Part shown: one piece after another, positions 1 through 64,000 of the stretch
Numbering within the stretch: the first letter of the stretch is position 1
How the letters are laid out: each line of letters opens with the position of its first letter
DNA from: Clostridium pasteurianum
GTDB lineage: Bacteria; Bacillota; Clostridia; Clostridiales; Clostridiaceae
DNA length: 64,000 nt
NCBI RefSeq assembly: GCF_001705235.1
Contig: NZ_MCGV01000001.1
Location: 3,600,181 to 3,664,180 of the forward strand
Direction: 5' to 3'
Program-made: the position numbers and the translations under genes
The notes under the pieces: generated by a model
Databases searched by the model: none
What the model was told of the DNA's origin: nothing
What the model saw: the letters and a program-made list of their open reading frames with translations, nothing else

Positions 1-205
1 AAAATAAAAATTAAGAATGAAGAATTAAGAATTAAGAATGAATGAGAATTTTCCACTGCTTTGCTCTGGAAAATCTACATTTTACAAAAGAACATTTTCA
101 CTAGTGGAAATGAAGGCAGTTATATGTTTAGAAGTTTTTCGCAGTGTAACGAAGAAAAAGTTACACTCATTCTTAATTTTTCATTCTTAATTCTTAATTT
201 TTTTC
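1..205. repeat. Palindromic MITE-like intergenic element
   Basis: Both ends are built from short units of the type AATTAAGAATG. They are direct in the first 45 bases and inverted at about 165-202, so the two ends can pair imperfectly. Inside are smaller hairpins: TTTTCCA/TGGAAAA near 50-74 and an 8-bp AGTGTAAC/GTTACACT stem at 143-167. There is no open reading frame. The element may extend beyond the left edge of the window. I infer a non-autonomous repeat; its mobility is not shown. Confidence 0.6.
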
Positions 206-305
206 AATTTTCATTTAAGTAATTTTATGAAAAATGCGGCTGAATTGTAGTGGATATTATAGCCTCCTACAATTTTTAATTTAAGAGTAAGGGAGGAATG
301 CTTTT

Positions 306-947
306 GTGAATATTAGGGATATACTTATTTATAAACTAGAATTAGTACCGGCAATACTTATAGCATTTACTTTTCATGAGTATGCACATGCTTTGATAGC
401 AGATAAACTTGGAGATAAAACACCAAAGTTTCAAGGACGACTTACGTTAAATCCAGCAGCCCACATTGATATAGTAGGATTTATAATGATTATATTAGTT
501 GGTTTTGGATTTGCTAAACCTGTAGAAACAAATCCAGGAGCATATAAAAATTATTATAAGGATGATCTCAAAGTATCAATAGCGGGGCCACTAGCAAATT
601 TAATAACTGCTTTTATTTTCGCTATTATATGTGGAATATTTTCGAAGCTTGCAATTGCTAATTCTATTACAGCCATAATTTATATATTACTGGTTAAAAT
701 TGTTGGAATTAATTGTATGTTTTCAATATTTAACATGATTCCAATACCTGGTTTCGATGGATATCATGTTATTCAAGATTTATTCCCGAAATTTGGCTAT
801 AAAATTTCTGCTTATGAGAAATATGGTATGCTTTTGTTCTTTGTTATGATTATTCCTATTGGAACAACGTCTATAGCTGATATTATTGTAGGAATTCCTT
901 CAAATTTACTTTCTCAATTGTTCATGAAAATAGGGGCTCTCATATAA
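306..947 (+). CDS. Site-2-type (M50) intramembrane zinc metalloprotease
   Basis: This 213-residue membrane protein has the three hallmarks of the M50 site-2 protease family. The zinc motif HEYAH (H24, E25, H28) lies in the first transmembrane helix. An NP motif is at residues 49-50, and the third metal ligand is the Asp in IPGFDG (D151). There are four to five hydrophobic segments and no PDZ domain, as in the short YwhC-like branch found across Firmicutes. The start is GTG, with GGGAGG nine bases upstream; the ATG at 298 runs into a stop at once. The substrate is unknown. Relatives cleave membrane-bound regulators or leftover signal peptides, but nothing nearby points to a partner. It is followed by a hairpin and then trmB. 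Confidence 0.85.
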   Translation: MNIRDILIYKLELVPAILIAFTFHEYAHALIADKLGDKTPKFQGRLTLNPAAHIDIVGFIMIILVGFGFAKPVETNPGAYKNYYKDDLKVSIAGPLANLITAFIFAIICGIFSKLAIANSITAIIYILLVKIVGINCMFSIFNMIPIPGFDGYHVIQDLFPKFGYKISAYEKYGMLLFFVMIIPIGTTSIADIIVGIPSNLLSQLFMKIGALI

Positions 948-984
948 TCTTATTTAAGCTGTTTTACGGAAATTGTATCTAAAT

Positions 985-1018
985 AATAATATAGGGGGCC
1001 AGTGCCCTCTATATTATT
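985..1018 (+). terminator. Hairpin after the M50 protease gene
   Basis: A 15-bp stem (AATAATATAGGGGGC pairing with GCCCTCTATATTATT) has a 4-base loop. The T-run after it is weak, so it is either a poor intrinsic terminator or an mRNA-stabilising hairpin between the protease gene and trmB. Confidence 0.5.
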
Positions 1019-1059
1019 GTGTATTAAAAGCTAATGATAATTGATTTTAGGAGGAAAAG

Positions 1060-1695
1060 ATGAGACTTAGAAAAAAAAGGTGGGCACGACCAGAAATGGA
1101 GCAAAATCCATTGTGCATAATTACTCCTCAAGAGTATAAGGGTAAATGGAATGATGTCTTTAAAAATGATAATGAAATTTACCTTGAGCTTGGTTGTGGT
1201 AGAGGAGATTTTGTGACTAATATAGCACTAAAAAATCCAGAAAAAAATTACATAGCAATTGATCTAAAGGATGAGGTTATTGCCATTGCCCTTAGAAAGA
1301 TAACTGCAAGTGAAGTTACTAATGTTAGAATAACACCGCTTCAAATAGCATTTATAAATGATATTTTTGATAAAAATGAAATAGGTAGGATATACATAAA
1401 CTTTTGTAACCCATGGCCTAAGGAGCGTCACAAGAAACGAAGATTAACGCATACTAAATTTTTAACAAAATATAAAGAATTTTTAAAGCCTAAAAGTCAA
1501 ATATGGTTTAAAACTGATGATGATGGGCTTTTTGTAGAATCTTTGGATTATTTTAAGGAATGTGGCTTTGAAATAAAATTTATAACTTACGATTTACATA
1601 AAAGTGATTTTGATGAGAATATTCAAACTGAATATGAAACTAAATTTATGAATTTAGGTATAAAGATTAAATTTTTAATTGCTGAATTAAAGTAG
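1060..1695 (+). CDS. trmB: tRNA (guanine-N7-)-methyltransferase TrmB
   Basis: The 211-residue protein should transfer a methyl group from S-adenosylmethionine to G46 in the variable loop of tRNAs. The sequence shows the SAM-binding motif [10 protein letters not shown] at about residues 42-51. It also has the family signature [12 protein letters not shown] at about 127-138 and the KTDDDGLF segment near 160. Length and layout match bacterial TrmB. The ATG has AGGAGG six bases upstream. An SDR gene begins nine bases after the stop, so the two are probably cotranscribed, although no functional link between them is obvious. Confidence 0.93.
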
Positions 1696-1704
1696 GGTGA
1701 TTTT

Positions 1705-2451
1705 ATGTTTGAAGATTTAATAGGAAAAATAGCCATTGTAACAGGTGCATCCCGTGGAATAGGAAGGGGCATAGCAGTTGAAATGGCAAAGTCAGGTATA
1801 GAGGTTGTAATAAATTATAAGGAAGACGAACAAGGTGCATTGAAAACCTTACATATAATTAAGAGAAATGGTGGAACTGCATGTATATGCAAATGCGATA
1901 TAAGTTCATATAATCAAGTGAAGGAAATGTTTAAATTTGTAATCAATAAATTTGGAAAAATTGATTTTTTAGTGAACAATGGTGGAATATCCAAAGTAGG
2001 TCTTTTTATGGATATGACAGAGGAGGATTATAATGAAGTTATGGATAATGATTTTAGGGGAGTTTTTAATTGTTCCAGCTTAGCTGTTAAATATATGATA
2101 CCTAAGAAATCGGGCAGCATAATAAATATATCTTCCATGTGGGGAAATGTAGGGGCTTCTTGTGAAGTTTTGTATTCTTCGGCTAAAGGTGCTGTAAATT
2201 CTTTTACAAAGGCATTAGGTAAAGAATTAGCACCATCAGGAATTCGAGTTAATGCAATATCTCCAGGAGTTATAGATACAGATATGAATAAGTGTTTTTC
2301 AAAGGACGAAAGAGCGGATTTGGAAAATGAAATACCAATGGGCAAATTTGGAGAAGCTTCAGATATAGCTAAAATGGTTGTATTTCTCATAAGTAAAGAA
2401 GCTGCATATATTACATCACAAATTATAACTATAGATGGTGGAATGATTTAA
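1705..2451 (+). CDS. SDR-family oxidoreductase (FabG-like)
   Basis: A 248-residue short-chain dehydrogenase/reductase. The Rossmann motif TGASRGIG is at residues 13-20 and the structural NNGG at about 91-94. The catalytic Ser lies in NISS (143-144), and Tyr157 and Lys161 form YxxxK. The C-terminal DGGM is typical of the family. The closest class is 3-oxoacyl-ACP reductase or a related 3-oxoacyl/alcohol dehydrogenase, with NADPH the likely cofactor. It is not next to other fatty-acid genes, so a dedicated FabG role is uncertain. It follows trmB by nine bases with the site GGGTGA, which suggests one transcript. Confidence 0.85.
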   Translation: MFEDLIGKIAIVTGASRGIGRGIAVEMAKSGIEVVINYKEDEQGALKTLHIIKRNGGTACICKCDISSYNQVKEMFKFVINKFGKIDFLVNNGGISKVGLFMDMTEEDYNEVMDNDFRGVFNCSSLAVKYMIPKKSGSIINISSMWGNVGASCEVLYSSAKGAVNSFTKALGKELAPSGIRVNAISPGVIDTDMNKCFSKDERADLENEIPMGKFGEASDIAKMVVFLISKEAAYITSQIITIDGGMI

Positions 2452-2550
2452 TTTGTAGGAGACTTGATACTTATTTAAATTTACTACTGAATAAATTATA
2501 TAAATACTGTCAATAATACCAATATAAACAATTATGGGAAGGTGTGTATT

Positions 2551-3360
2551 ATGGCAGTATTTTTTTTACTTTTAGGCCTTATACTATTATTTATAAATAT
2601 GATTATAGCTGTAATAGAGAAAATAAAAAGAAAAAAACTGGGCTATATGTATTGGAGTTTATTAACACTAGCTATTGCAATAGTAATTGTTAGTTTTATA
2701 GAAATACCTGTAAGGGAATATAATAGTGTACCTAAAGAGAGTAAAACTGTAAAGACAAGTGCTGTTAAATCGCATAAGGCTAAAATTATGAATTTATATA
2801 GTATGGAAAATGGTGAGAGTATAATAATACAATATGATAATAAAAATATACTAGTTGATATACCATCTTATGTGTCAAAGCCACAAGATAAGAATAACAT
2901 TTTTAATATACTCGATTCACATGGTATAAAAAAAGTAGATGTGCTTATTTTAACTTCAAATGATGAGAAAGCCGTAAATAATATATTAAGTGTAATTGGA
3001 AAATATAATATTAATAATATTATATATGCAGATTCATCAATCAAAGGAACAAAAATGGACAATGAGATAGTAAGCAATGTAAAAGCAATAAACGATGTAA
3101 AAAAGAGCAGCATATATCCCGCAGTAATGAATGATAAACAAAATATATATGATATGGATGTGGAAAATAAAAAAAGTGAAGATGGTACAGAATTAAATTT
3201 TAAGTTGCCTAAAAATGTTAAAGGAATCTTGGATTTAGATTCTTATGATTCAAATATCCATAATAGCAGTGTATATGATCACAAAATAAAGATTAGCTAT
3301 GATGTTGAAGGTTATATATCATTAAAAATAATTTCTAAGGTAGATGAAAATAAAGATTAA
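2551..3360 (+). CDS. Membrane-anchored metallo-beta-lactamase-like protein without metal site
   Basis: The 269-residue protein starts with two transmembrane helices (about 1-22 and 36-55), followed by an extracytoplasmic domain. That domain aligns by eye with the ComEC-type metallo-beta-lactamase fold encoded at 10452-11360. It shares the run from the first beta strand through GESIIIQ, then NILVDI, then KKVDVLILT and KYNINNIIYADSS. Where active family members have THPHEDH, this protein has TSNDEK (about residues 135-140), so the zinc ligands are gone. Likely role: a non-catalytic binding or structural protein at the membrane. The start chosen is ATG 2551, because GGGAAGGTG precedes it at a good distance; GTG 2542 is possible. 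Confidence 0.6.
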   Translation: MAVFFLLLGLILLFINMIIAVIEKIKRKKLGYMYWSLLTLAIAIVIVSFIEIPVREYNSVPKESKTVKTSAVKSHKAKIMNLYSMENGESIIIQYDNKNILVDIPSYVSKPQDKNNIFNILDSHGIKKVDVLILTSNDEKAVNNILSVIGKYNINNIIYADSSIKGTKMDNEIVSNVKAINDVKKSSIYPAVMNDKQNIYDMDVENKKSEDGTELNFKLPKNVKGILDLDSYDSNIHNSSVYDHKIKISYDVEGYISLKIISKVDENKD

Positions 3361-3368
3361 TATCCCAT

Positions 3369-3420
3369 AGGTTATATTTTAAATAAGTGTAGAAACATAC
3401 GCTTATTTAAAATATAACCT
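3369..3420. terminator. Long intrinsic-terminator-like hairpin
   Basis: A 22-bp nearly perfect inverted repeat (starting AGGTTATATTTTAAATAAG) around an 8-base loop lies just after the stop at 3360. It is symmetric enough to stop transcription in either direction. Confidence 0.7.
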
Positions 3421-3532
3421 AAATTTATTAATAAGGTTAGAAATGCCTATGTTTTAATGATATAATTAAAAAGAAACTAAGGCGAAATTAGTATAATGGA
3501 ATTATAAATAGTAATTATAGAGGGGATGCATA

Positions 3533-4504
3533 ATGGTGAAGATTAATATATTGAAATGCCATGGGACAGGAAATGATTTTATTTTAATTGATGAATATAA
3601 TAATGATTATAATTTAAATGATGAGATAAGAAAAAGTATTGCAGTTGAGGCTTGTAATAGAAAAAAATCAATAGGTGGAGACGGTATATTATTTGTTCAA
3701 AAAAGTAGCATATGCGATGCTAAAATGAGAATTTTTAATTCAGATGGCTCAGAAGCTGAAATGTGTGGTAATGGACTTAGATGTGTTGGTAGATATGTTA
3801 TCGAAATGTTAAAAAAAGAGATTGTAGAAATAGAAACTTTAAAATCAAGGTATTTTGTAAGGCAGCAGGAAGATATATATAAAGGAGTAAAAACTGTTAA
3901 AATAGATATTAAGTCTGTATCCTTTGATGTAAGTTCACTGCCAATTAATTATAAAAAGAAAAATCTCATGTTTGATAAGATACCTGAATTATCAGATGAA
4001 CTTGATTTTACGGCTGTAAGTATTACGAATCCACATTTAGTAGCAATAGTTGATAAAATAGATAGGGATAAGCTAGTTGAAGTTGGAATGAAAGGAAATA
4101 ATACAAAAACTGTTCTTCCTAAGGGCGTAAATGTAAGTTTTGTGAAGGTACTTGGCGGCAATAACATATATGTAAAAACTTATGAAAGAGGAGTTGGACT
4201 TACTAAATCATGTGGAACAGCAATGACGGCTTCTAGCATAGTAAGTTGCATAAGTAAAAAAGTTTCCTTTGATAAGGAATTAAATATATATAATGATGGC
4301 GGAATGATAAAAGCAATTGTTCATAAAGATGATAAGGACAATTATGCAGTAGATTTTATTGGAAATGCAACATTTGTTTTTAGAGGGACTATAGAAATGA
4401 ATGAAAAGAAAATCCAAAGTTTTACTACTGATAAAATTGGTTTTGAAGATGAAAATAATTGCTATGAGGAGTTCTTTAATTATACAAGAAAGAAAATAGA
4501 ATAA
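3533..4504 (+). CDS. dapF: Diaminopimelate epimerase DapF
   Basis: This enzyme interconverts LL- and meso-diaminopimelate, which feeds lysine and peptidoglycan synthesis. Both catalytic cysteines are visible: C78 in the AEMCGNGLRC block and C227 in the KSCGTA block. The substrate-binding segments are present too: the early GTGNDF, then ITNPH (about 165-169) and KGVNVSFV (about 197-204). At 323 residues it is longer than the usual 270-280 because of a C-terminal extension after residue 280. The ATG is preceded by AGGGGATG. The gene is flanked by hairpins and stands alone, not in a lysine operon. Identity is firm. Confidence 0.92.
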   Translation: MVKINILKCHGTGNDFILIDEYNNDYNLNDEIRKSIAVEACNRKKSIGGDGILFVQKSSICDAKMRIFNSDGSEAEMCGNGLRCVGRYVIEMLKKEIVEIETLKSRYFVRQQEDIYKGVKTVKIDIKSVSFDVSSLPINYKKKNLMFDKIPELSDELDFTAVSITNPHLVAIVDKIDRDKLVEVGMKGNNTKTVLPKGVNVSFVKVLGGNNIYVKTYERGVGLTKSCGTAMTASSIVSCISKKVSFDKELNIYNDGGMIKAIVHKDDKDNYAVDFIGNATFVFRGTIEMNEKKIQSFTTDKIGFEDENNCYEEFFNYTRKKIE

Positions 4505-4744
4505 AACTTTTTATGAATTATTATAGCATTTTAAGTTAAACATTTTATTTATATGAAATTATTAAGGGTAAAGGATTTATTAAGAATCTTTTACCCTTAA
4601 TTTATAAATATTAATTCAAAATAAATACAAATAGATAAAAATATATAAAAAATAACAATTAAACCTATCACTTACAAAAATAAAGGAGTATAATATATAA
4701 AGTAAGTTTTAAAAATTGTTAGGATTGTATTGGAAGTGAATTTT

Positions 4745-7700
4745 GTGAATATTATAAATAATAGATATAGAGTATTAAGTATAATAGATAAAGGGCAAAT
4801 TTTAACGTCACTCGAGGTTATGGATATACTGAGAGAAAATTCTAAATTAAAACTTAATGTAATTGACATAAAATACCTTTCTAAAAACATGGAAAGCTAT
4901 CTAAAAAATGAATTTGTAAATTTAGTTAATTTAAGCAGTAAATATATGTTTAAACTTTATAGCTTAAATGTTATAAATACTATAGATAACAGATACGTGG
5001 ATGAGTTTAAATGGTATTATACATCTGAGTTAAAGTATAAATGGAATAATTTATATAATGTAGTCAAATTAAACGAGAAAGATATTATAGATATATTTTT
5101 ACAGCTATGTATTTGCATACAATACATAAATAGTAGTGGGTATATATACGAAAATATAATACCAGAAAATGTGTATGTTATGCATGATAAAAATAAATTT
5201 AAAGTTAAACTAAATAATTTAATAGCATCTGAATTGAATGAAACTCAGCAGAACAGCGGATGGGATTTTAAATTTAATAGAGAGAATCAAACTGGTTTTT
5301 ACGATGGCATAAAACAAGAAATATATAAACTTGGAATTTTACTTATGGGATTAGTTAGGAGAGAATTTTTAGATTATTTAGAGAAAGATAATTTATTAGA
5401 AGTGTATAAGAGTATTTCAAAAGGAAGTTATTCGAAATATTATAGTAGTGACTTTTTATCTAAAATACTACCTATTATTTATAATATGATTTGCAGTGAA
5501 GATAAAAGATACAGAAGTATAAAAAATATAGTGGATGATATTAATTATGTTTTTGAAAGAGATGTTAATGTTTATGATGTAGAAGCTCTTGAAAAAATGA
5601 ATTATAATGTGAGCATAGTTGGTAGAAAGGCTGAAATAGAAAAGGTTTTAAATGCGTATGGTTTATCTAAAAATAGTACTCATAAGTCAAATCTATTTAT
5701 TGTGCATGGTAAAAGTGGAATAGGCAAAACAAGGTTTTTAAGGGAAATTAAATATATATTCAGGTTTAATATGGATAGTGTTTATTACAGCTTTGATAAT
5801 GGACACGATATAAAGAGAATTGCGTTTAATGAGATATTAAAGCAGATTCTCATAAATTGTGACTTTGAGCATGGTACGAAGAGTCGCGAACGTGAATTAG
5901 CATTGGATTTGCTCAACATATTTAGTAATTATGATAGCAAGGAAATTCTTTTAAACAATGAGGATAAATTTAAAGTTTTTGATATGTGTATAGATTTTTT
6001 AAATATGATGGCAGTTAAAAAACCTTTAATTTTATTAATTGATAATATAGATGAAATAGATGAATTTAGTATTGAGTTTATAAAATATTTTTATAGTAAG
6101 GTAAGAAGTACAAAAAATATTTTATTTATATTTTCATATTCAGAAGAAATTGAATATAGAACTAACAGAACAAATGAATTAATAAATCTATTTAAAATGA
6201 ATTTTACTGATATATTCCTTGATGAATTGAAATTTGAAGATACCAATAAATTTATAAAATATGTTTTGGGAACTAGGTATTTACCTGAAAGTTTCTGTAG
6301 AAAAATTTTTGAAAAAACAAAAGGCAACCCTGGTTTTATCATGGAAGTTTTAAAAGGACTTTATGCAAGAAAGTACATATATGTAAGCAAGGATAAGGGA
6401 TTATGGATTACATCTTATGATAAGATAAGTGAAATTCCAATACATGGATCACTTATTAAGAATATTGAGAATCAGATAAAAGGGATAAACGGGTTAGAGC
6501 TAGAGTTCATGAACGCCTTTTCTATTTTTAATATAAACTTAAAGATGTCAATTATAGAGGCGTTTTTTGAGGAATATGATAAGAAAACTGTTTATGAAGT
6601 GGTAAATAAGCTATTAGATAAGGGAATAATAGAAAAAGTAGATAAAAATACAGGCTTATATTATGCAGTTACCAGTAAAACGATTAAATTAGCTTTAATT
6701 GAAAGAATGGATAATAATTATAAAAATAAAATTAATGAGAGGGCCGCTCTTATATTAGAAAAAATAGATAGAGATAAGTATAGTGAGGAAATACTGTTTC
6801 ACTTTGAAAATTCTTTTGATGTAAATAAAATAATTGAATATTACTTAAGTAAGTATAAGAATCCGCTTTATATAAAAGATAGAAATTTAGTAGTAAGTAA
6901 AATTAGAAAATTGGTGAAATCTATTACTACTAATTGCAGTTTTGGAGGAATTAAACTCCTAATTATTTTAGGAGATTTGTTGCTGCTAGATGAAAAAAAG
7001 GATGAAGCAAAAATTTATTTTAAACTAGCAGAAAAACTTTCAGAAAAAATGAAAAATTATGATTTACAGTTTAAAGCGTTAAATAAGATTATATTTATTC
7101 TCCAAAATAATTTAAATTTAACGGAAAGTAAAAAGTATATATATGAGCAGAAAAAAATCTTGAAGCAATACTATAGATTAGAGTTTAAACTTTGTATATG
7201 TTTAGAAGAGGCTTTTAATTTTTACAATAATAAGGAGTTTGAAAAAGCCATTTTTATTTGTAAAGGTGCGCTTAAGGAATGTAATCAGGATATGGAAGAA
7301 GAGAAATTTTTTGCTTACTATATTTTAAGTAATTCATTTATAAAAAAATGGGATATTAGAGATGCATTTAAATATACTGCCTTATGCGTAGATGAAAAAT
7401 ACATTTCACAAAATTTAACTTATGTACTAAATTCACTAAATAATATGGCTTATATATATGAAAATTATTTTGATGATGTTGATAAAGCTAAAAAGTATCT
7501 TTTACAATTGCTTCAATTATCAACAAATTTTAATTATCTTCATTTTAAATTGTTGTCGCTCTCACAGATAGCAACTTTAGATTTAAAGGAGGCAGCTTAT
7601 GATGGAGCATTTAAGTCTTTTGAGAATGTTCTTGAACTTGCCCAAAAGATTAATGATAAATTTATAGAAGCTTATTGCTATTGTAAATTATGCAAGGTGT

Positions 7701-10096
7701 GTTTATCGACATATGATATTGGAAAAGCATATAAGTATTTTATAAAAGCTGCTATTAAGATAGCTTATTTTAAAAATGATGCTGACTTTATAAATATGTA
7801 TTTCATGATAGCTATTGAGTTATATTTAAAAATAGGGCAGCCTAAAAAGGCTAAGGCGTACATGAACAAATTAAAGAATAAATGCGGGCAAGATAATATT
7901 AGTGAAATAGAGAAATTTATTGATTACTATATTGACTACTTAACTTACAAAGATGAAGCTTCAATTGAGAGATTCAAGGCATTTGTGAAAAAAGTGGATT
8001 TTAAAAATAAGGATATAAATAGTATTGTTGAAATAGTACATTTATCAATTACAATATATTTAAATAAAGATTTTGAATTATTCTATATGATTTACAATAG
8101 ATTAAATAAATTGGATATAAAAAGTAGTTTAGTTAGTAGAGAAATAACTGTAATGAAATCACTTAAGGCTCAGGGGAAAGAGAGACTTAGTTATTCAATT
8201 AGAGCTTTAAATAAAAACAGTAATGAAGTTTCACTTAGCAATATCGTATTGTATATGAATATTACTGAATACTATTTAAAAAATAAGGATTATATAAGAA
8301 CTATAAACTACTTTTTTAATTGTATAGATATTGTGTGGAATTATTACATTAATATTCCAGATCAATATAAAGAAGATTTTATAAACAACTATAATTTAAT
8401 TAGCTTTTTTAAGAAATATGTAGATGTAATAAACGAATATGCAGGAAGTGAAATTTTAGTCAAAGACGATTTTACTTACATATGTGATAATAATGGCACT
8501 GAAAAATTTTATGAAAATACAAATCTAAAAAAGTTGTTTAGTATGGAAAAATTGAAAAAGGATTTAAAAGAATATTATTTAACCTGTATTCCCAAAAAGG
8601 TGAACGGAAGAATAAGTGTTATGAAGAATCAGGTTAATTCCTCTACTATTAATATAGAGAATATACTTAGATATTTAAAGTACAGCTTGATTGCAAAAAA
8701 TATTTATTTCGTTTTAAATCCAGTTAAAAATGAAGATGTAAGAATTTTTACTGAAATAGGTAGTTTTGTTGATAATAATATATTTAAAAAAAATTGGATT
8801 ATAGATAATGTTAATATGAGAAAAAATCTTATATTTATAAAAAGATTTGGATTTAAGGCAGAAAAAAACCTAAGGGGAGGAATAAAATCTATAATTTGCA
8901 TTCCAATATATAGGCTACTAGAAGATGAATATAAAAAGAGAAGTTTCAGAAATGTATTAGGTATACTGTATATTGATACGGATAAGATACTTAACAATTT
9001 TAATGTGGATTCTATAAATAAATGTATTCAATTTAATGGTTTGATTGGTCTTAATGTTGAAAAATATAGACTTTCAATTAGTTCATCTGTTGATGCGCTT
9101 ACAGGAGCAAAAACTAGAGGATATCTGGAGAACAGTGTTGAAAAAATTTTAAATGAAAGTAAAGAGAAGCAAAAAGAATTTTCAGTTTTTATGTATGATC
9201 TCGATAATTTTAAAGGTATAAATGATAGATTTGGACATGGAACTGGCGATAAGGTTTTAAAGGAAGTAAGCAGAATAGTTATGGATAATATAGGCAGTAA
9301 ATCTATTTGTGGAAGATATGGCGGAGAGGAATTTATTGTTATACTCCCTGACTTAAATGTGGCAAAAGCTTATGAAATTTCTGAAATTGTAAGAGATAAA
9401 ATAGATAAGGCTAAAATTCTTGGCGATAAGAGAAGTGTTACTATAAGTGTAGGGGTAGTTTCATACCCAGATATGGCAAATTCTAAAAGCGAAATTTTTG
9501 AAAAAGTTGATAAGGCTCTTTATATGGCTAAAAATTCAGGGAGAAATAGATGCGTTATTTGGAATGAAAGGTTTAATTACAAAGCTAAAGGTACTAATAA
9601 AATAACGGGAATAATTACAGGTAATGCTGTTAAAGATTCTAGAAATGTACTTGTTATGGTAGAGTTTATGGAGATGCTTAGAGATAATGATAAAATGGAA
9701 AAAAAGATATTTAGTATTCTTGGTAGACTGATTGAATTTTTTGAGGCAACTTATTGTAGTTTTATATTATTAGATAATTTAAGTATTACTAAAATATATA
9801 CAAGAAAGATATTTGAAGCTGAATTTGTTGATAGTACTTATGTAAATAGTAGAATTATAAAGGATGTTTTACAAAAAGGTATAGGTATGTATATGATAGA
9901 TTGGGATAATATAAGTGGTATTGATGAAGCAACCGGTATGCCTTATTGGGATTCTATAATGGTCATCCCATTAATCAATAAAAGCATTAGTAAGGGAGCT
10001 CTGTATTTTAAAGTGCCCAATAAACAAAAAGAATTTAATGTTGAGGAATTTAATTTTGCAAGTGCAATATCCAATATTATAGCTGCATTATTGTAA
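4745..10096 (+). CDS. Giant signalling protein: pseudokinase-STAND ATPase-TPR-GAF-GGDEF-GAF
   Basis: About 1783 residues, read in order. Residues 1-270 have a protein-kinase fold, but the catalytic HxD is replaced (YENIIPEN near 132-140) and no DFG is seen, so it is probably a pseudokinase. A STAND/AAA ATPase follows, with Walker A GKSGIGKT at 322-329 and Walker B LILLIDNIDE ending near 437. Helical TPR-like repeats run from about 700 to 1150. A GAF-like region (about 1270-1440) precedes a diguanylate cyclase domain with GGEEF at 1526-1530 and metal-binding YDLDNFKGIND upstream. The usual RxxD inhibitory site five residues before GGEEF is absent. A second GAF-like domain ends the protein. The likely output is c-di-GMP, regulated by ligand or nucleotide. 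GTG 4745 is preferred because GGAAGTGA lies just upstream; TTG 4730 is the alternative. Confidence 0.8.
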   Translation: MNIINNRYRVLSIIDKGQILTSLEVMDILRENSKLKLNVIDIKYLSKNMESYLKNEFVNLVNLSSKYMFKLYSLNVINTIDNRYVDEFKWYYTSELKYKWNNLYNVVKLNEKDIIDIFLQLCICIQYINSSGYIYENIIPENVYVMHDKNKFKVKLNNLIASELNETQQNSGWDFKFNRENQTGFYDGIKQEIYKLGILLMGLVRREFLDYLEKDNLLEVYKSISKGSYSKYYSSDFLSKILPIIYNMICSEDKRYRSIKNIVDDINYVFERDVNVYDVEALEKMNYNVSIVGRKAEIEKVLNAYGLSKNSTHKSNLFIVHGKSGIGKTRFLREIKYIFRFNMDSVYYSFDNGHDIKRIAFNEILKQILINCDFEHGTKSRERELALDLLNIFSNYDSKEILLNNEDKFKVFDMCIDFLNMMAVKKPLILLIDNIDEIDEFSIEFIKYFYSKVRSTKNILFIFSYSEEIEYRTNRTNELINLFKMNFTDIFLDELKFEDTNKFIKYVLGTRYLPESFCRKIFEKTKGNPGFIMEVLKGLYARKYIYVSKDKGLWITSYDKISEIPIHGSLIKNIENQIKGINGLELEFMNAFSIFNINLKMSIIEAFFEEYDKKTVYEVVNKLLDKGIIEKVDKNTGLYYAVTSKTIKLALIERMDNNYKNKINERAALILEKIDRDKYSEEILFHFENSFDVNKIIEYYLSKYKNPLYIKDRNLVVSKIRKLVKSITTNCSFGGIKLLIILGDLLLLDEKKDEAKIYFKLAEKLSEKMKNYDLQFKALNKIIFILQNNLNLTESKKYIYEQKKILKQYYRLEFKLCICLEEAFNFYNNKEFEKAIFICKGALKECNQDMEEEKFFAYYILSNSFIKKWDIRDAFKYTALCVDEKYISQNLTYVLNSLNNMAYIYENYFDDVDKAKKYLLQLLQLSTNFNYLHFKLLSLSQIATLDLKEAAYDGAFKSFENVLELAQKINDKFIEAYCYCKLCKVCLSTYDIGKAYKYFIKAAIKIAYFKNDADFINMYFMIAIELYLKIGQPKKAKAYMNKLKNKCGQDNISEIEKFIDYYIDYLTYKDEASIERFKAFVKKVDFKNKDINSIVEIVHLSITIYLNKDFELFYMIYNRLNKLDIKSSLVSREITVMKSLKAQGKERLSYSIRALNKNSNEVSLSNIVLYMNITEYYLKNKDYIRTINYFFNCIDIVWNYYINIPDQYKEDFINNYNLISFFKKYVDVINEYAGSEILVKDDFTYICDNNGTEKFYENTNLKKLFSMEKLKKDLKEYYLTCIPKKVNGRISVMKNQVNSSTINIENILRYLKYSLIAKNIYFVLNPVKNEDVRIFTEIGSFVDNNIFKKNWIIDNVNMRKNLIFIKRFGFKAEKNLRGGIKSIICIPIYRLLEDEYKKRSFRNVLGILYIDTDKILNNFNVDSINKCIQFNGLIGLNVEKYRLSISSSVDALTGAKTRGYLENSVEKILNESKEKQKEFSVFMYDLDNFKGINDRFGHGTGDKVLKEVSRIVMDNIGSKSICGRYGGEEFIVILPDLNVAKAYEISEIVRDKIDKAKILGDKRSVTISVGVVSYPDMANSKSEIFEKVDKALYMAKNSGRNRCVIWNERFNYKAKGTNKITGIITGNAVKDSRNVLVMVEFMEMLRDNDKMEKKIFSILGRLIEFFEATYCSFILLDNLSITKIYTRKIFEAEFVDSTYVNSRIIKDVLQKGIGMYMIDWDNISGIDEATGMPYWDSIMVIPLINKSISKGALYFKVPNKQKEFNVEEFNFASAISNIIAALL

Positions 10097-10154
10097 AATA
10101 TAAAATTTCTATAGATGTTCAATTAAAAAAATTAAAATTGGATATAATTACAAT

Positions 10155-10181
10155 AGGGGTGTTGATAAGATCAACACCCTT
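10155..10181. terminator. Terminator after the giant signalling gene
   Basis: A 12-bp stem AGGGGTGTTGAT/ATCAACACCCTT (one G-U pair) with a 3-base loop is followed by an AT-rich tail. The rest of 10182-10376 holds no gene that I can support. Confidence 0.7.
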
Positions 10182-10376
10182 ATATAAAAATTAAAAAATC
10201 GAGGGGAAATTGACTTATAAAAGTTAAAAATAAATTATAGATAATTATAAAAATACCTCTCATAAATATTTTTAGTCCCTTATCCATAAAATAATAGAAT
10301 GTAAAGTGAATAAAGTTACTTTTTAAAAGATAATTATTAAAATGTATTTCTAACTGCACTTATATTATACTTCATT

Positions 10377-10416
10377 ATTTCCAAAAAGTAAATAATGAAA
10401 TTTACTTTTTGGAAAT
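10377..10416. promoter_or_regulatory. 17-bp perfect palindrome upstream of the lipoprotein gene
   Basis: ATTTCCAAAAAGTAAAT at 10377-10393 is repeated exactly in inverted orientation at 10400-10416 around a 6-base loop. It ends 35 bases before the ATG of the ComEC-like lipoprotein gene. It could be an operator or a leader hairpin. It lacks a T-run and is not a typical terminator. Confidence 0.5.
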
Positions 10417-10451
10417 TTAGTAGTAATTTTGATAAAAATGGAGGAAAGTCG

Positions 10452-11360
10452 ATGAAAAGGATAAAAATTTATGCTCTTGTACTAGTATGCATAGTAGTGT
10501 CTCTTTGTGGGTGCTCCAAGAATTATTATAATATATTTTCAAATAATATTAAAACTGATAATAAAGTTTATAGTAGTAAATTTAAAGTACACTACATAGA
10601 CGTTGGTCAAGGTGACAGCATATTGATTCAAAGTGGAGAAAAAAATATGCTAATTGATACAGGTACAAATGAATCCCAGGGAGATCTTATAAGATATCTG
10701 AAGAAGCAGAAGGTAGAGGAAATAAATTATATGGTATTGACTCATCCTCATGAAGATCATATAGGTGGTGCAGATAAGGTTATAAAAAAGTTTAAAGTGG
10801 ATAAAGTTTATATGAACAGTATAACTACCAATACAAGAACCTTTAGAGATTTGATTTATGCAATGAGAGATAAAGGATTAAAGGCTAATGAAGCCCATCG
10901 GGATTCTTTTAGTTTAGGAAAAGCCAGATGTGATATATATGGTCCTTTAGGTACAATTGTGGGAAATTTAAACACATATTCCATAATTGTAAAAATAACA
11001 TATGGAGAAAATAAATTTTTATTCACAGGTGATACCCAGAGTACTAATGAAAATGAAATGATTAATAAAGGATATGATTTAAGCTCTGATGTTTTAAAAA
11101 TTGCCCATCATGGAAGTAGAACTTCATCTAGTGATGAATTTTTAAATTATATAGATCCTAAATATGCAGTTATAAGTTGTGGTAAGGGTAATGACTATGG
11201 ACATCCACACAAGCAAACCGTTGACAAATTAAAAAAAAGGCATATACCAGTCTATAGAACGGATGAGAATGGTACTATAGTATGTACTAGCGATGGAAAA
11301 AATATAAAGTTTAGTTGTACTCCGGGGGATTATAAATCTGGTGAAAGAAATTATAGGTAA
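10452..11360 (+). CDS. ComEC-like metallo-beta-lactamase lipoprotein
   Basis: The 302-residue protein begins with a lipoprotein signal whose lipobox SLCGC places the modified cysteine at residue 21. It is therefore anchored on the outside of the membrane. The rest is a metallo-beta-lactamase domain of the ComEC/Rec2 C-terminal type. It has HYIDVGQGDS at about 47-56 and the metal motif HPHEDH at 98-103. Further ligand regions are FTGD, AHHGS and the late GHPH. Relatives are extracellular nucleases or phosphodiesterases, so DNA or nucleotide hydrolysis is plausible but unproven. The start at ATG 10452 follows GGAGGAAAG and gives a clean signal peptide; an upstream in-frame ATG at 10395 lies in the palindrome and is unlikely. 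Confidence 0.85.
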   Translation: MKRIKIYALVLVCIVVSLCGCSKNYYNIFSNNIKTDNKVYSSKFKVHYIDVGQGDSILIQSGEKNMLIDTGTNESQGDLIRYLKKQKVEEINYMVLTHPHEDHIGGADKVIKKFKVDKVYMNSITTNTRTFRDLIYAMRDKGLKANEAHRDSFSLGKARCDIYGPLGTIVGNLNTYSIIVKITYGENKFLFTGDTQSTNENEMINKGYDLSSDVLKIAHHGSRTSSSDEFLNYIDPKYAVISCGKGNDYGHPHKQTVDKLKKRHIPVYRTDENGTIVCTSDGKNIKFSCTPGDYKSGERNYR

Positions 11361-11447
11361 AAAAGTGCATTGCTTTGTGTCAAGATATAGTGTATTTGCA
11401 TATATAATTTATTGTCGATAGAAATAAGTTATATGGGAGTGATAAAT

Positions 11448-12437
11448 TTGAAGGGAATTGATATTTATTCAGGACAGGGTAGTGTTGATTTTTCTAAAGT
11501 TAAGTCAAGTGGAGTAGATATTGTTTATATAAAAGCTACTGAAGGGGTGACTTATACAGATAGAACTGTTCTGGAATTTTATAAAAGAGCTAAAGATGCA
11601 GGATTTAAAGTAGGGTTTTATCATTTTCTGAGAAACAATAATCCCATAAATGAAGCAGAGCACTTTTTATCAGCAATATCAGGGATGAATTATGATTGCA
11701 AGCTCGCTATTGATGTAGAGGTGACATTAGGACAAACTGTTGATACTATAAGTTCTAATGTGAGAAAATTTGCTGATTATTTAATAAGCAAAGGAATAGA
11801 TGTATGTATATACACTTATACAAGTTTTTATAAAAATAATCTAAATAGTAATGTTAAGAATATACCATTATGGATAGCAGAGTATGGTGTGACACAGCCT
11901 AATATAAGTACAGCATACGTTGGATTTCAATATTCTGAAACAGGTAGAATTAATGGTATAAGTGGCAGTGTTGATTTAAATGAATTCAATGATGGTATTT
12001 TTATAAATTCAAAAAGTTTAGGTGTGGTTTCATCAACACCCGTTATAACAGTTAATGATACAGTAAAGATAATACAAAGTCAGCTTAATACACTTTTGAA
12101 AAAGAATCTTGCGGTTGATGGGATAAATGGTTATAATACGACCGCTGTTATAAAAGAATTTCAAGGAATTATGGGACTTGTAAGAGATGGAATTTGGGGC
12201 TCTAAAACGGTTGCAGCCATTACTGAAATTTTTTCAAGACCTTTAGATGGGATTAAATATAGACATTATGAATATGCCACTAGATATATCCAATATAGAG
12301 TTGGTGGTAATATAGATGGAGTCTATGGAAATGCAACTGAGGATAATGTCAAGGCATGGCAAGCAAAGCATAATTTAAATGCAGATGGAATTGTAGGAGG
12401 TATTACCTGGAGTAAATTTCTGGATGAAAATTGTTAA
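11448..12437 (+). CDS. lyc: Autolytic lysozyme, GH25 plus two peptidoglycan-binding repeats
   Basis: The 329-residue protein cleaves the beta-1,4 bond between N-acetylmuramic acid and N-acetylglucosamine. Residues 1-195 form the glycoside hydrolase 25 domain, opening with KGIDIYSGQG. Candidate acidic residues are D5, D89 and E91 (AIDVEV). The C-terminal 120 residues contain two PG_binding_1 repeats, recognisable by VDGINGYNT and IDGVYGNAT. It resembles the Lyc autolysin of C. acetobutylicum as I remember it, including the absence of a signal peptide. The TTG at 11448 is chosen because GGGAGTGA lies five bases before it and it places the first strand at the terminus. The gene stands alone and ends in a terminator. 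Confidence 0.88.
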   Translation: MKGIDIYSGQGSVDFSKVKSSGVDIVYIKATEGVTYTDRTVLEFYKRAKDAGFKVGFYHFLRNNNPINEAEHFLSAISGMNYDCKLAIDVEVTLGQTVDTISSNVRKFADYLISKGIDVCIYTYTSFYKNNLNSNVKNIPLWIAEYGVTQPNISTAYVGFQYSETGRINGISGSVDLNEFNDGIFINSKSLGVVSSTPVITVNDTVKIIQSQLNTLLKKNLAVDGINGYNTTAVIKEFQGIMGLVRDGIWGSKTVAAITEIFSRPLDGIKYRHYEYATRYIQYRVGGNIDGVYGNATEDNVKAWQAKHNLNADGIVGGITWSKFLDENC

Positions 12438-12548
12438 ATTATTGTTTACAGATAATACTCAATTTTGACAACAAATTGACACGGAAAAATATTAAAATAT
12501 AAATGTAATTAAGAAAAAATTTATTCCCCCCGAATAAATTAAACATTA

Positions 12549-12577
12549 AAGCAGTTCGTATTCGAACTGCTTATTTT
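12549..12577. terminator. Bidirectional terminator between lyc and the HD-GYP gene
   Basis: AAGCAGTTCG pairs perfectly with CGAACTGCTT around a 4-base loop and is followed by ATTTTTG. It lies between two convergent genes. Confidence 0.85.
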
Positions 12578-12612
12578 TGTATATGAAATTAAAAATTATT
12601 ATTTAATATAAT

Positions 12613-13656
12613 TTAAATAACTAAAGACTTAACATATAATTCTTTCTCTTTTTTTAGATCCAAAAATCCATCATCAGTAAGAAGTAGAGGCTTTGTTAAA
12701 TCTTCTATGTCAATTTTAATAATCTTACAAGAGCGATCATCATTTAAAATAACACTTTCACCCATATAATAATTAATAACGTGATTTAAAAACATGTTAC
12801 AATAAGGGCAATCTAATTTGTTTAGACTTTCTTCTTTTATAATTTTTAAGGCATCAAAAGGTCCATTATTAGTATCAGAATTTATTTTATCAAAGGTATC
12901 TGCAATTGCTATTATTTTTGCAAATTTGTGGATTTTAGCATCTTTAATTCCAAGTGGGTAACCTGAACCGTCATTTCTTTCATGGTGCATAAGTACACCT
13001 AAACCAACATTGGGATTTATATACGGAATTTCTTTGACAAGATGGTAAGCTATAACTGGATGGGTTTTATATACTGCATATTCCTCTTGAGTGAGCTTAC
13101 CTTCTTTATTTAATATATCATTACTTATTTGAGTTTTTCCAAAATCATGGAGCAATGCAGAATAAATCAATAAATTTGTTTCTTCTTCACTTAATCCAAG
13201 CCATTTTCCTAAGATAAAACTAATGGCAGCTACGTTAACACTATGTTTGTAGATATCATTTTGACTTCCGTAGAAAATAACATTTTTAATAACTAAGCCT
13301 GTAGCTTCAAATTCTACCTGTAATCTCTTTGAGAATTTTCGTACGCTTTCTATACCGTTAGTTTTTAATTGGTTAATGTTATTAAAAATATCTTCTAGAT
13401 CTGAAGAAAACTCATTAAAAGTAGCTTTGAGCTCTTGTATTGTTTTGGCTTTACATGGTGCAGGTTCAGAGTCTTCTTCATCAATGTATACTTCTATTTT
13501 ATTTACTATATAAGTATTCTTTAATTTTTTTATAGCTAATTCTGTTATTTGAGCACCATTTGTAAGTAGTGCTTTTTCTTCAAACTTTATATTATCTGCT
13601 GATATCATGCCTGGTTTTAATTCGTCAATTGGTAATAGTTTTTTTATTCTTGGCAT
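12613..13656 (-). CDS. HD-GYP domain protein, probable c-di-GMP phosphodiesterase
   Basis: The 347-residue protein has a small N-terminal domain (about 1-60, like the segment that often precedes HD-GYP domains), a helical linker, and an HD-GYP domain. Metal-binding residues are visible at H138, H170-D171 (HDFGK), H199 and H224-H225. The signature HHERNDGSGYP is at 224-234. All core ligands are kept, so hydrolysis of c-di-GMP to pGpG or GMP is likely. It could oppose the GGDEF protein encoded at 4745-10096. The ATG has AGGGAGTGA upstream. There is no signal peptide, so it is cytoplasmic. Confidence 0.85.
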   Translation of the reverse strand: MPRIKKLLPIDELKPGMISADNIKFEEKALLTNGAQITELAIKKLKNTYIVNKIEVYIDEEDSEPAPCKAKTIQELKATFNEFSSDLEDIFNNINQLKTNGIESVRKFSKRLQVEFEATGLVIKNVIFYGSQNDIYKHSVNVAAISFILGKWLGLSEEETNLLIYSALLHDFGKTQISNDILNKEGKLTQEEYAVYKTHPVIAYHLVKEIPYINPNVGLGVLMHHERNDGSGYPLGIKDAKIHKFAKIIAIADTFDKINSDTNNGPFDALKIIKEESLNKLDCPYCNMFLNHVINYYMGESVILNDDRSCKIIKIDIEDLTKPLLLTDDGFLDLKKEKELYVKSLVI

Positions 13657-13952
13657 ATTAAATTCACTCCCTAGGTAATAGTTTCTATAGTAATAAATAA
13701 CAACTATGTATATGTTATCGGTCTTTATGAGTAATTCTATATATATTTAATATAGAAATTAACTTTTATTTATAAAATTATTTAATTTGCTTCAATTTAT
13801 AATTTAATCGCAATATAAATGCAATATTATTGTAAGTTTAAAAATCATTAAGAGTTAGAATATATTAAAATTCATTAAATATTGCAGTTTTTAAATAAGT
13901 ACGATATTATTTATATGTATATCTATTAATATTAGCGGAGGGGAATATAATA

Positions 13953-14774
13953 ATGAATAATACATATAAGTCTGATAAAAAGGTGACTATTTTAGCCATT
14001 TTGCTATTTGTTATTACAGTAGCGGTAATAATAAGTGGTGTAGAGTATGATAAAAAAAGAGATGCAAAGAACGAAAAAGCCATTGCAGCATATCAAAAAA
14101 AGGAACTCGGTCAGGCGAAAGAGAAAAATAGCACAGGAAAGGTTAAAGAGAGTAAAGATGTGAAAACGATTGGTAAAGGCAAGAGCATTAAATATTTATC
14201 TATAGGGGATAGTGTTACATTAGGATATGGTGCATCTTCACAGGATAGCTTTTTTACAAATAGGTTAGGAACTTTAATTACAAATAATATGGGATTTCAG
14301 GTACAAAAGAACAATATAGCTAAACGTGGAGAACTTTTATCAGAGGCACTTAATGATGTAAGTCAAATAAATAGTTGGTCTCCGGATTTAATTACTATTG
14401 AATATGGAACAAATGATTCTAATACTGAAAATAATGTATCACCAGCTGTATTTGAAAATGAACTCAATACTTTACTTGATGGCATCACTACTAAAGTGAA
14501 TCGAAAACCAACAATAGTTTTAATGACAACCTGGAATGTTAGTTATGGACAAAGATATGATGATATAATAACTAATATTGGAAAGCAGAGAAATATACCT
14601 GTTGTCAATATGAAGGACATATATTCAAATAAGACTAATGTATGTACAGCTGGAAATAAAACCTTTTATGGTGTAAGTGATGATTTTAGTCCAAATGATA
14701 AAGGGATGGAAGCTATAGCTAATGTTTTGTATCAAAAGGTACAACCTTTATTGTATGAAAAAGCTAGCAAATAA
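13953..14774 (+). CDS. Membrane-anchored SGNH/GDSL-family protein with altered catalytic His
   Basis: 273 residues: one N-terminal transmembrane helix (about 11-30), a charged Lys/Glu-rich stalk to residue 78, then an outward-facing SGNH hydrolase fold. Block I is GDSVT (Ser87), and block III is YGTNDS (G152, N154, D155). In block V the usual DxxHPN reads DDFSPND (243-249), so the catalytic His is replaced by Ser246. Family members deacetylate or hydrolyse esters on cell-wall polymers or lipids. Here activity is uncertain unless another residue substitutes. GGAGGGG precedes the ATG. The gene appears monocistronic and is followed by a 13-bp hairpin. Confidence 0.75.
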   Translation: MNNTYKSDKKVTILAILLFVITVAVIISGVEYDKKRDAKNEKAIAAYQKKELGQAKEKNSTGKVKESKDVKTIGKGKSIKYLSIGDSVTLGYGASSQDSFFTNRLGTLITNNMGFQVQKNNIAKRGELLSEALNDVSQINSWSPDLITIEYGTNDSNTENNVSPAVFENELNTLLDGITTKVNRKPTIVLMTTWNVSYGQRYDDIITNIGKQRNIPVVNMKDIYSNKTNVCTAGNKTFYGVSDDFSPNDKGMEAIANVLYQKVQPLLYEKASK

Positions 14775-14864
14775 TTAATACTAATACATATAAAAATTTG
14801 ATAACTATTTGTTTTTTATATTCAAATATTAAAGAAAATATTTTTTAAATGAGTTTAAAAATTA

Positions 14865-14924
14865 GTGGTATTAAAATGAATGAAATAACGTACGTAGTTA
14901 TTAGGATATTGATTTTAATACCAC
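14865..14924. terminator. Long hairpin downstream of the SGNH gene
   Basis: GTGGTATTAAAAT pairs perfectly with ATTTTAATACCAC. A second small palindrome around AACGTACGTAGTT sits inside the loop. There is no T-run, so it may be a structured 3' end rather than a classical terminator. Confidence 0.5.
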
Positions 14925-15040
14925 ATTTATTATGATGGTTTTAAAATTAATATAACTTTTTTTAAGTGGTAAGTCTGATATAAAAAGTCAGGCTCGATTG
15001 AAATAGTATGTTACGAAAAGAAATTATTTAATAAGAAATT

Positions 15041-15133
15041 TTATTCAATAATTATATTTAAGATTATTAGACCTGCACATGTTAAGCTTGTATATAATAA
15101 AAAATCTAATTTGCTAAAGGAATTAATTTTCAT
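15041..15133 (-). CDS. Putative 30-residue hydrophobic peptide
   Basis: The frame encodes 30 residues with a polar start (MKINSFSKLDF) and a hydrophobic C-terminal half containing LIILNIII, enough for a short transmembrane segment. AGAGGTG lies seven bases before the ATG, which is a good clostridial ribosome binding site. It sits alone in the 615-base interval between the SGNH gene and a lipoprotein gene, on the opposite strand. I do not recognise a family. It could be a small membrane peptide or chance; the ribosome binding site is the main support. Confidence 0.4.
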   Translation of the reverse strand: MKINSFSKLDFLLYTSLTCAGLIILNIIIE

Positions 15134-15389
15134 TTTATCACCTCTATTTAAAGTATTTACAATTATATTAATAATATTCATATCTTAAGATGATGTATTT
15201 AAGAAAGTTAACCCTTGAATGTAAAATGATGTAATGATATCAAAATTAATAGAAATAATTAAATTTAAGGAGATAAAGCAATCAAAATATTATATTAAGA
15301 TACAATGTCATTCCAAAATGTATTATACTCAAATGTAATAATATGTTATAATCTTTTTAACAAAGTGTTAACAAGGGGGAATGATTACA

Positions 15390-16214
15390 TTGAAAAAAAT
15401 TAAATCAAGTATGGTAATAGTAATGCTTATATTAAGTATTGCTTTAGTAGGTTGCGTAAATTCAGGAGCTCAAAGCAAAAAAAGTAGTACTGAAAAATCA
15501 AATAAACTTTTAACTAAAAGTGAATTTGGACAAATGTTTTCGAATGCAAATAAATTTGAAGGTAGAAAAGTAGATTATTATGCTAAAGTATCTGTAGATC
15601 CAGAAAAGGACAGCAATGTAACATATATACAAGCTTTTGCTGATCCGGATAATTCAGAACAGAATACTATAGTTAAAATAAAAAATCCTAATTTTGATGT
15701 AAAAAAAGATGACATTATACATGTAGTTGGTAAAGTAGTCGAGAAGCATGAAGGAAAAAATGCATTTGGAGGAGACATAGTAGCACCAGTTATAAGTGCA
15801 AGTAAAATTGAAAAAACAGATTATGCAACTGCGTTTGATCCAGCTAAAAAAACTATAACTGTAAATAAACAAATTAACCAGAATGGTTATGTAGTACAGC
15901 TAAATAAAGTTGAATTTGGAACTAAAAATACTAGAGTATATGTAACTGTAACTAATAGTTCTAATGCTCAAATAAACTTTAATACATTTGAAGCTAAAGC
16001 AACTCAAGGAGATAAGCAATATGATGTTGATAGTGGTGACCTTAATTATCCTGAGATGAAGACAGAAATACTTCCAGGAGTAAAAGAAGACGGAATCATT
16101 ATATTTAAACCTATAGATTATAATGGCGAAAATATTAAATTTATTTTCACAGGCTCATCTGATGATTTTGAGCAGCAATTTACTCCATTTACTTTTGATG
16201 TTAATGTAAAATAA
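15390..16214 (+). CDS. Lipoprotein with two beta domains, function unknown
   Basis: The 274-residue protein has a lipoprotein signal ending in ALVGC, so it is anchored outside the membrane. After a Ser/Lys-rich linker, residues of about 45-130 resemble an OB-like beta barrel (FEGRKVDYYAKV then DIIHVVGKV). The C-terminal part from about 150 resembles the immunoglobulin-like DUF4352 type of domain (VVQLNKVEFG, VYVTVTNSS, PGVKEDGIIIF). Such domains are common in Firmicute surface lipoproteins of unknown role. TTG 15390 is chosen because GGGGG lies ten bases before it and it gives a normal signal peptide; ATG 15381 is too close to that site. TATAAT at 15347-15352 is a likely -10 box. Confidence 0.75.
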   Translation: MKKIKSSMVIVMLILSIALVGCVNSGAQSKKSSTEKSNKLLTKSEFGQMFSNANKFEGRKVDYYAKVSVDPEKDSNVTYIQAFADPDNSEQNTIVKIKNPNFDVKKDDIIHVVGKVVEKHEGKNAFGGDIVAPVISASKIEKTDYATAFDPAKKTITVNKQINQNGYVVQLNKVEFGTKNTRVYVTVTNSSNAQINFNTFEAKATQGDKQYDVDSGDLNYPEMKTEILPGVKEDGIIIFKPIDYNGENIKFIFTGSSDDFEQQFTPFTFDVNVK

Positions 16215-16251
16215 GTGTTTTATGGAAAGCATGTTTATAAATAAGATTTTT

Positions 16252-16276
16252 AAGAGCTTAGAAATAGGCTCTTTTT
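16252..16276 (+). terminator. Terminator after the lipoprotein gene
   Basis: AAGAGC and GCTCTT flank a loop and are followed directly by a run of T residues, in the right place after the stop at 16214. Confidence 0.65.
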
Positions 16277-16390
16277 TGTATTTGTAAAAAGTAGTGAGTT
16301 TAGTCATGAAATTAGGTATATAATTGCTTTGCTTTTAGTAACTTCTGTACTATAATATACTTTATACAAAAGATTAGGGGAGTGAGGCAA

Positions 16391-16711
16391 ATGGAGAAGA
16401 TAAATAGTGTAATCGGTAATGGATTGCCGCATGTAACAACTAATACTGTGATTTTTGTGATTATTGCAATTGTGGCTCTGTATATTTTTATGAAGGTAAT
16501 GAGCAAAATAATAAAGGTAGTGGCTGTTATAGCCGTTTGCTGGTTTTTATTGATGTCAATTCAAAGCACTAATCTTGCAAACATTCCGATAGTAAAACAG
16601 GCTTATAATACGGTTAATAAAGTTATTCCATCGAAGGAATTGTGGCAAAAGGCTTCTGGATATGTAAATAGTGCAGGTAAAGTTGTTAATGACCTAAAGA
16701 ATTCTAAGTAA
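16391..16711 (+). CDS. Small membrane protein, unknown function
   Basis: About 106 residues with two adjacent hydrophobic helices (roughly 18-35 and 42-58) and a polar, Lys/Asn-rich C-terminal tail. I do not recognise the family. ATG 16391 is preferred because the purine-rich GGGGAGTGAGG lies before it; GTG 16382 is the alternative. The last four codons, including the stop, form the left end of the palindromic element 16701-16896. The present C-terminus may therefore have been set by the arrival of that element. Confidence 0.6.
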   Translation: MEKINSVIGNGLPHVTTNTVIFVIIAIVALYIFMKVMSKIIKVVAVIAVCWFLLMSIQSTNLANIPIVKQAYNTVNKVIPSKELWQKASGYVNSAGKVVNDLKNSK

Positions 16712-16896
16712 CAGTATTTTGAAACGTTAAATATAACTCATAAGACTTTGCTCCAAATAATGAAAATACTAAGAAATTTTAATAACTCGCTGAAAAGAAG
16801 CTCAGACAAATTAAAAATTCTAAGTCTTTTCATTATTTGGAGCAAAGTCCTATTGAGTTATATTTAAATCGTTTCCAAAATACTGTTACTTAGAAT
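16701..16896 (+). repeat. 3'-end palindromic element, copy 1
   Basis: A 196-base near-perfect inverted repeat. The ends ATTCTAAGTAACAGTATTTT and its complement pair over about 26 bases. A second paired block (AAGACTTTGCTCCAAATAAT and complement) encloses an unpaired core that reads AATAACTCGCTG then CTCAGACAAATT. It overlaps the stop codon of the upstream gene. The core reads in the sense direction of that gene. Confidence 0.8.
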
Positions 16897-16938
16897 AGAA
16901 TAAAGGCAAGGCGAATTTTTCTCCGCGCTTTACTTTAA

Positions 16939-17130
16939 AAGGGAATAAACAGTTCATTGGAACGATTTAAAAAAATTCTAATAAATCTTGATAAAAAGTT
17001 GTAAAATACTTAGAGTTTTAATTTGTTTGAGCTTTTTTTCAGCGAGTTATTAAAACTTTTAGTATTTTACAACTTTTTATCTTAGATTTATAGAACTTTT
17101 TTAATGTTCCAATGAACTGTTAATTCCCTT
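16939..17130 (-). repeat. 3'-end palindromic element, copy 2
   Basis: The ends AAGGGAATAAACAGTTCATT and the complement at 17106-17130 pair over 25 bases with one mismatch. On the minus strand the core reads AATAACTCGCTG then CTCAAACAAATT, matching copy 1. The arms differ in sequence from copy 1 but pair with each other. The right end overlaps the stop codon of the minus-strand hydrolase gene. Confidence 0.8.
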
Positions 17131-17935
17131 ATAGTGAATCTATAAATGATTTTATTGTAGCATTAAAGTCATCTGGTTCTTCCCAGAATGGGCAGTGGCT
17201 TGATTTATCAAAGATTTTTATTTTAGAATCTTTGATTTGATCGTTAAGCCAAAAGCCAGCTGCTGGTGGATTAAGTTTTGGATCTCCTCCAAAGGTAATA
17301 AGAGTTGGTACATTTATTTTTTTCACAGTTTCTCTGTAATCCTGGTAAGTTTGATTTAAAACAATTCCTTCAGCTATTACAGGAGGTATCTTCATCATTT
17401 GACTTAAAAAGAATTCAGCATCTTTTTCATTAGGTTCGTGAATCATTAAACCTATTAATTCTTTATAAAAAGGCTCTCTATCTGTTTGAGTTATTTCAGA
17501 TATATCTCTTAGGTCATTTGTAGTCATTACGCCTAATTTCCAATCTGGCCATGCGAAATCTGATGCTGATTGATCTACACATATTAGAGCACCAACTTCA
17601 TCAGGGAACATGTCAAAGTAATCCCAAATTACCATTGAACCCATTGACCAACCAAGTAGAGTAGGCTTTTCTATATTTAGTTCTTTGATTAATTCATGAA
17701 CATCAGAAGCATATGTTTTTACTGTATATCCTTCTAAAGGCTTGTCAGAATCTCCGTGACCTCTAAGATCAACAGCTATAGCATGATATTCTGTATTTTC
17801 AAAGAAGGACATTTGTTTTTGAAAGAAGTTTTTTGAACATAACATTCCATGAACTAAAACAATTGCTTTACCATTCTTATTTCCTGATTCTACGTAATCC
17901 AGTCTTACTCCTGATTTTGTGTAAAAACTACTCAT
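17129..17935 (-). CDS. Alpha/beta hydrolase
   Basis: The 268-residue protein has the classical alpha/beta hydrolase layout. The oxyanion-hole motif HGM is at 29-31 and the nucleophile elbow GWSMGS places Ser97. An acidic residue follows the late strand (ITFGGDP). The catalytic His is in SSHCPFWEEP near the C-terminus. The usual length and all three triad positions are present, so it should be active. The substrate is unknown; haloperoxidase-like and esterase-like enzymes share this pattern. It lies 76 bases downstream of the permease gene on the same strand and may be read with it, but an AT-rich -10-like stretch between them allows separate expression. Confidence 0.8.
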   Translation of the reverse strand: MSSFYTKSGVRLDYVESGNKNGKAIVLVHGMLCSKNFFQKQMSFFENTEYHAIAVDLRGHGDSDKPLEGYTVKTYASDVHELIKELNIEKPTLLGWSMGSMVIWDYFDMFPDEVGALICVDQSASDFAWPDWKLGVMTTNDLRDISEITQTDREPFYKELIGLMIHEPNEKDAEFFLSQMMKIPPVIAEGIVLNQTYQDYRETVKKINVPTLITFGGDPKLNPPAAGFWLNDQIKDSKIKIFDKSSHCPFWEEPDDFNATIKSFIDSL

Positions 17936-18011
17936 TTTAAATCACTCCTTAAATATTTTTCCATAAATTTTATAATTATTATATCAAATAATACCTAAAG
18001 TGGTATATAGA

Positions 18012-19379
18012 TTATGATGCTATTTCATCGTTGCTAATTTTTGCATTTTTAGTTTTGCTTCTATATATACTTGTAAAGATGTAGCCACAAATAGTCCAAA
18101 TTAAAACTATATATGGGAATATGTTAGATGGAAAAGCTGGTACAGGATATACATTAGCGTAAAATGTATAAGCTAAAACTATTAAAGCTATTACTGGAAA
18201 TATAAGATTCTTATTTGTCCAAATTTTATTGCGCTTAAAGTATACTATTGAACCAAGACAAGTAACAAAATAGTTAATTATTAATGACAATGCACCAATA
18301 GTACCACAATATCCAAAGATAGTTGTACCCTCATTTTTAGATAAAAGAAGTACTAAAACAATTGTTACAACAAGCAATAAGGCTAATGATATATAAGGTG
18401 TCTGGTGTTTTTGATGTACTTTTGAAACTATTTTAGGAACATTTCCGTCTTGACTCATGGAATAAAGTAATCTACTTGCAGCAGCCATAGCACCAAGTCC
18501 AGCTGAAAAAGCAGATAATGATACTACAAAGGCTAATGCTCCTGTAAAGAATAATGGCATGTACATTTTTGATAAATCAGCAACACTAGATGCGGATTTT
18601 ATTAATGATGTAATACCTGCTTTTGAGCTGCCAAATCCTAATGCAATGGCATAACTTGTAAGTACGAAAAATAATCCTGATATAAGAACTGAGCTTGCTA
18701 TTGCTAGTGGAATTGTTTTTTTAGGATTTTTGCTTTCTTCTCCATAGCTTGAAGCACCTTCAAATCCAGCAAAGCATAATATTGCAAATACTATTGCTGC
18801 TCCAATACTTGAGAAACTATTATTGTTTGTCTTAAATGGAATTGCACTAAATCCTGTTTTGCTTATAACCACTATATCTAGAACTATAATTAAAAATATA
18901 GATGCAAATTCCAGTGCTAGCATTATTTTTGAACTTAGCTTTACATCGGAAAAACATAAATACCAACTTAATAATGCAGCTAATAAGGTATATGGAAGCC
19001 AGCCTATATTTATTCCTGTATAAGTTGCAATGAAGTCATTAAACATTGAACCAAATGCTGAAAGGCAGCCTGCTGGAAATATAGCATAAGTTAAATAAAG
19101 AGCCCAGCCTGATAAGCATCCTACCTTTTCACCAAGAGATTTTGTTGCAAAAGTATATATAGATCCTGCAGTTGAAAAGTACTGATTAAACTTTACAAAT
19201 GATACAGCAATGCATCCTAATAGTAATATAGAAATTAAGAATACTAAGCTTACAGAATATGAACATACACTTGCCATTAAAGGTACATTAAGAGCCATTG
19301 CTGCTGATGGGGCTATCATGGCTACTGGTAAAGCGACAACTTCTAGGTAGGTTAGTTCGTTTTGTCGTAGTTTTTCCAT
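18012..19379 (-). CDS. APC-superfamily amino acid permease
   Basis: 455 residues with about twelve transmembrane helices. The N-terminal helix contains the broken-helix motif typical of APC transporters (ALPVAMIAPSAAMAL). The later segment FAGFEGASSYGEESKNP is the conserved region after helix 6 in this family. It probably imports an amino acid by proton symport or exchanges it; the substrate cannot be read from sequence. The gene diverges from the GntR regulator gene with a 403-base gap. The regulator more likely serves the Etf/lactate operon. The hydrolase gene lies downstream on the same strand. Confidence 0.85.
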   Translation of the reverse strand: MEKLRQNELTYLEVVALPVAMIAPSAAMALNVPLMASVCSYSVSLVFLISILLLGCIAVSFVKFNQYFSTAGSIYTFATKSLGEKVGCLSGWALYLTYAIFPAGCLSAFGSMFNDFIATYTGINIGWLPYTLLAALLSWYLCFSDVKLSSKIMLALEFASIFLIIVLDIVVISKTGFSAIPFKTNNNSFSSIGAAIVFAILCFAGFEGASSYGEESKNPKKTIPLAIASSVLISGLFFVLTSYAIALGFGSSKAGITSLIKSASSVADLSKMYMPLFFTGALAFVVSLSAFSAGLGAMAAASRLLYSMSQDGNVPKIVSKVHQKHQTPYISLALLLVVTIVLVLLLSKNEGTTIFGYCGTIGALSLIINYFVTCLGSIVYFKRNKIWTNKNLIFPVIALIVLAYTFYANVYPVPAFPSNIFPYIVLIWTICGYIFTSIYRSKTKNAKISNDEIAS

Positions 19380-19782
19380 AATTTAAACACTCCTTTTAAA
19401 TATATTTTTTAGTTCGATTCAATAAATGCATAAATATAAAAATCATTATATATATGGGTTAATAATTTCTATATTGATTTGATAGTAAAACTTGCCATTC
19501 TTTTGATGAATTAATAACAATTATAGATTAAAAAAACTAAAAATGCAATAATTTATCTAAAATAATATAAAAATATTATCAATTAGTATAATTTACTTTA
19601 AAAATGCCAAAAAAATATTTAAGGACGAATGCATAATTATACGAAAAGATATCATTTAGCATTTAGTTTGGCGAATAAAATTAAGATAAATATTTATTGT
19701 ATAAAATTATAAATTGATGTTTGAATAAAAGGTTGTGGTATAATTTATATTGCTAAGAAGTTGCACGGAAAAGGGTGATAAT
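19380..19782. promoter_or_regulatory. Divergent intergenic region, permease / GntR regulator
   Basis: No gene is seen. TATAAT at 19739-19744 with a TG-rich sequence before it is a likely -10 box for the regulator gene, with TTGATG at 19714 as a weak -35. I see no second copy of the TTGGT-N3-ACCAA operator here, so autoregulation is not supported. Confidence 0.4.
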
Positions 19783-20478
19783 ATGTTTTCTCCAATAAAA
19801 AGTCAAAAGGTATATGAAGTTGTAATTGAACAGATAAAAGAGATGATAAAGACAGGAAAATTAAAAAAGGGTGATAAGCTTCCACCTGAAAGGGAACTTG
19901 CAGAAGAACTTAATGTAAGTAGAACTTCAGTAAGAGAGGCTTTAAGATCCCTTGAAATACTTGGGCTTGTTGAAAGCAGGCATGGTGATGGCAATTTTAT
20001 AAAAGAAAGCTTTGATGATAGCTTAATTGAGCCTATATCGCTTATGTTCATGCTTCAAGAAAGTAGTCCTAGGGATATACTTGAGCTTAGAATGGTTTTA
20101 GAGACTGAAACAGCTTCTCTTGCTGCAAAAAAAGTTAGTTCGGATGAGCTTCAAGAGATAAAGGCTATAATAGATAAATTTAAGATTACTACAGATGAGA
20201 GGCTTAATACAGAATTAGATGTTGAATTTCATCATAAAATTGCTAAGGCATCTAAAAATCTTCTTTTAGTTAATATTTTATCTGCTACTTCTGTGTTAAT
20301 AGATACATTTATTAGTGATGCAAGATATAAAATTATAGCAAATGGTGAGAATAAAACTTTGTTAGTAACTCAGCATGAGGCTATATATAAAGCACTTTTA
20401 AGTAAGGATGAATCAAAAGCAGCAGCAGAAATGCGTAACCATTTGGAGCTTATAAATAAATCAATGTGCAAAAGTTAA
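19783..20478 (+). CDS. GntR/FadR-family regulator of the lactate dehydrogenase operon
   Basis: 231 residues. An N-terminal winged helix (about 5-70) contains the GntR signature GDKLPPERELAEELNVSR. A C-terminal FCD domain carries the usual metal/ligand-site Asp and His residues (DVEFHH, QHEAIY, RNHL). This is the same class as LldR, PdhR and GlcC, which sense small organic acids. Lactate is the likely ligand because etfB-etfA-lctD follows 104 bases downstream. The gene corresponds in position to lctA of the Acetobacterium lactate operon. ATG 19783 is chosen because AAGGGTGATA precedes it; TTG 19750 has no comparable site. Confidence 0.85.
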   Translation: MFSPIKSQKVYEVVIEQIKEMIKTGKLKKGDKLPPERELAEELNVSRTSVREALRSLEILGLVESRHGDGNFIKESFDDSLIEPISLMFMLQESSPRDILELRMVLETETASLAAKKVSSDELQEIKAIIDKFKITTDERLNTELDVEFHHKIAKASKNLLLVNILSATSVLIDTFISDARYKIIANGENKTLLVTQHEAIYKALLSKDESKAAAEMRNHLELINKSMCKS

Positions 20479-20523
20479 ATTTTTAACTTTTGTTTTTTTA
20501 TGGAATTTTTTGTTTTTATGTGC

Positions 20524-20529
20524 TACAAT
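20524..20529 (+). promoter_or_regulatory. Extended -10 promoter of the etfB-etfA-lctD operon
   Basis: TGCTACAAT is an extended -10 element lying 54 bases before etfB. No good -35 is visible at 17 bases, which fits an extended -10 promoter. The operator starts about eight bases after it. Confidence 0.5.
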
Positions 20530-20536
20530 TTATTTG

Positions 20537-20563
20537 AAATTGGTCATACCAACACACCAATTT
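20537..20563. promoter_or_regulatory. FadR-subfamily operator, TTGGT-CAT-ACCAA
   Basis: TTGGTCATACCAA at 20540-20552 matches the TTGGT-N3-ACCAA pattern bound by PdhR/LldR/FadR-type regulators. A second, wider palindrome, AAATTGGT...ACCAATTT, spans 20537-20563. The position just after the -10 box would let a bound repressor block transcription until the inducer, probably lactate, is present. Confidence 0.75.
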
Positions 20564-20582
20564 TAGAGAGGGAGGGTTTACA

Positions 20583-21371
20583 ATGGATATTTTAGTATGT
20601 ATTAAACAAGTTCCAGGTACTAGTAAAGTTGAAGTAGATGAAAAAACTGGAGTTCTAAAAAGAGATGGAATAGACTCTAAAATGAATCCTTATGATCTTT
20701 ATGCACTTGAAACAGCACTTAGGATAAAGGAAAAGATTGGAGGCAATGTAAGCGTTATCACTATGGGACCTCCACAGGCAAAAGAAGTTATCAAAGAAGC
20801 ATATATGATGGGTGTAGATAGAGGAATGCTTATTTCAGATAGAAAATTTGCAGGTGCAGATGTACTTGCTACAGCATATACAATTTCTCAAGGTATTAAG
20901 AAAATGGGGAATTTCGATTTAATACTTTGTGGAAAACAAACTACAGATGGAGATACAGCTGAGGTTGGACCTGAAATAGCTGAATATTTAAAAATACCAC
21001 ATATTGCAAATGTAATAAGAATAGAAGAAACAAATGAAAAAGAAATAACAGTTGATATGGATATGCCAAACACTATAGAACTTGATAAAATTTCTTATCC
21101 GTGTCTTCTTACTATAGATAAAGATATATTTGAGCCAAGACTTCCATCTTACAAGAAAAAACTTGAAACTAAGGATAGAGAAATTGAATCTATTTGCCTT
21201 AATGATTTTGAGGATAAGGATGAAAATCATTATGGACTTAATGGTTCAGCAACTCAGGTTGAAAGAATATTTCCACCTTCAGTCAATAATGACAGAGAAA
21301 TTTGGAATGGAAGCAGTGAAGAAATATCAGATAAAATATTTAATAAACTTAAACAATTAAAATATGTTTAA
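20583..21371 (+). CDS. etfB: Electron transfer flavoprotein beta subunit (lactate dehydrogenase-associated)
   Basis: 262 residues of the EtfB family. The opening DILVCIKQVPGT and the block CGKQTTDGDTAEVGPEIA (about 119-136) are typical. With EtfA it forms the flavin-containing partner of the lactate dehydrogenase encoded two genes on. EtfB carries the flavin that does electron bifurcation or confurcation in the clostridial complexes. The start is ATG with GAGGGAGGG before it. etfA follows after 15 bases. The order regulator-etfB-etfA-dehydrogenase equals lctABCD of Acetobacterium woodii. Confidence 0.92.
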   Translation: MDILVCIKQVPGTSKVEVDEKTGVLKRDGIDSKMNPYDLYALETALRIKEKIGGNVSVITMGPPQAKEVIKEAYMMGVDRGMLISDRKFAGADVLATAYTISQGIKKMGNFDLILCGKQTTDGDTAEVGPEIAEYLKIPHIANVIRIEETNEKEITVDMDMPNTIELDKISYPCLLTIDKDIFEPRLPSYKKKLETKDREIESICLNDFEDKDENHYGLNGSATQVERIFPPSVNNDREIWNGSSEEISDKIFNKLKQLKYV

Positions 21372-21386
21372 TGGAGGGGAATTATT

Positions 21387-22595
21387 ATGGGAAAGTTAGT
21401 TATTAACCAGGATAAACTTACAAAGGAAAACATAAAAGAACTTATTAATTTATGTCCTTTTAATGCTATAGAAGAAAATAATGGTAAGCTACAAATAAAT
21501 GCGGCCTGTAAACTCTGTAAAACATGCATAAGGAGAGGACCTAAGGGAGTTATAGAGTTTGTAGAAGATAAGGTAAAAAGTATAGATAAAAGTGCCTGGA
21601 AGGGAATTTTAGTATATGTAGATCATGTTGAAGGAAATATACATCCCGTAACCTATGAGCTTATAGGAAAGGCAAGAGAGCTTGCTTCAAAAATAAATCA
21701 CCCAGTCTATGCACTATTTATTGGACATAATATAAAAGAAAAAGCAGAAGAACTTCTTCATTATGGTGTTGATGAGGTTTTTGTATATGACTATGAAGAA
21801 CTTCGTGATTTCGCCATTGAACCTTATACTGCTGCCTTTGAAGATTTAGTAAAAAAAGTAAAGCCAACAGCAATACTTGTTGGAGCTACCACTGTTGGAA
21901 GGTCACTTGCACCTAGAGTTGCAGCAAGATTTAAAACAGGGCTTACAGCAGATTGTACCATACTTGACATGAAAGAAAATACTGACTTAGTCCAAATAAG
22001 ACCTGCTTTTGGCGGAAATATAATGGCACAAATTATAAATCCAAATAACAGACCACAAATGTCTACGGTTAGGTATAAAGTTATGAATGCACCAGAGAGA
22101 CAGGATGGTAAGAGCGGAAAAATTACAGTATGCAACATAGATAAAGAGAAACTTAATTCCAATATAAAGGTTTTAAAGATAACTAAAAAAGAGCCAGAGA
22201 ATAGTATATCTGATGCAGAAGTAATAATTGCAGTTGGAAGAGGAATTAAGGCTGAAAAAGATATGGACATGGTGTATGAATTAGCAGATCTTTTAGGTGC
22301 AAGAGTTGCAGGTACAAGACCACTTGTTGAAGCAGGATGGATTGATGCTAAAACTCAAATAGGTTTAAGTGGTAGAACTGTAAAGCCTAAACTCATAATA
22401 GTTCTTGGTATTTCAGGAGCAGTTCAATTTACAGCAGGCATGAACAGTAGCGAATATATATTTGCAATAAATAAGGATGAAAAAGCACCTATATTTAGTG
22501 TAAGTCACTATGGAATAGTTGGAGATTTATATGATATTGTTCCTAAACTTATTGAAAAGATAAAGCAAAATAAAAAAGTAGAAACGGCAATATAA
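21387..22595 (+). CDS. etfA: Electron transfer flavoprotein alpha subunit with N-terminal ferredoxin domain
   Basis: 402 residues. Residues 1-60 form a ferredoxin-like extension with four cysteines: C23 (followed by Pro) and C41-xx-C44-xx-C47. These suit a single [4Fe-4S] cluster. The fourth cysteine of a second canonical motif is replaced (RRGP). The rest is a full EtfA, with the FAD-binding end [10 protein letters not shown] and GISGAVQF. An iron-sulfur extension of this kind is known in lactate dehydrogenase/Etf complexes. There it links reduced ferredoxin to NAD+-dependent lactate oxidation. Spacing of 15 bases on each side indicates one operon. Confidence 0.92.
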
Positions 22596-22609
22596 AGGGG
22601 GAAGTTCTT

Positions 22610-23995
22610 ATGGTTAATATAGAAGATATAAAATATTTTCAATCATTTTTAGGTGAAGATAGAGTACTCAGCGGAGATGAAATAAATGAGGATTTCAGCC
22701 ATGATGAGCTTGGCAGCGTAAGCAAGATGCCTGAAGTACTTTTAGATGTTAAAAATACAGAGGAAATATCAAAGGTTATGAAATATGCTTATGAAAAGGA
22801 CATACCGGTAGTTCCAAGGGGATCGGGGACAGGACTTGTTGGAGCAGCTGTACCACTTCATGGTGGAATAATGCTAAATATGAGCAGTATGAATAAGATT
22901 CTTGAACTTGATGAGGAAAATTTAACGCTTACCGTTGAACCGGGAGTTCTTTTGATGGAGATAGGTAAATTTGTAGAGCAGCATGATCTTTTTTATCCAC
23001 CAGACCCTGGAGAAAAATCTGCAACTATAGGGGGAAATATAAGTACAAATGCTGGAGGTATGAGAGCTGTAAAGTATGGAGTTACTAGAGATTATGTAAG
23101 AGGACTTGAAGTGGTACTGCCAAATGGTGACATTTTAAATCTTGGAGGAAAGGTTGTTAAAAATAGTTCTGGTTACAGCATAAAGGATTTAATATGCGGC
23201 TCAGAGGGAACGCTTGCTATAATAACAAAAGCAATCTTAAAACTTATGCCGCTTCCTAAAAAGACAATAAGCCTTCTTGTACCTTTTAATGACCTCGATA
23301 CAGCTATAAGTACTGTTCCTAAAATTATAAAGTCAAAATCAATTCCTACAGCTATTGAGTTTATGGAGAGAGAAGTAATTCTTTCGGCTGAGGAATACTT
23401 AGGCAAAAAGTTTCCTGATAACAGTGCAGATGCATATTTGCTTTTGAGTTTTGATGGAAATACTAAGGAAGATGTTGAAAAAGATTATAGTAAAGTTGCT
23501 GAAATTTGCCTTAATGAAGGAGCACTTGATGTCTATATAGTTGATACAGACGAAAGAAAAGAAGCTGTGTGGAACGCAAGAGGAGCGTTTCTTGAAGCAG
23601 TTAAAGCTTCTACTACAGAAATGGATGAATGTGATGTTGTTGTTCCAAGAAATAAGGTTGCCGAATTCGTAAAATATACAGATGAGCTTCAAAATAAGTT
23701 TAATATTAGAATAAGAAGTTTTGGTCATGCTGGCGATGGAAATCTTCATGTTTATATATTAAAAGATGATTTAAGTAAAGAAGAGTGGGAAGAAAAACTA
23801 AAGAGAGTATTTGAATGCATGTACAAAAAATCTATGGATCTGGAAGGGCTTGTATCAGGAGAACATGGAATAGGTTTTGCCAAAAAGAAATATTTATTTA
23901 ATCAATGTGGTGAAGAATACATTTCCCTTATGAAAAATATTAAAAAAGCTTTTGATCCTAAAAATATTTTAAATCCAGAGAAAGTATGTGAGTAG
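22610..23995 (+). CDS. lctD: FAD-linked lactate dehydrogenase (GlcD/LctD family)
   Basis: 461 residues. The FAD-binding domain of the vanillyl-alcohol-oxidase fold has [11 protein letters not shown] (about 72-82) and the block [18 protein letters not shown] (about 133-150). The C-terminal substrate domain has the metal-site motifs GHAGDGNLH and SGEHGIG. It should oxidise D- or L-lactate (glycolate is also possible) to pyruvate. Electrons pass to EtfAB, which would drive NAD+ reduction with help from reduced ferredoxin. It is the last gene of the operon and is followed by a strong terminator. No lactate permease or racemase gene is present in this operon. Confidence 0.88.
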
Positions 23996-24076
23996 CTTTT
24001 TATAAGATAGTGAAAATTCACATCTAGTTTTAAGACAATTCAATTGATTTTTGTATAGATAAAATTTGTTACAATT

Positions 24077-24129
24077 AAAACAAGCCCTCAATATAAATTA
24101 TAAGAATATTTATATTGAGGGCTTGTTTT
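24077..24129. terminator. Strong bidirectional terminator between lctD and padC
   Basis: AAAACAAGCCCTCAATATAA and its complement form a 22-bp perfect stem with a 9-base loop. A-rich and T-rich flanks on both sides serve the convergent genes. Confidence 0.9.
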
Positions 24130-24145
24130 AAAAAATTATAGCTTT

Positions 24146-24688
24146 TTATTTTTTGATTCTTTTATAGTTTTTATCAAAATATTTACCAGCACGGATGTCA
24201 TCTGTCATACCCTTATATGGAGCTTCACTTATAACATCTTCATTATTCTGACCTGCATTACCTATATAAGTTATATTTGCAAATTCAGGTACGACGTACT
24301 TAGGATATGTTTCGTATTTTTCTCTTGATTCTTCCATTAAATCAATATGTTCATTTTGATATGTTACTGTAACTTCAGGATGTTCTTGAACCCATTTTGG
24401 GAAAAAGATAACGCCGTGTAATTTTCCCTCATTTGGCATAAAATCTAAAGCTACATCTGTACCAGTTGGTTCAGTCCAAGTGATTTTAAAGACGCCATCT
24501 GTTAATTTTACAATATTTGCTTCTTGATCTGTTACCCAACGTCCAGCTACCATACCGCCATGTATACGATAATCAACAGTATGATCATTTTTTGCATACC
24601 ATTCATATTCCCAACCATTGTCATAAGTATAAATAAAATGAGTTCCTAAGAAATCATCCAAATTTTTAAAAACTTTTTTTTCTGCCAT
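24146..24688 (-). CDS. padC: Phenolic acid decarboxylase
   Basis: 180 residues with the compact lipocalin-like beta-barrel sequence of PadC/PAD enzymes, recognisable by [18 protein letters not shown] (about 14-31), GGMVAGRWV and the C-terminal [18 protein letters not shown]. It removes CO2 from p-coumaric, ferulic or caffeic acid to give vinyl phenols, a detoxification step for plant-derived phenolics. The length is that of the family. ATG 24688 has GGTGG nine bases before it. An upstream palindrome of PadR type suggests induction by phenolic acids. Confidence 0.92.
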
Positions 24689-24731
24689 TGTAATTCCACC
24701 TTTCATTCTTATGCATAAATATTCCACACAT

Positions 24732-24772
24732 ATAAACATGTAACTATAAACATGTCAGTATTGACATGTTTA
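24732..24772 (-). promoter_or_regulatory. PadR-type operator overlapping the padC promoter
   Basis: TAAACATGTCA and TGACATGTTTA form an 11-bp perfect palindrome with a 4-base centre (24747-24772). A third half-site, ATAAACATGT, lies at 24732-24742. This matches the ATGT...ACAT dyads bound by PadR. On the minus strand CTGACA inside the palindrome can serve as -35, with TTATAT 17 bases on as -10, so bound protein would block the promoter. Confidence 0.65.
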
Positions 24773-24974
24773 TGCAATAAATATTATACCAAATATAAAA
24801 AAATATCAATACAATATATTTATATTTCAAATTTACGATTTATAAATATTGCAGCAAATTTTAAGATAAGTTGAGAAATTGTACATATAATTGAACTTAA
24901 ATTTTTAATATGTTATTGTTTGAACTCATTTTTATATAATATTATATTATGAATATATATTTGCATTTAATTAA

Positions 24975-25016
24975 AAAGGGTCTGCCCCATCAATTTATAT
25001 TTAGTGAGACAGCTCC
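24975..25016 (-). terminator. Terminator of the speD-speE operon
   Basis: On the minus strand GGAGCTGTCTCA can pair, with G-U pairs, with TGGGGCAGACC, followed by CTTTTT. It lies just after the speE stop. Confidence 0.6.
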
Positions 25017-25030
25017 TTCTGTAAGATAAA

Positions 25031-25891
25031 CTAGTTATTTTCATTTAATTCTTCAATAACGTAATTTGGCAGTGCAAATGCACCTCTATGCAAGTCTGTA
25101 TTGTAATATCTTGTTTTGAGTCCTAAACTATTCCATTCATCTACATGCAAATCATTTAGAGGATGATATTTCTTTGAAGCAAATCCAAATAGCCAGTGAC
25201 CTGAAGCATAAGTTGGCATGTGGAATTGATAAACCATTGCAATAGGAAAATTATTTTCTATCTTACTATGAGCTCTTTTCATTTCACGGCAGTAATTTTT
25301 GTAATATGGACTTTCGTGTTGGTTTATTAAAATTCCATCATCACTTAAAATTCTCTTGCAATCGCTGTAAAATTCGTTAGTAAATAAACCTTCTCCAGGG
25401 CCAATAGGATCTGTTGAATCAACTAAAATAAGGTCATAAGTTCCGCTTGCTGTTTTTTTAACAAATTCTTTACCGTCCTCAAAATGAGTAGTAAGTCTAG
25501 TGTCATTATCAAACTTGCAGGCGGTTTGTGGTAAATACTTCTGGCAGAGTCTAATAACTCTTTCATCAATATCAACCAAATCTACTTTTTCGATAGTTTT
25601 ATACCTTAAAATTTCCCTTGAAGTTCCACCATCGCCTCCACCAATAATTAAAACCTTTTTAATATTGGGATTAACAGCCATTGGCACATGGGTAATCATT
25701 TCGTGATATATGAATTCATCTTTTTCAGTCAGCATTATGTAGCCATCGAGAGTAAAAAAAGTTCCAAAAGTGTCACTTTTAAAAAAATCAATTTGTTGAA
25801 AAGGGGTTTTTTCGCTGTATAAATGCTGAGTTACCCTTATTGAAAATTTTACGTCATCTGCATGACTTTCTGAATACCAAAGATCTAACAT
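25031..25891 (-). CDS. speE: Spermidine synthase
   Basis: 286 residues. It transfers the aminopropyl group from decarboxylated S-adenosylmethionine to putrescine. The nucleotide-binding GGGDGG (about 85-90) and the substrate loop LVDSTDPIGPG (about 154-164) contain the conserved acidic residues. The WYSE opening is typical of the family. It lies 18 bases downstream of speD on the same strand, so the two steps are cotranscribed. A terminator follows. No ornithine or arginine decarboxylase is seen in the window, so putrescine must come from elsewhere. Confidence 0.93.
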   Translation of the reverse strand: MLDLWYSESHADDVKFSIRVTQHLYSEKTPFQQIDFFKSDTFGTFFTLDGYIMLTEKDEFIYHEMITHVPMAVNPNIKKVLIIGGGDGGTSREILRYKTIEKVDLVDIDERVIRLCQKYLPQTACKFDNDTRLTTHFEDGKEFVKKTASGTYDLILVDSTDPIGPGEGLFTNEFYSDCKRILSDDGILINQHESPYYKNYCREMKRAHSKIENNFPIAMVYQFHMPTYASGHWLFGFASKKYHPLNDLHVDEWNSLGLKTRYYNTDLHRGAFALPNYVIEELNENN

Positions 25892-25909
25892 AACAGTCCT
25901 CCATTATTT

Positions 25910-26734
25910 TTATTTATGATATGATCCATCAAAATTTTTACCATAGAAAATTTCATCCATTTCTTTTTTGAGTTTGCGAGTTATTTCTCTTCTTTCTTTT
26001 GGATACAAGTCCTTTTTAGTATATCCAAAGAGGTAATTGTCTAAATCAAATTGCTTTAACTTGCATTTGGTATGAAAAATATTTTCCTGATAAACATTTA
26101 CGTCAATCATATTATATTTATTTTTAATATTAAAAGGCATGTAGTTTTGAATAGAGTTTATTTTGTGGTCGATAAATAGCTTTCGGCCGGTGATGTCTCT
26201 AGTAAAACCACGAACTCTGTAATCCATAGTCATAATATCAGCTTCAAAGGAATGCACCAGGTAATTTAGTGCCCTTAAAGGAGATATCATTCCACAGGTG
26301 GATACATCTATATCAGCTCTAAATGTACAAATACCATCATCGGGATGATATTCAGGGTAAGTGTGTACTGTAATGTGACTTTTATCTAAATGAGCAAGTA
26401 TAATTTCAGGCAGCGGTCCAGGAGTTTCATTTGATAATGTGTCTTCTGAATTTTTATCCATTGGATTTTCACATATTAATATTGTTACACTAGCACCTTG
26501 AGGATCATAGTCCTGCTTTGCAATATTCAAAATGTTAGCACCTATAATTTCAGTAACTTTTGTGAGAATTTGAGTAAGCCTTTCTGCGTTATACTGCTCA
26601 TCTATGTAAGTGATATAAGCTTTCCTATCTTCCTCTGATTTTGCATAACATATATCATACATATTGAAAGATAGAGTCTTGGTTAAATTATTGAAACCAT
26701 GAAGCTTTATTTTGCTATTAATGTCTGCTTTCAT
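25910..26734 (-). CDS. speD: S-adenosylmethionine decarboxylase proenzyme, E. coli type
   Basis: 274 residues. It makes decarboxylated SAM, the aminopropyl donor for SpeE. The sequence follows the long E. coli-type SpeD closely: [20 protein letters not shown] near the start, then the pyruvoyl-forming Ser in [12 protein letters not shown], then STCGMISPL. Self-cleavage before that Ser yields the two subunits. ATG 26734 places the protein in register with E. coli SpeD; GAAGGAG lies 13 bases before it, a rather long gap. An ATG 24 bases upstream has no site of its own. Confidence 0.9.
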
Positions 26735-26947
26735 TTTATATGCTGGACTCCTTCTCATAATAATGATTAATATCTTTTGGGTAATGAATTTATTAGAAAT
26801 TAGTACTTGCAAATAATATAAAGTTGTAACTGATATTTAGGATATGTAATTATGAAGGATTTTATTATTTTTGTTAGAGAATGTAGGTTCAATTTAGAAA
26901 TTAATATACCATATTTTAAATTAGTATTTTACAGAGCATATAAAAAC

Positions 26948-26982
26948 AAGGCAGGAAGTCAGTACTCTGACAATTCTGCCTT
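26948..26982 (-). terminator. Terminator of the His/Cys-rich protein gene
   Basis: AAGGCAG...CTGCCTT encloses a second stem, GTCAG/CTGAC. On the minus strand it is followed by TTGTTTTT and lies 70 bases after the stop at 27051. The remaining bases up to speD hold nothing I can name. Confidence 0.75.
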
Positions 26983-27050
26983 TAATAATTATTATAGAAA
27001 GTTAATTTTTACGTGTCTATTGGTAAGTTAAATATGTCATTGTAGAAAAT

Positions 27051-27542
27051 TTAAGCACATGGATATATATAGTTTGCGATGACACGAACATTTAAATTGT
27101 CAGGATCAAATGCATCAGTATCAGGAAGTACAAATTTCAAAGTACGTTCAATACAGCCACATTTAATACTAGGATCATCTTTAATTATGATTGTAGTAAA
27201 AGCTTTAAATACAAGGACTTCTCCGTTATTACCATATATGATACATGCAACAGCCACTTTTTTATTAACACATACATTAGTTACTTTTACTCTTACTGTT
27301 AATAATCTGCCTCCGTGCCTTGATATATCAGATGGATCAGCTATAATAGTTTGGCATAAATTGCAAGGACCGCATGAGTTACATTTACTGGAGCTTCTAT
27401 CCTGTGAATTTAAATTATTATCATTATCTAAACAAGCTGAAACATTTATTTCATTAAATTTATCTGGAGCACCTTCAGCAGGTGAATCAGAATCAGCATG
27501 ACTGTGCCTATGATGATGGTTACTTTCGGTATATATACTCAT
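27051..27542 (-). CDS. His/Cys-rich conserved clostridial protein, unknown function
   Basis: 163 residues. The first 15 contain a His cluster (SNHHHRHSH) and the middle a Cys cluster (KCNSCGPCNLC, about 53-63). The C-terminal 90 residues look like a beta sandwich: LTVRVKVTNVCVNKKVAVACII, then TLKFVLPD, ending in a Cys near the terminus. I recall similar beta domains with VKVxNVC and KFVLP in other clostridial hypothetical proteins but no assigned role. There is no signal peptide. His and Cys clusters suggest metal binding or disulfide cross-linking, as in spore or surface layers; this is inference. Confidence 0.6.
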   Translation of the reverse strand: MSIYTESNHHHRHSHADSDSPAEGAPDKFNEINVSACLDNDNNLNSQDRSSSKCNSCGPCNLCQTIIADPSDISRHGGRLLTVRVKVTNVCVNKKVAVACIIYGNNGEVLVFKAFTTIIIKDDPSIKCGCIERTLKFVLPDTDAFDPDNLNVRVIANYIYPCA

Positions 27543-27874
27543 CTAACAACACTCCTTTATTAATATTCATATATAATATAAATTTGTTTATATATGTTTT
27601 TTAAAAAATATGCTTGCTTCGTATTCTAAAGTATTTGCTTGAGAATATATACCCATAACATTATATTCCATTTTATATAGTTGTGTTAATGAAGATTAAA
27701 TTAAAAAAACGAATTATTAGAAGATGTGTAAGCATGTTATAACTCTAATGAAATGGTCATTTAAAGTTACCTTGACTATGTGGCATAATATGGCTGAAAG
27801 TATTTAATTTAAAGCTATGAAATTAAGCTATTTGATAATAATATAAATAGAATTTGATTTATAAGGGGATATAT
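27543..27874. other. Divergent intergenic region
   Basis: AT-rich, about 330 bases, between the His/Cys-rich gene and the Fic gene. I see no RNA gene, open frame or clear palindrome, only presumed promoters in both directions. Confidence 0.3.
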
Positions 27875-28351
27875 ATGATTAAGAATATAGATATTGATGA
27901 AAAAGTTATAAAAGATTTACAATATATTATTCTTAAGAGTATAAATAATAAAAATGCAGGAAGGTATAGAAATGTTAATGTACTCATAAGCGGCAGCAAG
28001 CATAGACCACCAGAACATTTTTTAGTTCCACAGGAGATGGAAGAATTAATTAAATGGTATGATGAAAATAAAAATAAATTGCATCCTGTAAAACTTGCAG
28101 CTGAGTTTTATCACAAATTTACTTTTATACATCCATTTATAGATGGAAATGGTAGGTGTGGAATATTGCTTATGAATTTAATTTTTATGAGAAATGGCTA
28201 TCCAATGACTGTAATAAGGATGAAAGATAGGAATGAGTATATGAGCGCACTTGAAAAGGCTAGTGAGGAAAATAATCTTGATGATTTCATAAAGATTGTT
28301 GAGAAAGCAGTAAATAGAAGTTTAGATACATATTTGTATATATTGCAGTAA
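27875..28351 (+). CDS. Small Fic-domain protein
   Basis: 158 residues, essentially a bare Fic domain. The catalytic loop is HPFIDGNGRCGIL at residues 86-98. The active His86, the Asp/Glu position (D90) and the GNGR anion-binding residues are kept. The second Arg of the usual GNGRxxR is Ile97. Fic proteins move AMP or another phosphate-containing group onto protein hydroxyls. I see no inhibitory (S/T)xxxE(G/N) helix in the N-terminal 40 residues, so any control must come from a partner or elsewhere in the chain. ATG 27875 follows AAGGGGAT; TTG 27854 is less likely. Confidence 0.75.
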   Translation: MIKNIDIDEKVIKDLQYIILKSINNKNAGRYRNVNVLISGSKHRPPEHFLVPQEMEELIKWYDENKNKLHPVKLAAEFYHKFTFIHPFIDGNGRCGILLMNLIFMRNGYPMTVIRMKDRNEYMSALEKASEENNLDDFIKIVEKAVNRSLDTYLYILQ

Positions 28352-28381
28352 CAAAATTAGGTCTGTCCTAAAGTTTATATA

Positions 28382-28425
28382 AACCTCCAAGCTGATGTAA
28401 GATAAAACATTCAGTTTTGGAGGTT
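28382..28425. terminator. Terminator-like hairpin between convergent genes
   Basis: AACCTCCAA pairs with TTGGAGGTT, and CTGA/TCAG can extend the stem inside. It separates the Fic gene from the minus-strand gene that ends at 28464. Confidence 0.55.
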
Positions 28426-28463
28426 CTATTAATGCAAAAAGGAAGCATTTATTGATATCTAAA

Positions 28464-29099
28464 TTAAGGTGTTATTGTACTACCATCTTTGGCTATTTCA
28501 ATATTACAAACTGTTCCTGATCCACCATTTGATGCGGCAGCTACGGAGTACAAATGAACCCAGGCGTAAGTTTTACCATCTTTATTTTCCCATTTGCCGA
28601 AATATCCAGCTATACCATCATCAGGTGATTCATTTAATTGCTTAAAATAATATTGTCTAGCTAATTGTACAGCTTGATCTGGAGTGAAACTGCTATTGAT
28701 ATTATTTTGCTGATTCGTTTCTTTTTGGGCTTCAGTAGATTGAGCCGATTTATTTTTTTCTAATTGAATATTTGAAGAATAAGTTTTTTTTAGTCTTTTG
28801 GCATCTTCATTAGTATCATCTACTTTTAATATGGCATCTAAATGCTTAATAGCTTCATCATAAATATTTTTAATTGATTTTAATTTAGGAGCTAGTTTTA
28901 TATCTTTTTGTACTAATGAATCATTTTTGTAACTTAATGCTTGATTAAATAAAGCTTTTGCCTGATCATACTTTTCACTATACATATCCTCATTTGCAGC
29001 ATTTACTAAACTCTTATATGTTTGTACTTTATTATATTTATAAATATCTAATCCTACACACATTATAATTATTACCATATTACTGCAAAAGACAAACAA
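28464..29099 (-). CDS. Membrane-anchored TPR-like protein, N-terminus uncertain
   Basis: About 211 residues. A short hydrophobic start is followed by a helical region with TPR-like spacing (YDQAKALFNQALSYK, then YDEAIKHLDAILKVDDTNEDA), a Gln/Asn-rich linker, and a C-terminal domain of about 75 residues that begins at TPDQAVQLARQYY. No ribosome binding site is visible before either TTG 29099 or ATG 29078. The open frame runs upstream past both, so the true start may be lost or the gene truncated. The overall design resembles surface proteins of the Gram-positive cell envelope. Function unknown. Confidence 0.5.
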   Translation of the reverse strand: MFVFCSNMVIIIMCVGLDIYKYNKVQTYKSLVNAANEDMYSEKYDQAKALFNQALSYKNDSLVQKDIKLAPKLKSIKNIYDEAIKHLDAILKVDDTNEDAKRLKKTYSSNIQLEKNKSAQSTEAQKETNQQNNINSSFTPDQAVQLARQYYFKQLNESPDDGIAGYFGKWENKDGKTYAWVHLYSVAAASNGGSGTVCNIEIAKDGSTITP

Positions 29100-29131
29100 A
29101 TTTAATCTTAAGATGAGCGAGAATAAATAAA

Positions 29132-29410
29132 ATGGGATATTATATACTTAATTGGTATTGTATGGAGGCAAAAATATATAATGGAACGTGTTTTCTCAGA
29201 AATAATGTCAATTTGGTTTGTATTTACAATCTAGACTTCCAATTTTTAGAGGCAATGTTTGGTGTTGTTGCAATTACATTTATCGTATTAGCAATATTTT
29301 TTGCAGTTGAAAAGTCACTTTTTAAATCAAAATTAGCTGTTATAATATGTATATTTATAGGTATTGCATATACTGTTTTATCAGAAATTTGTCATGTAGC
29401 AAATGTGTGA
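29132..29410 (+). pseudogene. Fragment of a membrane protein
   Basis: A 92-codon frame with an unremarkable first half and two convincing hydrophobic helices from about residue 40 (FGVVAITFIVLAIFFAVE and AVIICIFIGIAYTVLSEI). It ends abruptly after CHVANV. The ribosome binding site is weak. I suspect the C-terminal part of a larger membrane protein that has decayed, since the next kilobase is also full of remnants. It could be an intact small protein. Confidence 0.35.
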
Positions 29411-29468
29411 TTTTATGAATGATGAACTAATATGAGAAATTAGTTAAGTTGATTTCCATGATAATTTG

Positions 29469-29597
29469 CTAATGTATCCTTGTTTGAGCAGTAGCCATGT
29501 TGTATATATGACCATCTATAATTTTAATACGTTTATCTTCTGGATAAGTTAAGCAATCAGCATAGGTATATATTTTGTTTTCAGCAGCATTATTCAT
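29469..29597 (-). pseudogene. Uma2-family (DUF820) endonuclease remnant
   Basis: 42 codons encode the family's N-terminal signature: KIYTYADCLTYPEDKRIKII, then DGHIYNMATAQTRIH. Intact Uma2 proteins have YTYxDYLxWPEDERWELIDG and YxMSPAPSxxHQ here. A TAG replaces the codon after His. The frame runs on with QIIMEIN, like the HQxIxxEL of the family, then breaks. Only about a quarter of the gene is left. Confidence 0.7.
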
Positions 29598-30388
29598 AAG
29601 TTATGATCTTCTTTATATAATTAGATTTTGGTTCACGGTGATTATTTTCGTAATTATAATAACATAAAGATTGTGAAACGCAAATTAGAAGTTAAAACAG
29701 AAATTATTATAGTAAAGTATGAAAATTGGTAGGTACAACATTGGCTTGCAGAAAAAATACGCCGCCAAAAGGTGAATGGTCCTCACAGATGAAGTGAGGG
29801 GCGATTGAGCTCAATTATCTAATTGATAATATACTTTCATGGTTAAAGCATCCTTATTTGGTTTAAATATCCAATACACCTAAAGTTATTTGAAGACAAT
29901 ACGATAACCATTTTAATGTTAAATTACAATATTATATCTAGAAATCCAGCAATAATTTTATCAATCCATTCTATAGATTTCATAGACAGCACTTTTCTTT
30001 AGTTTATTTCTTGTAATTATATCCTAAAGGTTTTAATTAATTTAAAGGTTCATTTGCAAAATCCATTAATTTCTTATCAGATATTTTCTTACATCTGTTC
30101 TAATTTTCGTTTTTTATTTTTTGCAGCTTTTATTCTTGCGACAAGTTCCTTTTTATCTAAAGTCATCTGAGAAATGGCTTAAATATAACACGAAAAATTA
30201 TTAATTTGAAAGGTAGGGGGATTAAAGAGTGTATTTTTTAATGATTTCAACGGCAGTATTTACAATATATTCAACTTACTGGTGAGACATAAGCATATCC
30301 TATATCATCTACTAGGGCAGCAGAGTCAATTTTTTTAATCATTGAAATTGTATAAGGCAAATAAGAAATATTTAAAAGAGGTGTGAAT
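29598..30388. other. Degenerate intergenic region with gene scraps
   Basis: About 790 bases without an intact gene. Short minus-strand frames suggest decay: a 25-codon Lys-rich piece near 30085-30170 and a piece near 30270-30370 reading MIKKIDSAALVDDIGYAYVSP. A slightly GC-richer patch at 29755-29815 has no clear identity. I cannot name the parents of these scraps. Confidence 0.35.
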
Positions 30389-31093
30389 ATGGTAGAACTC
30401 CAAAGATCATATTACGCTATCATACCAGCCAATATAAGATATGATAGAAGAATAACTCCTAATGCTAAATTATTGTATGGAGAGATAACTGCATTAACTA
30501 ACGAAAAAGGTTATTGTTGGGCATCAAATGCTTATTTTGCAGAATTATATAACGTTAGTAAGACAAGCATATCAAAATGGATCAAGCAACTCATAGATTG
30601 TGAATATTTAAAATCAGTAGTAATTTACAAAGAAGGTACTAAAGAAATATTAAATAGGTATTTAACAATTCTTATAGGGGGTATTGAAGAAAAGTTACAT
30701 ACCCCTATTGAAGAAAAGTTAAAAGATAATACTACATTAATTAATAATACAATTAATAATACAAATAAAAAGAAGAAGTCATTAGATGATCTTATTAATG
30801 GATATACAGATAATAAAGAATTAATAGAAACATTGGAGGATTTCTTAAAAATGCGTAAATCAATTAAAAAACCACTTACTAACAGAGGTATGGAATTACT
30901 ACTAAGGAAGCTTGATAGTTTAAGTGAAAATGATAATGAAAAAGTTGAAATATTGAATCAAAGCATTTTTAATAGTTGGCAAGGAATATTTCCTTTAAAA
31001 AGGGGGAGTGAATATGGCACTAGAAGAAACATTAAAAAGGGTAATGAAAACAGCAAGAAAGTGGAATATGACTTCTCAAAATATGGGGGCTAA
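30389..31093 (+). CDS. Helix-turn-helix replication-initiation-like protein
   Basis: About 234 residues. The N-terminal part (about 1-90) is a winged-helix domain of the kind found in Rep/DnaD-like proteins of plasmids and phages. It opens with YYAIIPANIRYDRRITPNAK, and the helix-turn-helix is FAELYNVSKTSISKWIKQL. A Lys/Asn-rich linker follows, then a helical C-terminal region. It should bind an origin and recruit the loader encoded next, whose gene starts inside its last 80 bases in another frame. ATG 30389 is preferred because AAGAGG lies eight bases before it; GTG 30383 is too close to that site. Confidence 0.75.
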   Translation: MVELQRSYYAIIPANIRYDRRITPNAKLLYGEITALTNEKGYCWASNAYFAELYNVSKTSISKWIKQLIDCEYLKSVVIYKEGTKEILNRYLTILIGGIEEKLHTPIEEKLKDNTTLINNTINNTNKKKKSLDDLINGYTDNKELIETLEDFLKMRKSIKKPLTNRGMELLLRKLDSLSENDNEKVEILNQSIFNSWQGIFPLKRGSEYGTRRNIKKGNENSKKVEYDFSKYGG

Positions 31094-31823
31094 CTATAAA
31101 TGTTATATATGCAAAGATACTGGATGGGTGCAAGGGAAAAACGGATATAGAAGATGTGTCTGCCAAAAGAAAAATTATTTGCAAAAATTGTGGAAAAGTT
31201 TTGGCGTAGATCCTAAAGAAGTAAAAAAGCTTAATGAATATAAGACTTATGATGATGTAACAATGAGTGCGCGTAATAAATCCGTAGATTATATCAAGAA
31301 GTTTCAAAGTATAAAAACGTTAAGGAATAATAGTTTTGGACTATTTGGACAACCAGGAGCAGGGAAAAGCCATATAGTTATTGCAATAGGTGCTGCATTA
31401 CTAGATAAGGGTATACAGGTAGTGTATATGCCATATTTAGAAGCTATGAGACAGCTCAAGGCAAACGCAAATGATTATAAATATTACTTAAAATTTTCTA
31501 ACAGATACCAAAAAGCAAAGGTTCTAATAGTAGATGATCTTTTTAAAGATAAAATTAAAAATGGTCAACTCATAAAAGATAATTATGGACACATTAAAGG
31601 ACTTAATGAAGCAGATATGAAGAATATGTACCCAATACTTAATTATCGCTATATAAATAAGTTACCGACATTAATAAGCAGCGAATGTACACCGATAGAC
31701 TTACAAAATTTAGACGAATCACTTTCTGGGAGGATTCTAGAGAGCTGTGGGGATAATATAGTGGTTTTTAAATCAAGAAAATATAACTACAGAATGAGAA
31801 AATTTGTAAAGGGGGGTGAATGA
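31014..31823 (+). CDS. DnaC/IstB-like helicase loader ATPase
   Basis: 269 residues. A short N-terminal helix is followed by a zinc-finger-like cluster (YKCYICKDTGW, then RRCVCQKK), common in phage and mobile-element DnaC proteins. The AAA+ ATPase has Walker A GQPGAGKS (about 105-112) and Walker B KVLIVDDLF. A late Arg follows SLSGRIL, as in loader proteins. It would load the replicative helicase at an origin chosen by the upstream Rep-like protein. AGGGGGAG precedes ATG 31014. The overlap with the upstream gene indicates translational coupling. No other phage or element gene remains around it. Confidence 0.82.
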   Translation: MALEETLKRVMKTARKWNMTSQNMGANYKCYICKDTGWVQGKNGYRRCVCQKKNYLQKLWKSFGVDPKEVKKLNEYKTYDDVTMSARNKSVDYIKKFQSIKTLRNNSFGLFGQPGAGKSHIVIAIGAALLDKGIQVVYMPYLEAMRQLKANANDYKYYLKFSNRYQKAKVLIVDDLFKDKIKNGQLIKDNYGHIKGLNEADMKNMYPILNYRYINKLPTLISSECTPIDLQNLDESLSGRILESCGDNIVVFKSRKYNYRMRKFVKGGE

Positions 31824-31886
31824 AAAATCGGTAAAATATATTGCAGCTTAGATATTATGCTGACCATTTGTTTACCAAAAAACAAA

Positions 31887-31924
31887 TTAGAGGATAACCT
31901 AAACTTAATCAGATTATCCTCTAA
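31887..31924 (-). terminator. Terminator of tRNA-Leu
   Basis: TTAGAGGATAA pairs with TTATCCTCTAA in an 11-bp perfect stem. On the minus strand it is followed by a T-rich run (TTTGTTTTTT) 16 bases after the tRNA 3' end. Confidence 0.75.
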
Positions 31925-31939
31925 ACCTTGATTCCTCAA

Positions 31940-32027
31940 TGGTGCCGAAGGCGGGACTTGAACCCGCATGAGGTCACCCTCGACGGATTTTGAGTCCGTT
32001 GCGTCTGCCAATTTCACCACTTCGGCA
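31940..32027 (-). tRNA. tRNA-Leu (anticodon CAA)
   Basis: On the minus strand TGCCGAAG pairs with CTTCGGCA in the acceptor stem and CCA is encoded. The D-loop, a long class II variable arm (CGAGGGTGACCTCAT) and GGTTCAAGTCC in the T-arm are present. The anticodon loop CTCAAAA gives CAA, which reads UUG. Confidence 0.95.
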
Positions 32028-32108
32028 TGACCGACATGTAATATTGTATCACATGAATATATGTCAGTCAAGCTTTTTTACTTATATATGACAATTTTTT
32101 TGAATATC

Positions 32109-34262
32109 TTATAATCCGGACTCCTTAAATTTGTGTTCCATAACTATTGTTAGCTTGTGGAATGGCTTCTTCAAAAGAGTAAAGAAGAGGAAAAACACAA
32201 TGAAGCATCCTAAAGCTAGTAAGTTCTTATAAACATTTTCCCAAATAGGGCCTGCAATAGCCTCTCTGAATCCGTTTATGGCGTAAGTGAATGGCCACAG
32301 AGGTTCTAAAATTCCAAATATGCTTGGGTTTGTTTGTATTGGATATATTCCACCGGAACCGGCAATTTGAAAAACCATCATTACTACGGCTATAGCTTTA
32401 CCAACGTTGCCGAAAATAGATACCAAAGTAAATATTATAAAGGTAAAAGCAATTGCTGCAACATAGCCAAAAAGAAAGAGAGTTGGAATGCTTACAGGAT
32501 TAACGTTAAGTATGAACATGTCGCCTAGTATTATAATTGTGGTCTGTATAAATGCAAGTACCAGGAATAAAAGCATTTTTCCAAAGTGTTTTTGCCACAT
32601 GTTAAGATGTTCGTGCTTTTTTGAATTCTTAAATTCTGTAGTTAGTACGGCACAGCATAGTAATACTCCAACCCAGATGGCGAGTACAGAATAAAAAGGT
32701 GTTAAGCCGACCCCAAAGACGCCTCCATTATATAAATCAACTTCTTTTGTTGTTAATGGTGAAGATATAAAGTCTGCAAGTTTATCATTATTCATGGATA
32801 ATAATTTCATTATGTCGTTTAAATCATTATCACTTAGGGAATTCATTTTTGTAGTTAAGCCATTTAAGTCACCTGATAGCTTTGAAAGTTTGCCGCTTAA
32901 ATCTGAAGCCTGTGAAGCCGACAATTTACATGTTGATGATGCATAGCTTGCTAGAGCATTAAGTTCAGGAACTACAACCTTCGTACTATCAAGAAGACCC
33001 TGAACGTCAGTTAAGCTTGTATTTAAATCATTACAAATATTATTTATTAATGGCATTACATTTGAGTAAAAGTTATTTGATGCACTCAGCATATCTATTG
33101 AAAGTTCATTACTTAAAGCAGAAATAGAGTCAATGCTGTTATTTATTTGATCCTTTGATGCACCGCTCCCTATGTACGATTTCAATTGATTAAGTGAGTT
33201 AGCATTGTTCTGTACTATTGCGTCCATAGCCTGCATAGAGCTTATAAGTGAAGTTATATAATTGTTGGGGTTAGTTTTATTTATGGACTGCAAGTAATTT
33301 ATATCTGATTTTAAAAGGCTGTCTAAAGAATTATTTATAGTTATTAATTCATTTACTGTGTTAACCATATTTGAGGTATCACTTGAATTATTCACGGATT
33401 TTAATTGTGATAACAAACCTTGAATTTGACTGTTATAAGCTTCAATAGAACTCATATCGTTGCTTAAATTATTAGATGTAGAGTTCATAGTGTTTTTTGT
33501 AGCTGAAACTAAGGATTTACTGCCTTCTGCGGCTTTCTCAAGGTTATTTATTTTGTCTGTTACCTTTGGAAGAGTACTTTGAAGGCTAGATAAATATTTG
33601 CTTATATCAGCAGAGGTTCCGTTAGCTTCACTAATGTATTTTTGAGTATCAGATAAATTTTTTGTGGTTTCATTTAAGGTCTCTTTTAATGCTACAAGAT
33701 TTGATTTACCTGTATTTGTATTAACATTGGACTTTATTGTTTTAAGAGCCTCTTTAGTTACCATGTTCACAAAATTAGTATTTACCTCTTTAGCTACTTT
33801 ATTTTTGGCTGCATCAGTTATTTTTGATGCAATTGCGTTTAGTTTTTCGTTGTTTCTATATATAATATAAGGCTTTTCTGGGTTAGAAGTGGTTAAGCTT
33901 AAAAGTCCATTTGAAAAATCACTTGGAATATCTAAAAGGGCATAATATTTTCCATCGTTTAGACCGTAATTGCCCTGCCATTCATCTATGAAGACCCATT
34001 TTATGGATTTGCTTTTCTTAAGCTGTGAGACTATTTGGTTACCAACATTAATTTTTTTACCATTTAAAATAGCACCTTGATCCTCATTGACAACTGCAAT
34101 TGGAATATTGCCTGTGTTAGCATAAGGATCCCAGCAAGCAGCTATGTTTATCCAGGCATAAAGTGATGGTAAAATACATAAACCAATTATCATTATAACA
34201 GCGCCAAGTCTTTTCCTTATGTTTCGTACATCTCTAAAAAATATTTCAAAAACTGTTTTCAT
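32109..34262 (-). CDS. YhgE/Pip-family membrane protein, copy B
   Basis: 717 residues. One N-terminal membrane helix ends in the family signature PSLYAWINIAACWDPY. A long extracellular region of about 500 residues is rich in Asn, Ser and coiled-coil-like helices. Five to six membrane helices with ABC-2-permease-like sequence close the protein (GSGGIYPIQTNPSIF, then LWPFTYAINGFREAIAGP). Relatives include the phage infection protein Pip of Lactococcus and Bacillus YhgE, and the type VII secretion component EsaA is of similar build. No ATPase is nearby. The gene begins 15 bases after its paralogue and is cotranscribed with it. Confidence 0.8.
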   Translation of the reverse strand: MKTVFEIFFRDVRNIRKRLGAVIMIIGLCILPSLYAWINIAACWDPYANTGNIPIAVVNEDQGAILNGKKINVGNQIVSQLKKSKSIKWVFIDEWQGNYGLNDGKYYALLDIPSDFSNGLLSLTTSNPEKPYIIYRNNEKLNAIASKITDAAKNKVAKEVNTNFVNMVTKEALKTIKSNVNTNTGKSNLVALKETLNETTKNLSDTQKYISEANGTSADISKYLSSLQSTLPKVTDKINNLEKAAEGSKSLVSATKNTMNSTSNNLSNDMSSIEAYNSQIQGLLSQLKSVNNSSDTSNMVNTVNELITINNSLDSLLKSDINYLQSINKTNPNNYITSLISSMQAMDAIVQNNANSLNQLKSYIGSGASKDQINNSIDSISALSNELSIDMLSASNNFYSNVMPLINNICNDLNTSLTDVQGLLDSTKVVVPELNALASYASSTCKLSASQASDLSGKLSKLSGDLNGLTTKMNSLSDNDLNDIMKLLSMNNDKLADFISSPLTTKEVDLYNGGVFGVGLTPFYSVLAIWVGVLLCCAVLTTEFKNSKKHEHLNMWQKHFGKMLLFLVLAFIQTTIIILGDMFILNVNPVSIPTLFLFGYVAAIAFTFIIFTLVSIFGNVGKAIAVVMMVFQIAGSGGIYPIQTNPSIFGILEPLWPFTYAINGFREAIAGPIWENVYKNLLALGCFIVFFLFFTLLKKPFHKLTIVMEHKFKESGL

Positions 34263-34277
34263 TATTCATCCTCCTAA

Positions 34278-36446
34278 TCATTCACCTACACCTGATTCTT
34301 TAAAGCTGGATTCAAATTTTGAAATTATTCTGTTAAGAGGAATCTTAAAGAAGAAACCAAATAATATAAATACGGTTGAAATTAACATTAGTGCAGTAAT
34401 ATCAAGTACTACGCTTGTAGCAAGTGGACCTGCAATTGCCTCCCTAAAGCCTCCGACGCTGTAGGTAAAAGGCAGTAACGGTTGAATTACTCTAAAGAAC
34501 AGAGGGTCAACCTGTATAGGATAAGTAGAACCACTACCTGCAATTTGCACTATCAAAAATACTATGCTGACGGCTTTGCCTATGTTGCCTAGTACGGAAA
34601 CTAGTGAAAATACTATTATGGAAAAAGTGAGACCAGATATCAAGGCAAAAGCGATCAAAAGAAACGGATTTGCAGTATGTACATGCAAAAGCACTAAGTC
34701 ACCAACGGATACTATAAATGATTGTATGAGACTTAAAGTAATAAAAGTTAGCATTTTGCCAAAGTGCTTTTCACGCATGGATATTCCATCTGAGCCTTCA
34801 AAATGTACTGGCTTGCTTCTAAGTAAGGAACCTAATAGAAGAACTCCTACCCAGATTGCTAGTACTGTGTATACGGGTGCCATACCTGAACCGTAATTTG
34901 GTATGGTGTATATTGATTCATTTTTAACATTAAAAGGTGTAGAAATGAAATCACCCATAAAGTCAGGATTATTTTGCAGAACACTTATTATTTGAATTAT
35001 GTCATTGTTATTGGTATCTTCAAGTTTGTTACCTAAAGTTGAAATTATATCTTTAAACTGAAGTAGTCTATTTTTTAAATCGAGAGATACCTTACCGGAT
35101 AAATTACTACCATCTACTGCTGTTTTCAAAAGTCCATTTATTTCAGTATTTAAATTCTGTGCTGTGCCTATAAGAGATGCGGCATCACCTGTAGCATTAA
35201 TTAGGCTTTGGGCTGTAGAGTTTAAAGCTGATTTTGCACTATTATTATAAGTTTTATTTGTATTTATAAGCTGTGTGTTCATGGCAGCAGTATCATTATT
35301 TAATGAAGAAACTAGGCTTTGATTCAAATTATTTGAGCTTAAAAGCTGACTTTGGAGTTTACTTAAGTTTGATTTTTCATCACTTATGTAGTTCTGAACA
35401 TTTTTTAGTGATGCAATCATACTAGTTACAGATTCATTAGGCGATGTACTATTGATTTTCTGCAGAAAATCTATAACAGCGTTGGTGGAATTATTTAAGT
35501 TCTCTAACTCAGTGTTTAACTTTGATATATTAGAATAAATTAATGAAGAATTAGAAGAACTAAAATTTGTATTTAAGGTATTAACCAGTGTTTGAATTTT
35601 ATAAACTGATGCACTGGCGTTATTTAAATTAAGATCCATATTATTAAAAGAATTATTTAAAGTAGTTTGAGTTTCAGACAGAATATTTTTAGTATCCTCA
35701 TTGCTCTTGTAAATGGAATCTAGTCCATTATTTACACCTGGCATAGTAGCTTGAAGCTGTGTTAAAAAAGTGCTTAAGTTACTTGAATTATTATTTATGC
35801 TAGTAAGTGAGGTGAGGATAAAATCCATATTATTGTTGATATTTATTATATTGTTTTTCAGTTTTAATATGTTACTTTTATTTTTTTGAGCGTTGTTACC
35901 AACTTCATTTAATGAAGAAAATATAGTTTTATTTACAGTTGAAATAAATTCCGTAGTAATTGTATTTGTAAGTGTATCCTTAGCTGTTCCAGTAATTTTG
36001 CTAGATACAGGATTTAACTTAGTGTTTACTTTATATACAATTTGCGGCTTTTTAGGATTACTGCTAGTTATACTTGTAAAGCTTGATGTGAAATTTGGTG
36101 GAATTTCTATAACGGCATTATAGCTGCCATCAATAACACCCATATCTGCATTTTTAGAGTTTACGAATACCCAACCAATTTTATGATTTTTCTTTAAATT
36201 ACTTACGATTGATTTTCCAATATTTAAATTGCTGCCCCTAAAGGAGGCCCCTTTGTCATTATTTACAACAGCTACTGGAATTGTGCCTGTATTTTCATAT
36301 GTATTCCAGCAAGCTTTTATATTTATCCATGCGTATAGAGATGGTATTATACAGAGTCCTACTATAATAACCGTGGTTGGAAAATTTTTAAGAATGCTTT
36401 TCATGTCTCTTTTGTAGACTTTAAGAACGTTAAAAATATGTTTCAT
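34278..36446 (-). CDS. YhgE/Pip-family membrane protein, copy A
   Basis: 722 residues with the same architecture as the next gene: N-terminal helix with PSLYAWINIKACWNTYEN, a long Asn/Ser-rich extracellular coiled region (about 130-500), and a C-terminal membrane block with GSGSTYPIQVDPLFF and FTYSVGGFREAIAGP. The two proteins are clearly paralogues but differ through most of the extracellular part, as in proteins that make surface contacts. They probably act as a pair. Function unproven; phage adsorption and export roles are known or proposed for relatives. Confidence 0.8.
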   Translation of the reverse strand: MKHIFNVLKVYKRDMKSILKNFPTTVIIVGLCIIPSLYAWINIKACWNTYENTGTIPVAVVNNDKGASFRGSNLNIGKSIVSNLKKNHKIGWVFVNSKNADMGVIDGSYNAVIEIPPNFTSSFTSITSSNPKKPQIVYKVNTKLNPVSSKITGTAKDTLTNTITTEFISTVNKTIFSSLNEVGNNAQKNKSNILKLKNNIININNNMDFILTSLTSINNNSSNLSTFLTQLQATMPGVNNGLDSIYKSNEDTKNILSETQTTLNNSFNNMDLNLNNASASVYKIQTLVNTLNTNFSSSNSSLIYSNISKLNTELENLNNSTNAVIDFLQKINSTSPNESVTSMIASLKNVQNYISDEKSNLSKLQSQLLSSNNLNQSLVSSLNNDTAAMNTQLINTNKTYNNSAKSALNSTAQSLINATGDAASLIGTAQNLNTEINGLLKTAVDGSNLSGKVSLDLKNRLLQFKDIISTLGNKLEDTNNNDIIQIISVLQNNPDFMGDFISTPFNVKNESIYTIPNYGSGMAPVYTVLAIWVGVLLLGSLLRSKPVHFEGSDGISMREKHFGKMLTFITLSLIQSFIVSVGDLVLLHVHTANPFLLIAFALISGLTFSIIVFSLVSVLGNIGKAVSIVFLIVQIAGSGSTYPIQVDPLFFRVIQPLLPFTYSVGGFREAIAGPLATSVVLDITALMLISTVFILFGFFFKIPLNRIISKFESSFKESGVGE

Positions 36447-36644
36447 AAATACACTCCTCTGACTGTTATTGTATGCAATATAATAATTAAAAACTAGAAA
36501 AATTACTCAAATAACGCTCTAGATTAAGCAAGTAATGCTACCATATATAATTATATATTAATCACATTCTAAATAATTTTATCATATATAATAAATAATT
36601 TATAGTTAGATGTAAAATATTCTAAAACGTATTAAGACTAATAA

Positions 36645-36673
36645 TTGATTATATGACAATTTAATGTTATTAT
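36645..36673 (+). promoter_or_regulatory. Promoter upstream of the XrtG locus
   Basis: TTGATT and TATTAT are separated by 17 bases, 32 bases before the first gene of the exosortase cluster, and are followed by AGGAGG at 36692. This is the only good sigma-A-like match seen here. Confidence 0.45.
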
Positions 36674-36704
36674 GTAATTAATATAAAAAAATAGGAGGCC
36701 TTAA

Positions 36705-39698
36705 GTGAAATTTAAGGGATATATTTATAAATTTAAGTTAAATGCCTCCCATAGTGTTTTAATTGATAACGTAAGGGGAAATGTCCATTCTCATACTTTT
36801 ATTATTATAATGCACATTAAGATAGCTAGCAGTGATTTTGTTCTTTATAATGATGTGGAGAAAGTAATAATTGATTATTTAAAAAAGTATGAAGAAAAAG
36901 AACTAAATAAAATAGAACCATTTGATGAGATAGAACCTACTTTGGAAAATATAGGCAATTTTTTATTTGATGAAATTCAAAAGATACTTTCCGCAAAAAG
37001 TATTGAACTTACTAAACTAGAAATAAGTGAAACTCCTGCTAGAGTGTATATTGTAAATGCACAGAATAAAAAGCAGGAGGAGGAATATAATGTTAAAATA
37101 AGAAAACTTTTATTAAATAGTCTTATTAATTCATGTGCAGAGGATTTGTTAAACAAATATAAGGGTTCTAAGGATAAAGTAAAAAAACAAAAAGCTGTAG
37201 TTCCTGTGAAAAGGATACTAAAAGAAAAAGAAATAGAAGAATATCATGAAAACGTTGAAGGAGAAGATTCAGTAGAAATCATTAAAGAATATAAAGTATT
37301 GCCTAAAGCTTTAATTTCAATGTTTTTTTTACTTTTAATTTCAGTGCTGCTTACGTTATATTTGAAAAATTTAGGAGGGTACCCGTGGGGAATAGATACC
37401 TATGGGCATATATTTAAAGCTGATTTTTTATATAAAAGTATAAAAAGTGGGAATTTATATCCACTATTAACTAAGTATTGGTATAATGGCATACAACCTT
37501 TTAGGTACTGGGCGCCTCTCACATACTACATACTAGCGGCATTCCAGTTTGCTTCCGGCGGAGATGCTATTAATGCTTATTTTATTTTTGTAATATTTGT
37601 ATTTCTAATAGGAGCCATGGGGTGGCTCATGTGGGGTATAGGGGGGAAAAATGTATATACAGCCTTGATTTTGGGTATAGTATGGTTCTTTTTACCTGAA
37701 AATTTGAAGGTGCTTTTCTTTGAAGGGAATATTCCGAGAGTTGTTATAACAGCTTTATTGCCTTATCTATTTTACTTCTTGTGGGATTTCGTTGAATATG
37801 GCAAGAAGTGGTCAATATTACTAATGAGTTTTTTTATGGTGCTCATAACCATGACTCATTTGATGATAGCTGCAATGTTAGGTGTAGCATCATTCATATT
37901 TTTATTCATCTATTCAATTTTATTTAAGAAATTTTTAAGATCTATGCGTGTAATAGCAGCTATGCTTTTATCTTATGCTATTTGTGGCATATGGCTTTAT
38001 CCAGCGCTTAAGGGTGGACTTGCATCTATGGACAGCGGTGCTACGTCTGAGGTTATGAAATTTTTTAGTGCGAAATTCACTTTAGCATTAAATCCTTTTT
38101 TAAGAGTAATAAATGCCAATAAAAATGGTCTATTTTATTATGGAATATCTATATTTGTAGTTGCTATTTTGGGTGTGTTTCTTTCGAAGAAAAAAAGTTT
38201 ACCTGGGTTTATAACTTCATTAATTATATTTTTTGGAAGTACCACTGCGTTTTTGCCAATAATATCAAAATTACCTTTAAATCAGCTTTTTTGGATGATA
38301 CGATTTACACCTATAGCTTATGCCTTATTTGTTATAAGTATTTTAAACTGGAAAAGCTGCAAAGTATGGTTTAAGACTGTAATTTTGATTTTTATAATAG
38401 CTGACAGTGCATTATCTTTCAATTTTAAGCTTTATCCAGAGGGGAAAAGTTACAGTACTGCAAAAGAACTTAAAATAGCTAAAAATATAACAAATCAAAG
38501 GATTTCACTATTAGATGATAGCACTTATCAGTCTTATGCTTCATATTATATATGTAGTACTGGTAAAGAAGTACCCTATTCTTACGGATGGGCATGGCAG
38601 GGTGCTTCAACTGCACAGAATATAGTTTTACTAAACACAGCACTTGAAAATGGCTATTACAAGTATATGTTTGATAGATCACTTGAAATGGGGTGTGATA
38701 CGGTACTTGTAAGGAAATCGGTCCTTAAGTATAATAAAAAAAATTTTAACAGTATAAACATAGGTGCAAAACTTTCGGGGTACAGTTTGTACAGTGAAGA
38801 TGATGATAGTTATGTATTTCATAGAAAAACCCCTAAAAATTTTGGAGTTATTACGAAATATTATGGGCTATGCCTAGGAAAAAATTCAAGTGATATTCCT
38901 CTTCAATATCCATCATTTAAGCTTGGAGATTCGTGTAATATTGAGGACTATTCTTTGAAGGATTTAATGAAATATAAAGTCATTTATTTATCTGGATTTT
39001 CGTACAATAATAGAAAAGCAGCGGAAAAAATGCTTACTGCTTTAAGCAAAAGTGGAGTTAAGGTTATCGTAGATATGAATAAAATACCTATAGATCCTAT
39101 AATAAATCGTATGACCCTTCTTGGAGTAAATGCTGAACCAATAACGTTTAATAATAAAATGCCTAACTTGTTTTTTAAAGGGCAAAAGTACAAACCATCG
39201 GTGGAATTTAATGAGAAATATAAAAAATGGAGCACCGTATATCTGGGGAAAGTTCCTGAAGTAATCGGATTTTCATGGATTAACGATAGAAAGATTCCCT
39301 TTTTAGGGAAAGGAAATGGAAATAATAAGAATGTATATTTTATAGGTTTTAACTTAATGTTCAATGGTATGGAAAATGAAGATACAAAATCAATAGATAT
39401 TATGAATTCTGTAATGGGGACAGAACTTTTAAATCCTCCTCAAAGAAACATAGTACCACTAGATGTGAAGTATTATAAGAATTTGATAAAGATAAAATCT
39501 CCTAAAAATAATGTAAATACAACTCTTGCATTTTTGGACGCTTACAAAGGAGATAAAGGGATATATAAAGATCAGAATCTTTTAAATGTGGTAAAAAAGG
39601 GCGAGACTAATATTTCTATAACTTATCCATATTTAATTCAGGGAGCAGTATTATCAATACTTGGGCTAATTGGATTAGTTATACTTATAATTTTATAG
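36705..39698 (+). CDS. Pterin-synthase-like domain fused to GT-C-like membrane protein (XrtG locus)
   Basis: 997 residues. Residues 1-125 resemble 6-pyruvoyl-tetrahydropterin synthase/QueD, with zinc-type His at 16 (NASH), 28 and 30 (VHSH) and the Glu of SETPA (109). The catalytic Cys normally near the second His pair is missing. After a charged linker come about ten membrane helices from residue 203. The first outer loop reads GIDTYGHIFKADF, a D-xxx-H pattern like GT-C glycosyltransferases. This is the membrane family named for its pterin-synthase-related domain. An outer domain (about 660-960) and a last helix end the protein. The start is GTG with AGGAGG before it. It opens the XrtG locus and may add or flip a sugar; this is inference. 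Confidence 0.75.
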   Translation: MKFKGYIYKFKLNASHSVLIDNVRGNVHSHTFIIIMHIKIASSDFVLYNDVEKVIIDYLKKYEEKELNKIEPFDEIEPTLENIGNFLFDEIQKILSAKSIELTKLEISETPARVYIVNAQNKKQEEEYNVKIRKLLLNSLINSCAEDLLNKYKGSKDKVKKQKAVVPVKRILKEKEIEEYHENVEGEDSVEIIKEYKVLPKALISMFFLLLISVLLTLYLKNLGGYPWGIDTYGHIFKADFLYKSIKSGNLYPLLTKYWYNGIQPFRYWAPLTYYILAAFQFASGGDAINAYFIFVIFVFLIGAMGWLMWGIGGKNVYTALILGIVWFFLPENLKVLFFEGNIPRVVITALLPYLFYFLWDFVEYGKKWSILLMSFFMVLITMTHLMIAAMLGVASFIFLFIYSILFKKFLRSMRVIAAMLLSYAICGIWLYPALKGGLASMDSGATSEVMKFFSAKFTLALNPFLRVINANKNGLFYYGISIFVVAILGVFLSKKKSLPGFITSLIIFFGSTTAFLPIISKLPLNQLFWMIRFTPIAYALFVISILNWKSCKVWFKTVILIFIIADSALSFNFKLYPEGKSYSTAKELKIAKNITNQRISLLDDSTYQSYASYYICSTGKEVPYSYGWAWQGASTAQNIVLLNTALENGYYKYMFDRSLEMGCDTVLVRKSVLKYNKKNFNSINIGAKLSGYSLYSEDDDSYVFHRKTPKNFGVITKYYGLCLGKNSSDIPLQYPSFKLGDSCNIEDYSLKDLMKYKVIYLSGFSYNNRKAAEKMLTALSKSGVKVIVDMNKIPIDPIINRMTLLGVNAEPITFNNKMPNLFFKGQKYKPSVEFNEKYKKWSTVYLGKVPEVIGFSWINDRKIPFLGKGNGNNKNVYFIGFNLMFNGMENEDTKSIDIMNSVMGTELLNPPQRNIVPLDVKYYKNLIKIKSPKNNVNTTLAFLDAYKGDKGIYKDQNLLNVVKKGETNISITYPYLIQGAVLSILGLIGLVILIIL

Positions 39699-39798
39699 AA
39701 TATTTGTAATTTAAACAAGTTTATAAGAAACAAATTCTGAAAAGCTCAATATTATGATTTCTAATGCAAGAACCTATATAGGGGAAGGGTGAATTATA

Positions 39799-40437
39799 GT
39801 GAAAAAGTTACTAAAAGATTGTTTTTTTGTATGTATAATTATTTGCATTATGTTTCCTATGAATACTTTGGCGGCTCAAAATGGAGTAACACTTGATGGA
39901 TATTTTGATGATTGGAATGGCAAGCCGGTAACATATTTAAGATATACAAGTGTAGCAACGGAGCAGGTTCACAGTGTTAGGCAGTGTACTGATAGTTCAA
40001 ATTTATATCTTAATATAAAAATGGGAACTAAAGGTGGTCAGAGACTAGATAGATATGTTATAGAATGCTCTATGAGTAATGGACAAATGAAACATTTTCA
40101 AATTGCACCTGATGAGCCTAAAGTTGGACGTGTTACGATTTATGATATGGATGGAGGATATAGGGCTGTATCGCAGGACGGCTATGTTGTACGTGGAAAT
40201 AATAATGATGGCAAAACTAGTGATCAAGCTGAGTTTAGAATACCTTTAAGTGAATTTCAAAGTGGAAACTCAATGGGGATTTCTAATGTAACACTTAAAA
40301 TCCCAGATTTAGGTGATAGATGTGTTGTATTTCAAACAGGAAGCACAGGACCATATGTTGGTGTTATATTGTGCGGTATTGTAGCTGCAGCAGGAGCATT
40401 TCTTTCTCTGCATAGAAGAATAAAGGCTCAGGCATGA
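39799..40437 (+). CDS. Secreted XrtG substrate with Firmicu-CTERM-like sorting tail
   Basis: 212 residues. A signal peptide (about 1-26, ending TLAAQ) is followed by a beta-rich domain that opens VTLDGYFDDWNG, a hallmark of Firmicute exosortase substrates. The C-terminus is a tripartite sorting tail: GSTGPYVG (181-188), a hydrophobic helix (189-204) and basic HRRIKAQA. The exosortase gene overlaps its stop by four bases (ATGA). XrtG should cut near the tail and attach the protein to a carrier or cell-surface glycan. It is the only such substrate in this window. The start is GTG with GGGAAGGGTGA upstream. Confidence 0.8.
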   Translation: MKKLLKDCFFVCIIICIMFPMNTLAAQNGVTLDGYFDDWNGKPVTYLRYTSVATEQVHSVRQCTDSSNLYLNIKMGTKGGQRLDRYVIECSMSNGQMKHFQIAPDEPKVGRVTIYDMDGGYRAVSQDGYVVRGNNNDGKTSDQAEFRIPLSEFQSGNSMGISNVTLKIPDLGDRCVVFQTGSTGPYVGVILCGIVAAAGAFLSLHRRIKAQA

Positions 40438-41030
40438 AGATAATTTTAATTATACTTTTTATTATATGGGTATACATTGTATCGGTTTTAATGAGGGCAA
40501 AATTGTACTTTTTTAAATTTTTAATAGGTTCTGTAGGAGCATTCTTTTTTCTACTTGTATTCCTCCAGCAGTATGTAATAGGAGTTTTAACAACATCTTT
40601 AACAGCAGTCTGTGGGGTTATTGGAGATTTAACCGGATATTTTAAAGCTTACTATGAATATGCGCTTATATTTATATCAACGGCTGATTCAAGTGTTTCC
40701 ATGTATATAGATTATGAATGCTCCGGTGTTATAGAGATATTTGCTTTTGCTGCTCTCTTATGGTTTTTTCCACTATATAATGTGTTAGAGAAAATAATGT
40801 ATAACATAATTGGAGTGCTTTGGATATTTATGGCGAATGTTTTAAGAGTTCTTATAATATGTGTTATAGTGCATCATTATGGAGACAGTATGTTTTATTT
40901 TGCACACACTATATTTGGAAGAATTGTATTCTATGTACTTTCTATAATTTTATATTTTTATGTGTTTACAAAGTCACAGATAAAAAGGCAGAAGGTAGGT
41001 AATGTTTCGTATGAATATGCTTCTAAGTAA
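40434..41030 (+). CDS. xrtG: Gram-positive exosortase XrtG
   Basis: 198 residues, nearly all membrane helices. The exosortase/archaeosortase catalytic residues are in place: Cys96 in YECSG, Arg138 in ANVLRV and His158 in FAHT, with R163 nearby. Exosortases are transpeptidase-like enzymes that process C-terminal sorting tails, usually beside exopolysaccharide genes. The short XrtG class belongs to Firmicutes and travels with a family 2 glycosyltransferase and pterin-synthase-like proteins, exactly as here. It overlaps the substrate gene by four bases and the glycosyltransferase gene by 29 bases, which points to tight coupling. Confidence 0.88.
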   Translation: MKIILIILFIIWVYIVSVLMRAKLYFFKFLIGSVGAFFFLLVFLQQYVIGVLTTSLTAVCGVIGDLTGYFKAYYEYALIFISTADSSVSMYIDYECSGVIEIFAFAALLWFFPLYNVLEKIMYNIIGVLWIFMANVLRVLIICVIVHHYGDSMFYFAHTIFGRIVFYVLSIILYFYVFTKSQIKRQKVGNVSYEYASK

Positions 41031-42381
41031 GAGCTTAAAAGAAATAATTTCATGGATGGCATGGATTATAATACCTTTTATTATGGAGATAATACCGGCA
41101 ATTGGAGGATTTTTTATTCTTGTAAGAAAAGCTTTTGATGTGAATAGTAAAGATAAATTTGTTGGTAAGCTGCCTCAAATTACAGTGATTATACCTGTAT
41201 ATAATTCAGAAGATACTTTGAGAGGATGTATTAAATCTATATATGATTCAAATTATCCAGTAGAGCTTATTGATTTAATTTTGGTTAATAACATGAGCAG
41301 CGATAATAGCTTTGGAGTTTTCTGTCAGTGCCAGAAAGAGTTTAAGGATCTTTCTATGAGATATATGAATGCAAAGCAGGGGAAATCAAAGGCACTTAAT
41401 ATGGCTCTTTTTAACAGCGAGGGCAAATATATAATTCACATTGATAGTGATGGAAAGCTTCATCCTGATGCCATAAGGAATATAGTAGTTCGCTTTGAAA
41501 ATAATCCTGATATACACTGCATGACGGGAGCAATTTTGAGTGATATTCACAGCATAGAAAAAACCGAGGGAAAACTTTTAAGACTTGTAAGGCGATGCGA
41601 ATTTTATGAATATGCATCAGCATTTTTAGCAGGAAGAAACTTCGAATCGGAATTAAATAGCATTTATACTCTTTCAGGTGCATTTTCAACTTTTAGAAAG
41701 TCTACAATATTGAAAACTCAACTTTATAACAGTAAAACCGTTTGTGAGGATACACATATAACTTTTCAGGTAAGAAAGTTTTTAAAACAAAAGGTTTATT
41801 TATGTGAGAATGCATTGTTTTTTGTAGATCCATTAGATGACATGGATAAACTTTATACCCAGAGGCAGAGGTGGCAGAGAGGTGAGCTTGAGGTTTCGCA
41901 TATGTTTCTTCAAGATAAAATGGTGGCATCCATTGGCTTTGTTGGTAACTTCATGATAAGAGTACTTATGTATGATCATACTTTTGCTTTTCCTAGAATG
42001 ATATGGTACTTTGCAATAATATTTCTCTTTTTCATGGGTTATCCACCAAATTTGATTTGTAGCTCCATGGGAATGATATATGTACTATATGTTCTGTCTG
42101 CATTTTTGTTTTTTCTTAATGTAAGATCATACCTTAAAGAGTACAAAAATATTAGGAAGTACTATACTTCTAAATGGTACTATATATTTTTACTTCCTTT
42201 ATATAATTTCGTTATATTTTGGATAAGGTTTGCTGGAATTATAAACAGCATAAAGATTCAAAGTCAGTGGAAAACCTTAAACATACATGAGGAATATGCA
42301 GCATTTTTAAAGGTTGTTAAATCGGATTTTAAAATGGTAGTGTTAAAAATAAAAAAAATAAGGCGTTTGGTGAATAATTAA
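41002..42381 (+). CDS. XrtG-associated family 2 processive glycosyltransferase
   Basis: 459 residues. One or two N-terminal helices lead to a GT-A catalytic domain with TVIIPVYNSE (61-70), the metal-binding IDSDG (147-151), the acceptor-site EDTH and the QRQRW motif near 290. At least three C-terminal membrane helices follow. QxxRW together with this topology indicates a processive synthase of the hyaluronan/cellulose/poly-GlcNAc type that also extrudes its product. It starts inside the end of xrtG, with AGGTAGGT just before the ATG, and its stop overlaps the next start. It probably makes the polymer or lipid-linked glycan to which the XrtG substrate is joined. Confidence 0.85.
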   Translation: MFRMNMLLSKSLKEIISWMAWIIIPFIMEIIPAIGGFFILVRKAFDVNSKDKFVGKLPQITVIIPVYNSEDTLRGCIKSIYDSNYPVELIDLILVNNMSSDNSFGVFCQCQKEFKDLSMRYMNAKQGKSKALNMALFNSEGKYIIHIDSDGKLHPDAIRNIVVRFENNPDIHCMTGAILSDIHSIEKTEGKLLRLVRRCEFYEYASAFLAGRNFESELNSIYTLSGAFSTFRKSTILKTQLYNSKTVCEDTHITFQVRKFLKQKVYLCENALFFVDPLDDMDKLYTQRQRWQRGELEVSHMFLQDKMVASIGFVGNFMIRVLMYDHTFAFPRMIWYFAIIFLFFMGYPPNLICSSMGMIYVLYVLSAFLFFLNVRSYLKEYKNIRKYYTSKWYYIFLLPLYNFVIFWIRFAGIINSIKIQSQWKTLNIHEEYAAFLKVVKSDFKMVVLKIKKIRRLVNN

Positions 42382-43556
42382 TGAAAGATAAAGAGCAGAA
42401 AAAATTTGTAATAAAAATGTTTATACTATTTATGGCCAATGTAATTACTATTTTTACGCTGTGGTATGCGGCAGCGTATGAACTAAATAACAATAAGAGA
42501 AATGTTATAAATGCTTTTATGCAACAGCAGTATTTAATGACTAATAGATTCAGCGGTAGAGTTCAAGCAGAACTTGAAAAATATATTAATGAAGGAAAGC
42601 TATCTTATGATGATGCAGGAAAAAAAGTTGCTCAGGATATAATTAAAAAGGAAACTAACTCTAAAAATAATTACATGTTTTTATATGACGATAAAGGTGT
42701 AATTTTTGAGCGAAATGATTCAGTAACCTCAAAGTATAAAAATATGAGCATTAAAAATCTTTTTCATACCTGGGAATATAATGGTGGCAAAAACTTTGAT
42801 AATATGAAAGAGCTGGTTTTAAACCGTGAAAGCGGAAGCGACGAGGTTATAAAGGATAACTCAATTGGAAGGGAAATTGTTTCCTGGTGTTCTTTTAAGG
42901 TTAAGAATAAGAATTATATTTTAGGGATTTCTGTTTCGGAAAATTATTTAATTGAAGAGACCTTACTTAATCAGCATGATACCAGGATAATTATATTTGC
43001 TGCTATATTAACAGCTATTTTAATTATAATATCTACTGCATTTTTGCTTCATATGTATTTTACTTTTAAAAAAGTAGTTAATATGGAGAAAATCATAACG
43101 GAAAAGAATATTCAGATAGAGAAGTTTATATCAAAATTATCTAAAATGGAAAGCAATTTTAAAAAAGCCAGCATATATGATTCTACTACAGGAGCATACA
43201 ATATGGAGTTCTTTTATAGTATTATAAGAAAAATAGACATACCGCTTTTTTTACCTATAGTAGTGATTTTGGCTCAAATAGAAAATATTCATGATATAGA
43301 TAAGATGCTTGGACGTGAAAAAACAGACAAATTTTTAAATGGCTTAGTTAAAATTTTTATGGAAAAGGGTATGGTTTCAAGAATTGCGTACAACAAATTT
43401 GCTATTTTAAAAGTTAATGGGGATAAAAAGGTAGCAGGTGGAATTATAGATTATATAAAATCTAAAATGAATAATTATGATTTCATATGCAGTGTATCTT
43501 TTAAGCTTTTAGTAAAAAATGAAGAAAACGATGATTTAAAAGTGGAGGTGGATTAA
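42381..43556 (+). CDS. XrtG-locus membrane sensor with degenerate GGDEF domain
   Basis: 391 residues. A membrane helix (about 12-30), an extracytoplasmic sensor-like domain of about 175 residues (FLYDDKGVIFERND recalls Cache/PAS folds), a second helix (about 203-223), a coiled linker and a GGDEF-like domain. The GGDEF motif itself is replaced by AYNKF after MVSRI, and other catalytic positions are weak. It should not make c-di-GMP but could bind nucleotide or partner protein. The ATG overlaps the preceding stop (TAATG). It probably controls polymer synthesis or sorting in the locus. Confidence 0.75.
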   Translation: MKDKEQKKFVIKMFILFMANVITIFTLWYAAAYELNNNKRNVINAFMQQQYLMTNRFSGRVQAELEKYINEGKLSYDDAGKKVAQDIIKKETNSKNNYMFLYDDKGVIFERNDSVTSKYKNMSIKNLFHTWEYNGGKNFDNMKELVLNRESGSDEVIKDNSIGREIVSWCSFKVKNKNYILGISVSENYLIEETLLNQHDTRIIIFAAILTAILIIISTAFLLHMYFTFKKVVNMEKIITEKNIQIEKFISKLSKMESNFKKASIYDSTTGAYNMEFFYSIIRKIDIPLFLPIVVILAQIENIHDIDKMLGREKTDKFLNGLVKIFMEKGMVSRIAYNKFAILKVNGDKKVAGGIIDYIKSKMNNYDFICSVSFKLLVKNEENDDLKVEVD

Positions 43557-43557
43557 A

Positions 43558-44028
43558 TTGAAATATGATGAATATAGATTTAAATTTTATCTTAATGCCT
43601 CTCATTCTATATACATAAAAGGTGTACTTGGAGAGGAACATCCACACACTTGGGAAATTATAATAGATACCATAAAGCTTACAAGTGGATTTATTATTTT
43701 TAATGATGTGGAAAAGTATATCGAAAAATACATGGATAAGTATCAGGATTCTTATATTAATAGTATAGAGCCGTTTACAACATTAAATCCTACATTAGAG
43801 AACATTTGCAGCTATTTTAAAGATGATATACAAAGATTACTCATAGAGCTAGGGTGGATTTTAGTTTCTATAGAGATAAGTGAAACCCCTACACGATCAT
43901 ATATTATAGATTTATCAAATAGAGTAAGTACTAAGAGGGATTTAATGGTTTTGAATTCAAAGAAAGAAGATATTATAAATTCAAGTGCAAATGAAAAATT
44001 AATAGAATTTGAGAAAAAAATAGGGTGA
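43558..44028 (+). CDS. Free pterin-synthase-like protein of the XrtG locus
   Basis: 156 residues. It aligns without gaps over 110 residues with the N-terminal domain of the protein encoded at 36705. His16, His28, His30 and Glu109 are at identical positions (NASH, EHPH, SETPT). The blocks FNDVEK and NPTLENI also match. The zinc site seems kept, while the catalytic Cys of true QueD/PTPS enzymes is absent. It is therefore a paralogue of the fused domain and may pair with it. The start is TTG, with GGAGGTGG before it, one base after the previous stop. Confidence 0.8.
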   Translation: MKYDEYRFKFYLNASHSIYIKGVLGEEHPHTWEIIIDTIKLTSGFIIFNDVEKYIEKYMDKYQDSYINSIEPFTTLNPTLENICSYFKDDIQRLLIELGWILVSIEISETPTRSYIIDLSNRVSTKRDLMVLNSKKEDIINSSANEKLIEFEKKIG

Positions 44029-44032
44029 TATA

Positions 44033-44596
44033 ATGAATTGCAAAAAGGTTGTAGTTTTTCTTAACATTTTACTATTGTTAATTTTCAGTGGATGCGGTAA
44101 TAAAGTGCATATGCAGGGCGCTAGTAATAAAAATACCTCTTCTAAGTCTAAAATAGATCCAGTGGATAAATTTTTAAGTAAACAGAAGTTTAATGTTTCA
44201 AATAATTCAGATAAACAAGCAATAGTATATGTGTATTTCCCTGATGGATCCAGGGGAAAATTAAAAAGTTATACTGTTAATAATTCTGGAAGTATGAATA
44301 TAAAATGTAGAGTTAATCAAAGATTTATTATATCGCTGCATGAAAGCAGTGTTATTTTCGCCGAATGGAGTATACAGAATAATATTGATAATTCAAGTTT
44401 AATACTTTTAAAGAAAACAAAATTGTCGGTTCCGTTTAAAAATCCAAAGAAGCTAATTGGAATAAATTATGATAGGAAAAATTTCTATTTTATGCCACTA
44501 AAGAAGGGGCCTCAGGATATTATTTTGAGTTATGTTAGTAAGAACTCTTCCCATAAGCAATATTTTAATATTACTGTTAATGTAACAGCAGATTAA
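44033..44596 (+). CDS. Lipoprotein of the XrtG locus
   Basis: 187 residues with a lipoprotein signal ending FSGC (Cys21), so it is anchored outside the membrane. The rest is a Lys/Ser/Asn-rich linker and a beta-rich domain with no family I recognise. The gene starts four bases after the preceding stop with AGGGTGATA, so it belongs to the same operon. A long terminator directly after it closes the cluster. It may assist the surface assembly steps; this is inferred only from its position. Confidence 0.7.
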   Translation: MNCKKVVVFLNILLLLIFSGCGNKVHMQGASNKNTSSKSKIDPVDKFLSKQKFNVSNNSDKQAIVYVYFPDGSRGKLKSYTVNNSGSMNIKCRVNQRFIISLHESSVIFAEWSIQNNIDNSSLILLKKTKLSVPFKNPKKLIGINYDRKNFYFMPLKKGPQDIILSYVSKNSSHKQYFNITVNVTAD

Positions 44597-44598
44597 TT

Positions 44599-44661
44599 AA
44601 TAACACAAATAAAAAATTGCAGCGTTTCACATATTCCCTGCAATTTTTTATTTGTGTTATT
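44599..44661. terminator. Terminator closing the XrtG locus
   Basis: A perfect 24-bp stem (beginning AATAACACAAATAAAAAATT) with a 15-base loop lies three bases after the lipoprotein stop. It marks the operon end. Confidence 0.9.
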
Positions 44662-44688
44662 ATATACAATGGGGGTGGTAAATTTTAT

Positions 44689-45909
44689 ATGGAAACTCTT
44701 TTAAAGGCATATAAAGGTTTGCCAAAGGAAATTTACATAATATTTATATCGAGAATAATAAACTCTATGGGAAATTTCGTATTTCCACTTATGACTCTTA
44801 TACTTACAGTTAAAATGGGTTTTAGTGCCGTTGCGGCAGGTACCTTTTTAACTGTAATGTTTTTGACTAAGGGGCCATGTATTATAATTGGTGGGAAAAT
44901 TATAGATTCTGTTGGGAGAAGAAAAACAATAATTATATTTCAAAGTATAGGAGCTTTTAGTTATTTTATATGTGCTTTTTTGAAGCCCAATATATTTATG
45001 GCAATTTTAATAATGATTACTTCAAGCTTATATGCAATTGCGGCACCAGCTTTTGATTCAATAGTTGGAGATATAACTACAGATAAGAATAGAAAGCAGT
45101 CTTTTTCTTTAGTTTATATGGGATGCAATATCGGGTATGCAGCTGGACCCGTTATGGCTGGAATACTTTTTAATAGATTTTTTCCTTTGATATTTATAGT
45201 GGATAGTTTTACTACAGTGGCATCAATTGTTATTTTCATATTTTATATAAAAGAAACCCTAGTAGTCAATAAAAAAGAAGAAATTCATGAAACTTATAAA
45301 AGAAATTCAATTTTTTCTGTAATTAAAGAAAATAAAATAGTTATGTGCTTTGCAGTCATTATGTTTACCTATCAATTTGCCTATGCACAGTGGAGTTTTA
45401 TACTGCCAATTCAAATGAAACACATGTTTTCGTCTAATGGAGCATTTATATACACTTTACTTGCTGCATTAAATGGACTAGTAGTGATTTTATTTACTCC
45501 TATTGTTACACATAAGCTTAGTAGTAAGAATTCTTTATTTGTAATCTCAATTTCAGGATTTGTATATGCTAGTGTGTTTTTTTCCTTTGGAATGTTTAAA
45601 AGCGTTTATCCATATTTTGGTTCCATGTTTATTATGACTTTGGGTGAAATAGCCATTGCTATAAATGACAGTTCTTTTATAGCGAAAAATACCTTAAATA
45701 GCAACCGTGGAAGGATAAATTCTTTAGTTATGATTACTAGCGATTCTGGCTATGCAGTTGGACCTATCATAATGGGAGGTGTTTTAACTAGATTTGGTTA
45801 TACATACAGTTGGACTGCGGTTTCAATTTTAAATATCATAGGAGCAGTAAGTATGTTTTTATTATTTAGAAAAACAAGTGATTGGAGATGCATAAGAAAT
45901 GCACGATAA
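44689..45909 (+). CDS. MFS transporter (drug/sugar efflux type)
   Basis: 406 residues with twelve predicted helices. The first cytoplasmic loop reads GGKIIDSVGRRKT, the classical major facilitator motif between helices 2 and 3. The substrate is unknown; the length and short loops fit the DHA1-like efflux group. ATG 44689 follows GGGGGTGG; upstream in-frame starts would lie in the terminator and are rejected. Its last 11 bases overlap the mnmM gene, so the two share a transcript without an obvious functional link. Confidence 0.82.
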   Translation: METLLKAYKGLPKEIYIIFISRIINSMGNFVFPLMTLILTVKMGFSAVAAGTFLTVMFLTKGPCIIIGGKIIDSVGRRKTIIIFQSIGAFSYFICAFLKPNIFMAILIMITSSLYAIAAPAFDSIVGDITTDKNRKQSFSLVYMGCNIGYAAGPVMAGILFNRFFPLIFIVDSFTTVASIVIFIFYIKETLVVNKKEEIHETYKRNSIFSVIKENKIVMCFAVIMFTYQFAYAQWSFILPIQMKHMFSSNGAFIYTLLAALNGLVVILFTPIVTHKLSSKNSLFVISISGFVYASVFFSFGMFKSVYPYFGSMFIMTLGEIAIAINDSSFIAKNTLNSNRGRINSLVMITSDSGYAVGPIIMGGVLTRFGYTYSWTAVSILNIIGAVSMFLLFRKTSDWRCIRNAR

Positions 45910-46468
45910 TTATAATAATGCCATTTCTTTATCTAGATACATATTAGAGAAAATTTTAACTAATGGAGATACCGCAGTTGATTGTACTGCTGGGAATGGA
46001 AATGATACAAGCTTTTTATGTGACCTTGTTGGAGCTTCGGGCAGGGTTTATGCTTTTGATATCCAGAAAAAAGCTCTAGAAAATACTAAAAATAGACTAA
46101 ACTCTGAGGGGAAAGATGAAAGAGTTAAACTAATTAATGATGGACATGAAAATTTAGATAAATATATTTCTGAAGAGGTAAAGGCAGCAATTTTTAATTT
46201 AGGATATTTACCAGGTGACACGCATAATATAATAACAAAAGCTGAAACAACTATAGAAGCTTTAAAAAAACTTTTAGATAAAATCTCTCAAAAAGGTGCA
46301 GTAGTAATAAATGTTTATTATGGCCATGAAGGTGGAAAAACAGAAAAAGAAGCTGTAGAAAAGTTTTGTGCTTCACTTAATCAAAAAAAATATAATGTTT
46401 TTGTAACCAAGTTCATAAATCAAATTAATTGTCCACCAGAGCTAATTTGCATTGAAAAGAGAGTATGA
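45899..46468 (+). CDS. mnmM: tRNA wobble-uridine methyltransferase MnmM (YtqB family)
   Basis: 189 residues. The SAM-binding motif DCTAGNGNDTSFL (about 28-40) and the block NLGYLPGDTH (about 100-109) are typical of the YtqB family. In Bacillus, MnmM completes the mnm5s2U34 modification of tRNA. The C-terminal PPELICIEK ending also matches. It overlaps the MFS gene by 11 bases and has GGAG upstream within it. An older label for the family is rRNA methylase. Confidence 0.82.
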   Translation: MHDNYNNAISLSRYILEKILTNGDTAVDCTAGNGNDTSFLCDLVGASGRVYAFDIQKKALENTKNRLNSEGKDERVKLINDGHENLDKYISEEVKAAIFNLGYLPGDTHNIITKAETTIEALKKLLDKISQKGAVVINVYYGHEGGKTEKEAVEKFCASLNQKKYNVFVTKFINQINCPPELICIEKRV

Positions 46469-46526
46469 CTTTGTTAAATATTATACAAAAATGCTCGTGT
46501 GTAAATATAAATTTACAAAAAACATA

Positions 46527-46555
46527 TTGTTTGAACGATACTTATTTGTTACAAT
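46527..46555 (+). promoter_or_regulatory. Promoter of the scaffold/GGGtGRT operon
   Basis: TTGTTT and TACAAT are separated by 17 bases, about 100 bases before the first gene. A TTGACA at about 46579 has no matching -10. Confidence 0.5.
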
Positions 46556-46657
46556 AGTAAGGGTTATATAAGAATTCATTGACAATTATTGTTTTATTTA
46601 CATTGAGCAATCTTTGTTAAAAAAACCTATATTAGTCGCAAGGAAGGAGATATTAAT

Positions 46658-47350
46658 ATGATTTATTCAGCAGAAGTTGACAGAATGATGTGTGTAGCAA
46701 AAGGACCAAATCATGGACCAGCTCCAATACCAGAAGAAGGAAAATGGGTACAAGCTAAAGAAATAAAAGATATATCAGGATTAACACACGGAATTGGTTG
46801 GTGTGCTCCACAACAGGGTGGTTGTAAATTAACTTTAAATGTTAAAGAGGGCGTAATTGAAGAAGCTTTAGTAGAAACAATAGGATGTTCAGGAATGACT
46901 CATTCAGCTGCTATGGCATCAGAAATACTTCCAGGAAAAACTATCCTTGAAGCATTAAATACTGACCTTGTTTGTGATGCTATAAATGTTGCTATGAGAC
47001 AATTATTCTTACAGATAGTTTATGGAAGATCTCAGACTGCATTTTCAGAAGGTGGACTTCCAGTAGGCGCAGGTCTTGAAGATTTAGGAAAAGGACTTAG
47101 AAGCCAGGTTGGTACTATGTACGGAACTAAAGCTAAGGGAACTAGATATCTTGAAATGACTGAGGGATATGTTAATCACATAGCTCTTGATAAGAATAAT
47201 GAAGTTATAGGATATGAATTCATTAGCCTTGGAAAAATGATGGAATTCATCAAAAAGGGCGTAGAACCTGCTGAAGCTCTTAAAAAATCAACAGGTACAT
47301 ATGGAAGATATAAAGAAGCTGCAAAAATTATAGATCCAAGACAAGAATAA
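46658..47350 (+). CDS. NifU-like iron-sulfur cluster scaffold protein
   Basis: 230 residues. The protein resembles the IscU/NifU scaffold fold, with Cys in GIGWCAPQQGGCKL and in ETIGCSGMTH and a third in DLVCDAI. It is much longer than IscU and has a C-terminal extension. It forms a conserved pair with the next gene in many clostridia, usually labelled iron-sulfur assembly scaffold. A cluster-binding or assembly role is inferred from the cysteines. GGAGATA precedes the ATG. Codon use favours A/T-ending, strongly translated codons, suggesting high expression. Confidence 0.75.
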   Translation: MIYSAEVDRMMCVAKGPNHGPAPIPEEGKWVQAKEIKDISGLTHGIGWCAPQQGGCKLTLNVKEGVIEEALVETIGCSGMTHSAAMASEILPGKTILEALNTDLVCDAINVAMRQLFLQIVYGRSQTAFSEGGLPVGAGLEDLGKGLRSQVGTMYGTKAKGTRYLEMTEGYVNHIALDKNNEVIGYEFISLGKMMEFIKKGVEPAEALKKSTGTYGRYKEAAKIIDPRQE

Positions 47351-47372
47351 GAGATAGGAGGAAAAGATTGAT

Positions 47373-48374
47373 ATGGCATTATTTGAAAGTTATGAAAGAA
47401 GAATAGATCAGATTTTACCTGTACTTAAGAAATATGGTATGAATTCATTAGAAGAAGCTAAAGCTGTTTGCGACGAAAAAGGAGTAGACGCTTATAATAT
47501 AGTTAAAGGAGTTCAGCCAATTTGCTTTGAAAATGCATGTTGGGCTTACACAGTTGGAGCTGCTATAGCAATTAAAAAGGGTTGCAAAAAAGCTACTGAG
47601 GCTGCTGAAGCTATCGGAGAAGGATTACAGTCATTTTGTATCCCTGGTTCTGTTGCAGATGACAGAAAAGTTGGACTTGGACACGGAAATTTAGCTGCAA
47701 TGCTTTTAAAAGAAGAAACTGATTGTTTCGCATTCTTAGCTGGACATGAATCATTTGCAGCTGCTGAAGGTGCAATTGGACTTGCTAACTCAGCTAACAA
47801 AGCAAGAAAGAAACCATTAAGAGTTATATTAAACGGTCTTGGAAAAGATGCTGCATTTATAATCTCAAGAATTAATGGATTCACTTATGTTCAAACTAAA
47901 TTTGACTATTATACAGGAAAACTTAACATAGTTAAGGAAACTGCATATTCAGATGGAGATAGAGCAAAGGTTAGATGTTACGGAGCAGATGACGTTAGAG
48001 AAGGTGTTGCTATAATGCACCATGAAGGCGTTGATGTATCTATAACTGGAAACTCAACTAACCCAACAAGATTCCAGCATCCAGTTGCAGGAACTTATAA
48101 GAAAGAATGTATTGCTCAAGGAAAGAAATACTTCTCAGTTGCATCAGGTGGTGGTACTGGAAGAACACTTCACCCAGATAACATGGGAGCAGGTCCTGCT
48201 TCATATGGTATGACTGATACTATGGGAAGAATGCATTCAGATGCTCAATTCGCAGGTTCATCATCAGTTCCAGCTCATGTTGAAATGATGGGATTAATCG
48301 GAATGGGTAACAACCCAATGGTTGGAGCAAGTGTTGCTGTTGCCGTTGCAGTTGAAGAAGCTATGAATAAATAG
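47373..48374 (+). CDS. GGGtGRT-family protein
   Basis: 333 residues, named for the block ASGGGTGRTLHPDNMG (about 252-267), which is present here. The family is conserved in anaerobes and is found next to the NifU-like scaffold, as in this window (23 bases apart). No reaction is established. Cysteines at AVCDEKG, QPICFENACW and QSFCIPG could hold a metal or cluster together with the scaffold partner. There is no signal or membrane segment. TAGGAGG precedes the ATG by 13 bases. A good terminator follows, so the pair is a two-gene operon. Confidence 0.85.
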   Translation: MALFESYERRIDQILPVLKKYGMNSLEEAKAVCDEKGVDAYNIVKGVQPICFENACWAYTVGAAIAIKKGCKKATEAAEAIGEGLQSFCIPGSVADDRKVGLGHGNLAAMLLKEETDCFAFLAGHESFAAAEGAIGLANSANKARKKPLRVILNGLGKDAAFIISRINGFTYVQTKFDYYTGKLNIVKETAYSDGDRAKVRCYGADDVREGVAIMHHEGVDVSITGNSTNPTRFQHPVAGTYKKECIAQGKKYFSVASGGGTGRTLHPDNMGAGPASYGMTDTMGRMHSDAQFAGSSSVPAHVEMMGLIGMGNNPMVGASVAVAVAVEEAMNK

Positions 48375-48394
48375 GATAGAATTATTCTGATTAG

Positions 48395-48444
48395 AAAGCT
48401 GAGAATAATGGAGAATAACATCTTCATTTTTCTCGGCTTTTTTT
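48395..48444 (+). terminator. Terminator after the GGGtGRT gene
   Basis: AAAGCTGAGAA pairs with TTCTCGGCTTT, with a G-U pair, followed by a run of T residues. Confidence 0.85.
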
Positions 48445-48474
48445 ATTTAACTTATAGAGCTAGGAAGTGATGTA

Positions 48475-48963
48475 ATGGGATTGTTAATAGAAAGTATTGT
48501 TTTATGTTTAATCTTTTTCGTAATTTGCTTTTTAGGAACTGGAAGTGACGAAAAAAATATTAAAAGTTTTGATTCATACCCAGATGAAATACAAGGCATA
48601 ATAATCAATAATGATAGGTTAAAAAATAAAATTGTAAGGAAAAGTTCTTATATGTTGTTTATATCAAATGTTTTTATATTCTCTATAGTGTTGTTTTTAT
48701 TTGGTTTTATTATAAGAACTGATAGCTCAAAACAAAATTTTATAAATATCTTAATTTTAGGTGAGGCCCTTAACGCTTTTGATTTTTTCATTATTGATAT
48801 GATTTGGTGGAGAAATGCAAAAAGAGTGAGATTTAAAGGAACAGAAAAATTAGATAATGCATATAAAAACCCTAAAAAGCACATTTGTTCATTCTTAAAA
48901 GGAATTATTGTATTTGTGATTGTTGCATTAGTTGATACAGTGATTTTATCTTTTTTTAAATAA
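48475..48963 (+). CDS. Small conserved membrane protein
   Basis: 162 residues with three to four hydrophobic helices (about 3-20, 58-80, 90-108, 140-160). A conserved-looking cytoplasmic block reads WWRNAKRVRFKGTEK, then YKNPKKH. I recall similar unnamed membrane proteins in clostridia, sometimes called permeases without evidence. AGGAAGTGATG precedes the ATG. It is followed after 45 bases by the DUF1653 gene. Function unknown. Confidence 0.6.
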   Translation: MGLLIESIVLCLIFFVICFLGTGSDEKNIKSFDSYPDEIQGIIINNDRLKNKIVRKSSYMLFISNVFIFSIVLFLFGFIIRTDSSKQNFINILILGEALNAFDFFIIDMIWWRNAKRVRFKGTEKLDNAYKNPKKHICSFLKGIIVFVIVALVDTVILSFFK

Positions 48964-49008
48964 ATTTCATTGTTTTCAGCTTTTTTACTATTGGAGGTAA
49001 AAGATTAA

Positions 49009-49242
49009 ATGGCAGAAAGAAAAATAAAAATAGGCAGAAGGTACAGGCATTTTAAGGGGAAAGAATATTTAGTTCTTTATGTAGCAAAGCATTCAGAAAC
49101 GCTTGAAGATATGGTTGTTTATGAGGCGCTTTATGGAGATAGGAAAGTATGGGTTAGACCACTTAATATGTTTTTAGGCAAAAAAGAAGTTAATGGTAAA
49201 GAGATATATAGATTTGAAGAGATAAATGATGAGGTAGATTAA
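49009..49242 (+). CDS. DUF1653 protein
   Basis: 77 residues covering one DUF1653 domain: GRRYRHFKGKEYLVLYVAKH, then VVYEALYGDRKVWVRPLNMF. The domain is a small beta-rich fold of unknown function, common in Firmicutes. GGAGGT precedes the ATG. The length is complete for the family. Confidence 0.85.
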   Translation: MAERKIKIGRRYRHFKGKEYLVLYVAKHSETLEDMVVYEALYGDRKVWVRPLNMFLGKKEVNGKEIYRFEEINDEVD

Positions 49243-49261
49243 ATAAAGTTTTGAATATAAA

Positions 49262-49304
49262 ACCAACTCAGAGTTACGAAAGTGTCTATGAGTTGATTTT
49301 TTTA
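49262..49304 (+). terminator. Terminator after the DUF1653 gene
   Basis: ACCAACTCA and TGAGTTGAT pair around an 18-base loop and a T-run follows. The next 335 bases up to 49640 are AT-rich and hold no gene that I can support. Confidence 0.7.
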
Positions 49305-49640
49305 TGTGTAAAATACAGCCTGAATTTTAGAAAACTGAATTTTTCATAATCGTAATAATTACTGCAATATGCAATTAATGTGATAATAATAAAATGTAAA
49401 AATTAAAAAATGCTTTAAAAATATTAAATTAGTGGTATAATATAATAAATATTATAAAATTAACTAAATGTAACATATAAAAAATAATATATTAGTATTA
49501 ACAATTATTTAACTAAAAAATCTTCCTAAATATTTAAAAGGCTATAAAATAAGTTGCTTATGATTAAAGTTAGAGGTTAACCTGTAATTAATCTTTAATT
49601 TTATTCTCATAATATTGTTTAAGAGGAAGGGGGGATAAAG

Positions 49641-49706
49641 ATGAAGAGATTTAAAGGAATAAATAAAAAGTGCATTAATTTGTGGTGCATATCATCAATG
49701 CGTTAA
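49641..49706 (+). CDS. 21-residue peptide with two Cys, possible RiPP precursor
   Basis: The frame encodes MKRFKGINKKCINLWCISSM followed by Arg. GGGGGG lies six bases before the ATG, one of the strongest ribosome binding sites in the window. A basic N-terminal half precedes a short region with Cys11, Trp15 and Cys16. A perfect hairpin terminator starts five bases after the stop, and the radical SAM/SPASM gene follows. Precursor-terminator-maturase order is typical of ribosomal peptide systems. It could instead be a regulatory leader peptide for the downstream gene. I know no named family for it. Confidence 0.5.
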   Translation: MKRFKGINKKCINLWCISSMR

Positions 49707-49710
49707 TGAA

Positions 49711-49765
49711 ATTCCAGAGTAAAATAACTTATCTAAAGTGTATTTTACTCTGGAATCTTGTTTTT
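49711..49765 (+). terminator. Strong terminator between peptide and radical SAM gene
   Basis: ATTCCAGAGTAAAATA forms a perfect 16-bp stem with the inverted copy at 49741-49756, followed by CTTGTTTTT. Downstream expression would need read-through or antitermination. Confidence 0.85.
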
Positions 49766-49796
49766 AATATTAAATTTTATGGAGGTAATGGCAATT

Positions 49797-50840
49797 ATGT
49801 GTGAGAAAAATGGTACGGTTGTAGTTACATGGTATGTTACCGATGCATGCAATTTAAGATGTAAGCATTGTTATCATGATGAATATGGACGAGGAGTAGA
49901 TTTGTCAGATAAACAAAAAGCGCTAGACGAAAAAATAATTAAGGAAATTTTAAAACTTTCAAAGACATGGAATATTGATGCTGTTGATTTTTTAGGGGGA
50001 GAACCATTAATGCATCCTGATATATTTAAGTATGCTCAAAGGCTAAAGGATGCTATAAATTGTAAAATAGGAATAGGAACTAATGGTACATTAATCGATG
50101 AAAATAAAATTAATGAAATAAAGAAGCTTGGAGTAGAAAAATTTCAAATTAGTCTTGAATCTTCAGAAGTTAAAATACACGATTTTTATAGGGGACAAGG
50201 TACGTTTAAAAAAACAATAGAAGCTGTAAAGGAGCTTGTAAAAAATGACGTAGGGCCATATTTGAGAATGACAGTATCTAATACTAATTATGATCAAATG
50301 TATGATTTTGTTAAGTTGGCAAAGAAGTTAAATGTGAAATGTGTGTCACTAAATAAATATGTTCCTAATAATGTTGAAGAAGATAAATTAAAAGCATTAA
50401 CTCCTAAGCAACATACTGAATTTTTACATAAAATACATTCCATGCAGAAAGAATTTGGATTTGATTTTGTTATTACAGAAGATCCATGTATGAATAATTA
50501 TAATAAAGAGTATATATTTAAGGCGTTTAATGAAGAATTAGAACAAAAGATTCCAATTGGTGGTTGTGTTGCGGGTATAGTTAATATGATAATTACGCGA
50601 GATGGGAAGATATATCCATGTACGATGCTGCCTATTGAAATTGGAGATTTAAATAAAGAATCATTAGTTGATATTTGGGAGAATGGAAACGAAGTTATTA
50701 ACAAATTAAGAGACAGAGGGAACTATTTAAAAGGAAAATGTGGGGAATGTGAAAGTAATTTAATATGTGGAGGATGTAGAGCAGCAGCCTATAAGATGAA
50801 TGGAGATGCTTTAGCAGAAGATCCTTTTTGTTTAAAATAA
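49797..50840 (+). CDS. Radical SAM/SPASM domain enzyme
   Basis: 347 residues. The [4Fe-4S]-SAM motif is C18-xxx-C22-xx-C25 (CNLRCKHC) and the SAM-binding GGEP lies near 65. A C-terminal SPASM domain has seven or more Cys (GGC, YPC, GKCGEC, NLICGGC, DPFC) for auxiliary clusters. Such enzymes make C-S, C-C or other cross-links in ribosomal peptides, or act as sulfatase-maturase-like enzymes. The 21-codon gene just upstream is the obvious candidate substrate. ATG 49797 follows GGAGGT; TTG 49758 would start inside the terminator tail and is rejected. No transporter or protease gene is adjacent. Confidence 0.82.
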   Translation: MCEKNGTVVVTWYVTDACNLRCKHCYHDEYGRGVDLSDKQKALDEKIIKEILKLSKTWNIDAVDFLGGEPLMHPDIFKYAQRLKDAINCKIGIGTNGTLIDENKINEIKKLGVEKFQISLESSEVKIHDFYRGQGTFKKTIEAVKELVKNDVGPYLRMTVSNTNYDQMYDFVKLAKKLNVKCVSLNKYVPNNVEEDKLKALTPKQHTEFLHKIHSMQKEFGFDFVITEDPCMNNYNKEYIFKAFNEELEQKIPIGGCVAGIVNMIITRDGKIYPCTMLPIEIGDLNKESLVDIWENGNEVINKLRDRGNYLKGKCGECESNLICGGCRAAAYKMNGDALAEDPFCLK

Positions 50841-50847
50841 AAATTAT

Positions 50848-50955
50848 GTGGACAAGTTTGGAAAACTTAAGGTGGATGAAAAGTTAATTAATGAAGTTAT
50901 TACATCCAATTGTTATGATATTACATATTTAAAATCTACAAATAATAGACACTAA
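50848..50955 (+). pseudogene. C-terminal remnant of a coiled-coil protein gene
   Basis: 35 codons ending ITSNCYDITYLKST match the end of the intact gene at 52930-53295 (TKSNCYDITYLKSA), at both protein and DNA level. The coiled-coil part is missing. The terminator after it is also a copy of the one after the intact gene. It appears to be the leftover of a duplication. Confidence 0.65.
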
Positions 50956-50956
50956 G

Positions 50957-50992
50957 GGTTCAAGAATTAAAAGTTAGATTCTTGAACCTTTT
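50957..50992 (+). terminator. Terminator, copy of the one at 53304
   Basis: GGTTCAAGAA pairs with TTCTTGAACC and is followed by TTTT. It shares stem and loop sequence with the terminator at 53304-53345. Confidence 0.75.
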
Positions 50993-51187
50993 GCGTTCAA
51001 AATTACTGATTAGACTAGTGGACAAAATGTTTTTAGTTCTGAACAGAAAAAAACTATGATAAAATAAAAGAGACTAAAACAAGTTAGGATAATGCTGTTT
51101 TATATTAAATATATATCTGCCAATAGGAGAAATACTGAAAGATTTATATAATAGAAGTTATAAAGTTTAAAAGAAAGGATGATTAAA

Positions 51188-51577
51188 ATGAAATTAGATG
51201 GTATCGGAGTGTTTGTCAGCGATATGAAAACAATGGTTGATTTTTATAAGGATGTCCTTGGATTTGAAATTGATTGGGATGGAAAAGAACCTAATGTAAT
51301 GGTGAAAAAAGATGGAGTATTATTTATGTTTTATGGGAGAAATGATTTCGAGAAGATGACAAATAACAGATTTAATTATGCTAAGGGTGTAAATGGTCAC
51401 TATGAAATAGCATTAAGTGTTCCTAAACATGCGGATGTGGATTTAACATATGAAGATGTTATTGCTAAAGGTGCAAAATCGGTGATGAAACCAACAACAG
51501 AGCCATGGGGACAGAGGACATGCTATATTGCAGATCCAGAGGGAAACCTTATTGAGATTGGTTCATTTAATAAATAA
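51188..51577 (+). CDS. VOC-family (glyoxalase/dioxygenase-like) protein
   Basis: 129 residues with the two-repeat VOC fold. KLDGIGVFVSDMKTMVDFYKDVLGF begins the first half and YIADPEGNLIEIGSF ends the second, including the late metal-position Glu. Relatives are glyoxalase I, fosfomycin- or bleomycin-resistance proteins and dioxygenases; the substrate is not predictable. AAAGGATG lies before ATG 51188, which is preferred over the ATG three codons upstream. It begins a group of three small enzyme genes with gaps of about 45-65 bases. Confidence 0.8.
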   Translation: MKLDGIGVFVSDMKTMVDFYKDVLGFEIDWDGKEPNVMVKKDGVLFMFYGRNDFEKMTNNRFNYAKGVNGHYEIALSVPKHADVDLTYEDVIAKGAKSVMKPTTEPWGQRTCYIADPEGNLIEIGSFNK

Positions 51578-51621
51578 TATTTGATTTAAAAGAAAAAAGT
51601 TAAAACTAAGAGGTGATGTAT

Positions 51622-52125
51622 ATGATTTATTTGAAAGAGGCAAATGTAAAAGATGCTGAAAAAGAATATCAGTTTTTAAAGGATACTCCTGTAGATGAAA
51701 ATGGTTTTGAAAATAAATATTATGACTTTTCATATGAAGTTTTTGCTGAGAAAGCATTGCCGGAGATAATAAAATTTTCAAAGGGTATAGATTTACCTCA
51801 AGGTTATGTACCACAAACATTGTATTTTTTATGGGATGATAATAATATCGTAGGCTTATTTAAGATAAGACATCACCTAACGGATTCCTTGAAAAACGGT
51901 GCTGGACATATTGGCTATGGCATACATAAAAATTATCGAGGTAAAGGGTATGCATCCAAAGGTTTAGCATTAGCAATAGAAAAGGCAAATGATATTATAA
52001 GAGAAAATGAAATATATTTAAGTGTTCATATTGATAACCCTGCATCGCTCAAAGTGCAGCTAAATAATGGTGCGTATATTCATCATTCAGATAAAAAAGA
52101 ACATTATACGAGAATTAAAATATAA
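51622..52125 (+). CDS. GNAT-family N-acetyltransferase
   Basis: 167 residues. The acetyl-CoA-binding motif reads YGIHKNYRGKGYASKGL (about 99-115), preceded by a beta strand with IVGLFKIRHHL. The C-terminal part has HIDNPASLKVQLNNGA, typical of the branch that acetylates amino groups of small molecules or peptides. The acceptor is unknown. AGAGGTGAT precedes ATG 51622. It lies between the VOC and HAD genes and may be cotranscribed with them. Confidence 0.8.
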   Translation: MIYLKEANVKDAEKEYQFLKDTPVDENGFENKYYDFSYEVFAEKALPEIIKFSKGIDLPQGYVPQTLYFLWDDNNIVGLFKIRHHLTDSLKNGAGHIGYGIHKNYRGKGYASKGLALAIEKANDIIRENEIYLSVHIDNPASLKVQLNNGAYIHHSDKKEHYTRIKI

Positions 52126-52188
52126 GCAAATTGCAGAAATAATATTTAATTAAAAAGTACAATTTTAAATTTAAGGTGGGAATGGATA

Positions 52189-52842
52189 ATGGATAAAATA
52201 TTAACCTTTGACTGCTATGGAACACTGATTAATACGAAACCAATTTTTGATACAATATCAAATATTGCAAGAAAGAATGGACTGAATTCAAAAGAGGCTG
52301 TAAACATTTATGTGAGTTATGAAGATAGGCTTATGTATGGTGAGGAATATATTCCGTATGATAAATTGATAAAACAAGTTTTGGAATACTGTGATATGGA
52401 ATTAAATAGTGATATTTTTAGCAAAGCGTATTATGAAATTATTTCAGTACATAAAGAATTAAAGCCTTTTGATGAGGTGAATGAAACGCTTAAGGAAATA
52501 CATAGAAGAGGACATAAACTTATTCTTATGTCAAATTCTGTACATGATATTATGAATTATCACTTAGCCGCATTGGATAATGTATTTGATGATGTTTTTC
52601 TTGCAGAGGATATTCATGCATATAAGCCTCAACTTGAATTTTTTAGATATGTTGAAGAAAAGTTAAAATTGAAAGAAAAAGAACATTGTCATATTGCTAA
52701 AGGATATTGGTGGGATATTGTGCCGTGTTCAAAATTAGGATGGCATAAAATATGGGTAAATCGTAATTACAAAAAAGGTAATAAGCGTCATGAGTCATAT
52801 AAAGAAGTGCATAAACTTGATGAAGTTTTAAATTTAATATGA
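52189..52842 (+). CDS. HAD-superfamily hydrolase (haloacid dehalogenase-like type)
   Basis: 217 residues. Motif I is TFDCYGTL with the nucleophile Asp8, as in type II haloacid dehalogenases (DxYGT). Motif II is LMSNS (about 113-117), the motif III Lys is in AYKPQ, and the last acidic motif is in GYWWDIVPCSKLGW. A helical cap lies between motifs I and II. It may remove phosphate or halide from small molecules. GGTGGGAATGG precedes the ATG. Confidence 0.8.
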   Translation: MDKILTFDCYGTLINTKPIFDTISNIARKNGLNSKEAVNIYVSYEDRLMYGEEYIPYDKLIKQVLEYCDMELNSDIFSKAYYEIISVHKELKPFDEVNETLKEIHRRGHKLILMSNSVHDIMNYHLAALDNVFDDVFLAEDIHAYKPQLEFFRYVEEKLKLKEKEHCHIAKGYWWDIVPCSKLGWHKIWVNRNYKKGNKRHESYKEVHKLDEVLNLI

Positions 52843-52929
52843 AGATCTTGGTACATATATTTGGTGAAATAAGTATGTTGTAATGGTATTAAAAATAGGG
52901 TAAAATGTTATTAAAATGAGGTGGTATTA

Positions 52930-53295
52930 GTGGAAGATCAGATACTGGAAATTTTAAAACAAATTCAATTAGAACAGGTAAAGACTAATAAGCGTTTGGA
53001 AAAATTAGAAGATGGTCAGGAAAGTTTAAGATTAGATGTAGGTAGTTTGAAATCAGATGTACAGAACCTGAAGGAAGGCCAAAGAAAATTAGAAGAAGGT
53101 CAAAGAAAACTAGAAGAAGGCCAAAATCGAATTGAGAAAAAAATCGATGGCGTTCATGAACAAACTGCTGACTTGACAGAATTTAGAACAGAAACTAAAC
53201 AGAGTATTGATGATTTAAAAAAGGATATTAATACAGTAATAAATGTGACTAAATCCAACTGCTATGATATTACATATTTAAAATCTGCAAAATAA
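52930..53295 (+). CDS. Short coiled-coil protein with 7-residue repeats
   Basis: 121 residues, almost entirely coiled coil. Residues of about 46-70 contain three tandem copies of the heptad EGQRKLE, encoded by 21-base repeats that differ only in a few bases. The protein ends in NCYDITYLKSAK. It resembles small clostridial proteins with DUF-type coiled coils and no assigned role. GTG 52930 follows GAGGTGG; the GTG at 52921 overlaps that site. A remnant of a second copy is at 50848-50955. Confidence 0.65.
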   Translation: MEDQILEILKQIQLEQVKTNKRLEKLEDGQESLRLDVGSLKSDVQNLKEGQRKLEEGQRKLEEGQNRIEKKIDGVHEQTADLTEFRTETKQSIDDLKKDINTVINVTKSNCYDITYLKSAK

Positions 53296-53303
53296 TATAT
53301 ATT

Positions 53304-53345
53304 AAAAGTTCAAGAATTAGAAATTAAAATTCTTGAACTTTTTTT
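53304..53345 (+). terminator. Terminator after the coiled-coil gene
   Basis: AAAAGTTCAAGAATT pairs with AATTCTTGAACTTTT, followed by further T residues. It is a copy of the hairpin at 50957-50992. Confidence 0.85.
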
Positions 53346-53453
53346 ATTTCCTCCAATTATTTATAAAAGTTGTTGCAAATAGGGAAAATACATGATAATA
53401 TGTTAATATATAGTAAAAATAATAAAAATAGGATAAAAAGAGGGCGATTATCT

Positions 53454-56192
53454 ATGAAGCATAAAAAAGAAAGCGATAAGAAACTTTTTTCTTTTTTAAT
53501 GGTAATGTTTATGATAGTTTCATCTATTGGTACTGTACAGGTAAAAGCAGAAAAAAGTAAGACAAGCCATGTGAAGAAAATTTCAGATTATAACAAAAAT
53601 TTGTCAAATTACAAAGCAAGACCCACAAATAACAACAGTCAAAAGCAAGATATGGATGATAGCACCAAGGATTCAGATAATGATGGATTACCTGATGCAC
53701 TTGAAAAAGTTTATGGAACGAATCCAGAGAAGGCTGATACTGATGGTGATGGTTTAAGCGACTATATGGAAATTAAACTCAACCTTAACCCACTAAAAAA
53801 AGACACCGACGGAAATGGTATAAATGATGGAGATGAGGATACTGACGGTGATGGATTGAGTAATCTAGAGGAAATAAAGCTAGGCACAGATTGCACTAAG
53901 AAAGATACTGATGGGGACGGCCTTTCAGATGGAGATGAAGTTAAGAAATATCATACTTCTCCGTTACTTAGTGATACTGATGGAGATGGCATTTCAGATG
54001 GAGATGAAGTACGTTTAGGCTTGAATCCACTAAAAGCATGTTCTGACGGTGTTACTAAAGATAGTGAAAGAAAAATTCAGCAAAATTTAAGTAGTAAAAG
54101 AATTGCAGATACATTAAAAGACAGCAGTAATTTATTTGTACCAGCCTTATCAGGCGCTTTGGCTAAGGTAATTGATAAGGAAGTATTCTTGGACGAGTAT
54201 CATAATGATGTTCTCAGCAAAAATTGTGCTGTTATTGGCAAACCGCTTCAAGTAGAAACTTCATTAAATAAAGATAGTCAATTAAAGCTAAGTTTTTCTT
54301 ACAGTAATTTTTTAGCTAATCATGACATATCAGAAGTAAATAAACTCACTATCTGCCAGTATACAGACAATAGGTTTGTCCCTTTAACTACAGAGAGAGA
54401 TGATAAAAATAAATCTTTATATGCAAGTATTTCTGGTGAAGGTATCTATTTTGTACTTAACACAGAAGAATTTTTAAATAATTTGGGAGTAGATCCACTA
54501 AATAAGGTAAAAAACTGTGCAAAACCTAAGTCTACTGCACGAAGTATAAAAGCTGATACGGCTATAAATCCAAATGATAATACAAGTAATGCATCAGCAA
54601 GTGATGGCAACTGGGTTTTATTAAGTGATTATCAGTATGTTAAGCTTAAAGGTCCAGTTTCTCAAAGCAGCGGTACAGATTCAGATGGAGATGGAGTTAG
54701 TGATTATGATGAACTTGGAACACCGATTCAGGAGGATTTAACCCCATCTATTAATCAACTTTTGCAGGCATATGGAATTCCTAAGGACTATTATTCGGGG
54801 AAGACAAGCATTACAGTATATCATTATAAATCAAATCCTGTTTTACCAGATACCGATTATGACGGAAAAAATGATAATGTTGATTCAAAGCCTTTAGATA
54901 ATACTTCTTCAGGGGTGTTACATACTGATTATTCCAATTCTAAGGTGTCATATACAATGGATTATAGAGATTTCTTTCAAAGTAATAGTTCTTACTCAAA
55001 GGATATAGGAACAATATCATCATTGTATTCTTCTGTTGTATATGATGGAGGTAAATATTCAGGTATGGACATAAAAGCATACATGGAGGACAATGGTATT
55101 TGTGATGTACGTGATTATGATTTAGCTAAAATGTATAATGATGCAGATGTGTCTGAAGCATATATTGGACATAGAAAAGTTTCATATAAGGGTCAAACAA
55201 AAGAGATTATTGCTGTAATTGTAAGAGGTACAAATGGAACAATTCAGGAGTGGTCAAGCAATTTTGATATAGGAACTACTGATAATTATTATAAATATCC
55301 TGATTGGATAGTAGAAAATAACCACAAGGGCTTTGATGTAGCTGCAACTAGGATACTTAGATGCTTAGATCAATATGAAAAAATTGGATATACGGATAAA
55401 TCAGTATCTACGGCATATTGGGTAATGGGACATTCGAGGGGTGCTGCAATAGCCGATATTATTGGGGCGAGATTGGTGGATGAGTCTAAAAATGTGTATG
55501 CATATACTTTTGCAGCTCCTAATACTACAACCGCTTCTAATGCTGGCAGCTATAAAGGAATATATAATATTTTAAATACAGATGATCTTGTGCCATATCT
55601 GCCAATGGCTGCCTGGAAGTTTACCCATTATGGAAAATCAGTTTCTACTAGTATAGCCGATAATTATAAAAAAGAATGGGAAGATTTAACCGGCTGTAAA
55701 AATAAGTTTGGGGTAGTAGATTATACTAATGATACAATTGGTATGAGTGATACTATTAAAAAATTGTCTGATATTATGGGAAACAGAAATCAAGCTTATG
55801 AGTATACCTGTTCCTGTCATGGAGATGGCTCTTCAAATAATATTACCGTGAGAAATTATGGAACTTCTAAAGACAGCAGAGAAAAGGCTATAGCTAAAAT
55901 ACCGGACAATGCGCTGCCGTATTGTGCTATTACTAGGTATGATGGTTTCCTGTTTGCGGGATGGGATTTTACAGTTTGTCAGCAGCCAGAATATTTTATG
56001 CAGGTGTTAGCAGCATTTATGGGAAATAAAATAAATGCTGTAAGATTTGCAGTTGAACTTAATACAGCTAAAAGATATCAAAGTGCTAAAATAGCTATTA
56101 TTAGGTCAGGAATATTTGGCATAGAAAATCCGCATTATACGGAATCATATTATTTGCTGTCTACTCATACTTATGCCAGTGCTTTTAATTAG
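53454..56192 (+). CDS. Secreted calcium-repeat protein with class 3 lipase domain
   Basis: 912 residues. A signal peptide (about 1-34, ending VKA) is followed by a Lys/Asn-rich region. Then come about six thrombospondin type 3-like calcium repeats (DSDNDGLPD, DTDGDGLSD, DTDGDGISDGDE) up to residue 200, a beta-rich middle, and one more repeat near 410. The C-terminal half has a lipase class 3 fold with the nucleophile elbow GHSRG (Ser661) and LNTDDLVPYLP after it. It probably hydrolyses lipid or polymer outside the cell and needs calcium for folding. ATG 53454 follows AGAGGGCGA and gives a normal signal peptide. A small membrane protein gene follows after 12 bases. Confidence 0.8.
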   Translation: MKHKKESDKKLFSFLMVMFMIVSSIGTVQVKAEKSKTSHVKKISDYNKNLSNYKARPTNNNSQKQDMDDSTKDSDNDGLPDALEKVYGTNPEKADTDGDGLSDYMEIKLNLNPLKKDTDGNGINDGDEDTDGDGLSNLEEIKLGTDCTKKDTDGDGLSDGDEVKKYHTSPLLSDTDGDGISDGDEVRLGLNPLKACSDGVTKDSERKIQQNLSSKRIADTLKDSSNLFVPALSGALAKVIDKEVFLDEYHNDVLSKNCAVIGKPLQVETSLNKDSQLKLSFSYSNFLANHDISEVNKLTICQYTDNRFVPLTTERDDKNKSLYASISGEGIYFVLNTEEFLNNLGVDPLNKVKNCAKPKSTARSIKADTAINPNDNTSNASASDGNWVLLSDYQYVKLKGPVSQSSGTDSDGDGVSDYDELGTPIQEDLTPSINQLLQAYGIPKDYYSGKTSITVYHYKSNPVLPDTDYDGKNDNVDSKPLDNTSSGVLHTDYSNSKVSYTMDYRDFFQSNSSYSKDIGTISSLYSSVVYDGGKYSGMDIKAYMEDNGICDVRDYDLAKMYNDADVSEAYIGHRKVSYKGQTKEIIAVIVRGTNGTIQEWSSNFDIGTTDNYYKYPDWIVENNHKGFDVAATRILRCLDQYEKIGYTDKSVSTAYWVMGHSRGAAIADIIGARLVDESKNVYAYTFAAPNTTTASNAGSYKGIYNILNTDDLVPYLPMAAWKFTHYGKSVSTSIADNYKKEWEDLTGCKNKFGVVDYTNDTIGMSDTIKKLSDIMGNRNQAYEYTCSCHGDGSSNNITVRNYGTSKDSREKAIAKIPDNALPYCAITRYDGFLFAGWDFTVCQQPEYFMQVLAAFMGNKINAVRFAVELNTAKRYQSAKIAIIRSGIFGIENPHYTESYYLLSTHTYASAFN

Positions 56193-56204
56193 GAGGTAGT
56201 TACC

Positions 56205-56417
56205 GTGAAAAAATATATGATATTTTATGTGATTGATACAATATGGATAATTCTTTTCTTGGTACTAGCTATTATGGAGAATTCATCGACAAAAACAGGG
56301 TTGCCTGCAATTGGAAGTCTTGGAAGGTTTGCTTTGTTTTCATTATTATGTATTGTGGGAATTATAATTCTTGTTATAGTGGTCATAATACAGATAATAT
56401 CTATGAAAAAGAAATAA
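56205..56417 (+). CDS. Small two-helix membrane protein
   Basis: 70 residues with two hydrophobic helices (about 5-24 and 42-66) and a Lys-rich C-terminal end. GTG start with AGGAGGT before it, 12 bases after the secreted lipase gene, so the two are cotranscribed. I do not recognise a family. It may assist export or protect the membrane from the lipase; this is inferred only from position. Confidence 0.65.
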   Translation: MKKYMIFYVIDTIWIILFLVLAIMENSSTKTGLPAIGSLGRFALFSLLCIVGIIILVIVVIIQIISMKKK

Positions 56418-56425
56418 TTTAGATA

Positions 56426-56465
56426 AAAGCAGCGGTAGATTTATATGAGTTCCGCTGCTTTTACA
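56426..56465. terminator. Bidirectional terminator
   Basis: AAAGCAGCGG pairs perfectly with CCGCTGCTTT around a 16-base loop, between convergent genes. Confidence 0.85.
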
Positions 56466-56489
56466 CCCTTAGAATTTAGGTTTTGGTGC

Positions 56490-57755
56490 TTAGTCCTTTA
56501 ACTCCATAATTTCGCCTTCATTCCAGGTAGGAAGACCATTTCCATTTGGATTTCCTGTCTTAATAAAGTTAGCCCAGTAGAGATTTGTTTTATAAGCTAG
56601 TTCATAATCTGTTTTATCTTTTTTTCTCCAGTTTCTATCTAATGTATAAAATGAATACCATAAATCGCAGCAGTGAAAAGCTCCTTCGCCTGTATCATCT
56701 AAAGGTACTCTTGAAAACAGGTAAGGATATACAGGACTCTCAACATATTTTGCAAAATCAGTGCAACCTTTATAAATAGGAGATTCCTCTATTGAACCTT
56801 TGACAAACATATCATTTTTAGTGCAGCCTACTAAGTAAGGAATTTGTTTGATTCCATTTTTAATTATATTTTCGTAGGTATCTTTTAACAAGTAGCCATC
56901 AATTACAGGACAAAATAGCAATAGTAGTTTATCCATTTTCACATTAACCTTTTCAGCTTTTAATAATAATTCCATTGCATCCATAGACATTAATTCTTCA
57001 CGGCTTTGTATTCCCATTTGTGTTAAAACATCTTTATGTATTTCCTTCAGTTCTTCTAATCTAATATTCCTATTAAATCCATTATTATATCCTCCACCAC
57101 TTTGCATAATAGCTTTTTTAATGCAGTTTTGAAGCAGTGGACTGCTTACCAAGGTTTGTACACTCATGGCTCCTGCGGATTGTCCCATTAGGGTTATGTC
57201 GTCAGGGTTTCCACCAAAAGATTTTATATGTTTATGAATCCAGTCAATAGCGCAAAGTTGATCAAAAATTCCGTAATTTCCACTTAGACCGTTTTCATCA
57301 CTAATTAGGTCACTGCATAGGAATCCAAGAATTCCCACACGATAATTTATTGATACTAAAATTATCCCCTTATCAGCAAAATGCTGCCCATCAACTTCCA
57401 TCTTAGAGTTACAGCCAGTTTTAAAATATCCTCCGTGAATCCATATGGCAACTGGTAGATTTTCAGCATTATCCGGTTTCCATATATTTAAGCATAAGCA
57501 ATCCTCATTATTTGTAGTCAAATATTTTTTGTCACTCCAGAATTCATGAGCGTAGAAACTGGTATTAACTTGGGGTGGCTGAGGACATGTGTATCCAAAT
57601 TTTGTGGCATTATAAATTTCATCAGTTGAAAGAACCATCTTAGGTTTTTCAAATCTTTTGGCTTTAGCATAACGTATTCCTTTAAACAATTGATATCCAT
57701 CGCACTGAATACCTTTTACTTTACAATAGCTTGTATCGTTGATTATAGTTTTCAT
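56490..57755 (-). CDS. Type B carboxylesterase
   Basis: 421 residues of the carboxylesterase/cholinesterase family. The oxyanion-hole motif is IHGGYF (106-111) and the nucleophile elbow GQSAGA places Ser193. The EDCLCLNIW block (84-92) is the family signature. A His in FHCCDLWYSF is the probable third triad residue. It is somewhat shorter than the 480-500 of most Bacillus pNB-type esterases. There is no signal peptide, so it is cytoplasmic. ATG 57755 follows GAAAGGATG. The substrate is unknown; simple esters are likely. Confidence 0.83.
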   Translation of the reverse strand: MKTIINDTSYCKVKGIQCDGYQLFKGIRYAKAKRFEKPKMVLSTDEIYNATKFGYTCPQPPQVNTSFYAHEFWSDKKYLTTNNEDCLCLNIWKPDNAENLPVAIWIHGGYFKTGCNSKMEVDGQHFADKGIILVSINYRVGILGFLCSDLISDENGLSGNYGIFDQLCAIDWIHKHIKSFGGNPDDITLMGQSAGAMSVQTLVSSPLLQNCIKKAIMQSGGGYNNGFNRNIRLEELKEIHKDVLTQMGIQSREELMSMDAMELLLKAEKVNVKMDKLLLLFCPVIDGYLLKDTYENIIKNGIKQIPYLVGCTKNDMFVKGSIEESPIYKGCTDFAKYVESPVYPYLFSRVPLDDTGEGAFHCCDLWYSFYTLDRNWRKKDKTDYELAYKTNLYWANFIKTGNPNGNGLPTWNEGEIMELKD

Positions 57756-58094
57756 TAACAACATCCTTTCTATTATTCGTATATGGTTTTGCAATTAGAC
57801 TCGTACAACCTAATTTTAGGATGAAAATAAATATAATGCAAATTATTAGTTATAATGGAAACAACATAATGGCTTATTAAAAAATGATACATTTTAAGTA
57901 AGCATTTCTAACTAAGTAATAATGTTTCCATACAAGGAATTACTTACAGTTGCAGAAATTTCAGAATGTAACGATACTTAAATGAAGCCCTCATATGAGT
58001 TTATATTATTAATCAGATATATTGCTCGCACGAGGGCTAAAGGAATTTTGCGCAAAATTCACAATCACATGAAAATGGAGGATTTTAGTTAAAG
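57756..58094. other. Divergent region with hairpins upstream of the chemoreceptor
   Basis: Two inverted repeats are seen. TGGAAACA/TGTTTCCA at 57855-57930 encloses a smaller GCTTA/TAAGC pair. AGCCCTC/GAGGGCT at 57986-58038 lies about 55 bases before the chemoreceptor start. The second may be a leader hairpin. I compared the region by eye with the c-di-GMP-I riboswitch pattern and do not see its conserved bases. Confidence 0.35.
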
Positions 58095-60092
58095 ATGTGG
58101 CAAAAGAGGATAAGTTTTAATAGTATTCGTAGTAAATTAATTATTAGTTTGATTTCAATTTGTGTAATCCCCTTGCTTATAGTTGGAATTCTTCTATATA
58201 ATCAATCAAAAGTAATTCTTAACAAAAAATTAAGTCTTACAAGTGAGCAAACACTTTCGCAGGTAAACGATGGAATAACAGATTATGTGGATAAATTCAG
58301 AAATATTGTTATACTTATGTCAAGTAATTATGATTTTGTAAACGTTGATACGAACAATAATTTTAATTATGTTCCTGATTTACTGAAGTGTGCACAAGAA
58401 AGTGATGAAGATATACTTTCTGTTTATTATGGAACAGTTTCTGGTAAATTTGCAGTTTATCCTAATTTAAAGTTACCTGATGGATTTGATGCAACGAAAA
58501 GACCTTGGTATAAACAAGCTTTAGCAAATAGGGGTAAAACTATAATAACTTCTTCATATAAAGATGCTTTAACAGGTAAGGATATTGTTACAGTTGCTTG
58601 TACAGTAGAAAATAACGGACAAGTAGTTGGCGTTGTGGGAATGAATTGTACATTATCTACACTTGCTAATAAAATAGCTGACAAGAAAATAGGTAATTCA
58701 GGATATGTGTTTATTGCAGATGCTTCAGGGAAGTTTTTAGCTCATCCTGATAAAAAAGTAATTAATACATATGGTGCTGCAAAGTTATCCTTTTGGAATA
58801 AGGCAAAGTTAGGTGGAAGTGGATTTATTGAATATACTTATAATGGAGTACAAAAGTTTGGAGCATATGAAACTAATAAATTAACAGGTTGGAGGTTAAT
58901 AGCTACACTGCCAGAAAGTGAATTGAAAAATGATACAGGTAGCATATTAATGACAACATTATTAATCATATTAGCAGCAGCATTTGTTGCGACAATTGTT
59001 TCATTTTTAATGAGTAAGGGAATGGCTCGTAATATTAAAAAGCTGCAAAAAGCATTTCGTAAAGCCTCCAGCGGAGATTTATCTGATACTGTAGAAATTG
59101 AGTCAAAAGATGAATTTGGTGAACTTGGAGAAAACTATAATTTTATGATGAAAAATATAGGTCAGTTATTGGAAAGTGCAAAGCATACATCTAATACAGT
59201 ACTTGATACTTCATCAAATCTTTCAAGTATGGCTGAGGAAACAAATGCTTCAATGTCACAGGTTGCAGTAGCTGTTACTGAAATATCACAAGGTGCTAAT
59301 AATCTGGCTGATAATGCACAAGAAACTTCAGAGGGTATAGGTAAGTTATCACAAAAGTTAGATAATATTGAAAAGGTTACCCATGATATGAATAATGTAT
59401 CTCAGGATACTAAAGAGCTTAGTAAACAGGGAATAGATACTGTAAACATATTAATAAACAAAAATAGCGAGACAATGGAGGCTTCTGCTAAAGTTGCGGA
59501 TATAGTATTTGATATGGATAATAGTGTAAAAGAGATTAGTATAATTTCAGATGCTATAAATGAAATAACAGAGCAAACAAATCTACTTTCGTTAAATGCT
59601 TCTATTGAGGCTGCACGTGCTGGGGAAGCTGGAAAGGGCTTTGCAGTAGTTGCTGATGAAATTAGAAAACTTGCAGAAGAATCAAAGGGCTCTACAGAAA
59701 AAATTAAAGTCATAATAGAAAATATTCAATTAAAAGCCGGCACAGCAGTTCAAGCTATGGAAGATAACGAGAAAATTAGTACACAGCAGAACCAAGCTGT
59801 AGAAAAAACTGAGAAGATATTTACGGACATATTACTTTCTGTAACAACTTTAAATGAGAAGGTTGAAGAAGTTAAAAAATCAATAGAAAGCATGCAGGTT
59901 CAAAAGAGGATATTTGTTGATCAGGTAGAGAGTAATTCATCTATTTCAGAGGAGACAGCTTCTTCAACAGAAGAGGTTTCAGCTTCAACACAAGAAGTTA
60001 CAGCTACGATGGATCAGTTTACTGAGCATACATCTGAGTTACAGGAATTAGCTAAAAAGTTGCAGCAAGAGATAAATAAATTTAAGATATAG
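58095..60092 (+). CDS. Methyl-accepting chemotaxis protein with Cache sensor
   Basis: 665 residues. Membrane helices at about 14-36 and 280-302 flank an extracellular dCache sensor, whose RPWYKQAL and [12 protein letters not shown] motifs (about 135-165) are typical for binding amino or organic acids. A HAMP domain follows (about 305-357), then the methyl-accepting signalling domain with the hairpin tip [19 protein letters not shown] (about 494-512). It should signal through CheA/CheW to the flagellar motor. The ligand is unknown. GGAGG lies 13 bases before the ATG, a long spacing. The gene stands alone. Confidence 0.9.
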
Positions 60093-60216
60093 ATATAGAG
60101 GGCATTTAGCCCTTTATATTTTTTTGCTAATTGTAGATATGCTGTATAATAAAAAATATATTTGTAAGTTAATATGTTTTTTATTATTTGAAGTGTAAAT
60201 ACAAGGAAGTGGGAAA

Positions 60217-60936
60217 ATGAAAGGAAATATACATAAAATCAAGATAGGTAATTTTAATTGTGAAATATACCTTCCAGAAGGGTATGATTCTTCAAATGAA
60301 AAATATTCTGTAGTATATATAAATGGTGAGGGTAATATAAGTGAAATTATGGGTAAAATTGAGCCGTATTTTCACTCTGAATGTAAGACATTTATAACTA
60401 TCGGAATTGAAGCACAAAATTGGAACTCGAATTACACACCTTGGCCGGCACCTGCTTTGACAAAGAAAACAGAAGAATTTAAAGGAGAGGCCAATATATA
60501 TTTACATAAGCTTATTTACGAAATAAAACCTTTTATAGACGAAAACTATAGAACCAAGTCGGAACCATATAATACTGCACTAATAGGATATTCTTTGGCA
60601 GGACTTGCTGCACTATATGCACTTTATAAAACTTCAATCTTTGGCAGGATTGGCAGTATTTCAACTTCGATGTGGTACGATGGATGGATAGAGTTCATGG
60701 AAGAGAATAGTCCTTTAAACAAGAATGCAAAAGTATATATTTCCCTTGGTAAGGCAGAGGAAAAAAGCCGCAATCAGCGTATGGCTAAAGTTGGAGACTG
60801 CACAAGAAAAGCTTTTAATATTCTCAGGGATGAACTTCAAGCCCAAGAAAATTTGATTTTACAGTGGAATAATGGGGGACATTTTACTGAAATACCCAAA
60901 AGGTTTCAAAGTGCTTTAATATGGTTAATGAAGTAA
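60217..60936 (+). CDS. Alpha/beta-hydrolase esterase (BesA/esterase D-like)
   Basis: 239 residues. The fold resembles the putative-esterase family that includes siderophore esterases. A strand with YSVVYINGEG opens the fold, followed by NWNSNYTPWPAP (about 68-79). The nucleophile elbow GYSLAG places Ser126, and a C-terminal His is in NGGHF. The length is typical. GGAAGTGGG precedes the ATG. The substrate could be an ester of a siderophore or a small surface ester; there is no siderophore gene nearby. Confidence 0.78.
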   Translation: MKGNIHKIKIGNFNCEIYLPEGYDSSNEKYSVVYINGEGNISEIMGKIEPYFHSECKTFITIGIEAQNWNSNYTPWPAPALTKKTEEFKGEANIYLHKLIYEIKPFIDENYRTKSEPYNTALIGYSLAGLAALYALYKTSIFGRIGSISTSMWYDGWIEFMEENSPLNKNAKVYISLGKAEEKSRNQRMAKVGDCTRKAFNILRDELQAQENLILQWNNGGHFTEIPKRFQSALIWLMK

Positions 60937-61118
60937 ATATATTATAATTTAACATAGGCAAATTATACAGTTTATATAATTTTTATAAAATGTTAATTTA
61001 TTCTTCATGAAAAATTCGACAAATTATCTTATTATATACTAAATGACTATATTCATCATACGACATATAAAAAAAGCACTCTATTTTTTAACTATTTTAA
61101 TAAAAGGAGGTGTGTCCT

Positions 61119-61865
61119 ATGGATGTAGATGGTGTTATGAATACTTATAATATGATGTCATTATGGAATAATTTAAATCAACCTGGAGCCTCAAGTTCAA
61201 GTGTTCCTTTAGTAAGTGATCTTAATTCGTCTGTACAGGAAGACTATATGAAAGACAATTGTATGGGTGAGAATACGACTTCTGAGCTTCAAGATATTTA
61301 TAATCAAGTTGAGCCTAACTATGATACTGGACTCACATATGACAGTTCCGGAAATCTTACCATTCCCACTAATATACCTACTCCAAGTAGTGGATTATCT
61401 ACGGAAAATCCTAACATAATTTCTCTTCTTCAAGGTGGTGAGTCATCTTCAGATTTATCGAGTATGAATATTTTAAATAATTATGATGCTTTGGAAAGCG
61501 GTATTTATCAATCAAGTTACTCAAAGGTATATGGCAATAGTGATTCTTCAAATAGCAGCCCTATAACAAGTGGTACGAATCAGCAAAATGGTGGCGATTT
61601 AGGTATTACTGTTAATAGTTCTGGAGATATAACCGTTCCAACTATTCCAAACGGTGAATTATCTACGGAAAATCCCGACATAATTTCTTTCCTTCAAGGT
61701 GGTGAGTCATCTCCTGATTTAGTGAGTATGAATCTTTTGAATAATTATGATGCTTTGGAAAGCGGTATTTACCAGTCAAGCTACTTAAAGTTATATGGTA
61801 ATAGTGATTCTTCAACAAGTTATGCAAATCAGCAGAATGGAAGTAACTTAGACACCACTGTTTAA
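61119..61865 (+). CDS. Ser/Asn-rich protein with two internal repeats, unknown function
   Basis: About 248 residues without a signal peptide or membrane helix. Two repeats of about 75-80 residues (roughly 80-165 and 170-240) share SSGxxTxPT, LSTENPxIIS, LQGGESS and NNYDALESGIYQSSY. The N-terminal 75 residues are unique. Composition is Ser, Asn, Gly and Asp rich. The strong site AAGGAGGTG lies before ATG 61119. I do not recognise a family; a structural or secreted-without-signal protein is possible. It is followed directly by a palindromic element. Confidence 0.6.
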   Translation: MDVDGVMNTYNMMSLWNNLNQPGASSSSVPLVSDLNSSVQEDYMKDNCMGENTTSELQDIYNQVEPNYDTGLTYDSSGNLTIPTNIPTPSSGLSTENPNIISLLQGGESSSDLSSMNILNNYDALESGIYQSSYSKVYGNSDSSNSSPITSGTNQQNGGDLGITVNSSGDITVPTIPNGELSTENPDIISFLQGGESSPDLVSMNLLNNYDALESGIYQSSYLKLYGNSDSSTSYANQQNGSNLDTTV

Positions 61866-61877
61866 ATAAAGATCAAT

Positions 61878-61985
61878 AAGACTTTGCTTTAAATTGTAAA
61901 AAGGTTAAGAAATTTTAATCCATCTGAGGCGAGAGGGAAGTATTAAAATTTCTTAGCCTTTTTATATAATCTAAAATTTAGTTTC
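61878..61985 (+). repeat. 3'-end palindromic element, divergent copy 3
   Basis: AAGACTTTGCT at the left matches copy 1 at 16743. A 21-bp stem (AAGAAATTTTAAT and complement, with one G-U pair) encloses the core CCATCTGAGGCGAGAGGGAA, which differs from the other copies. It begins 13 bases after the stop of the repeat-protein gene. Confidence 0.55.
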
Positions 61986-62053
61986 ATACAATCTTTAATT
62001 TCAGATTTTCAGGAGAGTAACGGAAGAAAATCTACCTTGTTTTTACCATTAAA

Positions 62054-62241
62054 GTGAAGTAACAGTGTTGAAGGAACTATTTAAAAAAATTCTAATAAAT
62101 CTTGGAGAAAAAATCATAAAATACTTAGAGTTTGGAATTTGTTTGAACGGTAGTGAGTTATTCAAAACTCTTAGGATTTTATGATTTTTTTCCTTAGATT
62201 TATAGAATTTTTTTAATGTTCCTTCGGCACTGTTACTTCAC
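62054..62241 (-). repeat. 3'-end palindromic element, copy 4
   Basis: The ends GTGAAGTAACAGTGTTGAAG and the inverted copy at 62218-62241 pair with only G-U differences. The inner sequence TTCTAATAAATCTTG is shared with copy 2, and the minus-strand core reads AATAACTCACT then TTCAAACAAATT. The stop codon of the glucosyltransferase gene (62233-62235) lies inside it. Confidence 0.8.
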
Positions 62242-63813
62242 GCCGTTCACGGACATCCAGGTTTGTGATGGATCAGATAATTTTACTATTATGCAGTTTT
62301 GTATCTTTTTAATACTGTTTCTATTTGGCCAATTTTGAAGGCCTTTTGAGGAATTGTAAGCAGCTTTAATTTGATCGGTTGCAGGCATAATAACGCTGTA
62401 ACCTTTAGATTTTAGAAAGTTTGTTATTCTGACATTATTGCCATCATCCCAGCTAAAAAATGAGCCGCCTGTAGAGCCAGAACTTGAAATGATTTTTCTG
62501 TTTATATCGTGCATACCTATAAATACAATAGGAGTGTTTTTATAATCATATCCGTAAGTTCCTATGTCGTGTATGATTTCATTCCCTATATTTGTATCAT
62601 ATTGATATACAACAAAACTGTCATAAAAAAGTCTGTTCATGTACATTGAATTTAGGAATAAAATGCAAATAACAGCTATTATAACTACTTGCCTTGCAAT
62701 TTTAATTTTTGAGGTTTCATTAATAATTAAAAAGAGTTCAATTGCTCCAGCTAAGGGAAGTGAAACATAGGTACGACCATCTATGCCTGAAGTTCCAAGT
62801 ATGATGGATAAGATAAAAGGACATACTAAAAGCATAATTGATAGAATACAAATCATGAATTTATTATAAGCCTTTTTTGCATTTATAAAGGAAAAAATTG
62901 AATACATAGAAAATAAAACAGTTATCACTAAAAGTACTCTTCCACCATAAACGGCTGAATCTCCAAGAAGTATTTTTTCTATGTAGTGAAAAGTAGTTAG
63001 AAGAACGTGAATATTGCTTTTGCCTTTATCCCAGCCTATGTAACCTGAGAGATAGTTACCAGAATCAGGAGCTATGTAAGTGGTTATGAATTTGTTAATT
63101 ATGTAATATAGTGAAACTCCAGCCCAAAATGCTAGTATGGATTTTATGATTTTTGTTATAATTTTTTTAATGTTAACACAATCCGATTTTAGTATGTAAA
63201 TCAGTGCATAGGATACAATTACTATTATGTATATAACTGAAAATGACTGATAAATAGATGTAGCTGTAAATAAAAATATTGAACTAGCTACAATATGTTT
63301 TTTCTTATTGGTATTAAAGTAGTTATATATGAAGAAAGTTGAGATTGCCATGAATAACATCCCTAGTGATTGTTGTAAATTGAACATGGAATAGGAAAGA
63401 AGTTCACCTACAACAAGTGGTAAGGAAGAAAAATATGCACAGAATGTAAAGAAAGAAAATTTACTGAATTTTGGATAAATAGTTGATATACAATATAAAA
63501 AGCAAACTCCGGAAAAGTGCCATATTAAAATTGATAAGAAATCCCATAAAAAAGGCACATAGGTTCCACTTGGAGAAATGATTTTATCCAGTAGAAATAT
63601 TCCGAACCTTCCCTGCATTAACCATAATTTAATTCCACCTAAGTTGTTGCCGTTAATCCAAGTTTCTTCATCTATAGTTAAGGAATGATTGGTCAGCATA
63701 AAACCAAAACAAATTAAACTGAATATAAAAGAATATATTATGGGAATCTTATATTTTGAAATAAATTTTTTGAAATCTTCAATTTGCTTATTTACTGATA
63801 CTGTAAAAGACAT
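62233..63813 (-). CDS. GtrII-type membrane glucosyltransferase
   Basis: 526 residues with about ten to twelve membrane helices. The N-terminal part has an acidic outer-loop motif, LTIDEETWINGN, followed by LWLMQGRFG, as in the Glucos_trans_II family. These proteins transfer glucose from a lipid carrier to surface polysaccharide on the outside of the membrane. The C-terminal 100 residues form an outer soluble domain. No GtrA flippase or GtrB partner gene is in the window. ATG 63813 follows CAGGTGATG. The last codons (SVNGVK and stop) lie in the palindromic element, so the C-terminus may have been altered by it. Confidence 0.8.
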   Translation of the reverse strand: MSFTVSVNKQIEDFKKFISKYKIPIIYSFIFSLICFGFMLTNHSLTIDEETWINGNNLGGIKLWLMQGRFGIFLLDKIISPSGTYVPFLWDFLSILIWHFSGVCFLYCISTIYPKFSKFSFFTFCAYFSSLPLVVGELLSYSMFNLQQSLGMLFMAISTFFIYNYFNTNKKKHIVASSIFLFTATSIYQSFSVIYIIVIVSYALIYILKSDCVNIKKIITKIIKSILAFWAGVSLYYIINKFITTYIAPDSGNYLSGYIGWDKGKSNIHVLLTTFHYIEKILLGDSAVYGGRVLLVITVLFSMYSIFSFINAKKAYNKFMICILSIMLLVCPFILSIILGTSGIDGRTYVSLPLAGAIELFLIINETSKIKIARQVVIIAVICILFLNSMYMNRLFYDSFVVYQYDTNIGNEIIHDIGTYGYDYKNTPIVFIGMHDINRKIISSSGSTGGSFFSWDDGNNVRITNFLKSKGYSVIMPATDQIKAAYNSSKGLQNWPNRNSIKKIQNCIIVKLSDPSQTWMSVNGVK

Positions 63814-64000
63814 AACATCACCTGCCCCAAACATTTATTTACTACAATTATTTTGAAATCTGTTTTAAATTAATATCCTAAATACAAAAATTTAAACATT
63901 GACAATTAAAATAAAATTTAAAATTCATATTTAAAGTATGCTTATTATATCATATTTAATTTGCAGAAATAATATTAAAACAAGAAAAAATGTACAAAAC

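Follow-up and report, generated by a model that had tools for sequence, protein, structure and literature searches.

The window, by which we mean the whole 64,000-nucleotide stretch of Clostridium pasteurianum DNA analyzed here, contains seven genes on the forward strand between positions 36705 and 44596. All were confirmed as open reading frames, and their spacings in gene order (+100, −4, −29, −1, +1, and +4 bases) agree with the original prediction of consecutive, overlapping or closely spaced genes. The first (36705–39698) encodes P-C, in which an N-terminal PTPS-like T-fold module (P, residues 6–118, TIGR03112) is joined to a multispanning GT-C membrane protein (C, PF10131). It is followed by S (39799–40437, TIGR04145), a 212-residue Firmicu-CTERM exosortase substrate with a beta-sandwich domain that begins with a CBM9-like DGYFDDW and, as read from its sequence, a tripartite sorting tail (40336–40434) of TGSTGP (residues 180–185), a hydrophobic helix, and a basic HRRIK. 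Next come the 198-residue exosortase XrtG (X, 40434–41030, TIGR03110), with Cys96 (40719–40721), Arg138, and His158, and the XrtG-associated GT2 (G, 41002–42381, TIGR03111), which carries the processive-synthase motifs D101, D148xD150, ED250, and QRQRW (287–291). The operon ends with D (42381–43556), a membrane sensor with a Cache-like outer part and a degenerate GGDEF part, assigned from subthreshold Pfam scores and a profile match; a second, stand-alone PTPS-like T-fold (P, 43558–44028, TIGR03112); and a chagasin/I42-like accessory lipoprotein (44033–44596).

The four families of the XrtG/Firmicu-CTERM system are all present over their cut-offs: X scores 245.6 bits with TIGR03110 (cut-off 102.75), S 93.1 bits with TIGR04145 (50), G 728.3 bits with TIGR03111 (363.95), and the two PTPS-like modules 149.9 and, for the stand-alone P, 162.9 bits with TIGR03112 (69.35). 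The absence of an exosortase match for the 198-residue protein had been named as grounds for rejecting the prediction; the match found lies well above the cut-off, and the expected Cys/Arg/His residues are in place. The genome encodes one exosortase and one Firmicu-CTERM protein, the latter adjacent to XrtG, which bears out the idea of a self-contained locus with one substrate. Judged by sequence, the operon is a complete, standard XrtG locus of a kind already known; its gene order is that of its relatives and no difference was seen at the level of families, the model names themselves being purely comparative.

A perfect 25-bp inverted repeat (44598–44622/44638–44662; RNA fold −29.3 kcal/mol) follows the last gene as a probable terminator, one base longer than the 24 bp proposed, and is absent from the list given by the consensus scan. 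The promoter proposed before the operon could not be upheld, given that 56 promoter-like sites between 36300 and 44800 compare with 53.7 expected from shuffles, which is chance level. The lipoprotein, also counted as a component, was found in the window only among 57 fully flanked loci; it scores 27.0 bits for chagasin/I42 (cut-off 27.2), and a phmmer search across the related loci (E ≤ 10) returned only itself. On this sequence evidence, it is outside the conserved set.

Families, gene set and order, fusions, and residue losses were compared computationally across the relatives. P, S, X, G, and C co-occur in 57/57 fully flanked loci, and D in 55 of them. G lies immediately downstream of X in 75/75 loci; S lies immediately upstream of X in 58 of 65 loci and at most three genes away in all 65. 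XrtG loci occur in 12 of the 194 sampled genomes of the window's family and in 11/299 of its phylum, and within the family Firmicu-CTERM was detected in 10/12 XrtG genomes versus 0/182 others. A broader S profile adds an S in G142, leaving G080 as the only XrtG genome of the family without one; one genome (G025) has three X and three S. No GT-C was detected in G118, and neither GT-C nor S in G080, so that some loci can do without C or without both C and S.

Pfam has no family for the window S. In the tail, P185 is almost invariant across 20 aligned S, and the pattern [STV][TSP]G[PA] is present in 52 of 83 S tails, many of the misses being one residue off (STYP, STAP) or having an end longer than the 50 residues examined. 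An AlphaFold2 model of S (mean pLDDT 85.1) has ten strands and a C-terminal helix at 184–211. Comparison with CBM9 by hhalign gave 94.4%, over the first 49 columns only, against 0.06–0.54% for seven controls; the set covered 13/20 loci, leaving out L133, L139, L141, and L143 (unclear frame or partial domain) as well as L135, L144, and L145. Pfam CBM9_1 itself did not match the window S and matched one of 20 S members (E = 0.066); other weak Pfam matches, in which an individual member hit an unrelated family, were set aside as chance. The three matches of the S profile in the PDB at E ≤ 10, namely 1i82 (0.045), the interleukin-10 receptor 6x93 (0.61), and the beta-xylanase 7nwn (1.8), carry no evidential weight taken by themselves. 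On the best reading, S would be a CBM9-like, probably sugar-binding subunit.

The modules predicted to be pterin-synthase-like have the fold and its zinc site but not the catalytic residues of PTPS. Both modules match the PTPS T-fold PF01242 (E = 1.6e-14 and 1.9e-15), and the three zinc His are kept in 120, 119, and 119 of 121 aligned rows. When these rows are aligned to solved PTPS, the position of the catalytic Cys is mostly K/R/Q/L and that of the catalytic Asp-His pair mostly Q-N or Q-D. A PDB search with the single sequence of the stand-alone P gave no match, and a profile of 28 P members matched solved PTPS structures. Since these residues are replaced and both modules score under the TIGR03367 and TIGR00039 cut-offs, P was rejected as a 6-pyruvoyl tetrahydropterin synthase or QueD. 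C matches PF10131 with 767 bits (cut-off 26.4), a family of the GT-C clan (PMC7801869). The P-C fusion is also found in L002, L003, L016, L092, L093, L096, L097, and L098, and L121–L123 encode P-C-S in one chain of 1287–1300 residues, its S part being confirmed by a profile match in G309 (E = 1.5e-9).

In agreement with the predicted degenerate GGDEF sensor, D has AYNKF in the alignment where GGDEF is expected and lacks the RxxD I-site. Its Pfam matches are all below threshold (sCache_2, E = 0.0086; GGDEF, E = 0.039), and a profile of 27 D members matches the diguanylate cyclase 8c05 (E = 8.8e-5). With both motifs absent, D was rejected as a diguanylate cyclase or as a c-di-GMP I-site receptor. 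In seven loci (L010, L011, L015, L018, L030, L055, and L100) a T-fold at the C-terminus of D stands in place of the GGDEF part. An Rfam search gave no riboswitch match near the window operon; among 14 related loci searched, two c-di-GMP-II riboswitches were found, both in L003, one of them about 3 kb upstream of P-C and ahead of an MCP gene. L096, a near copy of L003, is without a riboswitch. Riboswitch control of the operon was not adopted and remains a lead only.

The motifs of G are 99–100% conserved across 78 rows, and its score for the poly-GlcNAc synthase model PgaC (TIGR03937) is 115.8 bits, far below the cut-off of 422.3. In 13 related loci, G is joined with an OpgB/LtaS-like domain in one protein of 946–994 residues, a likeness to processive GT2 synthase systems; the fusion that was scanned, that of L025, matches phosphoglycerol transferase I with 165 bits. 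This GT2–OpgB-like fusion points to a polymer.

Cys96, Arg138, and His158, the catalytic residues, are identical in all 80 aligned XrtG rows, three of these being the window's own sequence. S and X are fused in 12 loci, and in 10 of these the catalytic Cys is gone while X and G are retained. All 10 belong to a single clade (SH-aLRT 95) in which S runs directly into X and the Cys is replaced by Asn or Ser (10/10), and they count as one event; the two fusions that retain the Cys (L055 and L069) come from metagenome assemblies. Unfused XrtG kept the Cys in 97/98 cases, and the lone exception, L103, is missing Arg and His as well and lies in a genome without detectable S or GT-C. It should be noted that this count left out six duplicate loci (L094, L095, L125, L147, L148, and L150) and L001, kept near copies such as L003/L096, and includes motif rows read by eye for L022, L102, and L103. 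The best reading is that cleavage by XrtG may be dispensable once S is fused to X. The literature searched held no description of the S-X fusions with Cys loss or of the D-P and P-C-S fusions.

We see an even chance that the operon encodes one membrane complex making and decorating a surface glycan. G would build the chain from a nucleotide sugar and pass it outward, and C, as a GT-C enzyme, would add sugars on the outer side from a polyprenyl-phosphate donor. S would be an outer, probably glycan-binding subunit; a review has proposed sugar-binding partners for GT-C enzymes (PMC8035078). X would trim the tail of its single dedicated substrate, so that S is retained at the membrane beside G and C, and would double as a structural neighbor of G; P, a zinc T-fold without PTPS catalysis, may serve as a cytosolic coupling or ligand-sensing module between the sensor D and C. 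The Cys-less S-X fusions that retain X and G, and the presence of S inside the GT-C chain elsewhere, point to S being a subunit held at the synthase, and suggest that XrtG is integral to the machinery for a surface sugar polymer and not a general protein-anchoring tool. From the gene set and the fusions, the predicted exopolysaccharide- or glycan-making machine is the best reading, and the same fusions speak against its other proposed purpose, attachment of a surface protein to a glycan. The physical complex and all activities are our inference, from sugar binding and from cleavage and tethering by X to the donor, the product, and regulation.

A more specific version, which we offer tentatively, makes XrtG primarily a structural subunit of the glycan synthase and only secondarily a protease, holding a dedicated sugar-binding S at the GT2, with the T-fold as a coupler. 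Cutting would only seat S and would be lost where S is welded to X, as in the one clade, or gone, as in G080 and L103; the catalytically dead "pseudo-exosortases" would be working parts, and the T-fold would have been recruited from pterin chemistry as a cytosolic coupler of membrane sensor and GT-C.

XrtG might alternatively act as a transpeptidase, cutting S and attaching the C-terminus of S to the lipid-linked glycan that G and C produce, to give a glycan-anchored surface S. The substrates of archaeosortase ArtA receive a lipid anchor at the processed C-terminus (PMC7157517), a recent paper describes exosortases as possible transpeptidases (PMC11980579), and the window keeps the conserved tripartite tail and the Cys/Arg/His. 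We nevertheless consider this account unlikely, as X and G stay beside S in the clade with S fused to a Cys-less X, and as S in the P-C-S chains would remain tied to the GT-C even with its tail removed. PgfS is linked to surface-protein glycosylation, and a CsbB/PgfS-like GT2 (PgfS 236 bits, cut-off 500) adjoins P-C in L003, which would fit a system in which S or other surface proteins receive their glycans from the small GT2 and the GT-C, XrtG doing no more than anchor S. Protein O-mannosyltransferases are among the GT-C families (PMC7801869), but a PgfS-like gene is absent from the window operon, the GT2 that is invariant in these loci carries synthase-type motifs, and the OpgB-like fusion suggests a polymer, leaving protein glycosylation improbable.

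Still less probable is an exopolysaccharide synthase of the Bcs, Pss, or gts type with D as its c-di-GMP receptor. In Lactobacillus acidophilus, a degenerate EAL protein whose gene accompanies that of a BcsA-like GT2 binds c-di-GMP, and GtsA/GtsB increase EPS in Escherichia coli (PMC6123363); the L003 riboswitch also favors such control. Against it stand the loss of GGDEF and the I-site in D, the T-fold that replaces GGDEF in seven loci, and the absence of the riboswitch from the window and 13/14 related loci, L096 included.

With membrane GT2s such as BcsA-BcsB, PgaC-PgaD, OpgH, and Listeria Pss, G has D, DxD, ED, and QxxRW in common, whereas the XrtG locus lacks PilZ and has the exosortase and its substrate as accessory subunits; beyond HMM scores, the relations of G to Bcs, Opg, and Pss are general background. 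The gts operon of L. acidophilus likewise combines a BcsA/PgaC-like GT2, a membrane partner, and a degenerate signaling domain, with an effect on EPS, and that text mentions exosortases zero times (PMC6123363). XrtG shares its fold family, the Cys/Arg/His, and a tripartite C-terminal tail with exosortase/PEP-CTERM (EpsH) and archaeosortase ArtA, but is half their size (198 residues) and has one substrate encoded next door, where they have many. With CsbB-GtcA-YfhO and GtlA-GtcA-GtlB, the locus has the GT-C in common, and some relatives add small GT2s resembling polyprenyl-phosphate-sugar synthases and an ArnE/F-like flippase (ArnF-like in the related loci); small-GT2 matches occur in 24/102 loci, the weak ones near 33–60 bits possibly being any GT2. 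The seven window genes include neither the synthase nor the flippase and add a processive-type GT2 along with the exosortase and the T-folds, and a multicomponent transmembrane glycosylation system was rejected on this ground.

The XrtG gene set is of a known kind that is experimentally almost unstudied, its sole trace in the literature searched being an expression finding in an aggregating Lactiplantibacillus plantarum (PMC12854382). The S-X fusions with lost Cys provide a sharp, testable claim on the purpose of exosortases in Gram-positive bacteria, and they hint at a synthase in which an exosortase fold partners the GT2 and a zinc T-fold couples the signal. Should this be true, exosortase-associated exopolysaccharide loci elsewhere may merit re-examination as possible synthase complexes instead of sorting systems. 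Genes for a GH3 hydrolase (nine loci) and a UDP-GlcNAc 2-epimerase (four loci) also lie near the relatives' operons, and we take these as mere neighbors.

The XrtG operon of the window comprises seven plus-strand ORFs within 36705-44596, spaced by +100, -4, -29, -1, +1 and +4 bases. Product names taken from NCBIfam and Pfam place five kinds of protein above cut-off: a PTPS-like T-fold joined to a GT-C membrane protein (P-C; TIGR03112, PF10131), a Firmicu-CTERM protein (S; TIGR04145), XrtG itself (X; TIGR03110), an XrtG-associated GT2 (G; TIGR03111) and a second T-fold (P; TIGR03112), confirming the predicted complete XrtG locus. The sensor (D) was detected by profile alone, its 27 aligned members matching diguanylate cyclase 8c05 (8.8e-5); the window copy reads AYNKF at the GGDEF motif position and, as read from the alignment, has no RxxD I-site. 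The seventh product, a lipoprotein, lies at the margin of the I42 threshold (27.0 vs 27.2). A perfect 25-bp inverted repeat is found 3' of the operon; promoter-like sites in 36300-44800 do not exceed chance level, and the promoter proposed before the operon is thus not borne out. A YhgE/Pip family membrane protein (34278-36446, minus strand) is encoded divergently from the operon and a tRNA gene lies at 31943-32026 (minus strand). At 46658-48374 a protein of weak NifU/IscU likeness (24.3 bits, well short of the cut-off) precedes one of 333 aa that contains a GGGTGRT motif and matches nothing in NCBIfam.

The genome around the window (4.68 Mb, two contigs) encodes one exosortase above cut-off, one Firmicu-CTERM protein and two TIGR03112 domains, in agreement with the single substrate of the original prediction. 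Among 194 genomes of the same family XrtG occurs in 12, and Firmicu-CTERM in 10, every one within those 12; one genome (G025) has three of each. A broader S profile adds G142, leaving G080 as the sole XrtG genome of the family draw without S. In a phylum sample of 299 genomes, 11 had a match.

One scan of named genomes yielded 78 loci, all ORFs of which were searched with profiles made from the window proteins; gene sets were counted in the 57 loci, including the window, in which XrtG has 4 kb or more before it and 6.5 kb or more after it. P, S, X, G and C are present in all 57 and D in 55; all seven predicted ORFs exist in the window, but the lipoprotein is not part of the relatives' set, being found in one of the 57 loci, the window itself. 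G immediately follows X in 75/75 loci and S immediately precedes it in 58/65, the most frequent orders being P-S-X-G-D-P-C (23) and S-X-G-D-P-C (15). Within this known locus family, that of the window is a complete and ordinary example. Leaner loci of the window's family lack D (L091, L099, L102) or D and C (L101), and L103 retains P, X and G alone. Adjoining the operon are ORFs of about 740 aa without a Pfam match, directly 3' (L041:15983-18160 and relatives in eight loci), and, in L004-L007, a cluster resembling UDP-GlcNAc 2-epimerase, as judged from one scanned member, accompanied by an additional small GT2. A single 482-aa open frame runs from XrtG into the GT2 with the last part of X and the first part of G missing (L126:9085-10533), probably a deletion remnant or an assembly fault.

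Residues were compared in rows that include the window's own copies, at positions that we take to have catalytic or zinc roles. XrtG Cys96, Arg138 and His158 are kept in 80/80 aligned rows. In the GT2, D101, D148, D150, D250 and QRQRW are invariant and E249 is 99% conserved (78 rows), so that G looks like a processive enzyme. Of 121 T-fold rows, 120, 119 and 119 keep the respective zinc His and all keep Glu81, and the PTPS Cys and Asp-His pair are absent from these rows when aligned with solved PTPS; P therefore looks like a zinc T-fold lacking PTPS catalysis.

Several parts of the operon occur as fusions, each suggesting contact between the joined parts. P-C is fused in the window and eight relatives (L002, L003, L016, L092, L093, L096, L097, L098), and D-P, with the T-fold replacing the GGDEF part, in seven loci (L010, L011, L015, L018, L030, L055, L100). 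Three loci (L121, L122, L123) encode P-C-S as a single chain of 1287-1300 aa, adjoined by an ordinary Cys-bearing X; the S part scored weakly with the first profile, yet is plain in the sequences, and in G309 it gives a profile match of E=1.5e-9. In 13 loci G carries a C-terminal OpgB/LtaS-like domain, which may point to a chain decorated with phosphoglycerol in the species concerned; the one such fusion scanned (L025) scored 165 bits for phosphoglycerol transferase I (cut-off 572), and its PDB matches include LtaS (4uoo).

The class around genome G208 has XrtG in 14/63 genomes, at 15 places, nine of which encode S fused to X in a chain of some 400 aa (one of them truncated by a contig end). 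All nine fusions lack the catalytic Cys, with Asn in eight and Ser in one, and all six unfused X of the class keep it. The fused S has no tail helix of its own, its GDIQWAPFP end continuing directly into the first helix of X; the unfused S ends in GDIQWSPIP, a helix and KKRR. A tenth Cys-less S-X fusion, with Asn, was found in G270. Over 110 XrtG rows, the Cys is present in 97/98 unfused (two by eye) and 2/12 fused proteins; the fusions L055 and L069, from metagenome assemblies, retain it, contrary to the pattern. The ten Cys-less fusions form one clade (SH-aLRT 95) and so count as one evolutionary event, and the single-contig state of G208, which encodes one of them, argues against assembly error. 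The sole unfused X without Cys is that of L103, in which the alignment shows C to A, R to K and H to F, although it still scores above the XrtG cut-off (111 vs 102.75). In its genome, G080 (96% complete), neither S nor a PF10131 protein was found; the same searches recovered S in each of five other genomes and PF10131 in all but one of these. From the fusion clade and L103 together, catalysis was lost twice, by different routes, while X stayed beside G and P.

The substrate S consists of a secretion signal, a single domain and a tail of TGSTGP, hydrophobic helix and basic end; its AlphaFold2 model (20 sequences, mean pLDDT 85.1) has ten strands and a C-terminal helix at 184-211. Pfam CBM9_1 has no match in the window S. 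Profile-profile comparison with 13 CBM9 domains gave 94.4% across 49 columns around the DGYFDDW motif, against 0.06-0.54% for the seven controls, which comprised S in reversed and shuffled form and families unrelated to it; a likeness of S to carbohydrate-binding module 9 is thus probable, and we infer that S binds sugar. Long S proteins of relatives carry as many as four DGYFDDW-type motifs.

If the purpose of the system were delivery of S to the cell wall or a distant glycan, fusing S to X or C should abolish it; yet the rest of the operon persists in such loci, and the earlier proposal that a surface protein is attached to a glycan is not upheld. The simplest reading is that S would act at the synthase, where X would hold it. 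On its GT-C side the operon is similar to multi-component transmembrane glycosylation systems; in some relatives small GT2s like polyprenyl-P-sugar synthases are also present, as is an ArnF-like flippase (70.4 bits, cut-off 99). A review of such systems (PMC8035078) proposed that sugar binding falls to separate partners of the GT-C enzymes. The comparative evidence provides a specific, testable mechanism for the XrtG locus family.

Among the papers listed by searches of open-access literature, the sole experimental mention of the XrtG system was PMC12854382, which reports that L. plantarum strains that aggregate express it more highly; no description of Cys-less XrtG or of these fusions was found in that literature, subscription papers lying mostly outside the search. 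The relative L003 carries two c-di-GMP-II riboswitches above the 53.5-bit threshold, at 3312-3395 (54.9 bits) and 18598-18681 (69.1 bits); in L096, nearly identical to it, nothing reached the threshold. The L003 riboswitch at 3312-3395 is followed by an MCP gene, a PgfS/CsbB-like GT2 and the XrtG operon, on one strand throughout.
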